A stretch of DNA of 34,615 nt. Origin: a virus. Both the position numbers and the translations under genes were made by a program. The notes beneath the pieces are model-generated. The model had not been told where the DNA came from. It was given only the letters and a program-made list of their open reading frames with translations, and searched no databases. Positions 1 to 34,615 of the stretch are shown here, piece by piece. Location: IMG/VR virus record IMGVR_UViG_3300031865_000003, positions 1 through 34,615 of that record; one strand, given 5' to 3'. Each line of letters begins with the position of its first letter. Positions within the stretch are counted from its first letter, which is position 1.

Positions 1-1
1 G

Positions 2-103
2 TGGGTCACGCCCAGCCAGCTCGGCCTACCGACCGAGCTCGCTGTCCTCCGGCCCGTGGCCGAGCAGGTGGCTGCGTGTCGCAAGACGGTGACGTCTGGG
101 TAG
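2..103 (+). CDS. C-terminal fragment of a small pre-lysis phage protein (copy A)
   Basis: The window opens inside this gene; only the last 33 residues and the TAG stop are present. The DNA is the same, except one base, as the 3' end of the 89-aa gene at 32402-32671, which fixes the reading frame (first full codon at position 2). No function is recognisable. It is the last gene before the lysis cassette in both copies, so it probably belongs to the tail/lysis boundary of a related phage lying upstream of the window. Confidence 0.7.
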   Translation, partial: WVTPSQLGLPTELAVLRPVAEQVAACRKTVTSG

Positions 104-131
104 CGACGAGCGAGGACCAGGAGTGGGTTGC

Positions 132-152
132 GGGGCGGCTCGTCGCCGCCCC
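132..152 (+). promoter_or_regulatory. Leader hairpin ahead of lysis cassette, copy A
   Basis: An 8-bp GC-only stem (GGGGCGGC / GCCGCCCC) with a five-base loop TCGTC lies between the upstream stop codon and the strong Shine-Dalgarno of the first lysis gene. The same hairpin stands at 32700-32720 in copy B. There is no T-tract, so an mRNA processing or attenuation element is as likely as a terminator. Confidence 0.5.
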
Positions 153-175
153 TGGTCGTTCGAAAGGAGGTCAAG

Positions 176-505
176 GTGGAGTTGAGCCTCGAGATGTTAC
201 TCGCGATCCTGAGCTCCGCGACGGTGAGCACGCTCGCCGGGTACGGTCTGCACCGGCGCATGTACCGCGCGCAGACCGAGGCCGCTACCGCCGACGCGCT
301 CGCGCGCTATCAGAACGTCATCTCGGGGCTCTGGCAACGGCTCGAGGAACTCGAGCGGCGCGCGTACGAATTGCAGCGGCACATTCACGAACTCGAGCAC
401 GAAGTCGAGAACCTCCGACTCCTGGTTAAGGCCTACGAGAATCGATTCGGGCGGCGGTTCACGATCATGAGCGGGCGCGTCGTCGAGCTCGAGGAAGGGG
501 GCTGA
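176..505 (+). CDS. Small membrane-anchored coiled-coil protein of lysis cassette A
   Basis: A 109-aa protein starting at GTG 176, chosen because AAAGGAGG sits at 163-170. Residues about 5-24 form one hydrophobic segment. Residues about 40-95 are a long Glu/Arg/Leu-rich coiled coil with heptad-like spacing. It occupies the slot taken by a holin in copy B and is followed five bases later by a second membrane protein, so a role in membrane disruption or its timing is likely. One N-terminal membrane helix plus a coiled coil resembles an inner-membrane spanin, but a spanin is not expected in a host without an outer membrane. XhlA-like proteins have the opposite order. Function is inferred from context only. 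Confidence 0.7.
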   Translation: MELSLEMLLAILSSATVSTLAGYGLHRRMYRAQTEAATADALARYQNVISGLWQRLEELERRAYELQRHIHELEHEVENLRLLVKAYENRFGRRFTIMSGRVVELEEGG

Positions 506-510
506 CTGCC

Positions 511-732
511 ATGAAACTTCCCGAATACGAGTTCAAACCGCTGGCCGAACTCGCGTGGTTCGTGCTCGTCGCCGTCATGACCGTTCTGTTCCAAGCGCTC
601 GCTGAATTCGAACCCTCTCGCATCGAGGACTGGCGAACGTGGTTCGTCGCGCTCGGTGCGGCGATGGTGCGGGCCGGCGCAGGTGCGGCGCTCGCCTGGC
701 TTACCCGACGCGGCGTCACGCGGGAGCCGTGA
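511..732 (+). CDS. Putative two-helix holin (copy A)
   Basis: A 73-aa protein with two hydrophobic segments, residues about 11-33 and 45-66, separated by a charged turn and ending in a short basic tail (RRGVTREP). This is the shape of class II holins, which open the membrane so that endolysin reaches the wall. A purine-rich GAAGGGGG ribosome site precedes the ATG. It follows the coiled-coil gene within six bases, with zinc-ribbon and endolysin genes downstream. It has no sequence resemblance to the holin in copy B. No family was recognised; the call rests on size, topology and position. Confidence 0.65.
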   Translation: MKLPEYEFKPLAELAWFVLVAVMTVLFQALAEFEPSRIEDWRTWFVALGAAMVRAGAGAALAWLTRRGVTREP

Positions 733-748
733 AGCATGGAGGGAAGTC

Positions 749-1144
749 GTGCGCTGGTCTCTCGGCTGGTTCCCCTGCCCGCATTGTTGTTATCCGTACG
801 ACGTTCTAAAACTCTGGCTCGGCGCGATCGAGACTTGCGTCGCATGCGGTGAACCCTTGCGCCCGGGTTCTGCGCGACGCGTCGTCGAACGCGGCCGCAC
901 GGTCGATCTCGTGACCTGCCCGTGGTGCGGCGCGACGCAGCGCTGGTCTGCGCTCGAGCGGATCGGTCTCGACGAGCGACGAGAACGCGTCCGCTACGAG
1001 TGTCACGAGTGTCGGCGGCCGTTTACCGTCGAGCACGATCCGACCACGGCCGGTCAGGCGAGTCTCGCTGAGCTCGACGAACGAGAACGAGCATGGCTCC
1101 TTTTCATGCGCAGTCTCGTGCGTAGCGGGGAGATCGAACCATGA
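749..1144 (+). CDS. Zinc-ribbon protein of the lysis cassette (copy A)
   Basis: A 131-aa protein starting at GTG 749 after GGAGGG. It has four cysteine pairs: CPHC near residue 8, CVAC near 31, CPWC near 60 and CHEC near 88, which should fold as two zinc ribbons, followed by an acidic helical tail. The homologue at 33209-33604 keeps all pairs although many other residues differ, so metal binding is under selection. Its stop overlaps the next gene's start (ATGA), indicating translational coupling. No family with a known job was recognised. It could be a DNA-binding regulator or a chaperone-like factor; its place between holin and endolysin is constant in both cassettes. Confidence 0.8.
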   Translation: MRWSLGWFPCPHCCYPYDVLKLWLGAIETCVACGEPLRPGSARRVVERGRTVDLVTCPWCGATQRWSALERIGLDERRERVRYECHECRRPFTVEHDPTTAGQASLAELDERERAWLLFMRSLVRSGEIEP

Positions 1145-1458
1145 CCGCCATGCATAACGGGCTCGTCACGCTCTTCGCCGCGCTCGCGAACCAGGGCATC
1201 GCGGTCGTGGCGTGGTACGAGCACGATCATGCGATCGGCCTCGTGGTCGCGGGCGGGCACGTGATCGAGGTCGAGCGGCGGCGTGCGTGCGGTGAGCCGC
1301 TCGTGGTCGCGGACATGCTCGCGCAGTATCTCCCGCGCCGGTCTGTCCCGCGCGAGTACGACCCCTCTGGGGTGCCGGAGATCGCGCCGTCCACCGCGCG
1401 CTGGTGGGAGTTTTTGCGTTGGTATCGCTCTGAACGGTGCGAGGGGGTGAAACGATGA
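1141..1458 (+). CDS. Conserved 105-aa protein between zinc-ribbon gene and endolysin (copy A)
   Basis: A soluble-looking 105-aa protein with a conserved centre containing AWYEHDHAIGLVVAGGHVIEV, three Trp near the C-terminus, and no signal peptide or membrane helix. It starts on an ATGA overlap with the zinc-ribbon gene and ends four bases into the endolysin, so the three are a tightly coupled unit. Copy B (33601-33918) is almost the same protein, and more than 100 bases in the centre are identical in DNA. This is far closer than the neighbouring zinc-ribbon gene, which suggests recent recombination. Function unknown; an endolysin partner or lysis-timing factor is possible. Confidence 0.8.
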   Translation: MTAMHNGLVTLFAALANQGIAVVAWYEHDHAIGLVVAGGHVIEVERRRACGEPLVVADMLAQYLPRRSVPREYDPSGVPEIAPSTARWWEFLRWYRSERCEGVKR

Positions 1459-2732
1459 GTGTGAGCGAGCTTCTCGTGGTGGGTGTGCTCCCGAGGATTT
1501 CGGCTGACCGATTTGCGGCGTTCCTGCGCGAGGTAGGTTCGCCGGCTGCCGCCGAAGCGCACGATGCCTGGTCGGCGGTCGCGGCCGAGGGGGTCGATCC
1601 CCTGTTCGCCTTGGCGGTCTTCTGGCACGAGTCGCGCGCTGGAACGACCGGCGTCGTCGCGCAGTATAACCTCCGCAACCCGGGTGCGACGCGGTCCAGC
1701 CGGACGGGCGTCGGCGAACCCGTCACTATCCCCGGCCGGGGCCAGTTCTGGCGCTATCCTAATTGGGTAGCAGGTTTTCTCGATCTTGCGCGGCGGCTCG
1801 TCGACCCCGGCTTCGTCTACCGCCAGCGCGGTGCCTGGAGCGTCGAGCAGATCATCCCGCTCTGGGCGCCGGCAAGCGACGGCAACAACCCAGCGAGCTA
1901 CGTAGCCGCGGTGCGCTCGTTCATGGCCAAGCATGGGAGCGAGCCGCTCGGCGACGTTCCGCTCCGCATCGCCTGGATACCCGCCGGTGCGCGGAACCGC
2001 CCCGGGTATCCCATGCGACCGGCGTGGATCACGATCCACGAGACGGCGAACGAGGCGCGCGGGGCGAACGCTGAAGCGCATCGTCGGTTCGTGCACGCTG
2101 GTGGTGGACCAGAGGGCGTCAGTTTCCACTTCGTCGTGGATGATCGCGAGGTCGTTCAGCTCCTGCCGACGCTCGAGAACGGCTGGCACGCCGGCGACGG
2201 TGCGAACGGCACGGGAAACCGCGCGTCGATCGGCATCGAGCTCTGCGTGAATGCCGACTCTGACTGGGAGCGGACGCAGGAGCACGGCGCGCGACTCGTG
2301 GCTGCGCTGTGCCGCGCGTTCGGTTTGCCCGTCGAGCGCGTGGTGCCGCACCAGCACTGGAGCGGCAAGCAATGCCCACGCCGGATACTGGCTCAAGGGT
2401 TCGACGGCTTCCGCAATCGGGTGCGGACGGCATTGGGGGTGAACGTGGAGAAGCCAGCGATCGTCCAGCTCGGGCCATACGGCCGTCACGTGGGACACGG
2501 GTTCCTCGAGTTCTGGCGACAGATGGAGCGTGTGCACGCGACGCTTCCACTCCGCGTGCTCGGCTGGCCGCGCAGCGAGGAGTTCTCGCACGACGGCGCG
2601 ACGTACCAAGTTTTCGAGCGTGCCGTGCTTAAGTACGACGCTCGCGAGCAGGGAGAATGGCGCGTCCATGTCGCCCTGCTCGATGAGGCGTTGCGCGTCG
2701 TCGACTCCGCACGTGCGCGCGGTCTGCTGTGA
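1455..2732 (+). CDS. Endolysin: N-terminal glucosaminidase-like domain, Amidase_2 domain, C-terminal FER-type domain
   Basis: A 425-aa peptidoglycan hydrolase. Residues 1-160 resemble phage glucosaminidase-like domains (FWHES with a candidate catalytic Glu59, then a YNLRNPG motif). Residues 188-325 are an N-acetylmuramoyl-L-alanine amidase of the Amidase_2/T7-lysozyme type; zinc ligands should be His195, His299 and Cys307, the last two eight apart as in T7 lysozyme. Residues 331-425 carry a GHGFLEFW...GWPRSEEF...FERAVLKY pattern, a repeat domain I associate with Chloroflexota secreted proteins, probably for wall or glycan binding. ATG 1455 is preferred over GTG 1437 because GAGGGGG lies at 1441-1447. 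There is no signal peptide, so export relies on the holin. It is the last gene before a strong terminator. Confidence 0.93.
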   Translation: MSVSELLVVGVLPRISADRFAAFLREVGSPAAAEAHDAWSAVAAEGVDPLFALAVFWHESRAGTTGVVAQYNLRNPGATRSSRTGVGEPVTIPGRGQFWRYPNWVAGFLDLARRLVDPGFVYRQRGAWSVEQIIPLWAPASDGNNPASYVAAVRSFMAKHGSEPLGDVPLRIAWIPAGARNRPGYPMRPAWITIHETANEARGANAEAHRRFVHAGGGPEGVSFHFVVDDREVVQLLPTLENGWHAGDGANGTGNRASIGIELCVNADSDWERTQEHGARLVAALCRAFGLPVERVVPHQHWSGKQCPRRILAQGFDGFRNRVRTALGVNVEKPAIVQLGPYGRHVGHGFLEFWRQMERVHATLPLRVLGWPRSEEFSHDGATYQVFERAVLKYDAREQGEWRVHVALLDEALRVVDSARARGLL

Positions 2733-2748
2733 GGCTCGCAAACGAGAA

Positions 2749-2779
2749 GCGCCGGCATCCTGACTCAGGATGCCGGCGC
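2749..2779. terminator. Bidirectional terminator between convergent operons
   Basis: A 31-base palindrome with 15-bp perfect arms around one central base lies 16 bases after the endolysin stop and 41 bases before the end of the convergent minus-strand operon. The arms are GC-rich (GCGCCGGCATCC). Only short T-runs follow, so strength rests on the stem. Position and symmetry fit termination from both sides. Confidence 0.8.
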
Positions 2780-2820
2780 CGGTGGTTTCGCCTGTGCCAT
2801 GACCTTTCTCCTTACCACCC

Positions 2821-3069
2821 CTAGCCTGCTCGGTTTGCCCACTCTCTCATGGCTTCCTCTGCCAGCGCAGCTACGTGGCGTTCAATGCAGTGCTCCTCGT
2901 CATCGCTTTCCGCCAAGACGCGGCAGCATCTGCCATCGTCCACGACGAGGATCCACGCGTCGGGGTACGCGCGTTGGATCTTGGCGGCGAAAAGCTCGAA
3001 GAGGTCTTCGAAAAACACGCCGCCTTGTTGATCAGACCAGCAGTTCCGGGCAAGCTTAATCACCAACAT
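2821..3069 (-). CDS. Hypothetical 82-aa phage protein
   Basis: Last gene of the minus-strand cassette. The start at 3069 is chosen because AAGGGAGG lies just upstream on the minus strand. The protein has a mixed hydrophobic core (FFEDLFELFAAKIQRAYPDAWILVVDDG), a Cys-Cys pair and an acidic middle; it has no membrane helix or known motif. It probably forms a compact alpha/beta fold. No function can be assigned. It shares its direction and presumably its transcript with the six genes upstream. Confidence 0.65.
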   Translation of the reverse strand: MLVIKLARNCWSDQQGGVFFEDLFELFAAKIQRAYPDAWILVVDDGRCCRVLAESDDEEHCIERHVAALAEEAMREWANRAG

Positions 3070-3130
3070 ACTATCCTCCCTTCTCGCACGTACAGGGGTG
3101 CGGAGCGCGTGCAAGGCGTTGGCGCACGGC

Positions 3131-3595
3131 TCATCCCTCCGCCAATCGTGCCAGCCGCAGCGCGCCCTCGAACGACTGCGGCCGACGGCCAGGGCCTGGC
3201 GTCAGGTCGAGCGCTTCGCACCCCCAGGCGAGGCGTAGGATGAGCCCCAGCCGCGCGATCGGGTCGAGTGCGGCGATGCGCTCGGCGAGGCGATGGGCAG
3301 TTGTGTCATCGACGCCCGCGAAGGCGGCTTCATCGAGGATCGCCGTCGGCAGATTCTTGACTTCGACCTGGACGCGCGGTTCGCCGGTGGCGTTCCGCGC
3401 GCGGGGACGCCACTCGCGTGCGATGGCGAGGAGCGCCTGCGCCTCGTCGTCGGGAAGCGCAGGCGCCTCGTCCATCAGCGCGAGCGCCCATTCCAAAAGG
3501 ACACGGCCGAGCGCCCCAGCAGGGGCGCCGGCGGCCGTGTAACGTTCGATCGCGCTGGCCAGGGCGCGATCGAGATACACAGTTGGCCGCTTCAC
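3131..3595 (-). CDS. Hypothetical 154-aa protein with ribbon-helix-helix-like N-terminus
   Basis: The N-terminus (KRPTVYLDRALASAIERY followed by an amphipathic helix) looks like a ribbon-helix-helix DNA-binding fold of about 45 residues: one beta strand, then two helices. The remainder is Ala/Arg-rich and helical with a Pro-Gly stretch near residue 132. The start overlaps the stop of the upstream gene by four bases (ATGA). If the RHH reading is right, it could be an autoregulator binding the paired operators upstream of this cassette; this is a guess. No similar characterised protein is known to me. Confidence 0.65.
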   Translation of the reverse strand: MKRPTVYLDRALASAIERYTAAGAPAGALGRVLLEWALALMDEAPALPDDEAQALLAIAREWRPRARNATGEPRVQVEVKNLPTAILDEAAFAGVDDTTAHRLAERIAALDPIARLGLILRLAWGCEALDLTPGPGRRPQSFEGALRLARLAEG

Positions 3596-3900
3596 GCTGT
3601 TACCTCCTCCCAGACCACCAGCCAGGCCACCGATGGTTCACCCTCTCCCCATCGAAGATAACCGTACCCCGGCAGACGTAGAGCCTCCTCGACAGGCAGT
3701 GCTTCAGGTGCCGGGCGGGCATCGCGCACGCGGACAAACGGCCAGTGTCGGCGCATCGCATGTTCGACGTCAAGGGCGACGAACCCGTCCGGCCCGGCCG
3801 CACCGCGCTCGTGCCAGGGCCACGTCGTGTAGAAGACGTCGGCGTGGAACGGCGGCCGACAGTATGCGTTGCAGGAGTGAACGAAAGAGGAGGTGGTCAT
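3592..3900 (-). CDS. Hypothetical 102-aa phage protein
   Basis: A Trp/Pro-rich small protein (WPWHERG, WPFVRV, WLVVWEE) without membrane helix or known motif. It is coupled on both sides: its start overlaps the upstream gene by four bases and its stop overlaps the next start by four. Two Cys near residues 10-14 are not arranged as a zinc site. Function unknown. Confidence 0.65.
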   Translation of the reverse strand: MTTSSFVHSCNAYCRPPFHADVFYTTWPWHERGAAGPDGFVALDVEHAMRRHWPFVRVRDARPAPEALPVEEALRLPGYGYLRWGEGEPSVAWLVVWEEVTA

Positions 3901-4118
3901 GCGACCACCTCCTCTTCGTCAGCAATGAAGGTCATAACGGTATCGTCCCCGCCGTACTCCGTAACGAGGACACCCTCGTCCTCGTCAAACTCGACGCGGC
4001 GGTGGCTCGCGCGGCACTCCTCGGCCGCGCGGCGAAGGTATGCCAGCGCGGACTCGCGGCTGGCGAACGACGCCACAAGGCGCAGCGCCCCGTCAACGGT
4101 CCGCGAAATCACCAGCAT
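3897..4118 (-). CDS. Hypothetical 73-aa acidic phage protein
   Basis: Starts at 4118 with AAAGGAGT eight bases upstream; a longer reading back to 4214 lacks a ribosome site and runs into the previous gene. The protein begins with a beta strand (MLVISRTVDGALRLVASF), then a helix (SRESALAYLRRAAEECRA), then a strongly acidic C-terminal half ending DEEEVVA. Small acidic proteins of this kind in phages are sometimes inhibitors or DNA mimics, but nothing here proves it. Confidence 0.65.
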   Translation of the reverse strand: MLVISRTVDGALRLVASFASRESALAYLRRAAEECRASHRRVEFDEDEGVLVTEYGGDDTVMTFIADEEEVVA

Positions 4119-4123
4119 AGTTA

Positions 4124-4492
4124 CTACTCCTTTCCCTCTTCCTCCTGCAAGCACGCCATACACACGTCGTAAGGACCCGAAAGCGGGATTAGGGGGTGCG
4201 CTGGGCAGTGCCACCCCCAGCCCAGCCCCCTTACGATGGACTCAGCTTCGTCCACCGTAAGGGCGCCTTCATGGACCAGGCGGCTCGCCAATCGAATGAG
4301 CGCGAACGCGCGCTCTCGATCGGCCCAGACATGGTCCAGCTGGCCCTTGCCAGTTGACCATGCCTCGGAAACCACCCGATAGTTGTACGGCTTGGCGATG
4401 AGGACTACGAGCGCACCCGCGCGCGCTCGCGAGTCCTCAAAGTAGACCTCGTCAAAATACAGAGAACAATTGGGAAAGTCGAACGCCTTCAT
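4124..4492 (-). CDS. Hypothetical 122-aa protein with C-terminal Cys/His pair
   Basis: ATG 4492 is taken as start because AAAGGAGG is five bases upstream; a GTG one codon earlier is too close to it. The body is alpha/beta with several aromatic residues. The C-terminus holds CPAH and CMAC about 16 residues apart, a possible small zinc site. Function unknown. It lies six bases upstream of the next gene in the same transcript. Confidence 0.65.
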   Translation of the reverse strand: MKAFDFPNCSLYFDEVYFEDSRARAGALVVLIAKPYNYRVVSEAWSTGKGQLDHVWADRERAFALIRLASRLVHEGALTVDEAESIVRGLGWGWHCPAHPLIPLSGPYDVCMACLQEEEGKE

Positions 4493-4527
4493 CACATCCT
4501 CCTTTCTGTTTGTTCTCTTGATTTGTC

Positions 4528-4893
4528 TTATTCCTCGTCGATCCAGGCATCAATGTAGAATGGTTCCCAGACATCCCCCATAATGTCTGGGTACGCGTCG
4601 GACGGCCTATTTCCGGGCACGACATAGACGCCGTGCCCGTACCGGGACAGGTCGATCTTCTCGGCCTGTTCTGGTGGGTCGGCCACAATTGTGTCGCCGC
4701 ATGCCCAGCCAGCCAGCGCGGTCTGGCCAGCGAGCGCAAGCTCGGCAACCTGCCTGGCTCGCTCTGACGGTAGCCATTCGAGCCAGGCGGCCAAGTGATC
4801 AAGCGCATCCTCATATGAGGACACGGCAATGCGCTCTACTTCAGCTGTCACACATCCCTCCCAGATGACTCCGGCACAGATAACCAGTTCCAT
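4528..4893 (-). CDS. Hypothetical 121-aa protein, first gene after promoter P1
   Basis: Ribosome site GAGGGGAGG precedes ATG 4893, only about 20 bases from the start point expected from promoter P1. The protein is acidic, Trp-rich and helical in the middle (EDALDHLAAWLEWLPSERAR) with a tyrosine-rich C-terminal half. No domain recognised. As the promoter-proximal gene of a six-gene run it should be the most strongly expressed of them. Confidence 0.7.
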   Translation of the reverse strand: MELVICAGVIWEGCVTAEVERIAVSSYEDALDHLAAWLEWLPSERARQVAELALAGQTALAGWACGDTIVADPPEQAEKIDLSRYGHGVYVVPGNRPSDAYPDIMGDVWEPFYIDAWIDEE

Positions 4894-4912
4894 GCCTATC
4901 CTCCCCTCGTTC

Positions 4913-4935
4913 CTAGTCGTATTCTATACGACTAG
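4913..4935. promoter_or_regulatory. Operator O1 overlapping promoter P1
   Basis: A perfect inverted repeat with 10-bp arms, CTAGTCGTAT and ATACGACTAG, around TCT. It covers the -10 box of P1. Its core AGTCGT-N7-ACGACT recurs at 5414-5432 over the -10 box of P2, so both promoters should answer to one dimeric repressor. Confidence 0.75.
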
Positions 4936-4949
4936 TCTGAGCGTGTCAA
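4921..4949 (-). promoter_or_regulatory. Promoter P1 (sigma-70 type) for the minus-strand cassette
   Basis: Read on the minus strand: -35 TTGACA (4944-4949), 17-base spacer, -10 TAGAAT (4921-4926), then the start codon of the 121-aa gene about 28 bases further on. The -35 box overlaps the stop codon of the upstream 149-aa gene. Confidence 0.8.
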
Positions 4950-5395
4950 GCGCTGTGACTGATGTAGTTCCTGAGCTCGGCCACATGCAGCTGCGGCTCG
5001 TTGACCCGGCTCAGCCGCTCGCTAGCCCCCTGGGCAGCCAGCTGCACGGCAGCCACGGGGTCAAGATCGAGCTCCTCAGCTTTCTTGCAAAGGAGCTCGG
5101 CAACATGGTTTACCAACTTCTCCCGGGAAACTTCGATCATCCCCCGAGTCGTGACCAGAATCACTTGAATTCCTTGAGCCTTGACCTGCTGCACCAAGCG
5201 CTCAGCCTCCTGCCGGGCAAGCGACGCCATGCGGGTGCGCTGCTCGCGCCGCTCCTCGAGCCGCGACTGGAGGCGGGGCAAGCACTCGGGGTTGATCGCA
5301 CCGTGCTCTCGGGACCAGAGGATCTCCTGGCCCCGCGCGATCGGATTCCCACAGACCTTGCAGCTACCCGGGAACTTTGCAGTCATCTTCGTCAT
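4946..5395 (-). CDS. 149-aa protein with N-terminal zinc finger and coiled coil
   Basis: First gene of the cassette, behind promoter P2; ribosome site AAAGGAGG, ATG 5395. Residues about 7-40 form a zinc-binding module (CKVCGNPIARGQEI ... INPEC), a pattern of Cys-x2-Cys, Gly, Ile, then a distant Cys, seen in many small phage and actinobacterial proteins. Residues about 42-75 are a charged coiled coil, followed by a short beta-rich stretch (IQVILVTTRGMIEV) and helices. Likely a nucleic-acid- or protein-binding factor. Precise function unknown. Confidence 0.7.
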   Translation of the reverse strand: MTKMTAKFPGSCKVCGNPIARGQEILWSREHGAINPECLPRLQSRLEERREQRTRMASLARQEAERLVQQVKAQGIQVILVTTRGMIEVSREKLVNHVAELLCKKAEELDLDPVAAVQLAAQGASERLSRVNEPQLHVAELRNYISHSA

Positions 5396-5413
5396 CGGTC
5401 ATCCTCCTTTCGT

Positions 5414-5432
5414 AGTCGTATAATACACGACT
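5414..5432. promoter_or_regulatory. Operator O2 overlapping promoter P2
   Basis: AGTCGT-N7-ACGACT, the same core and spacing as O1 and placed identically over the -10 box. The match outside the core is poorer than in O1. Confidence 0.7.
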
Positions 5433-5448
5433 TCGGCTTCCGTGTCAA
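5420..5448 (-). promoter_or_regulatory. Promoter P2 (sigma-70 type)
   Basis: Minus strand: -35 TTGACA (5443-5448), 17-base spacer, -10 TATTAT (5420-5425), about 25 bases before ATG 5395. The layout matches P1 base for base in spacing. The remaining intergenic stretch to 5541 shows no other signal that I can name. Confidence 0.85.
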
Positions 5449-5541
5449 GCCCCTTCACCGAAACAGCACGCGCGCGGTGTCTGAGGAAGGTGGGGCGGGC
5501 TTGTTTTCGCATGAGAGCTGTTATCTGCACCTACGGATACG

Positions 5542-5583
5542 GGCGTATTGATCACAACGTGATCACGTTGTGATCAATACGCC
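5542..5583. repeat. 42-bp perfect palindrome at the 3' end of the integrase gene
   Basis: Both 21-base arms match exactly with no spacer. Inside are three TGATCA hexamers at 5549, 5560 and 5571, spaced 11 bp, so they face one side of the helix. It abuts the integrase stop codon. No T-tract follows on either strand, which argues against a plain terminator. A protein-binding site (integration accessory site, operator or copy-control site) is more likely; each hexamer contains GATC. Confidence 0.85.
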
Positions 5584-7088
5584 TAGCCCCATGCCCACGA
5601 CCACCCTCTGGGATCGCTTCCTGAGGCTGTGACTCGCACACGAAGCACCTCCAGGGCCTGCCGCCGCTCGCTTTCGTCCATTTGTTGGAGGTTGATTCGC
5701 ACCCGCCGTGCGTACTCGGCGAGCGAGACAAGTTCGATCTCCTGCCGTTGCCGCTCAGCGAGTGCCTGCTCGACCTCGGTCAGCAGGTGGCGTAGTCGCT
5801 CGCGCTCCGCCTCCAGCTCCGCCACCTGCCGGCGTACGAGCTCCCAGAGTGCATCATCGTCGTCCTCGGCGCGGGCGTACCGGCGAACAAGCCGTTCCTG
5901 CTGTGCGGCAATCCGTGCCAGTTCCCGTTCGATACTCGCACGCTGCCGCTCCAGTTTATCATCGCGCGGAGTATGCCGCCGACGCTCCAACTCGGCTTCG
6001 ATCAGCCGGAGATCGCTGAGCAGAGCCGAAACCTGGTCCCAGATCCAGCGCTCAATCCGTTCAGCCGGAACGCGACCGGCACCGCAGGCACCGCTCGGAA
6101 ACTCGCGCGAGGAGCAGCGGTAGATCCGACGGCCACGATCGACATCGGCATACATTCGTCGTCCGCAGACGGCGCAGCGAATGAGTCCGCGCAGGAGATA
6201 TGGTCGCTGCTCGTTCCGCGCACGCTCGCCGTGGTTCTGGCGCAACCGCTCCTGGGCGGCCAGCCAAAGCGACCGCTCCACGATCGCCGGCGTGACCCCG
6301 TCCGGTAGCCTGAGCCACTCGCCCGGATCCCGCAGACGGGGATTTCGGCCTGGCCTGGCCTCCCATCGCAATGCCCACGTCTCGCCCATGTATGCCGGAT
6401 CGGTAAGGATGCGGCGCACTGTAGATTTCCCCCAGTGTGGCGTGTGACCATCGCGATACTGACGCCGCGATATTGCTGGTGCTGGTACACCCTCCCCGTT
6501 CAGCCTGCGCGCGATCTCGCGCAGTGAGAGCCTATCAAGGACATACCAGTGATAGATACGGCGCACGACATCCGCCTCGACTTCGCAGATGACACGCCGC
6601 CCTTCCTCGTGCCGGTAGCCGTAGAGCGGTGCGGAAGCGGCGAGAAACACGCCACGTTCCAGTAAGGCCCGCTTGGCTCGCATGGTGCGCTCACGAATCT
6701 GTGTCCACTCACGCTTGGCTGCCCAACCACGCACGAACGCGACCAGAGTTCCGGTGTCGTCCTCTGGGACGCGCTCGGTCACACACGCGAGCGCAACACC
6801 AGCGATACCGAGCAGGACCCGCACGGCGGTCACGTGTTCCGGGTCGCGCGACAGCCGATCGAGCGCATGGCAAACGACGAGGTCGAAGACGCCCCGCTGT
6901 GCATCGGCGAGGAGGCGCTGGAGTTCCAGCCGTTCCCACACCGTGCCCGATGCTGTGTCGGCGTAGACTGCGACGACAGTATGGCCGTGCTCGGCGCACC
7001 AGGCGCGGCAGGACGTCTCCTGTGTTGGCAGGCTGGCGTTGTTGGCCTGTTCGTCCGTCGAGACACGGCAGTAAATTGCTGCACGCAT
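5583..7088 (-). CDS. Large serine recombinase (phage integrase)
   Basis: A 501-aa site-specific recombinase that cuts and joins attP and attB through a serine-DNA link. Residues 1-145 are the resolvase-type catalytic domain (YCRVSTDEQ with nucleophile Ser10; an HALDRLSRD motif near 74-82). Residues about 155-290 are the recombinase DNA-binding domain. A zinc ribbon follows (Cys305, Cys308, Cys325, Cys335), interrupted further on by a coiled coil of about residues 358-455 as used for synapsis control, then a short C-terminal tail. All catalytic features look intact. It is transcribed away from the repressor, last in the lysogeny operon, with its 3' end touching the 42-bp palindrome. No separate directionality factor was identified. 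Confidence 0.95.
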   Translation of the reverse strand: MRAAIYCRVSTDEQANNASLPTQETSCRAWCAEHGHTVVAVYADTASGTVWERLELQRLLADAQRGVFDLVVCHALDRLSRDPEHVTAVRVLLGIAGVALACVTERVPEDDTGTLVAFVRGWAAKREWTQIRERTMRAKRALLERGVFLAASAPLYGYRHEEGRRVICEVEADVVRRIYHWYVLDRLSLREIARRLNGEGVPAPAISRRQYRDGHTPHWGKSTVRRILTDPAYMGETWALRWEARPGRNPRLRDPGEWLRLPDGVTPAIVERSLWLAAQERLRQNHGERARNEQRPYLLRGLIRCAVCGRRMYADVDRGRRIYRCSSREFPSGACGAGRVPAERIERWIWDQVSALLSDLRLIEAELERRRHTPRDDKLERQRASIERELARIAAQQERLVRRYARAEDDDDALWELVRRQVAELEAERERLRHLLTEVEQALAERQRQEIELVSLAEYARRVRINLQQMDESERRQALEVLRVRVTASGSDPRGWSWAWG

Positions 7089-7126
7089 CGACTAGCCTTT
7101 CTCAGGACTTTCAACGACCTTGTCTG

Positions 7127-8134
7127 TCAGGACCGCTCGCAGCCGATCCCGTTGCCATCCCGATCGAAGCCGTGCGGGTCGGGCGGGAGGACGCGGAACC
7201 GGCGGTATGGGATGTCGCGGCAGTCGAGATCCGGTGGCGGCGGCGGAATGCAAACGTCCGGGTAGCTCGGGTCGCACTTGCGGTCACGAGTCGGCGTCGC
7301 CTGCCGACGTTCCGGCGTCGGCGTGGCCGCTGGCACCCCAAACTCGCCACATGCGCCCCACAGGCCCCGTCGCTGCTCGCGCGCCTCGCGCTGGAGCTGC
7401 ACGAATACGTCAGCGTACTTCACATCCGGCGGGTACGTCACAACCTGGGCATAACCCTGCGCCACCAGCTCGTAGTTGAGCATCCGTCGACCGTCCGGAT
7501 GCTCAAGCCACACATAGCGGAGAAGACGTCCGTAGCGGTCGGTCTCTGACACGTCCCGCTCGAGCAAAACGCGATTGTTCGCCCGGCGGATCATGTTGGT
7601 CGTGAACTGGGCCGCCTCGCGCCCGTAGCACTGGACTGGCTGGCGCGGGTCAACCGTCTCGGGAGTATCCACGCCGATGAGGCGCACGGTAACGATCTGC
7701 CCGTTGAGGAGGACCTTGATCGTGTCACCGTCTACGATTTCCACGACCATCGCGGACACCAGCTGGACGGGCGTTGGGGTGGGCTGCGCCGTGGGCGTGG
7801 GAATCGGTGTCGGCGTTGGTCCTGCTGTGGGGCTGGGCCGAGGCGTTGGTGGTGCCGCCGGTTGCGTCGCCCGACTCGCAGGTGTAGATATGTTGGCAGC
7901 TGCTTTTTCACCGACGGTTGGCGTGGGCGTCGGGTTCTCGATCACCCCACTAGGCAAGGAAGCACCAATGACGCTCAGCCAGAGCAGGACCGGAACAACG
8001 CTTAGGCCCAGTGACAGACAGCCACCTCGCCGAGCGAGCCACGCAGCAGCCAGTGGCCCCCAAAAAACGAACCACAGTATCACCTGGACCCAGACACGTT
8101 GAGCGCGAAACCAAACCCAGAACCGGTCAGCCAC
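7127..8134 (-). CDS. Membrane-anchored thermonuclease with excalibur domain
   Basis: A 335-aa protein starting at GTG 8134 after GAGGAG. Two hydrophobic segments (about 15-34 and 40-60) are followed by a Thr-Pro-rich linker to about 122, then a staphylococcal-nuclease domain (125-262). Catalytic residues correspond to Asp137 (VDGDT), Arg151, Asp156, Glu159 (RLIGVDTPE) and Arg203 (DRYGR). A second Pro/Thr linker leads to an excalibur calcium-binding motif (303-333, ending DRDGNGIGCE). It should sit outside the membrane and degrade DNA or RNA. Placed between the ImmA gene and the integrase, it is not needed for integration and looks like a lysogenic-conversion gene. Possible roles are nutrient scavenging or destroying incoming phage DNA. 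Confidence 0.92.
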   Translation of the reverse strand: MADRFWVWFRAQRVWVQVILWFVFWGPLAAAWLARRGGCLSLGLSVVPVLLWLSVIGASLPSGVIENPTPTPTVGEKAAANISTPASRATQPAAPPTPRPSPTAGPTPTPIPTPTAQPTPTPVQLVSAMVVEIVDGDTIKVLLNGQIVTVRLIGVDTPETVDPRQPVQCYGREAAQFTTNMIRRANNRVLLERDVSETDRYGRLLRYVWLEHPDGRRMLNYELVAQGYAQVVTYPPDVKYADVFVQLQREAREQRRGLWGACGEFGVPAATPTPERRQATPTRDRKCDPSYPDVCIPPPPPDLDCRDIPYRRFRVLPPDPHGFDRDGNGIGCERS

Positions 8135-8173
8135 TCGCGTGCTCCTCTTGTACGAAAGTTCCGGGAGCTTCTC

Positions 8174-8641
8174 TCACATTAGCCGATAACCGATCTGCAC
8201 CAGCCACGGAGGAACGTCGCAGGCGGCAGCAATTAGGTCAATTGTGCGATACTGGCGCACGGCCCACTCCGGAATCAGTAAACGTGCTGCGGCAATGGTG
8301 GCTTCGCGTTCCAACCGTGCGTCCCAGTGATAAGCAAAACCCGCCCACTGGCAGGTTCGGATCACGGTCTCATCGCCGTTGAGCCAGTGGCCCAGCTCAT
8401 GGGCAATCACAGCGCGCTGCTCCGCGCTGGACAACTGCGCGTTTATCCACATGAGCTTGACACCTCTGTAAATTCCCGAGATACCGAGAATGCTGCCCAG
8501 ATTCTGCTGAAACTCGATTTCCCAACCTTCGCGCTCAGCAATACAGTGCACCGGCACCGGAACTGCTTCGTGCGCACGATGGCGCTCAATGAGTTCCGCC
8601 AGCGCACGCTCCCCCGCAGCAGGCAAGGACGACACTCGCAT
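8174..8641 (-). CDS. ImmA/IrrE-family metallopeptidase
   Basis: A 155-aa zinc peptidase. The HELGH motif is at residues 81-85 and a downstream EREATIAAARLLIP helix supplies the third ligand (Glu near 113). The family cleaves a partner repressor to induce mobile elements, as ImmA cuts ImmR in ICEBs1. It lies 49 bases downstream of the repressor gene on the same strand, the usual ImmR-ImmA order. ATG 8641 has a G-rich site in front; a TTG eight codons earlier has none. The substrate is presumably the neighbouring repressor; this is inferred from position. Confidence 0.92.
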   Translation of the reverse strand: MRVSSLPAAGERALAELIERHRAHEAVPVPVHCIAEREGWEIEFQQNLGSILGISGIYRGVKLMWINAQLSSAEQRAVIAHELGHWLNGDETVIRTCQWAGFAYHWDARLEREATIAAARLLIPEWAVRQYRTIDLIAAACDVPPWLVQIGYRLM

Positions 8642-8690
8642 TCTTCCCCCAAAGGTTTGCTCCAAGTCTACTCGGGACTACACGGTGGAG

Positions 8691-9086
8691 TCAATGATCT
8701 GGTTTTTCCGCTGCTCGTCGGGCCAGTGCGCGCGCGAACTCAGCGAACACTCGCACCATTTCCCGGTCAGGATGTTCCTGTCCGGGTCCCACAAGCCAAC
8801 GCTCCGCGTAGGTCACGATAGCAGGCAGATCAAGCTCCGATTCACGTTGGCATTCGATCGGGTAGCCCGCGGCCCGGACCAGCTCGGACACGGGAACGTC
8901 GAGCGCACGTGCGAGCGCGACGAGTTGGTGCGGTGGGGGCAAGTACCCCTCGGTGGTCGTGTTTTCCATGCGTGAGATGGTGCGCTGGTGAATTCCCGTG
9001 AGTTCCGCCAACTGCTCCTGACTCAACCCCCGCAGAAGGCGCAAACGGCGTAAAGCCTTACTGAATCCCGACGCCTCCACGTTCAT
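8691..9086 (-). CDS. Cro/CI-type phage repressor
   Basis: A 131-aa protein with a helix-turn-helix at about residues 10-75 (LRLLRGLSQEQLAELTGIHQRTISRMEN) and a C-terminal helical domain without the self-cleavage Ser-Lys dyad of LexA/CI. Loss of that dyad fits inactivation by the adjacent ImmA-type peptidase. ATG 9086 is preferred over the longer reading because AAGGAGGAGG lies directly upstream. The divergent start faces the early promoter at 9148, so it should repress the lytic genes and its own expression from sites between 9101 and 9181. Confidence 0.9.
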   Translation of the reverse strand: MNVEASGFSKALRRLRLLRGLSQEQLAELTGIHQRTISRMENTTTEGYLPPPHQLVALARALDVPVSELVRAAGYPIECQRESELDLPAIVTYAERWLVGPGQEHPDREMVRVFAEFARALARRAAEKPDH

Positions 9087-9100
9087 ACCCTCCTCCTTAT

Positions 9101-9181
9101 TAGAACGTCCTCGTCTACACGATAGAACGACACTGCCCAGACGTCTATTGACAGCATCGAGTAGCTCTGCTAAGCTAGACG
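9101..9181. promoter_or_regulatory. Candidate repressor operator region
   Basis: The divergent intergenic region holds five related short motifs: TAGAACG at 9101 and 9123, CGTCTA at 9112 and 9142, and TAGACG (its reverse complement) at 9176. The last two flank the early promoter exactly, so a bound repressor would cover its -35 and -10 boxes. Imperfect dyads; a pattern judged by eye. Confidence 0.45.
9148..9176 (+). promoter_or_regulatory. Early rightward promoter
   Basis: -35 TTGACA (9148-9153), 17-base spacer, -10 TAAGCT (9171-9176), 26 bases before ATG 9202. It drives the early operon and diverges from the repressor gene. Confidence 0.75.
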
Positions 9182-9201
9182 CTAGATGGGAGGTGTCAGA
9201 C

Positions 9202-9444
9202 ATGAAGAAGCTAGCTACGACTACCCATCGGCGTCCGAACGGTTCGGCACGGCGAACTATCGCAGCACACGTCGATGAGGCTGCTGTTATCGGCGTCGAT
9301 CGTTTGGTGGAGCGAGGCGTATTCGTGAATCGGAGTCACGCGATCGATGCCGCGATCGCCCTTCTCCTACGGGAGTACGCGCAGTTTCTCGGGAAGGAGG
9401 TGTGCAACTGCGGCAATCCAGGGACACACAGGAGGGGAGCTTAA
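9202..9444 (+). CDS. Ribbon-helix-helix-like protein, first early gene
   Basis: An 80-aa protein, ATG 9202 after GGGAGGTG. Residues about 17-62 (RRTIAAHVDEAAVIGVDRLVERGVFVNRSHAIDAAIALLLREY) have the strand-helix-helix layout of Arc/CopG-like DNA-binding proteins: the first strand carries the basic and polar contacts, and the second helix begins at the N-cap Asn-Arg-Ser. The C-terminus has a Cys pair (CNCG). As the first gene opposite the repressor it occupies the Cro/antirepressor position and probably controls the switch. Function is inferred from fold and position. Confidence 0.75.
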   Translation: MKKLATTTHRRPNGSARRTIAAHVDEAAVIGVDRLVERGVFVNRSHAIDAAIALLLREYAQFLGKEVCNCGNPGTHRRGA

Positions 9445-9445
9445 C

Positions 9446-9646
9446 GTGGAGGTTACTCCCAAGGGCATGCGTGTGCCGAGTGTGGAGCCGCTGACCGCAC
9501 CGGACCTCGCGCTTTCCCCCGGCTGGAAGTGGCTGTGGGACCGACTTCTTCGCCCTATTTCGGATGACAGGCATTTGGACCAGGAAGCGCAAGACCGGGT
9601 GGGTGCCGCGAACACCCATCCGGTGTGCACGAGAAAGGAGTCCTGA
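9446..9646 (+). CDS. Hypothetical 66-aa early protein
   Basis: Starts at GTG 9446 one base after the previous stop, with GGAGGGGA upstream. The middle holds a Trp-rich segment (PGWKWLWDRLLRPI), then a polar tail. It is about the size of phage excisionases but no winged-helix pattern is clear. A recombination directionality factor for the integrase is possible but unsupported. Confidence 0.6.
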   Translation: MEVTPKGMRVPSVEPLTAPDLALSPGWKWLWDRLLRPISDDRHLDQEAQDRVGAANTHPVCTRKES

Positions 9647-9647
9647 G

Positions 9648-10400
9648 ATGTCGGTACTTCATTCTACAACGTCACGCGCTCTCAAGCCAGACTGGACCGA
9701 TCCCGCGTGGCGACGGGCGCTCGCGCGTGCCCTCGAGCTCTACCCGCCCGAGAGGGCCGGCGAGCCGGGCTACCAGTGCGTGCGTTGGCAGGGAGAGCCG
9801 TACGGCACGGCATTGCTGGTCCGCTGTCACGGCCGTTGCCGCGGTGGACACGAGTGGCATCGCGTGGAGTGGACGGGCGATGGTCTGACGTGCGACTGCC
9901 CGAGCAGGCTGCCCTGTGTGCACCGTGCCCGCGCCTGGGCCGAGTACCTGGACGATTGGAAGATGCTGAAAGCGTGGTCCCGGTGGTTCGGACCCGCTGC
10001 TGCAGTGGCGGGGTTGGCCTGGCGCGAGACGGGCGACCTCGAGAGCGCTCGTGCGCGTGACCCGTACGATGTCCGGATCGTCATCGACCCGGACGGGACT
10101 GTGCGGGAGGCGACCGGATACGGCTGGCCGATCCGCCCCACCGGACGATTCTCTGGCGCCTTTTCGTTCGGCTACACCGGGTCCGGGCCGAACGAGCTCG
10201 CCTATTGCATCTTGGCGACGTTCTTCGGTCCGACTCTCGCCGAAGAGCGGCGAAGGTATCTCGTGGACTGGCTGGCGCACGTGCCGCAGACCGTCCGCGA
10301 GTTCGTCGTTCCCGCGCGAGTGATCGAGGATGCGGCGCTGGGTATTCGCTCGCGCGCTCCAGAGTTTCCGGCTGGCCAAAAGGATCAGGAGGCGTCGTGA
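9648..10400 (+). CDS. SWIM zinc-finger protein fused to DUF6166-like domain
   Basis: A 250-aa protein, ATG 9648 after AAAGGAG. Residues about 40-95 contain a SWIM zinc-finger signature (Cys82-x-Cys84 ... Cys90-x-His92), a DNA- or protein-binding fold. Residues about 130-235 match the DUF6166 pattern of phage and archaeal early genes (FSFGYTGSGPNELAYCILATFFG). DUF6166 has no known activity. The fusion suggests that DUF6166 acts on or near nucleic acid. It overlaps the next start by one base (TGATG). Confidence 0.75.
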   Translation: MSVLHSTTSRALKPDWTDPAWRRALARALELYPPERAGEPGYQCVRWQGEPYGTALLVRCHGRCRGGHEWHRVEWTGDGLTCDCPSRLPCVHRARAWAEYLDDWKMLKAWSRWFGPAAAVAGLAWRETGDLESARARDPYDVRIVIDPDGTVREATGYGWPIRPTGRFSGAFSFGYTGSGPNELAYCILATFFGPTLAEERRRYLVDWLAHVPQTVREFVVPARVIEDAALGIRSRAPEFPAGQKDQEAS

Positions 10401-10684
10401 TGGCACGGTTTGTGCGGTTGCGGAGCGTGATCCTCAATCTCGAGTCCGTGGCGGTTGTCCGGCCAATCGGGCCGGACACTGTCACGGTCATCACCACGTT
10501 GGGGTATTCGGAACACCTGGAGGGCGAGGACGCCCACGACCTTCTCGCTTACCTTCTCGACGAAGCGATCAACCCGGTCCCGACACTTGCTGCCGAGCAG
10601 CTGGCCTACGCGTGGCTTCGGGCAAACGCGCCGGACGGTGCCTGGGATGAGTATGAGGGGTACGGGGGAAACAACGATGAGTGA
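10400..10684 (+). CDS. Hypothetical 94-aa early protein
   Basis: Coupled to the previous gene by TGATG. Beta-rich N-terminal half (RFVRLRSVILNLESVAVVRPI, VTVITTLG), acidic helical C-terminus with many Tyr/Glu/Asn. It resembles small single-domain phage proteins with a beta-sheet front; no function recognised. The following gene starts inside its last eight bases. Confidence 0.65.
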   Translation: MARFVRLRSVILNLESVAVVRPIGPDTVTVITTLGYSEHLEGEDAHDLLAYLLDEAINPVPTLAAEQLAYAWLRANAPDGAWDEYEGYGGNNDE

Positions 10685-11003
10685 ATTCCTCGAGCGGCTG
10701 AAGCGAGACCCGGATGCGGTCTGGCATCAACTGCGCCGACGGGTCTGTAGTGGTAGCCCGGCTCTTGTGGCTTTCGGTCAGGTACTCCATGACCCTCGGG
10801 CGGAGCAGGCTCGGCTGCTGGTCAGTATCGCGGCACCGGCACGGAACATCGTTATCCCTCGGCGGTGGTTTGAGGCCGAAAAGGTTGAAGAGGTCCGGAT
10901 CATGTGGGACAGCGGTGCGATGACCGTCCCCGTCGAGGAGATCGAGGTGCGGTCCTGGACTGAGACGCATGTGCTGTTGCGTGTGCCACAGCCGGGAGCG
11001 TGA
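10677..11003 (+). CDS. Hypothetical 108-aa early protein
   Basis: ATG 10677 has GGGGGAA upstream and overlaps the previous stop. Helical N-terminus (SEFLERLKRDPDAVWHQLRRRV), then beta strands with a PRRWFEAEKVEEV stretch. No motif recognised. Its stop overlaps the GTG of the sigma-like gene, so the two are translationally coupled. Confidence 0.65.
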   Translation: MSEFLERLKRDPDAVWHQLRRRVCSGSPALVAFGQVLHDPRAEQARLLVSIAAPARNIVIPRRWFEAEKVEEVRIMWDSGAMTVPVEEIEVRSWTETHVLLRVPQPGA

Positions 11004-11437
11004 CGGTGGACGAGGCACTCTACGCTGACCTCATCGCTCATGCCCGGCGTGCGACTTACCGCCTCGCTGGCCTCCTCGACCCGGAGGACGTCGTCCACGA
11101 GGCCTATCTGCGGGTTATGCACAGCGAGCGGGAGCTGTCGCCGGCACTTCTCCACCGCGCAGTGAACTCGGTCATCGCAGACGCCGTGCGCCGGGCCAAG
11201 CGCCGCCCCGCGCCGCTACCACTCGAGGACTGGATAGCTGAGGCGGATGACGACGTTGAGACCCGAGCACTCACCGAGATCATGGCCGCCGAGATCTTGC
11301 GACAGCTCGGGGATCTCGCCCCCACTGCAGTCGCCATAGCCTTGGGGGATTCGCTCAACGCCGTCGTTCGACTCGAAAGGCGCTCGAAGGCGACCTGGTG
11401 GCGCCGGCTTCGGCAGCTTCGCGAGGCGTACCGATGA
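11000..11437 (+). CDS. ECF sigma-factor-like protein
   Basis: A 145-aa protein starting at GTG 11000. Residues about 12-70 match sigma region 2 of ECF factors: a helix (HARRATYRLAGLL), the DPEDVVHEAYLRVM block that contacts RNA polymerase, and ALLHRAVNSVIADAVRRAKRR, the -10 recognition helix. After an acidic linker the region-4 part is weak and ends in a basic WWRRLRQLREAYR helix. It may redirect host RNA polymerase to phage middle or late promoters, or act as a decoy. Region 2 is the basis of the call; a true region 4 is doubtful. Confidence 0.65.
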   Translation: MTVDEALYADLIAHARRATYRLAGLLDPEDVVHEAYLRVMHSERELSPALLHRAVNSVIADAVRRAKRRPAPLPLEDWIAEADDDVETRALTEIMAAEILRQLGDLAPTAVAIALGDSLNAVVRLERRSKATWWRRLRQLREAYR

Positions 11438-11484
11438 AGCTCGCGGCACGGTGGCCGTGATGGTTATGCGAGTGAGGTGGAACC

Positions 11485-12168
11485 ATGACAGCTCGAGCGA
11501 TTCGCATTCACGGTGAGGAGTACGTGAGGGTCAAAGACCGCTTGCAGGCGATGCGCCGTGACCATCCGGATGCACGAGTAGTGACCGAGCTGGTGGAACT
11601 CGATCGGGAGCGCTTCTTTGCGCTGTTCCGGGCTCGTATCGAGCTTGCCAACGGTGCGGTCGCGACAGGGTGGGGAAGCGAGTGCGCTGACGATTTCGGG
11701 GACTACATCGAGAAGGCGGAGACAAAAGCCATCGGCCGCGCGCTGGTCTCCCTCGGCTACGGCTCGGACGCGTTGCTCGGTTCGGGTGAGGAGGCCGCGG
11801 AGATCGACGCTGTGCTGGCGCAGCTGAGCGATCGAGCTCGGTCGTTCTTGTTCGACTTGTGCGCCAACCATCAAATCGATGCGCGTGACCTTTTGGCAGC
11901 GCACAAGGCCTGCACACCGCAGCAGGTTTCGTCGCTCATGACCCTGCTCAAGGCAGGCGGGAGACCTGTCCGAAGCGGAGACGAGGCACTGAGCCAGCTC
12001 GCGGCGATTGCCGATCGCTGGGGAGTGCGCGTGCAAGACCTGGATGCCGAGCTGCGCCAGCACCGCGGGTTCGACGGCGACTGGGCACGGTTGCGCGTGG
12101 CCGATCTCCTCTGGGCTCAGGAGCGTGCGGTCGCGCTGGCGCGAGAGCGGGGAGGTGGGTTGCTGTGA
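11485..12168 (+). CDS. Putative single-strand annealing/recombination protein
   Basis: A 227-aa protein, ATG 11485 after GAGGTGG. Residues 1-100 form a strand-rich domain ending in DFGDYIEKAETKAIGRALVSLGYG. That motif (Glu-Thr-Lys-Ala-Ile-Gly-Arg-Ala-Leu) is common in phage proteins that I place near the Rad52/Erf/Sak group of annealing proteins. The remainder is helical, with a second helical domain at about 160-220. Its place between early regulators and the replication gene, with RusA downstream, fits a recombination-dependent replication role. Assignment to a named family needs a profile search. Confidence 0.55.
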   Translation: MTARAIRIHGEEYVRVKDRLQAMRRDHPDARVVTELVELDRERFFALFRARIELANGAVATGWGSECADDFGDYIEKAETKAIGRALVSLGYGSDALLGSGEEAAEIDAVLAQLSDRARSFLFDLCANHQIDARDLLAAHKACTPQQVSSLMTLLKAGGRPVRSGDEALSQLAAIADRWGVRVQDLDAELRQHRGFDGDWARLRVADLLWAQERAVALARERGGGLL

Positions 12169-12464
12169 CGCCGGCTTGGGGACGTACCTCTGGTCCTGGC
12201 TTCGGAAACCGGCCGATCCGTGATGCGGCTGAGCCGTTCGGGGCTGAGCTGCGAGCCATGCGGGAGGCAAGAAGGTTCTCGCAGGCGGAGCTCGCGCGCC
12301 GAGCTGGCGTCGATCATTCGTTTATCTCGCGGCTGGAGTCAGGATCACGCAAACCCAGCCGCAAAATGGTTGCACTGCTTGCCGAGGCGCTCGAGCTCGA
12401 GCGGGCTTTGCGCCAGCGCCTGTTCGTTGCAGCCGGGTATTACCCACCGACAGAGACGGAGTGA
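12165..12464 (+). CDS. XRE-family helix-turn-helix regulator
   Basis: A 99-aa protein starting at GTG 12165 (GGAGGTGGG upstream, GTGA overlap with the previous stop). Residues about 25-80 are a classical XRE HTH (LRAMREARRFSQAELARRAGVDHSFISRLESGSRKPS), then a short helical tail. It lies immediately before the replication gene, so it may regulate replication genes or assist initiation at the iterons. A second repressor-like protein besides the one at 8691. Confidence 0.85.
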   Translation: MTPAWGRTSGPGFGNRPIRDAAEPFGAELRAMREARRFSQAELARRAGVDHSFISRLESGSRKPSRKMVALLAEALELERALRQRLFVAAGYYPPTETE

Positions 12465-12469
12465 GCGCT

Positions 12470-13576
12470 ATGCCCTGGATAGAATCGCACACCACGATCG
12501 GACGGCACCCAAAGACGCGTCGGCTGTGCCGGCTGCTGGGCGTCGATCTGCCGGCTGCAGTCGGGCATCTGCACCTGTTCTGGCATTGGGTTTTGGAGTT
12601 CGCTGAGGACGGGTCGCTTGCTGGTTTTACGGCCGAGGACATTGCGGATGCCGCGTATTGGCAGGGTAATCCGCAGCAGTTCGTGGAGGCGCTGATCGCT
12701 GCGGGATTTCTCGATGATCGTGGTGGGTACCTTGCGGTACACGACTGGCTGGATTACGCAGGCAGGCTGTTATACGACCGGCAACGCAAGCGGTCAGCTC
12801 GACGCTGCCAAAATAGTCCGCACCAGTACAGCGCCTCGTCCGCGGACGAGCTGCCCGCAGTCCACGCAGACTCCGCGGACGATCCGTCGTCAGGGCCCGC
12901 AGGCTCCACGGAACGTCCGCGGAACGTCCGCGGACAGTCCGAGGAGGATCCACGGACGATCCGCGCTAACCGTAACCATAACCGTACCGTAACCAACCAA
13001 CCAAACGACGACACACAGCAACCAACCGCAGTCGCGCTCGCGCAGACGCGCGAGCCGTGTGTGTCGTCGCCACCGGACTTCGATGCTGTCGTCGAGGCGT
13101 GGAACCGAATTTGCGCCGGTGATGGACCGGGTCCCCCGCTGCCGGAAGTGCTCGCGGTGACCAAGCAGCGGCGGCAGCGTTTCGCATTGCGCTGCCGGGA
13201 GCTGGCTCGCACTTGTCGCGATGGCGAGGACGTGTACGAGCTATCCTGGTGGGAGCGGCTCTTCGAGCGCATCCGGGCCTCGTCGTTCCTCCGCGGCGAA
13301 AGCGAGTCCGGTTGGCAGGCGTCGCTCGATTGGCTCCTCGAGTCCGCAGAACATGTCGTCCGGGTTCTCGAGGGCGCGTACGACGCCAGGGCGATCCCGA
13401 GCATCGTGCAGTCGCGGCCGAGGACGAACGGAGTGGTCACGCCCCAGCGGCTGGCCGAGCTGGAGCGAATCTACAGCTCGAGCCTCGAGTTGCCTCCCAG
13501 TGAGATTTTGCGACGCGAGCGCGACACCATCAGGCGCAAGCGATTGGAGGCTACAAACGGTGACGCGGTTGCCTGA
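12470..13576 (+). CDS. Phage replication initiation protein (replisome organizer-like)
   Basis: A 368-aa protein. Residues 1-95 look like the winged-helix N-terminal domain of phage replication organizers (WIESHTTIGRHPKTRRLCRLLGV ... GYLAVHDWLDYAGR). Residues about 120-200 are a low-complexity linker rich in Ser, Asp, Arg and Asn, encoded by the iteron array. Residues about 210-330 are a helical domain probably contacting helicase or loader. The linker shows degenerate 11-residue units (SADELPAVHAD, SADDPSSGPAG, STERPRNVRGQ, SEEDPRTIRAN), the translation of 33-bp blocks. ATG 12470 is chosen; GTG 12461 is an alternative with a GTGA overlap. The design, initiator gene with the origin inside, is that of lambda O. 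Confidence 0.75.
   Translation: MPWIESHTTIGRHPKTRRLCRLLGVDLPAAVGHLHLFWHWVLEFAEDGSLAGFTAEDIADAAYWQGNPQQFVEALIAAGFLDDRGGYLAVHDWLDYAGRLLYDRQRKRSARRCQNSPHQYSASSADELPAVHADSADDPSSGPAGSTERPRNVRGQSEEDPRTIRANRNHNRTVTNQPNDDTQQPTAVALAQTREPCVSSPPDFDAVVEAWNRICAGDGPGPPLPEVLAVTKQRRQRFALRCRELARTCRDGEDVYELSWWERLFERIRASSFLRGESESGWQASLDWLLESAEHVVRVLEGAYDARAIPSIVQSRPRTNGVVTPQRLAELERIYSSSLELPPSEILRRERDTIRRKRLEATNGDAVA
12839..12970 (+). repeat. Twelve 11-bp iteron-like units: candidate replication origin
   Basis: Twelve consecutive 11-bp units fit without slippage; ten begin TCC, and the best match the consensus TCCRCGGAACG. Units 1 (12839) and 4 (12872) are identical (TCCGCGGACGA), and four contain CCGCGG. An 11-bp step is one helical turn and not a multiple of three, so DNA-level selection is implied. 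The array lies in a linker of the replication gene and is followed at 12966-13020 by a purine/pyrimidine-biased stretch with TAACCG/TAACCA repeats. Confidence 0.7.
12966..13020 (+). other. CTAACCGTAACCA-type repeat tract, candidate unwinding element
   Basis: Directly after the 11-bp units come short repeats of TAACCG, TAACCA and ACCA, then ACGACGACACACAGCA. Compared with its surroundings the tract is A-rich on the plus strand and low in G, as expected for a region that melts next to iterons. Origin function is inferred. Confidence 0.5.
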
Positions 13577-13871
13577 CGCCACGATGTCGCGCGCTGAGCA
13601 CGAGTGGGTGCTGCTCGCTCTGCACGTGGCTGATCTCGCCCGCTCGATCGCAGGCAATCCCCACTTGGCGGAGCCGATGTATCGCGACTTGTTCCTGGCG
13701 ACGCTGCGCCAAGAGTTAGCACAGTTACTCATCGCGTTTCCATCGGCCAGCGCGTACTCCGCGGCGTTCCTCGCCCGCCACCGCAAGCTATCAGCGGAAA
13801 TCCGCCAGAGCGTCGAGCGCATAGCGGCGCGACTGGCGCACGTTTCTATTGGAGGGCGTTCGGATGCCTGA
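13560..13871 (+). CDS. Hypothetical 103-aa helical protein
   Basis: GTG 13560 is preferred to ATG 13584 because TTGGAGG stands nine bases before it. Entirely helical, Ala/Leu/Arg-rich, no motif. It overlaps the end of the replication gene by 17 bases and the RusA gene by eight, so it is part of the replication operon. A helicase-loading or replication accessory role is possible only by context. Confidence 0.6.
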   Translation: MTRLPDATMSRAEHEWVLLALHVADLARSIAGNPHLAEPMYRDLFLATLRQELAQLLIAFPSASAYSAAFLARHRKLSAEIRQSVERIAARLAHVSIGGRSDA

Positions 13872-14229
13872 GGTCTGGCTCGAGCTTCCCCTGCCACCGT
13901 CGGCCAACCACCGGTACGTGCGGCGCCGCGATGGTGGTCTCGCCCTGACGCGCGAAGCGCGAGACTATGACGCGTTCGTGTTGGAAGCGCTGGGCCGCTC
14001 ACGGCCGCGCATACCGAAGCATGCGGGGGTCGAGGTCCATGTGTCCCTCACGGTCGATACACCGAGACGCCGAGACCTAGATAACGTGCTCAAGCAGCTC
14101 CTCGACAGCCTCGCTCGCTGTCTTAAGTTCGACGATGTACAGGTGGTAGCGATCAAGGCGTTCAAACATGTGCTGCGCGGAGCCGATCCCAAGGTCAGGG
14201 TTATCGTCACCTGGAAGGACATTTCATGA
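13864..14229 (+). CDS. rusA: RusA-family Holliday junction resolvase
   Basis: A 121-aa endonuclease, ATG 13864 after GGAGGG. It shows the family layout: PPSANHRYV at the N-terminus, TREAR, and the RRRDLDNVLKQLLDSL motif with Asp71 and Asp73, then Asp90/Asp91, matching the acidic triad that binds magnesium. It resolves branched DNA made by recombination so that concatemers can be packaged. Length is normal for the family. It sits at the end of the replication genes, with the late regulator next. Confidence 0.92.
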   Translation: MPEVWLELPLPPSANHRYVRRRDGGLALTREARDYDAFVLEALGRSRPRIPKHAGVEVHVSLTVDTPRRRDLDNVLKQLLDSLARCLKFDDVQVVAIKAFKHVLRGADPKVRVIVTWKDIS

Positions 14230-14328
14230 GCGCAGAGGTCGATGAATGGCAGTGACGCTGCGTGCTCCACTGGTGCTGGCGGGATGACCGGATCCACCGG
14301 CGAAAGTGCGTCGACGTCGAGGAGGTGA
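14226..14328 (+). other. Chain of three overlapping mini-ORFs (leader)
   Basis: Between RusA and the late-regulator candidate three tiny frames follow one another: 14226-14255 (9 codons), 14246-14287 (13 codons) and 14284-14328 (14 codons). The first begins in the RusA stop and the last ends one base before GTG 14330. ATGA overlaps would let one ribosome pass along the chain. Chance cannot be excluded in a region of this size. Confidence 0.3.
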
Positions 14329-14329
14329 C

Positions 14330-14731
14330 GTGCGGCCAGACCAGGTGGAATCGCTCCTCGAGCAGTACCACGTGCTCGATGCGCGAGCACCGAGCGAGGT
14401 GCCGCGGCGCCGCAAGCGGACGAATCCCGAGCCGCACGAGATTCTGGCTGCGATCGTGCGCGCCGACATCGACCGCGCTCTCGTGCTCCTCCGCCAGCAC
14501 GACGAGCAACTGTGGCGGGTGATCCGTGCGGTGCACGTCATTCCTTACCCAGATCGCACCCACCGCGACTACCACGAGGACCGCCACTGGTTCGCGCACC
14601 ACCAGGTGCGCCTACGGTACAGCCTGACGACCCGGCGGCAACTGGCAGCCCTCGATCTCGACTGTTCCTATGGCACGATCTGGTCGCGGTGTCGCACGGC
14701 GTACCGCCTTCTCGCACAGTGGCTCGCTTGA
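14330..14731 (+). CDS. Putative late-gene transcription regulator
   Basis: A 133-aa basic protein starting at GTG 14330 behind GAGGAGG. N-terminal half helical; His/Arg-rich middle (YPDRTHRDYHEDRHW). The C-terminus (LAALDLDCSYGTIWSRCRTAYRLLAQWLA) resembles the helix-turn-helix of sigma region 4 or of ArpU/RinA-type late activators. Position, last early gene and directly before the late promoter and HNH/terminase, is the place of such activators in siphophages. No family match is proven. Confidence 0.6.
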   Translation: MRPDQVESLLEQYHVLDARAPSEVPRRRKRTNPEPHEILAAIVRADIDRALVLLRQHDEQLWRVIRAVHVIPYPDRTHRDYHEDRHWFAHHQVRLRYSLTTRRQLAALDLDCSYGTIWSRCRTAYRLLAQWLA

Positions 14732-14756
14732 CCATTCTGACGAACTGTGCTACGCT
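14728..14756 (+). promoter_or_regulatory. Candidate late promoter
   Basis: -35 TTGACC (14728-14733), 17-base spacer, weak -10 TACGCT (14751-14756). It lies at the end of the regulator gene with about 75 bases of leader before the HNH gene. A weak -10 would fit a need for an activator. Confidence 0.55.
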
Positions 14757-14784
14757 GAGTGTAGATTCGCCAACGTGTCGGTAG

Positions 14785-14807
14785 CGCCGCCAGGACGACT
14801 GGCGGCG
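14785..14807 (+). terminator. Hairpin in the late-operon leader (terminator or attenuator)
   Basis: Nine-bp stem CGCCGCCAG / CTGGCGGCG with loop GACGA, followed by TTCGTGTTT. It lies between the candidate late promoter and the HNH gene, so read-through here would control entry into the late genes. Confidence 0.55.
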
Positions 14808-14830
14808 TTCGTGTTTGCGGAGGACTGCGC

Positions 14831-15169
14831 GTGAGGTTGCCGCGCGAGTGCGCCTACCCTGGTTGCACAGCACTCACGACCGAGCGCTTTTGCGCTGAGC
14901 ATCGAGCAGCGGGCGTAGCTGCCCATGAAGCGCAGAGGCGCCGGAGGGAGGGCAGGCGTGCGTCACGCATCGAGCGCGGTTACGACTACGAGTGGGACCG
15001 CGTCCGCGCGGCGTTCCTCGCTCGATTCCCACGCTGCATGCTGTGCGGCGCGCCGGCCACCGAGGTGCACCACCGCGTGCCGCTCCGGAGCGGCGGGACG
15101 CACGACGAGCGGAATCTCATGTCGCTCTGCGTTGCGTGCCACCGGCGCGTGCACCGGCGGCGGGGGTAG
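14831..15169 (+). CDS. HNH endonuclease (packaging-associated)
   Basis: A 112-aa protein starting at GTG 14831 after GGAGGA. It has an N-terminal Cys cluster (CAYPGC ... CAEH), a basic helix, then the HNH core: Cys69/Cys72, His80-His81, Asn95 and Cys100-x2-Cys103-His104. In HK97-type cos phages an HNH protein beside the terminase is needed for cutting at cos. Its place next to the small terminase and a repeat-rich gap fits that role. Confidence 0.92.
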   Translation: MRLPRECAYPGCTALTTERFCAEHRAAGVAAHEAQRRRREGRRASRIERGYDYEWDRVRAAFLARFPRCMLCGAPATEVHHRVPLRSGGTHDERNLMSLCVACHRRVHRRRG

Positions 15170-15210
15170 CCGGTCGAAAAGTTCGGGGCGAGCCGGCTCT
15201 GGACCCGCCG

Positions 15211-15330
15211 CCCACCTCGCGGCGTTTCCGTTCGAAATTCGCGCGTTTTTTGCCGCGTTCAGCGCTTTCCGTCCAAGCTCGGCTGTTCTCGCCCAAATTC
15301 GTCGATTCCCGGGCAAATTCTTGGGGGAGG
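15211..15330 (+). repeat. 20-bp-period degenerate repeats: candidate cos/pac region
   Basis: The 169-bp gap between the HNH and small terminase genes holds no gene. Within it, 20-bp units starting at 15231, 15251, 15271, 15291 and 15311 share CAAATTC-like 5' halves (TTC or CTC at the same place in all five) and TT at positions 16-17 in four. A sixth, poorer unit precedes them. About two helical turns per unit suits several terminase subunits binding one face. Confidence 0.5.
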
Positions 15331-15338
15331 GGATTGCA

Positions 15339-15857
15339 TTGCCCAGAGGTAGGCCGCGCAAGGCGGTGACCGAGCGACAAGGACGCCGGGCGCCGCTCCT
15401 GGCGCTCCCGCGGCAAGGCGCGGTCGTGCCGGTCGTGCCGGCCCCGCCACCGAACCTGCTGCGCTCATCACGGCAGCTTTGGACTTCGCTCTGGGCGAGC
15501 CCGCTCGCTCAGGTCTGGGACCCGGTGACCGATCGACTCGCGGTCGAGGAGCTGGTACGCCTCGTGGACGAGCGGGAGCGAGCGTGGCGAGCGTTCCGCC
15601 GCGAGCGGCTCGTGCCGGGCTCGCAGGGGCAGCCGCGGCTGAACCCACTCTGGGATCTCATTCAGTACACGACGGCGCAGATCCTGCAGCTTTCGGATCG
15701 GCTCGGGCTCACGCCACGGGCGCGGCTGCAGCTCGGCATCACCTTCTCGCAGGCGGCGATGGGGATCGCTGAGCTGAACCGCATGCTGGACGAGGTCGAG
15801 GACGACGATGACGGCGACGTTGCTCTCGAAACCGACGATCAGTCCGTCGCGCGGTGA
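15339..15857 (+). CDS. terS: Terminase small subunit, P27 family
   Basis: A 172-aa protein. The TTG 15339 start is chosen because GGGAGGGG is six bases upstream and the next residues (PRGRPRKAVTERQ) are the usual basic start of this family. Helical body with a RLAVEELVRLVDERERAWRAFRRE segment and a TPRARLQLGITFSQ motif; acidic C-terminus. It recognises the packaging site and recruits the large subunit. The last 50 bases overlap the large-subunit gene. Confidence 0.85.
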   Translation: MPRGRPRKAVTERQGRRAPLLALPRQGAVVPVVPAPPPNLLRSSRQLWTSLWASPLAQVWDPVTDRLAVEELVRLVDERERAWRAFRRERLVPGSQGQPRLNPLWDLIQYTTAQILQLSDRLGLTPRARLQLGITFSQAAMGIAELNRMLDEVEDDDDGDVALETDDQSVAR

Positions 15858-17325
15858 CCGGGTGGTCCGGTTCATCGAGCAGCACTGCGTGCACCCGGAC
15901 GGGCCGTGGGTCGGCCAGCCCGTGCGGCTGCTCGACTGGCAGAAGGCGTTCCTGCGTGATCTCTTCGCCGTGGACACGCAAACGGGACTGCGTCGTGTAC
16001 GCTGGTGCCTGCTCGGCGTGCCCAAGAAAAACGGGAAGACGTCGCTCGCCGCCTGGATCGCGCTCTATCTCCTGCTCGCCGACGGCGAGCCAGCACCGCT
16101 CGTCGTGTGTGCCGCCGCGTCCGAGGACCAGGCCGACCTCGTGTTCGGGGCGGCGCGGCGCGTCTGCGAGCTCTCGCCCACGCTGCGTCAGGTCACCGAG
16201 CGGTTCGAGCGCGAGATTCTGGTGCCGTCGTCTCCGGGAGCGCGTCTCCGGCGCGTGGCTGCGGTCGCTGGAACGAACGATGGCCAGAACATCCACGCTG
16301 TGATCTGCGATGAGTTGCACGAGTGGCGGGGGATCCGGGGGCGCCAGGTATGGAATGTACTCACGAACGGCACCGGTGCGCGGCGTCAACCACTCGTGCT
16401 GCAGATTACGACGGCCGGCTGGGATCGCGAGACGGTCTGCTACGAGCAGTACGAGTACGGGAGGCGCGTTGCGTCTGGCGAGATCGACGACCCGCGGTAT
16501 CTGTTCGTCTGGTATGCGGCTCCCGAGCACACGGACTATCGCGATCCCGAGGCTTGGCGTATCGCGAATCCCTCGTTCGGGGTGACTGTGCACGAGGACT
16601 TTTTCCGCGACCAGCTCACGAAGAAAAGCGAAAGCACGTTTCGGCGGTATTTTCTCAACCAGTGGGTGGCGAGCGAGGAGCTGTGGTTGCCGTCCGGGGC
16701 GTGGGATCTCTGCCGCGTGGACGAAGTGTGGGATTGGGATGAACGCGAGCCGGTGTTCGTCGGCGTCGACACCTCCGTACGCCACGATGCGACTGCGGTC
16801 GTCGTCGGGCAGTGGCGTGGCGACCGGCTCTACGTGCGCGCGCGAGTCTGGGAGCCTCCAGTCGGACCGGACGGGAGTGCCGATCCGGAGTGGCGCATCC
16901 CGGAGGACGAGGTCGAGGACGAAATCCGGTCATTGGCGCAGGCCCTGCGGGTCGAGCGGATCCGATCGGACTGGTTCCACATGAATTTACTGGCTCAGCG
17001 GCTGCTCGATTCCGGCCTACCGGTCGAATGGGTGCCGCACAACACCGAGCGGATGGGACCGGCAACGGCGGTTACCACCGAGATGATCCTGTCCCGCATC
17101 CTGGCGCATGACGGTGATCCGGTCCTGGCGCGGCACGTGCGCAATGCCGCGGTGAGGCAGAGCGTGCACGGGCCCGTGCTCACGAAGGGCCGCGCGAAGC
17201 GCCCGATGGATGCCGCGATCGCCCTGGCGCTGGTGTGTCAAGCTGCTGCGTGGTCTCGCGGCAAGCGCGAGGAGCCAGCGAGTCGTGTACCGATCCTTTG
17301 GCTGCCGGAGGAACACGATGCGTGA
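15808..17325 (+). CDS. terL: Terminase large subunit
   Basis: A 505-aa HK97-type DNA-packaging motor. N-terminal ATPase: Walker A GVPKKNGKTS (70-79), Walker B HAVICDE (163-169, catalytic Glu169), coupling motif near TTAG (201-204). C-terminal RNase-H-like nuclease: VGVDTSVRHDA with Asp321 as first metal ligand, and the final Asp in RPMDAAIAL near 472. Length is usual for Terminase_1. It pumps DNA into the prohead at the portal and cuts the concatemer. The start overlaps the small subunit by 50 bases. Confidence 0.96.
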   Translation: MTATLLSKPTISPSRGDRVVRFIEQHCVHPDGPWVGQPVRLLDWQKAFLRDLFAVDTQTGLRRVRWCLLGVPKKNGKTSLAAWIALYLLLADGEPAPLVVCAAASEDQADLVFGAARRVCELSPTLRQVTERFEREILVPSSPGARLRRVAAVAGTNDGQNIHAVICDELHEWRGIRGRQVWNVLTNGTGARRQPLVLQITTAGWDRETVCYEQYEYGRRVASGEIDDPRYLFVWYAAPEHTDYRDPEAWRIANPSFGVTVHEDFFRDQLTKKSESTFRRYFLNQWVASEELWLPSGAWDLCRVDEVWDWDEREPVFVGVDTSVRHDATAVVVGQWRGDRLYVRARVWEPPVGPDGSADPEWRIPEDEVEDEIRSLAQALRVERIRSDWFHMNLLAQRLLDSGLPVEWVPHNTERMGPATAVTTEMILSRILAHDGDPVLARHVRNAAVRQSVHGPVLTKGRAKRPMDAAIALALVCQAAAWSRGKREEPASRVPILWLPEEHDA

Positions 17326-17464
17326 GGCGCTGGCGACGGTGTTGGAGCTTGCTGGCGTCTGTTTCTTCATCGTTGCTGGGTACGTGGTGCATCCTGCGCT
17401 CGCGCTCCTCGTGGCGGGAGTGGCCTGCTTTGCCATGGCTTATGCGATGGAGCGGAACGGGTGA
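17318..17464 (+). CDS. Two-helix membrane miniprotein between terminase and portal
   Basis: A 48-aa protein with GGAGGA before ATG 17318, starting inside the terminase stop and ending four bases into the portal gene. Nearly all of it is two hydrophobic helices (LATVLELAGVCFFIVAGYVV and HPALALLVAGVACFAMAYAM). Small membrane proteins in this slot occur in other HK97-like phages, without known role. A holin-like or superinfection function is possible. Confidence 0.7.
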   Translation: MREALATVLELAGVCFFIVAGYVVHPALALLVAGVACFAMAYAMERNG

Positions 17465-18663
17465 TCATCCGCGCACTGCGGGCGAAACCGCGTCAAACGC
17501 CGTGGCCGACGCACTCGATTATGGCGTCGGCGATCTCCCATGCAGGGGTCTCCGTCTCACCCGAGACTGCGATGCGCATTTCGGCCGTGTTCGCCTGTGT
17601 GCGGCTGATTGCCGGGACGATTGGGACGCTGCCGATCCATGCCTACCGGAAACGTGGGGATGGCCGGCGGGAACAGGTGGACGACCACCCGGCGGTCCAG
17701 GTGCTGGTCGATCGGCCCAACGAGTCGTGGACTCGCCAGCAGTTAATCGAGCAGCTGGTCGTCCACATGTTGCTCTGGGGGAACGCGTTTCTGCGGGTCG
17801 AGCGGAACCAGCTTGGCTACCCTCAGCGCATCTGGCTCGTTCATCCGTCGCGGGTTTCGGTTTGGGGAGACGGAGCCAAGCGGGAGTTCGTGCTCGATGG
17901 GCAGTACGTCCCCTCGGACGAGATCGTGCATGTGCCAGCGCTCTCAATCGACCCAGAGACAGGTCTGGGACTCTCCCCGATCGCTGTCGCTCGCGAGGCG
18001 GTGGGCATCGCGCTTGCCAGTGAGGAGTCGGCGGCGCGGTTCTGGGAGGCTGGCGGGATTTTGAGCGGGATCATCAAAACCGACGCAAGCCTCACTCCCG
18101 AGCAGGCGCAACGATTGCTCGCGGCGTGGGAGCAAATGCATCGAGGAGTGCGGCGGGCGGGACGCGTGGCGGTGCTCGATGCTGGAGCCGAGTTCCAGCC
18201 GATCTCGGCACCATGGCGCGATCTCCAGTTTCTGGAGCAGCGGCAGTTTCAGGTCGCTGAGGTCGCGCGGCTGTTCGGCGTCCCGCCGCACATGATCGGC
18301 GACGTGGACCGATCCACCAGCTGGGGGACAGGTATCCAGCAGCAGACGCTGGGGTTTCTCCAGTTCACGTTGCGGCCATGGCTCGTCCGCATCGAGAGCG
18401 TGTTTTCCCAGGACCTCGTCTATACGCGCGGCGTCTATGTCCAGTTCTCGGTCGAGGGCTTGCTGCGAGCGGACATCGAGGCTCGGTTCAAGTCGTACCG
18501 GATCGGCCGGGAGATCGGGATCTACTCGGCAAACGACATTCGGCAACTCGAGGACCTGTCCCCGCTTGGACCGGAGGGAGACGTCTACTACGTGCCGGCG
18601 AACTGGCTTGCAGTTACGCGGTCTTCCCAGTCAGGAAAGGAAGGAGGAGAGGTAGATGAATAG
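17461..18663 (+). CDS. Portal protein, HK97 family
   Basis: A 400-aa protein starting at GTG 17461. Typical features: a SVSPETAMRISAVFACVRLIAGTIGTLPIHAYRK start, LLWGNAFLRVER, the ARFWEAGGILSGIIKTD segment, and FGVPPHMIGDVDRSTSWGTGIQQQTLGFLQFTLRPWLVRIE near 275-330. It forms the dodecameric ring at one capsid vertex through which DNA passes and to which the connector binds. It overlaps the protease gene by eight bases. Confidence 0.95.
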   Translation: MIIRALRAKPRQTPWPTHSIMASAISHAGVSVSPETAMRISAVFACVRLIAGTIGTLPIHAYRKRGDGRREQVDDHPAVQVLVDRPNESWTRQQLIEQLVVHMLLWGNAFLRVERNQLGYPQRIWLVHPSRVSVWGDGAKREFVLDGQYVPSDEIVHVPALSIDPETGLGLSPIAVAREAVGIALASEESAARFWEAGGILSGIIKTDASLTPEQAQRLLAAWEQMHRGVRRAGRVAVLDAGAEFQPISAPWRDLQFLEQRQFQVAEVARLFGVPPHMIGDVDRSTSWGTGIQQQTLGFLQFTLRPWLVRIESVFSQDLVYTRGVYVQFSVEGLLRADIEARFKSYRIGREIGIYSANDIRQLEDLSPLGPEGDVYYVPANWLAVTRSSQSGKEGGEVDE

Positions 18664-20878
18664 GGTCTATCCAGCAGTCGAGCCTGAGCGGCGGGTTATC
18701 GCTTCCGCGCCGGAACTGCGCGCGGAAGCGGAGCAGGACGGCCTGCCGCGCCGGCTCGTTGGGTATGCGGCGGTGTTCGACAAGCCTGCGCTCATCGGCA
18801 AGGGCAAACTTCGTTTCCGAGAGCGAATCGCACCGGGGGCTTTTACCAAGACCATCCAGGAAGCCGATGTCCGGCTTCTCGTTAACCACGATCCGTCCCC
18901 GGTACTCGCGCGGACGAAGAACGGGACCCTGCGGTTGGCCGAGGACGACATCGGCTTGCGGGTCGAGGCGCATCTGGATGTAGACAACCCGGATGTCGTG
19001 TCGGTCGTCCGTCAGATCGCGCGTGGCGACGTCGACCAGATGAGCTTTGCCTTCGACGTTATCCGGGAGGAATGGAATATGGAGGTCGACCCACCGGAGC
19101 GGGTGATTCGCGAGGTACGTCTCTGGGACGTCAGCGTGGTGACATTTCCGGCATATAAGGAGACCACGGTGCATGTGCGGATGGATGACCGGATCCAGCG
19201 GGAGCTCGAGGCGCGGGGCGTCGTGCCGACCGACGTCTCCCGCGAGACCGCACCCGAGGACACGCCGTGGGAGCGACCGAACCTCAGTGATTTCACGGAC
19301 AAGCCCTGGGATGAACTGACCGAGTCCGAGAAGCGCCGTATCGCCGGGCATTTCGCCTGGGCGGCGAGTATGCCACCGGAGACGTACGGTGATCTCAAAC
19401 TCCCGCACCACGATCCAGGAACCGGTGCAGTCGTCTGGCGTGCCGTCGCGGCTGCCATGGCTGCGCTGTTGGGTGCTCGCGGTGGGGTCGATATCCCGTC
19501 GGCCGACCGCCGGAGAGTTTACGAGCACCTGGCGTCCCATTATCGTCAATTCGATCGCGAACCGCCTGAGTTCTCGGCGATGAGCTGGTATCCGGCACCG
19601 CGCGCCGGCGAAGAGCCACCCGTGGAACCGGATCGCACAGCCCCTGTCACCGTGAACCTCCGGCGGTCGCTGCACGAGAGGATGATCGACATTCGATTCC
19701 CGAGAGGAGGATCTACGATGGACATGCGTGCTCTCTACGAGCGAGCGCAGAACCTCTATCACCAGATGCGCGAGATCCTGGATGCAGCTGCGAACGAGGT
19801 GCGTGATCTCACTGCTGAGGAGCTTCAGCGCTATCGGACACTCGAGCAGGAGCTGGATACCGTGTTGGCTCAGCGCCAGGCGCTTCAGTCCCGTGAGCGG
19901 ATCGAGCGCATCCTGGCCGAGGCAGTTCCGGCGAGCCAGGGTGCCGAGAACCCGGAGGAGCGGGCGTTTCTCCGCTATCTCCGCGGCGAGGGGCTTGCGC
20001 CGGAGGAGCTGCGCGCGCTCGGGAAGTCGGCTGGGGCCTCGGGCGGCTACCTGGTTCCCCAGACGATGGCGCGCGAGTTCGTGAAGATCATCGACCAGTA
20101 CTCGGCGATCCGCCAGATCGTGCGGCCGTTCGTGACCGACTCGGGTGAGGACGTGCTCATTCCAGTCGTGGATGACACCACGAACAAAGGTGTCATCGTG
20201 GCTGAGAATGATGTGACTCCCGAGCAGGACACCGCGTTCGCCCAGAAGCGCCTGGCGGCCTACAAGTACTCGAGCAAGCTCGTCCGGATCTCGCTCGAGT
20301 TGCTCCAGGACTCGGCATTCCCGGTCGATCGGATCATCACCGAGCTGCTGGGGGAGCGGATCGGTCGAGCGATCGAGGAGCACTACGTCGTTGGTACCGG
20401 CACTGGCCAGCCGGAGGGCATCGTGACGGCCGCGCCGGTCGGGAAGACCGCTGCAGCGACGAACGCGATCACCTACGACGACCTTGTCGATCTCGTGCAT
20501 AGCCTGGAGCCGACATACCGAGCCAATGCGGTGTTCCTGCTGCACGATTCCACCGTGCAGGCGATCCGCAAGCTCAAGGACGCCAACCAGCAGCCGCTCT
20601 GGCAGCCTTCGCTGCGTGACGTCGCTCCGGGGACGATCCTCGGTTATCCCTACGTCACCAGCCGGTACATGCCGACGATGGCGGCGAACGCGGTTGCGGT
20701 CGTGTTCGGCGACATGCGGGCTGCGTATGTCGTCCGCGATGTCCGCGGTATCGAGGTCGTCCGCAGCGATCACGAGGTCGTGACGCGCTACCAGATGTTG
20801 TTCTCTGCCTTCTTCCGCACAGGTGGCGTTGTCCAGGCGCCAAAGGCGATCACCGCTCTGAAGATGGCGGCGGCCTAG
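18656..20878 (+). CDS. Prohead protease - major capsid protein in one reading frame
   Basis: A 740-aa frame without stop. Residues 20-175 are an HK97-type prohead protease (S78 type): His78 in LVNHDP, Ser130 in QMSFAF, and LWDVSVVTFPAY. Residues about 225-310 are an extra helical domain (DKPWDELTESEKRRIAGHFAW ... DLKLPHHD) often attached to such proteases. From Met355 it is a complete HK97-fold capsid protein: helical delta/scaffold domain (355-425), then GGYLVPQTMAREF ... SLELLQDSAF ... GTGTGQPEGIV to the C-terminus. A strong internal ribosome site precedes Met355, so both a fusion and a free capsid protein may be made. Protease and capsid are usually two genes. Confidence 0.93.
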   Translation: MNRVYPAVEPERRVIASAPELRAEAEQDGLPRRLVGYAAVFDKPALIGKGKLRFRERIAPGAFTKTIQEADVRLLVNHDPSPVLARTKNGTLRLAEDDIGLRVEAHLDVDNPDVVSVVRQIARGDVDQMSFAFDVIREEWNMEVDPPERVIREVRLWDVSVVTFPAYKETTVHVRMDDRIQRELEARGVVPTDVSRETAPEDTPWERPNLSDFTDKPWDELTESEKRRIAGHFAWAASMPPETYGDLKLPHHDPGTGAVVWRAVAAAMAALLGARGGVDIPSADRRRVYEHLASHYRQFDREPPEFSAMSWYPAPRAGEEPPVEPDRTAPVTVNLRRSLHERMIDIRFPRGGSTMDMRALYERAQNLYHQMREILDAAANEVRDLTAEELQRYRTLEQELDTVLAQRQALQSRERIERILAEAVPASQGAENPEERAFLRYLRGEGLAPEELRALGKSAGASGGYLVPQTMAREFVKIIDQYSAIRQIVRPFVTDSGEDVLIPVVDDTTNKGVIVAENDVTPEQDTAFAQKRLAAYKYSSKLVRISLELLQDSAFPVDRIITELLGERIGRAIEEHYVVGTGTGQPEGIVTAAPVGKTAAATNAITYDDLVDLVHSLEPTYRANAVFLLHDSTVQAIRKLKDANQQPLWQPSLRDVAPGTILGYPYVTSRYMPTMAANAVAVVFGDMRAAYVVRDVRGIEVVRSDHEVVTRYQMLFSAFFRTGGVVQAPKAITALKMAAA
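19704..19720 (+). promoter_or_regulatory. Internal Shine-Dalgarno and ATG for separate major capsid protein
   Basis: GAGGAGG (19704-19710) stands seven bases before ATG 19718, in frame with the protease. The resulting 386-aa protein starts exactly where HK97-type capsid proteins begin their scaffold domain (MDMRALYERAQ). Confidence 0.8.
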
Positions 20879-20890
20879 TCGTGTAGCCTA

Positions 20891-20914
20891 GGGGGAGGGC
20901 CCTGACCCTCCCCC
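20891..20914 (+). terminator. Hairpin after the capsid gene
   Basis: Nine-bp stem GGGGGAGGG / CCCTCCCCC with loop CCCTGA, 12 bases after the capsid stop. No proper T-tract follows (AGTTATT). It may be a partial terminator that raises capsid over tail expression, or a 3' stabilising hairpin. Confidence 0.6.
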
Positions 20915-20937
20915 AGTTATTGCCGAGGAGTGCATGC

Positions 20938-21153
20938 ATGCGAGTGCGAATGCGCACGACACTCGCCGGTGTCGACGTGGTCTATCACGCCGGCGAGATC
21001 TACGAGTTCGAGGTCCAGACCGCGCGGCGGCTCATTGACGCCGGTATCGCCGAAGCCGTGGAGACAGAAAAACCGGCCGAGCGGCCGACCCGCCGGCGCG
21101 GTGGAACGGTCGTCGAGACGGCGTTCGAGGAGCCTGCTGAGGAGCGCGGCTGA
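20938..21153 (+). CDS. Hypothetical 71-aa head-region protein
   Basis: ATG 20938 has GAGGAG eight bases upstream. Begins with a beta-rich SH3-like stretch (RTTLAGVDVVYHAGEIYEFEVQTARRLIDAGIAE) followed by a charged tail. This pattern of strand, GEIYEF, then RLIDAGIA is common in small phage proteins next to capsid genes and is of unknown role, perhaps head decoration or connector. It overlaps the next gene by one base. Confidence 0.7.
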   Translation: MRVRMRTTLAGVDVVYHAGEIYEFEVQTARRLIDAGIAEAVETEKPAERPTRRRGGTVVETAFEEPAEERG

Positions 21154-22031
21154 TGGACGTGCTGGTCTCCCCCGCCGAGCTGATCCGCGGGATGCCAGCA
21201 GAGATTCGTATCACTGCGTACGACGGCTCCGCGATCGTCGACCCCGGCACGGTGACTGTCACGGTCACTCGTCACGACGGGACGACCCTCTGGTCCGGAG
21301 CTGCGAGCGGGATCGGCACGGCACCGCGCACGGTCGCGCTCTCGGAGGCCGACCTCGGGAGTCTCGATTTCTTGTCGATTACCGCGACGTCGTCAGTCTT
21401 CGGCCAGGTGTCGGCTCACGTGCCAGTGGTCGGTGCCCCGCTGTTTTGGATCGCGGAGGCGCGCCGGTTCGACCAGGGGCAACTCGCCGACGAAGTGCGG
21501 TACCCCGACGATCTCCTCATCGCTGTCCGGGCGAGGGTCCGCGAGGCATTCACCTCAGTGACCGGTCAACGGTTCGTCCCGGAGCTCGTCGCGGTGACGC
21601 TCGACGCGGCAGGCGGCGACACGTTGCTCCTGCCTGACGTGCGGGTGACGCGGATCAGGTCAGCAGCGATCCGCAATGGCGCATCGTGGCAGGCACTCAG
21701 CGACGACGATCTGGCCAACCTGGTGATTGCCGAGCCGGGTCTCTTCATCTGGACCCGCGGGACATGGCCGGAGGGGCGGGGCGTCGTCCGGCTCGCGTAC
21801 GAGTGCGGCTGGCCACAGCCACCAGCCGAGATCAGGCGAGCGGCGTTGCGGGTCGCCGCCTCCTACATGGGCATGCTCCCGTCGAACCTGCCGGATCGGG
21901 CGCTGACACTCAGCGACGAGTTGGGAACGTTCCGGCTGGCGACACCTGGTGTCGGCGGGTCGTGGTTCGGGCTCCCTGAGGTCGATGCGGTGCTCCAGCG
22001 GTACCGCGCGAGCATTCCGGGGGTGGCGTGA
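21153..22031 (+). CDS. Head-tail connector/adaptor protein with N-terminal beta-sandwich
   Basis: A 292-aa protein. Residues 1-95 are a beta-rich, Ig-like domain (ITAYDGSAIVDPGTVTVTVTRHDG). Residues about 105-290 look like a phage gp6/gp15-type adaptor: helix (DDLLIAVRARVREAFTSVTGQRF), strands, and a C-terminal helical pair (PPAEIRRAALRVAASYMGM) ending in VDAVLQRYR. Such proteins form the ring under the portal. The added N-terminal domain is larger than in classical adaptors. Confidence 0.75.
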   Translation: MDVLVSPAELIRGMPAEIRITAYDGSAIVDPGTVTVTVTRHDGTTLWSGAASGIGTAPRTVALSEADLGSLDFLSITATSSVFGQVSAHVPVVGAPLFWIAEARRFDQGQLADEVRYPDDLLIAVRARVREAFTSVTGQRFVPELVAVTLDAAGGDTLLLPDVRVTRIRSAAIRNGASWQALSDDDLANLVIAEPGLFIWTRGTWPEGRGVVRLAYECGWPQPPAEIRRAALRVAASYMGMLPSNLPDRALTLSDELGTFRLATPGVGGSWFGLPEVDAVLQRYRASIPGVA

Positions 22032-22474
22032 TGCTCGTTCCGTGGCATCGTGCACTGGCTGTACTCGTTGACCGTCTGCGTATCGATCCGCGGCTCGCTG
22101 GAGTGGCGGTCTATTCTGGTGCGGTCGACCCCGAACTCGCTGGCCTAGAGTCGATCCAGTTCTCGGGGATTCAGGAAGCGGCCGAATGGCGGCAGCTCGG
22201 GACCTCTGCACTGGAGGCGAGCGCCACGGTCACGGGTCTCGTTTGGGTGACGCGGCATGGCGAGGCTGAGAACGCGATCAGGAGCGCCCGGCAACGGGCG
22301 GACGAGCTCCGTCAGTGTATCACCGAGGCTCTGTGGGACGACCCGACACTGGGAGGAGCAGTGCAGGCGGCCTGGATTGACGGAGCAAGCTACGACCAGG
22401 GTGTCTCGGCAGATGGCGCACGCGCGTGTCGGGTCACGTTCACGGTACGCATGACTGCCTGGATACGGAGGTGA
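22031..22474 (+). CDS. Putative tail terminator / head-tail joining protein
   Basis: A 147-aa protein; ATG 22031 overlaps the previous stop (GTG 22028 is an alternative). Helix-strand layout: N-terminal helix (WHRALAVLVDRLRIDPRLAG), strands, long helix (AENAIRSARQRADELRQCITEALWDD), C-terminal strands, like lambda gpU or DUF3168-type proteins that cap the tail tube. Called from position between adaptor and tail tube and overall pattern. Confidence 0.6.
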   Translation: MLVPWHRALAVLVDRLRIDPRLAGVAVYSGAVDPELAGLESIQFSGIQEAAEWRQLGTSALEASATVTGLVWVTRHGEAENAIRSARQRADELRQCITEALWDDPTLGGAVQAAWIDGASYDQGVSADGARACRVTFTVRMTAWIRR

Positions 22475-22477
22475 TGG

Positions 22478-23482
22478 ATGGTGACGGGTACTGGGCTCTC
22501 GGCACAGCTCGGCATGGCGACGGAGGCCAGCTACGGGACGTATGCTGTGCCGAACCGTTTTCTGCCGTTCGCAGCCTCGGGGGAATCGGTCGCTGAGGTG
22601 GTCGAGCAGATCGATGCAGAGGTACTCGGTGGGCCGACTCCGTGGCGACAGGCCTCGGCAGTGCGCGTGCACCGTAAAGGTGCTCAAGGTGACATCCCGT
22701 TCATCGTGATGAACACCGCGTTCGGTATTGTCCTGCTTCACGCGTTGGGGCGGGTGACCACCGACCGGCCAGATCCGGTGGGTCGCCCGAACGAGTACCG
22801 CCATGTCTTCGCGCCGGATCCGGCTGGCAAGCGCGGGCTGTCGGCCACTGTGCAGATCGGCCGGCCGCGGAGGGACGACACGACCGTCGTGCCGTATACG
22901 TATCTGGGCGGGAAGATAACGAAATTCGAGCTCTCCTGCTCGGCTGGCGAGACCGTCCAGTGTACGACCACCTGGGATTTCGTCGCGGTCGATATGAGCA
23001 AGCCACTCATCACACCATCCTGGCCATCCACGGTCCCGCTCACGTTCGTCGATGCCTCGCTCACGGTGAACGGAAACCCAATACCTGTCCGCGAGCTCAG
23101 TCTCTCGTTCGACTGGTCGCTCGGGACAGACAACTGGGTGTTGGGCGGGAGTAAAGCTGAACCGGTGTTCTCCGACCGGCCAACGATCGAGGGGACGTTG
23201 AGCACGTGGTACATGGCCGCCGTCGAGCCACTGTTAATGGCGTGGCGAAATGGCCAGGCGGTGGGGCCGCTCGTGTTTACCGCTGCCTACGGGGAGATTA
23301 CTCCGGGGCAAAACAACCCCTACAGGCTGGTCGTGGAAATCCCGACGCTGATCATCACTGGTGAGCCGCCCCAGGTCGGCGGTCCTGGGCCGATCGAAAT
23401 GGACATCACGTTCGAGGCGCGAGCGACCGCCGCGTTTGCGCCACTGACGATAACCTACCATACGACGGATAGTACGCCGTGA
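22478..23482 (+). CDS. Major tail tube protein
   Basis: A 334-aa protein, ATG 22478 after GGAGGTG. Begins with GTGLSAQLGMATEASYGTYAVPNRFLPF, a start typical of siphophage tail tube proteins of the Gp10/TP901-like group, followed by beta-rich sequence with IEGTLSTWYMAAVEPLLMAW and a C-terminal strand block (PIEMDITFEARAT). It polymerises into the inner tube through which DNA leaves. Larger than lambda gpV-class proteins but in range for this group. Confidence 0.85.
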   Translation: MVTGTGLSAQLGMATEASYGTYAVPNRFLPFAASGESVAEVVEQIDAEVLGGPTPWRQASAVRVHRKGAQGDIPFIVMNTAFGIVLLHALGRVTTDRPDPVGRPNEYRHVFAPDPAGKRGLSATVQIGRPRRDDTTVVPYTYLGGKITKFELSCSAGETVQCTTTWDFVAVDMSKPLITPSWPSTVPLTFVDASLTVNGNPIPVRELSLSFDWSLGTDNWVLGGSKAEPVFSDRPTIEGTLSTWYMAAVEPLLMAWRNGQAVGPLVFTAAYGEITPGQNNPYRLVVEIPTLIITGEPPQVGGPGPIEMDITFEARATAAFAPLTITYHTTDSTP

Positions 23483-23919
23483 CATCTCCGGTCGTACGGG
23501 TGGACGGTCTTAAGGAGCTGCGAAAAGCGCTGCGGGAGATCGACCGGGCGGCGCCGCGCGAGCTGCGCAAGGCCAACAAAGAGGCGGTCGAGCGCGTCAT
23601 CATACCGCGCGCGCGGAAACGCGCCGAGGAGACGCGCACGAACCTCGCTGGTCGTCCGACGCGGCTCGGGTCGCGAGGCGTGGCGACGATTCGCCCTCAA
23701 GTCGACCAGACCCGCGCGGCGGTCGTCATGGGTGGTCCACGGGCACCATATGCCGTCGGCCATGAATGGGGTGCGAAGCGCTATCGCCAGTTCCCGCCAG
23801 CCAACCGCCAGGGGTACATTCTGTACCCCACAGTGCAGGAGCATCGGGAAGAGATCGTGCGGGTCTACGACGAACTCATCGGCGACGTGATCAACGAGTG
23901 GTTCGGTAGCGGACCATGA
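23479..23919 (+). CDS. HK97 gp10-like tail completion protein
   Basis: A 146-aa basic protein starting at GTG 23479, four bases inside the tail tube gene. N-terminal amphipathic helix (GLKELRKALREIDRAAPRELRKANKEAVE), then a GGPRAPYAVGHEWGAKRYRQFPP block with the APYA-EWG pattern typical of HK97 gp10-like proteins. These normally act at the head-tail joint and are usually encoded before the tube gene; here it follows it. Confidence 0.75.
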   Translation: MTSPVVRVDGLKELRKALREIDRAAPRELRKANKEAVERVIIPRARKRAEETRTNLAGRPTRLGSRGVATIRPQVDQTRAAVVMGGPRAPYAVGHEWGAKRYRQFPPANRQGYILYPTVQEHREEIVRVYDELIGDVINEWFGSGP

Positions 23920-24257
23920 GCGAGCTACGTGTGCGAGATCTCACGGCCAAAGACCTGCGTATCGTGTTGCCAGTGCTGGCCCGGTGTCGTGCCGATGTCG
24001 AGACGTTCTGGCAGATGTTGGCGTCCGGACGTGTCGAGGCCGGCGGGGTCGTGGCACTACTCTCGCTCATCGAGCGAGTACCGGAACTCTGGGGCTGGTT
24101 CGCGGATCTGGCTGGGATGACGCCGGAGGAGCTCGACGCCCAGCCACCGGAGGTCCTGCTCGACATCATCGACCAGCTCCGTCGGCAGCCCGGTGCTGCC
24201 AGTTTTTTCGGTCGGCTGTCCAGGATGCTCAATATCTCCGTCGTGGTTACTCGCTGA
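23916..24257 (+). CDS. Tail assembly chaperone, short form (gpG-like)
   Basis: A 113-aa helical protein starting at ATG 23916 in the stop of the previous gene. It sits directly before the tape measure and ends in a frame that is entered by a slippery site, the arrangement of lambda G/GT. It should coat the tape measure protein during tail assembly. The last 15 residues after the slippery site are unique to the unshifted form. Confidence 0.85.
   Translation: MSELRVRDLTAKDLRIVLPVLARCRADVETFWQMLASGRVEAGGVVALLSLIERVPELWGWFADLAGMTPEELDAQPPEVLLDIIDQLRRQPGAASFFGRLSRMLNISVVVTR
24203..24209 (+). other. Slippery heptamer for -1 programmed frameshift
   Basis: TTTTTTC read in frame 0 as T TTT TTC, a canonical X XXY YYZ site. 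Slipping back one base enters the frame that runs to 24472 and joins the gpG-like protein to a gpT-like domain. Confidence 0.9.
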
Positions 24258-24472
24258 TTCGTCGCGCGTTCCACTTCACGGATATGGAAATCGACGCACT
24301 GCCGTTCGATCGGTTCGTCGAGGTAGTAGAGGATGCAGTGGATACGCTACGAGAAGACGAGCGGCGACAGTACCAGATCGCGGCATTCATCGGATGGCAG
24401 GTGCTGAGCGCGCTCGGCGCGAAACCTGGAACGTTCGGGCAGTATCTGAAGAGGTTGCGTCTCGATGGCTGA
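24203..24472 (+). CDS. Tail assembly chaperone, frameshifted extension (gpT-like)
   Basis: After -1 slippage the ribosome reads RSAVQDAQYLRRGYSLIRRAF and continues for 87 residues in all, giving a fusion of about 185 aa with the upstream gene. The extension is helical and acidic (MEIDALPFDRFVEVVEDAVDTLREDERRQYQ). It has no ribosome site of its own at its likely start, which supports the shift. In lambda the gpGT fusion recruits the tape measure and tube proteins. Confidence 0.85.
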   Translation, partial: FFRSAVQDAQYLRRGYSLIRRAFHFTDMEIDALPFDRFVEVVEDAVDTLREDERRQYQIAAFIGWQVLSALGAKPGTFGQYLKRLRLDG

Positions 24473-27014
24473 GCGGGAAGTGAAGGTCGTCATCCTCGGC
24501 GATGCGGGGCCGTTTTCCCAGGCGGTAAGACAAGCCGAGGGTGAGGCCGAGGGGTTCGGTAGCAAGCTCGCGAGCATCTTCGGCGGGATTGGCACTGTGG
24601 TTGCCGCTGGCGTGGCAGCGGCTGGGGCTGCCCTCGCCGGTATTGGTGTGGCGGCGTTTAAGCTGGGCGAGACGTTCGACTCTGCCTACGATACGATCCG
24701 CATTGGCACGGGTGCAACCGGTGAGGCACTTGCCACCCTCCAAGACGATTTCCGAGCGGTCGCTGCGCGAGTACCAGCCGATTTCCAGACCGTAGCGGCT
24801 GCTATTGCTGACCTCAATACCCGCATGGGCGTTTCAGGCCCACTCGCGCAATCGCTCGCTGAGCAGTTCATCAATCTTGGCAGAATCACTGGGGTTGATG
24901 TCCAAACACTGATCGCTCAAGGATCCCGGGCGTTCGCAGATTGGGGTATCTCGGCTGAGGAAGCTGGTGGGAAACTCGATTTCCTGTTCAGAGTCAGCCA
25001 GGCGACCGGCATTGGGGTTGACCAGCTCCTGCAGTCCATAACCCGGTCAGGGGCGGCGCTGCGCGAGCTGGGTCTGGATTTCGAGACATCTGCGGTGCTC
25101 CTGGGGCAGTTCGAGCGGGCGGGCGTCAACGCTGAGCAAGCGCTCGTCGGGCTGAACCGTCTCGTGGCGAACGCTGCCAAAGAGGGCATACCTGCGAGAC
25201 AGGCGATCCAGGATCTTTTCGAGTCGATCAAGAATGCCGAGGATTCAACCACGGCGACGGCGATCGCCGTCGAGGTGTTCGGGACGAAAGCCGGACCGGA
25301 ACTGGCTTCGGCGATCCGGTCCGGGAGGCTCGACGTCGAGCAGCTGGTCGAGACCTTGCGGACGTCGGGCGACACGATTAACGGTGTGGCGAACGAGACG
25401 GAAAGTTTCGCGGAGAAGTGGCAGATCCTCAAGAACCAGATCATGCTGGTCGCCGAGCCGCTGGCGGCGACCGTGTTCGGTTTGGCCGGGACGATCGTCG
25501 AGCGACTGACGCCAGCGATTACCTCGCTCGTGGCTGAGACCGGCCCGAAGCTCCAGGAGATCTTCACTGGCATCGGGGACTGGCTGGAGAATACCGCATT
25601 GCCGGCCCTCGACAGGTTCAGCGAGTGGTTCACCACCACGGCGCTCCCAGCCGTCCAGCGGTTCCTCTCCGGCGCCTGGGAACAGCTCAAGACCGGGCTC
25701 ACCGAGGCCTGGACAACCATCGACACGCAGGTGCTCCCGGCGCTCCAGCGTTTCGGCGACTGGTTCACCACGACCGCGCTCCCGGCGATCCAGGGGTTCG
25801 CGTCTCAAGTCCAACCATTGCTCCAGCCAGTCCTCGACTTTTTCCAGAGCCAGTTCTCCACCATTCTGCTCGTGGTCCTGGGGGCCATCGCGGTCGCGTT
25901 CGCTGCCTGGGCCGCCTCGGCGGCTGCAGCTGCAGTTGCGACGATCGCTGCCCTCCTCCCGGTCATCGCACCGATCGCCGCAATCGGGGTCGCGGTCGCG
26001 CTGCTCAAAGCGGCGTGGGACAACAACTGGGGCGGCATCCAGGACAAGCTCAGAGCGGTCTGGTCGTCCATCCAGCCGATTATCCAGGCCATTTTCGACC
26101 ATCTGGCCCGCTTCTGGCAGGAGGTCCAGCCCAAGCTTCTGGCAGCGTGGGAGACGATCCGTAGCGGCATAGACACTGCTGTTAACGCGATCCAGACCGT
26201 TATCAGCACGGTGTTCAGTGCGATCGCGGGGTTCATCGAGCACCACGGGGACGAGATCAAGGGGATCCTGGAGGGTGCCTGGAACGTGATCAAGGGGATC
26301 GTCAAGATCGCCATGGCGATTATCGAGGGGGTCATCAAGGTTTCGCTCGACGTTATCTCCGGCAACTGGTCCGGTGCCTGGGAGGACATCAAGGAGACGG
26401 CGAACCGCGTTTGGGAGGGGATCAAGCAGATCGTCCAGGGGGCGGTCGACATGGTAAAAAACACTATCCAAATCGGCATTGAGGAGGCGAAGCGGATCTG
26501 GGAGTCCATCTGGGACGGCATCCAGCGTAAGGTAGACGAGATCAAGACGTCGGTCACGACGACTGTGCAGGACCTGATTAGTGAGATCAAAGGGGCGTTT
26601 TCCGGTGCGATCGACTGGCTCTGGCAGGCTGGCCGCGACATCGTCCAGGGCCTGATCAACGGGCTCTCCTCGCTCCTCGGTGAGGTGCGTCAGAAAGCGC
26701 AGGAGATCGCTGACGCGGTGAAGGGAGCCGTGTCAAGCGCGCTCAAGATTTTCTCCCCGAGCCGGGTCATGATGGAACTTGGCGAGCTCACCGGGCAGGG
26801 GTTCATTCTCGGCCTCGAATCCGTGTTCAGCGAACCGTTCCCGGTACCGATCCCAGGGCAGGTTGGAGAAGCAACTCAGGCTGCAGTACCGGCGCTCGCG
26901 GTGACCGTCCACATCGGCACCGTCTACGCGAACGACCAGCGGAGTGCCGAGCAGGCTGGGCAGGACGTCGCGTATGCCATCGCCCAGGCACTGAGGCGGA
27001 GGGGAGTGCTCTGA
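24465..27014 (+). CDS. Tape measure protein
   Basis: An 849-aa protein that sets tail length and helps DNA injection. Hydrophobic Gly/Ala segments at about 40-68 and 460-510 may insert in the host membrane. Repeats with Trp occur in the middle (GDWLENTALPALDRFSEWFTT, SEWFTTTALPAVQRF, GDWFTTTALPAIQGF), a hallmark of the family. The C-terminus has AIDWLWQAGRDIVQGLINGL and IFSPSRVMMELGE, the usual tape-measure ending. The start overlaps the chaperone extension by eight bases. At a few angstroms per residue, the tail would be of moderate length. Confidence 0.95.
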   Translation: MAEREVKVVILGDAGPFSQAVRQAEGEAEGFGSKLASIFGGIGTVVAAGVAAAGAALAGIGVAAFKLGETFDSAYDTIRIGTGATGEALATLQDDFRAVAARVPADFQTVAAAIADLNTRMGVSGPLAQSLAEQFINLGRITGVDVQTLIAQGSRAFADWGISAEEAGGKLDFLFRVSQATGIGVDQLLQSITRSGAALRELGLDFETSAVLLGQFERAGVNAEQALVGLNRLVANAAKEGIPARQAIQDLFESIKNAEDSTTATAIAVEVFGTKAGPELASAIRSGRLDVEQLVETLRTSGDTINGVANETESFAEKWQILKNQIMLVAEPLAATVFGLAGTIVERLTPAITSLVAETGPKLQEIFTGIGDWLENTALPALDRFSEWFTTTALPAVQRFLSGAWEQLKTGLTEAWTTIDTQVLPALQRFGDWFTTTALPAIQGFASQVQPLLQPVLDFFQSQFSTILLVVLGAIAVAFAAWAASAAAAAVATIAALLPVIAPIAAIGVAVALLKAAWDNNWGGIQDKLRAVWSSIQPIIQAIFDHLARFWQEVQPKLLAAWETIRSGIDTAVNAIQTVISTVFSAIAGFIEHHGDEIKGILEGAWNVIKGIVKIAMAIIEGVIKVSLDVISGNWSGAWEDIKETANRVWEGIKQIVQGAVDMVKNTIQIGIEEAKRIWESIWDGIQRKVDEIKTSVTTTVQDLISEIKGAFSGAIDWLWQAGRDIVQGLINGLSSLLGEVRQKAQEIADAVKGAVSSALKIFSPSRVMMELGELTGQGFILGLESVFSEPFPVPIPGQVGEATQAAVPALAVTVHIGTVYANDQRSAEQAGQDVAYAIAQALRRRGVL

Positions 27015-27823
27015 TGCGGCGAGTCGTGCGCTTCGAGTCCGCCGACGGCGTGCACGTCCTCCAGCTTCCGCTCACGCGAGCTGAGCAAGAGGAGGGGCAG
27101 TCGGCTCGTCTCGCGCTCCTCCGCCCACCGCTCATGAACTACGCCGCTGACCTGCAGGGTAGTGCGACCGTCGTGGCTGACCTCGCCGACATCCGCCATC
27201 GAGCCGTCCTCATCGATCCGGATGGTGCGGATGCCGATCTCGATGAGATCCGGGCACTCCTGCGGCGTATCGGGCGCGGGAAGCTGTGGATGCGCCTTTC
27301 GGACGGCACAGAGCGATGGTGCTGGGCACGAGCAGGGGAACTCGCTCGCTATCAAGTGACTCACGACAAGCCGATCGAGACTGGCCTGAGCATGACGTTT
27401 CAGCGTCTTTCCGACTGGTACGGCGCCGAGCAACGGGCGCTCACGCAGACCGTGACGAGCTCACCCGCGAGCTTCACCCTCGTCTCGGACGGCACGGTCT
27501 TGACGCGGCAACTCGAAATCGAGATCGTATCGCTCAGCGCAGGAGGGTTCACGAACCCGCAGATTCGGAACGTCTCGGCAGCCATGGGGTTCGGGGTCAC
27601 CGCCTCGGGCTCAGCGTCGGACCAGAAGATCCTCGTCACGGTGAACGACGTCCTCAGTCGCCGAGCCCGCTTCTGGAACGGGACGAGCTGGCAGGACGTT
27701 CCCGTCACGCTCGGAGCGACTCAATCGGAGCTCTTCGTGCTCATGCCGGGGAGTCAACTTGTGCAAGTCGAAGGAGTGACCAACGGGATCGTCACGGTAC
27801 GTTGGTACGACGCATACGCATAG
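27014..27823 (+). CDS. Distal tail protein (Dit-like)
   Basis: A 269-aa protein starting on the stop of the tape measure gene (TGATG-type overlap). Beta-rich, with a first domain to about residue 135 ending LSMTFQRLSDWYG, then a second beta-sandwich (SPASFTLVSDGTVLTRQLEIEIVS ...) as in the Dit ring and its C-terminal galectin-like domain. It forms the hub joining tail tube to tail-tip proteins. Order tape measure - Dit - tail tip is standard. Confidence 0.8.
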   Translation: MRRVVRFESADGVHVLQLPLTRAEQEEGQSARLALLRPPLMNYAADLQGSATVVADLADIRHRAVLIDPDGADADLDEIRALLRRIGRGKLWMRLSDGTERWCWARAGELARYQVTHDKPIETGLSMTFQRLSDWYGAEQRALTQTVTSSPASFTLVSDGTVLTRQLEIEIVSLSAGGFTNPQIRNVSAAMGFGVTASGSASDQKILVTVNDVLSRRARFWNGTSWQDVPVTLGATQSELFVLMPGSQLVQVEGVTNGIVTVRWYDAYA

Positions 27824-27836
27824 GAGGGTAGTGACG

Positions 27837-28046
27837 ATGGGTGAGCGGAGAGCGCATGACACGAACCAGCTTCCATACCGCGAGGCAGTCCGGCTCGTGA
27901 AGTACCGCGACGAAGACGCCTACCAACGAGGCGAGCCGGAGGAGGTCGTGGAGCGCGTGACCTGGTACGAGGCAGACGGCACAGAGGTCACTGATCCTGA
28001 GCGAATCGCAGAGCTCGAAGAGCAACTCGAGCGAAAGGAGCAGTAG
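27837..28046 (+). CDS. Hypothetical 69-aa charged tail-region protein
   Basis: ATG 27837 is chosen because AGGAGGG lies seven bases upstream; the GTG at 27831 is too close to it. Strongly charged, ends in a short coiled coil (DPERIAELEEQLERKEQ). No function recognised; lies between Dit and a small structural protein. Confidence 0.65.
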   Translation: MGERRAHDTNQLPYREAVRLVKYRDEDAYQRGEPEEVVERVTWYEADGTEVTDPERIAELEEQLERKEQ

Positions 28047-28048
28047 CA

Positions 28049-28426
28049 ATGCCATTCACCAATGCCTACGCGACGTTCGCTGCTCAGGCGACCATCGGCG
28101 AGTCGGTCACGCCGTTCAACAATGCGAACGCCTATCTCGGCGTCGGGGACGGCACGACAGCGTTCTCGTCGTCGCAGACCGACCTCCAGGGGACGAACAA
28201 GGTCAGGAAGCCGATGAACAGTGGCTACCCATCCCGCAGCGGCAACACAGTCACGTTCCAGGCAACGTTTGGGGCGAGCGAGGCCAACTTCACGTGGAAC
28301 GAGTGGGCTGTGTTCAACGCGGCAACCGGCGGCGTTATGCTCAACCGGAAGCTCGAAAACTTTGGCACGAAAGCCGCTGGAACTGTCTGGCAGTTCACCG
28401 TTGAGCTCACGTGGGGCGTTGCATAG
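28049..28426 (+). CDS. Putative small tail structural protein
   Basis: A 125-aa protein two bases after the previous stop, AAAGGAG upstream. Gly/Ala/Asn/Thr-rich, all-beta look (YLGVGDGTTAFSSSQTDLQG ... FTWNEWAVFNAATGGVMLNRK), a pattern shared with phage proteins of fibre or tip type. No Cys, no membrane helix. Probably part of the tail tip along with the 1205-aa protein that follows. Confidence 0.7.
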   Translation: MPFTNAYATFAAQATIGESVTPFNNANAYLGVGDGTTAFSSSQTDLQGTNKVRKPMNSGYPSRSGNTVTFQATFGASEANFTWNEWAVFNAATGGVMLNRKLENFGTKAAGTVWQFTVELTWGVA

Positions 28427-28429
28427 CGT

Positions 28430-31400
28430 ATGGCAGTCTTTCAGCTCCTCGCCATCGACAGTCCGACCAGCACCGGAAGCCAGACGTACTCGCACTCGTT
28501 AGGCGTGGTACCCAAAGCGGTCATTGCGTTCACGCAGAGTTCTGCTAATCACAACAACATAGGTGGTGCAGCAAGACTTGCCGTCGGCGTCAGTGACGGC
28601 GATGCACAGTACTCTGTCAGTTTAGGCACGGTGCAAGGTAGTAATCCTACTAGTTGCTTTCGAGTCGTGTCAAACAGCCTCATTCATAACGTTGCAGGAG
28701 GCGGCGTCTTCACGATCATCCGTGCCGACCTAACAGGTTGGTCGGCGACGAGCCTGACATTGGGCTGGACGACCGTGCAGCCGAATGCGCGGCGTGTGTA
28801 CCTCCTGCTCATCGGAGGGGAAGATGTTTCAGCGAAAGCACTGCTCGTCAACTCGCCGACCGCAACTGGAAACCAGAACATCACCGGTGTCGGTTTTGCA
28901 CCGGACGTCGCGATCTTCCTCCACGCAAGCGACTTCGGGGGGACGATTGGGACTCCCGTACAACACGGCTCCGTGGGGATCGGCGTGGCAGAGCGATTTA
29001 CTTCCTCCCAGTGGGCAGTGTCGGTGCTGAGTCGCGACAATCTGAGCACATCAAGCACCTATCGGGCTCAACGCACCGATGTATGTATCTTAGGTTTTCA
29101 AGCTACTTCGGCGGGGACGCAAATCCTCCGAGCGAGCACAAGCGCTTGGGGAACGGATGGGATCACGCTCAACTGGGCGAGCGTCGATACCGCAGCCCGG
29201 CCTATTCCGATCCTGTTCCTCAAAGGGGTAGGCGCGAAGGCGGTCTCGTTCAGTGCTGCGACCGCGAGCGGAAACCAGCCGGTTACCGGCCTCGGCTTTC
29301 AGCCAGCAGCACTGCTGCTCGCGAGCTTTTGGAACACTGCAACGACATCGAGTGTGACACACCACCGACTCTCAGTGGGTTGCGCGACTTCAGCGGACAA
29401 CGAGCAGTCCATCAATACGTATGACCAAAACGGTGTTTCGCCGACGTCCACGTATTTCTACCACGCGACAAACCGGATTCTCGTGAAGCACGCGAGCACG
29501 GTCGAGCGGACAGCTGACCTGGTCAGCTTCGATGCGGACGGGTTCACGCTCTCCTGGAATACGACCGGTACAGGCGATCAGGTGGTGGCCCTTGCGCTCG
29601 AGAGTGGACCAATCCGACGGTCCGCGAGCGATACCGGTACCCTCACGCTCGACACGGAAACGGCGCAGGTCGCTGCCTCGGTCAGCACGAGTGATACCGG
29701 AACACTCACACTTTCAGCCGAGTCCGCCACTGTCGCTCCAGTCATCGACCGCTTCGGGGCCGATTCTGGGGCACTCACGCTAACGGGTGAGACAGCGCAG
29801 GTCACGAATCTTCTTACTACGAGCGATGCTGGAGCGCTTACCCTCACCGGTGAGTCAACCAGTCTCCAGGCACAGGCTACCGCGACCGATACCGGTGCAC
29901 TCACGGCCTCCGAGATCGCGGGCCTCCTCGCGTCAGCCACAGCAGCCGATACGGGCGTGCTCCAGCTGGGAGCGGAACTCGCTCAGATCGAGTCCTTCTC
30001 CTGGGAACTCGGGAGCCTCCGCCTGGCTGTGGGTGCTCCTCAGGGTGAGCCGACGATACACATCTGCCCGGTACTTCGCGCGACCACACGGTGGGAACTC
30101 AACGACGTCGGTGCGTTCTCAGCCCAGTTTCCCGTCACAGTGCCCGGGGCCGAGCAGGTGGACGCCGGCATGGAGGTCAGGATCATCCGACATGGCGAGG
30201 GCGAAATCTACCGAGGCCTCATCGCTTCGCGGCGGATCGTGCTGGAAGATGATGGGCCGGTCGTCGAGATCGAGGGGTACTCGACCGCTCGAGAGCTTGC
30301 CTATCGCACGACCCGGCTCAACTGGCGAGTTCAGAACGAAGCAGTCTCGAGCGCGGTCACGAACCTCCTTAGCGGAACCGGCTGGATAGCGAGTATCGAT
30401 AGCGAAGTGAGCAGCCAGCTTGTGACCGCCGAGTTTCAAGGGGTCACACGCTTCGAGGCCATCCGCTCGCTCGCTCAGCAGGTCTACCGCCACGTCCGAC
30501 CGATGCCGGTCGAGCGCCGTATCGAGGTCACCAAGGGAGAGGAGCAGAGTGGTCTCCGCTGTGTCCTGCTCCCCGAGTGGCCGTACGGCGCAGAAGACGA
30601 GGCTCTGCTCCCGATCACCCGTGTCCGAGTCTCGCGACGGGACGAGGATATCGTGACCCGCGTTATCCCGCTCGGTGCCGGTGAGGGGCCGAACGCGCTC
30701 ACGCTGCGCTGGTCTACCCGCTCGAGCCCGTACCCGATACGGACGATGACTGGGCCGGATGGGCAGACGCTGTACTACCTTGAGGATACGGCGGCTTCCG
30801 CCGTGTATGGCGTGCGGGAGCGCGTCGTCGCGTTCAAAGACGTTGCTCCTCTTGCCAACTCGCCAGCCGAACTCGAGCGGGCAGCGAACGTGCTCTATGA
30901 CCTCGCCGCCGCCTGGCTCGAGGCGCGGACGAGCCCGCGCGTCGAGTGGGCTGTCAGGGTTGCTGGGCCGTTCCGCCAGCGTGACCCGCTCACCGGCGAC
31001 TGGAGGCTGCGACCTGGCAATTTCCTACGGTTGGTGGCGCGCGGTGTCATCGAGGACTGGGATGGGAAGAAGGTGTTCGTCGATCTCGACACCGATGCCT
31101 TTGTGCGAGAGATCGAGCGCCGGTTCGAAGGCGATGCCGAAGAAGTCTGGCTTACGCTTACCGACACGTCGCGTGTTGTGCGCGATAGTGACCTCCTCGC
31201 CGAAATCGTGAACCGGATCTGGGCCCTTGCGGTGGCACAGAAGACCGTGCCGGTACGCGAGATCCACGGGCCGTTTCGCCAGACGATCGACTCAGGGAAA
31301 CCTGTCGTCATGGTGGTTGACTGGGACGAGAACGTCCGCTTCCTCCACCAGGCGAAGCTCGTCATCGTCTGCCGCCGTATCCGCTCGAACGCGACGACGG

Positions 31401-32047
31401 CCGCCAGCGGCGGCGGAGCGACGGTCACGTCGCAGGCTGGTGGTGGTCAGGCGGTGACGTCGGCAGGGGGTTCGGGAACGACGAATGCCACCGCAACCGG
31501 TGGGAGTCACGTGCATACCGTCGGGCAGACGCAGAACCTGACGAGCTGGTCCGATCCGGGCTGGCGCGAGCAGCTGGTTTTCGCGAATAGCTCAGCAGGT
31601 ACGGGATACGGCGTCTTTGTTGGTCGCGACAACACGTCACCGACGAACGCTGAGGTCTACATGACCCAGTCCGGCAGTCACACGCACGACGTGACGCTCG
31701 TGCTGAGCAACCACACGCACTCTGTTTCCCTCCCGAACCATTCGCACAACGTCACCCTGCCAAATCACACGCACGGGCTTGTATACGGTATTTTCGAGGG
31801 CTCGTATCCCACAGGGAAGGCCATCCGCGTGCTGGTCAACGGAACCGACGCGACGAGCGCGCTCGGAGGACCGTGGGATCCGGCCGAGAATGCTCCGCTT
31901 GTGCTCGACATCACGCAGTGGCTGCAGGAGCCGGACGGGCGGCCGAAGCAGCAACGAAACCGCGTCGAGATCCAGGCGGATAAGCTCTTCGACGTCGAGA
32001 TCGTGGTGAAGTCACTCACAGCGATCGCGACCGTCGTCCCGGTCTAG
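28430..32047 (+). CDS. Large tail-tip/receptor-binding protein with repeats, Gp37-like tail domain and HxH tip
   Basis: A 1205-aa protein. Residues about 5-390 hold three diverged beta-sandwich repeats of about 125 aa (each with a TGNQxxTGxGFxP-like start). Residues about 395-520 hold six short units around DTGxLTLxxExA. Residues about 525-985 resemble the siphophage ReqiPepy6 Gp37-like/Tal tail domain (FSAQFPVTVPGAEQVDAGMEVRIIRHGEGE ... VRNIW-type helix region). A Gly/Ser/Ala linker follows, then residues about 1025-1120 with repeated His-x-His (HVH, HTH, HTH, HSH, HTH), the motif by which the T4 gp37 tip binds iron. It should form the tail tip that contacts the host. There is no clear ribosome site; it is likely coupled to the gene three bases upstream. 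Confidence 0.88.
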   Translation: MAVFQLLAIDSPTSTGSQTYSHSLGVVPKAVIAFTQSSANHNNIGGAARLAVGVSDGDAQYSVSLGTVQGSNPTSCFRVVSNSLIHNVAGGGVFTIIRADLTGWSATSLTLGWTTVQPNARRVYLLLIGGEDVSAKALLVNSPTATGNQNITGVGFAPDVAIFLHASDFGGTIGTPVQHGSVGIGVAERFTSSQWAVSVLSRDNLSTSSTYRAQRTDVCILGFQATSAGTQILRASTSAWGTDGITLNWASVDTAARPIPILFLKGVGAKAVSFSAATASGNQPVTGLGFQPAALLLASFWNTATTSSVTHHRLSVGCATSADNEQSINTYDQNGVSPTSTYFYHATNRILVKHASTVERTADLVSFDADGFTLSWNTTGTGDQVVALALESGPIRRSASDTGTLTLDTETAQVAASVSTSDTGTLTLSAESATVAPVIDRFGADSGALTLTGETAQVTNLLTTSDAGALTLTGESTSLQAQATATDTGALTASEIAGLLASATAADTGVLQLGAELAQIESFSWELGSLRLAVGAPQGEPTIHICPVLRATTRWELNDVGAFSAQFPVTVPGAEQVDAGMEVRIIRHGEGEIYRGLIASRRIVLEDDGPVVEIEGYSTARELAYRTTRLNWRVQNEAVSSAVTNLLSGTGWIASIDSEVSSQLVTAEFQGVTRFEAIRSLAQQVYRHVRPMPVERRIEVTKGEEQSGLRCVLLPEWPYGAEDEALLPITRVRVSRRDEDIVTRVIPLGAGEGPNALTLRWSTRSSPYPIRTMTGPDGQTLYYLEDTAASAVYGVRERVVAFKDVAPLANSPAELERAANVLYDLAAAWLEARTSPRVEWAVRVAGPFRQRDPLTGDWRLRPGNFLRLVARGVIEDWDGKKVFVDLDTDAFVREIERRFEGDAEEVWLTLTDTSRVVRDSDLLAEIVNRIWALAVAQKTVPVREIHGPFRQTIDSGKPVVMVVDWDENVRFLHQAKLVIVCRRIRSNATTAASGGGATVTSQAGGGQAVTSAGGSGTTNATATGGSHVHTVGQTQNLTSWSDPGWREQLVFANSSAGTGYGVFVGRDNTSPTNAEVYMTQSGSHTHDVTLVLSNHTHSVSLPNHSHNVTLPNHTHGLVYGIFEGSYPTGKAIRVLVNGTDATSALGGPWDPAENAPLVLDITQWLQEPDGRPKQQRNRVEIQADKLFDVEIVVKSLTAIATVVPV

Positions 32048-32061
32048 TGAGGGGGGCAACG

Positions 32062-32445
32062 ATGAAGTTGCGCTACCAGTTCCACGAGACCGAGCCGATC
32101 GTCGTCCACGAGTCCGGTGCGTGCTACGTGCAGGTCACCTGGTACGACGAGGAGAAGGGCTCGGTCGTCCTCATCGACCAGGTTCCCGCTCCCTACGCGC
32201 CGTTCTATCAGGGCGCGGAACTCGAGCGCTACGTCCACGCCGTGCTGGCTGAACGGGCCAAAGAGCTGACAAGAGAGCAAATCCACCCGCCGCAACTTGC
32301 TGAGGCGCGAGCGCGGCTTGCTGGTCGTGTCTTCCGGATCGACCCGGAGGCACAGCGAATCGTCGAAGTCGTCGCGAAAGAGCTACCAGTGGAGGTCGAC
32401 CGTGGAGTTGCACCTCGCGATACCCGTGGTCGTCCGACGTCCTGA
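32062..32445 (+). CDS. Hypothetical 127-aa tail-region protein
   Basis: ATG 32062 has GGGGGG upstream; the in-frame GTG 32047 overlaps the preceding stop and has no ribosome site. The N-terminal half is beta-rich (IVVHESGACYVQVTWYDEEKGSVVLIDQVPAP), the C-terminal half helical and charged. No motif recognised. It may be a fibre accessory or chaperone, judged by position after the tail tip. Confidence 0.65.
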   Translation: MKLRYQFHETEPIVVHESGACYVQVTWYDEEKGSVVLIDQVPAPYAPFYQGAELERYVHAVLAERAKELTREQIHPPQLAEARARLAGRVFRIDPEAQRIVEVVAKELPVEVDRGVAPRDTRGRPTS

Positions 32446-32671
32446 CGGCCTCATCGCCTACGTCATCGAGTCCGACGGCGTGACGACGACCGCGCGTTGG
32501 GTCGGCCCGTTCCCCGATGCGAAAACGATCGTGGCCTGGATCGAGACGCGTGCGGCGGAGATCGAGGAGTGGGTCACGCCCAGCCAGCTCGGCCTACCGA
32601 CCGAGCTCGCTGTCCTCCGGCCCGTGGCCGAGCAGGTGGCTGCGTGTCGCAAGACGGTGACGTCTGGTTAG
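32402..32671 (+). CDS. Hypothetical 89-aa pre-lysis protein (complete homologue of the fragment at window start)
   Basis: GTG 32402 lies six bases after GGAGG and overlaps the previous gene by 44 bases. Protein with two beta strands, a helix (DAKTIVAWIETRAAEIEEWV) and a C-terminal helix. The last 103 bases equal positions 1-103 except one base. Function unknown. Confidence 0.7.
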   Translation: MELHLAIPVVVRRPDGLIAYVIESDGVTTTARWVGPFPDAKTIVAWIETRAAEIEEWVTPSQLGLPTELAVLRPVAEQVAACRKTVTSG

Positions 32672-32699
32672 CGACGAGCGAGGACCAGGAGTGGGTTGC

Positions 32700-32720
32700 G
32701 GGGCGGCTCGTCGCCGCCCC
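32700..32720 (+). promoter_or_regulatory. Leader hairpin ahead of lysis cassette, copy B
   Basis: The GGGGCGGC / GCCGCCCC stem with loop TCGTC, identical to that at 132-152, 10 bases before the AAAGGAGG of the holin. Confidence 0.5.
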
Positions 32721-32743
32721 TCGTCGTTTGAAAGGAGGTGAAG

Positions 32744-33190
32744 ATGGAGTTCCCGGAGCGGCTCAAGTCTTTCGCTGGCACAGTAGCCGTTGTCGCTGGG
32801 GTCATCGGTCTCTTCCTCGCGCACGTACCGGAGACCGTCATGGCTTTATGGTTACTGATGGGTCTGGACATCCTAACCGGTTACGTCTCGGCCGGGATCC
32901 GCGGGGAACTGTCGTCCGAGGTGTCGTGGCAAGGCATTAAGCGGAAGATCCAAACACTGCTCATGGTGGTGACTGCGTGGGTTATCGAGAGCTTTCTGCC
33001 GATCAACCTTCCAATGTCGCTGACATCCGCGATCGCGCTCTTCTACTGCGCCAACGAGGGGCTCTCCATTCTGGAGAACGTCGCAGAAGCGGGCGTGCCG
33101 GTCCCGCGAGTGCTCCGCAATGCACTGGCGCGCCTGAAGGACGACCAGGAGTCGGACGGCAACGGCGCATCGCGAGACAGCGACGGTTAG
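32744..33190 (+). CDS. Phage holin, family 4/TcdE-like
   Basis: A 148-aa protein, ATG 32744 five bases after AAAGGAGG. Three hydrophobic segments (about 11-29, 31-50 and 72-92) and the family signature LLMGLDILTGYVSAGI ... GELSSEVSWQGIKRKIQTL ... FYCANEGLSILENVAEAGVPVPRVL. It forms membrane lesions that release the endolysin. This gene replaces the two membrane genes of copy A, between conserved flanks, a clear modular swap. Confidence 0.93.
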   Translation: MEFPERLKSFAGTVAVVAGVIGLFLAHVPETVMALWLLMGLDILTGYVSAGIRGELSSEVSWQGIKRKIQTLLMVVTAWVIESFLPINLPMSLTSAIALFYCANEGLSILENVAEAGVPVPRVLRNALARLKDDQESDGNGASRDSDG

Positions 33191-33208
33191 GTTGAGGAGA
33201 GAGGAGCA

Positions 33209-33604
33209 GTGCGCTGGTCGCTCGGTTGGCTGCGTTGCCCGCATTGTTGTTACCCGTACCATGTGTCGGTCGTCTGGTCCGGGGCACGAGACGCCTGCGT
33301 TGCCTGCGGGGAGCTATTGGTGCCCGGGTCGGCACGACGCGTTGTCGAGCGCGGGCAGACGATCGATATCGTCACCTGCCCCTGGTGCGGGGCAGAGCAG
33401 CGCTGGGCAGCCATCGAGCGGCTGGGGCTTGCGGAGCGACGCGAGCGGGTGCGCTACCGGTGTCACGAGTGCCTGCGCCCGTTCACCGTCGAGCACGAAC
33501 CGACCGAGCCGGCACAGGCGACATTCGCGGAACTGGACGAGCGCGAGCGTGCCTGGCTCGCGTTCATCCGTGCGCTGGTACTGAGACGGAGAGTCGAGCC
33601 ATGA
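33209..33604 (+). CDS. Zinc-ribbon protein of the lysis cassette (copy B)
   Basis: A 131-aa homologue of the gene at 749, GTG start after GAGGAG. The four cysteine pairs (CPHC, CVAC, CPWC, CHEC) and the CPHCCYPY and RRPFTVEH-like segments are kept; the region between the first and second pairs has diverged most. ATGA overlap with the next gene as in copy A. Confidence 0.8.
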   Translation: MRWSLGWLRCPHCCYPYHVSVVWSGARDACVACGELLVPGSARRVVERGQTIDIVTCPWCGAEQRWAAIERLGLAERRERVRYRCHECLRPFTVEHEPTEPAQATFAELDERERAWLAFIRALVLRRRVEP

Positions 33605-33918
33605 CTGCGACGCACAACGGTCTCCTCACGCTGTTCGCATCGCTTGCCAATAGAGGGGTCATGGTCGTGGCGTGGTACGAGCACGATCATGCGATCGGCC
33701 TCGTGGTCGCGGGCGGGCACGTGATCGAGGTCGAGCGGCGGCGTGCGTGCGGTGAGCCACTCGTGGTCGCGGACATGCTCGCGCAGTATCTCCCGCGACG
33801 GTCTGTCCCGCGCGAGTACGACCCCATTGGGGTGCCGGAGATCGCGCCGGCTACCGCGCGCTGGTGGGGGTTTTTGCGTTGGTATCACGCTGAACGGTGC
33901 GAGGGGGTGAAACGATGA
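33601..33918 (+). CDS. Conserved 105-aa protein of the lysis cassette (copy B)
   Basis: Homologue of the gene at 1141. About 15 of 105 residues differ, mostly at the ends; the DNA between 33666 and about 33755 is identical to copy A. No signal peptide or known domain. Coupled by four-base overlaps to the zinc-ribbon gene and the endolysin. Confidence 0.8.
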   Translation: MTATHNGLLTLFASLANRGVMVVAWYEHDHAIGLVVAGGHVIEVERRRACGEPLVVADMLAQYLPRRSVPREYDPIGVPEIAPATARWWGFLRWYHAERCEGVKR

Positions 33919-34615
33919 GTGCGAGCGAGCTTCTCGTGGTGGGTGTGCTCCCGAGGATTTCGGCTGACCGATTCGCGGCGTTCCTGCGCGAGGTCGGCTC
34001 ACCAGCTGCGGCCGAGGCGCACGACGCCTGGTCGGCGATCGCGACGGAGGGAGTCGATCCTCTGTTTGCCCTTGCCGTCTTCTGGCACGAGTCGCGCTGT
34101 GGGACGGCAGGGGTGGTCGCGCAATACGACCTCCGCAACCCGGGGGCGACGCGGTCCAGCCGCACCGGCGTCGGCGAGCCCGTGATCATCCCGGGCCGCG
34201 GGCAATTCTGGCGGTATCCCTCCTGGGTTCATGGCTTCCGCGACCTCGCGCGGCGGCTGGTCGATCCCGGCTTCGTCTACCGCCAGCGCGGCACCTGGAG
34301 CGTCGAGCAGATCATCCCGATCTGGGCGCCGGCGAGCGACGGCAACAACCCAGCAAGCTACGTAGCCGCGGTGCGCTCGTTCATGGCCAAGCAAGGGAGC
34401 GATCCGCTCGGTGACGTGCCGGTCCGGCTCGCTTGGGTGCCTGCTGGTGCGCCGAATCGACCGGCGTATCCGATGCGACCGGCGTGGGTCACGATCCACG
34501 AGACGGCGAACGAGGCGCGCGGGGCGAACGCTGAAGCGCATCGTCGGTTCGTGCACGCTGGTGGTGGACCAGAGGGCGTCAGTTTCCACTTCGTCGTGGA
34601 TGATCGCGAGGTCGT
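33915..34615 (+). CDS. Endolysin, copy B (3' truncated by the window end)
   Basis: The first 233 codons of a second endolysin, ATG 33915 after GAGGGGG. The glucosaminidase-like domain (FWHESRCGTAGVVAQYDLRNPG) and the start of the Amidase_2 domain (WVTIHETANEARGANAEAH) are present; the second half of the zinc site lies beyond the window. The final roughly 125 bases are identical to positions 2033-2155 apart from one base, so the window stops inside a near-exact repeat. Confidence 0.93.
   Translation, partial: MSASELLVVGVLPRISADRFAAFLREVGSPAAAEAHDAWSAIATEGVDPLFALAVFWHESRCGTAGVVAQYDLRNPGATRSSRTGVGEPVIIPGRGQFWRYPSWVHGFRDLARRLVDPGFVYRQRGTWSVEQIIPIWAPASDGNNPASYVAAVRSFMAKQGSDPLGDVPVRLAWVPAGAPNRPAYPMRPAWVTIHETANEARGANAEAHRRFVHAGGGPEGVSFHFVVDDREV

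Follow-up and report, generated by a model that had tools for sequence, protein, structure and literature searches.

A viral contig whose two ends probably represent variants of a single lysis locus with different predicted holin modules

Replacement of holin and endolysin genes via flanking homology has been directly observed for lactococcal phage P335 and prophage bIL286, and lactococcal endolysin types are found with several holin types (PMC9371310). The locus described here lies in a 34,615-base stretch of DNA (the window), which is an entire IMG/VR record with two copies of a lysis locus as its two termini. These copies, A at the left end and B at the right, most probably (at roughly 0.84) represent two population variants of one locus, assembled as slightly more than one turn of a circular or permuted genome. 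The hosts appear to be Thermomicrobium-like Chloroflexota, and comparison of the window with annotated phages at the DNA level gave no match. Feature coordinates are collected in Table 1.

Table 1. Features of the two lysis copies and neighboring regions; A and B denote the presumed haplotypes
Feature	Position	Strand	Remarks
Left flank, haplotype A: 3' end of gene upstream of lysis locus and ribosome site	1..183	+	First 99 bases exact
109-aa protein, one N-terminal hydrophobic helix and coiled coil, GTG start	176..505	+	Homologue in G132:C8, 44%
73-aa two-helix protein, holin-like by position	511..732	+	Homologue in G132:C8, 66%
Haplotype A zinc-ribbon-like protein, 131 aa	749..1144	+	73% identical to B protein (95/131)
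Haplotype A 105-aa protein, function unassigned	1141..1458	+	Likely recent exchange border at ~1203 inside
Haplotype A endolysin, complete, Amidase_2 (PF01510)	1455..2732	+	
Exact 127-base match to right contig end	2029..2155	+	Haplotype paths would merge here
Serine integrase adjoining lysis locus	5583..7088	-	93% identical in G132:C8
Gene upstream of lysis locus (longest ORF; likely start near 32402)	32297..32671	+	Full-length only in right copy
Left flank, haplotype B	32569..32751	+	97% identical to 1-183
Predicted holin, Phage_holin_4_1 (PF05105), 148 aa	32744..33190	+	Pfam, PHROG holin, hydropathy
Haplotype B zinc-ribbon-like protein	33209..33604	+	
Haplotype B 105-aa protein	33601..33918	+	
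Haplotype B endolysin, truncated by contig end	33915..34615	+	Last 127 bases are an exact repeat of 2029-2155

Self-BLAST of the window gave two long direct matches and no others: 1-183 with 32569-32751 (97.3%) and 749-2155 with 33209-34615 (85.0%, E = 0). The initial annotation had reported near-identical left flanks (1-175 and 32569-32743), matching genes from 749 and from 33209 onward, and unrelated membrane genes between them. The first two observations were borne out by these matches, though identity in the second is uneven. Across the intervening stretches (184-748 and 32752-33208), local DNA alignment scored 20, compared with a shuffled mean of 17.7 and with 45 of 200 shuffles scoring as high, and neither copy A membrane protein matched the copy B holin better than its own shuffled versions. 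By DNA score and protein shuffles alike, homology between the two sets of membrane genes is absent.

In copy B, the single membrane gene had been called a TcdE-like holin, and its match to PF05105 is clear (103.2 bits against a cutoff of 22.2, E = 1.2e-29, profile positions 2-116 of 116). The protein has four hydrophobic stretches, three of them strong and one weaker, in keeping with several transmembrane helices. It is a clear Phage_holin_4_1 member and, judged by its sequence, a predicted holin. Among annotated phages its closest matches share about 40% identity, and a query of viral contigs with this protein returned no match. PF05105 relatives were found on two contigs with a related endolysin, one of them also Thermomicrobium-like (L023, 45% identity; L005, 31%); in both, the gene is located away from the endolysin.

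The membrane genes of copy A are, as initially annotated, those for a coiled-coil protein (176-505) and a two-helix protein (511-732). With 73 aa, two hydrophobic stretches and a place in the locus of the endolysin, the second product has the layout of a class II holin, as does its counterpart in the relative G132:C8. It gave no PHROG match at E 0.1 and only sub-threshold, non-holin Pfam hits, and neither of the copy A membrane proteins matched a holin family. Because no such family was matched, the 511-732 product is called holin-like by position only; position, size and helices suggest a holin role for allele A. A match to the two-helix protein in another genome (G125) was set aside as an apparent remnant, its frame lying opposite to a longer ORF that neighbors an integrase. 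A phage search with the coiled-coil protein gave no match. PHROG 1244 (function unassigned) matched the first half of this protein (176-502) and, weakly, the last part of the zinc-ribbon protein (749-1141), which suggests that the two may be fused in other phages.

Downstream of the membrane genes, the endolysin matched Amidase_2 (PF01510) at 84.4 bits (cutoff 26), and a zinc-ribbon query of viral contigs gave no match. Third codon positions hold 138 of the 217 differences between copies A and B across the three genes, and the comparable part of the upstream gene contains a single, synonymous difference. With most differences at third positions, both alleles have the appearance of functional genes. 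Five loci (L004-L008) with both the 105-aa gene and the endolysin were rejected as further examples of the locus, the two genes standing there directly after a different terminase-like gene.

In three genomes of the Thermomicrobium-containing class (L024, L025, L060), the chromosome holds a shorter relative of the endolysin (~390 aa matched), apparently at one common place. In two of the three, terminase-like and portal-like ORFs (named by eye) follow downstream, along with further shared blocks; the whole may be what is left of an old prophage, or a phage block that has been domesticated, e.g., as a gene transfer agent. Many dispersed repeats of roughly 80-100 bases surround one of these copies (L060:4347-16906), which is 93% identical in DNA to the G132:C8 endolysin over 961 bases, suggesting exchange between chromosome and phage.

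Identity between the copies to the right of 749 is distributed in blocks: 71.6% over 749-1202, 96.7% over 1203-1534, 80.4% over 1535-1805, 96.1% over 1806-1933, 80.0% over 1934-2028 and 100% over 2029-2155. The longest identical runs are 127 and 96 bases, and the maximum in 2000 permutations of the mismatches was 67; because both runs exceed that maximum, the pattern does not come from evenly spread mismatches. Steps in identity are abrupt at the module borders, from 97% to none at 183 and from 72% to 97% at 1203, as recombinational exchange would leave them. Third-codon-position identity also shifts abruptly within the 105-aa gene, a change that would not be expected from selection on the protein. 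The block pattern is independent of how the assembler phased the haplotypes, provided that only two haplotypes exist.

Exchange borders had initially been placed at the ribosome site on the left and just before 749 on the right. The left border is sharp, at ~183, just past the first start codon. On the right, alignment resumes at 749 with only 72% identity; the step to ~97% near 1203 points to a likely recent right border there, inside the gene before the endolysin. The sequence comparison thus suggests that the recent exchange most likely replaced ~183-1203 and that the border at 749 is older.

The left copy opens partway through the gene that precedes the lysis locus, and the right one breaks off partway through the endolysin. 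At the left end the exact repeat is 99 bases (1-99 and 32569-32667), immediately followed by a mismatch; at the right end it is 127 bases (34489-34615 and 2029-2155), immediately preceded by one. The contig therefore has a direct repeat at both ends, divergent inside and exact over 99 and 127 bases at its termini. IMG metagenome contigs usually come from the JGI workflow, and assembly-graph pieces adjoin with an overlap of k, such that a contig hitting a branch point shows an end repeat of exactly k. In that workflow metaSPAdes is run with k = 33, 55, 77, 99 and 127 (PMC10604447), and both exact repeat lengths are among these values. If lengths were spread evenly over 30-150, the rough chance of both ends falling on a k value would be ~0.2%. 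We infer that the 99-base left end is best explained by a piece retained from the assembly round at k = 99, an extra assumption. Some points count against reading the contig as one turn of a circle: the record is given as linear in IMG/VR, and k-length end repeats alone would equally be expected if one genome truly contained a divergent repeat. An exact-repeat test would call the record linear because the repeat is divergent, presumably through passing over two haplotypes. Cut to one turn, the window holds a single set of terminase, portal, capsid, tail, lysis and integrase genes.

A search of 158 genomes from the Thermomicrobium-containing class turned up the locus on a single contig, G132:C8 (37,846 bp), where tail genes are followed by the coiled-coil gene, the two-helix gene, a phosphatase-like ORF, the zinc-ribbon gene, the 105-aa gene and the endolysin, with a serine integrase next on the opposite strand. 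Identity to the window is 60% for the zinc-ribbon protein, 50% for the 105-aa protein and 72% for the endolysin (values for the coiled-coil and two-helix proteins and the integrase are in Table 1). A nuclease gene reads in frame across the joined contig ends, and for this reason G132:C8 is taken to be circular. It has a single lysis cassette, between tail genes and integrase, and closing the window at its repeat gives the same map. Since its locus carries homologues of the allele A holin pair, that pair is the type common to both. The two genomes thus share the lysis locus and its position; they differ in the additional phosphatase-like ORF and in the terminase, for which the window protein found no match in G132:C8 and a query of genome contigs was likewise empty. 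A scan of viral contigs for the exact shared-flank patterns found no other contig, which also counts against the one-turn reading, although records very close to the window may be missing from the set searched.

The additional ORF of G132:C8 (345 aa, named by eye; 32433-33470, L059) lies between the two-helix and zinc-ribbon genes, and this variable stretch seems to be a hotspot of gene gain. The integrase block is 91% identical between the window (5542-7098) and G132:C8 (35911-37468) and its start coincides exactly with that of a 42-base palindrome (5542-5583), which may be a terminator or mark the border of an attachment site; an integrase query of viral contigs gave no match. In the ~2.8-kb gap between endolysin and integrase, the window has several small minus-strand ORFs without a Pfam match (2799-4893), likely accessory genes; in G132:C8 the integrase directly follows the endolysin.

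If the two cassettes of the initial annotation are read as carried within one genome, the window would be a tandem or dimeric phage unit, or adjacent prophages each with its own cassette. The contig as assembled does contain both, and a divergent repeat would likewise break assembly at k-mer repeats, but the copies sit at the extreme ends with identical outer flanks, one turn of a circle suffices without a second copy, self-BLAST found no second copy of any other gene, and the circular relative has one cassette. That reading is unsupported, and this arrangement is very unlikely; it is just as hard to credit that every genome has a dimeric or tandem dual lysis system made up of the two-component membrane module and the PF05105 holin. 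If the phage had long ago duplicated its lysis locus and the holin parts had then diverged in place beyond recognition, both modules would be expected at the same position between homologous flanks, as they are. The holin types are nevertheless unrelated (PF05105 and a pair without a family match), and flanks that stay ~97% identical up to 183 and from 1203 are not what gradual divergence, which gives no such steps, would leave; this origin is close to negligible.

An unlikely but less remote alternative is that the contig fuses two related but distinct phages at a shared stretch of the body, alleles A and B then being real but coming from different phage types and not from one population. The zinc-ribbon genes differ by 28%, above expectation for one clonal population, and phages of this group share modules at high identity yet differ elsewhere, as the 91% integrase block and the unmatched terminase of G132:C8 illustrate. 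On the other hand, the flanks contain blocks of 97-100% identity, and the genes of the window form a single, orderly set arranged in the standard order. Two variants of one lysis locus remain the preferred reading because the copies lie at the contig ends, the end repeats are of k length and the relative has one cassette. What stands of the initial annotation is exchange of a holin module between conserved flanks, with its sharp border at ~183, unrelated holins and blocky homology.

The sequence comparisons, the positions of the copies at the contig ends, the lengths of the repeats and the single cassette of the relative are observed; the circularity of the window genome, the coexistence of two haplotypes, the recombination event and the role of allele A as a holin module are all inferred. 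The genome would be temperate and siphovirus-like, ~32.5 kb, and circular, circularly permuted or concatemeric in the sample, with a single lysis locus between tail genes and serine integrase and at least two co-occurring haplotypes. The contig would enter via haplotype A, circle the genome once, re-enter via haplotype B and stop where the haplotypes become identical. Recombination at conserved flanks would have exchanged ~183 to ~1203, with smaller patches within the endolysin gene. Both alleles would serve the same function, a timed opening of the membrane by the holin through which the amidase endolysin reaches the wall.

The locus would thus be a clean case of phage variants occurring together with different holin types, from poorly sampled, apparently thermophile hosts. 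It also carries a warning: when a "duplicated" locus occupies both ends of a viral contig and the exact end repeats are of k length, this points to a circular genome with haplotypes, and tests of circularity that require an exact repeat miss contigs closed through two haplotypes.

Compared with known systems, the swap itself looks real and would be ordinary phage mosaicism, a fresh example of a known process. Allele B belongs to the same family as the TcdE-like holins of Phage_holin_4_1 and differs in its apparently thermophile host group. As in a circular contig with overlapping ends (direct terminal repeat), an end repeat encloses a phage gene set; unlike exact terminal repeats, that of the window is divergent, in accordance with two haplotypes. 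As with P335 and bIL286, a holin and lysis stretch appears swapped between phages that share flanks, and one endolysin type is found with several holin types. The lactococcal case was experimental and the endolysin was swapped too, whereas here the exchange is read from two natural haplotypes in one sample, and the endolysin family stays constant while the holin module changes.
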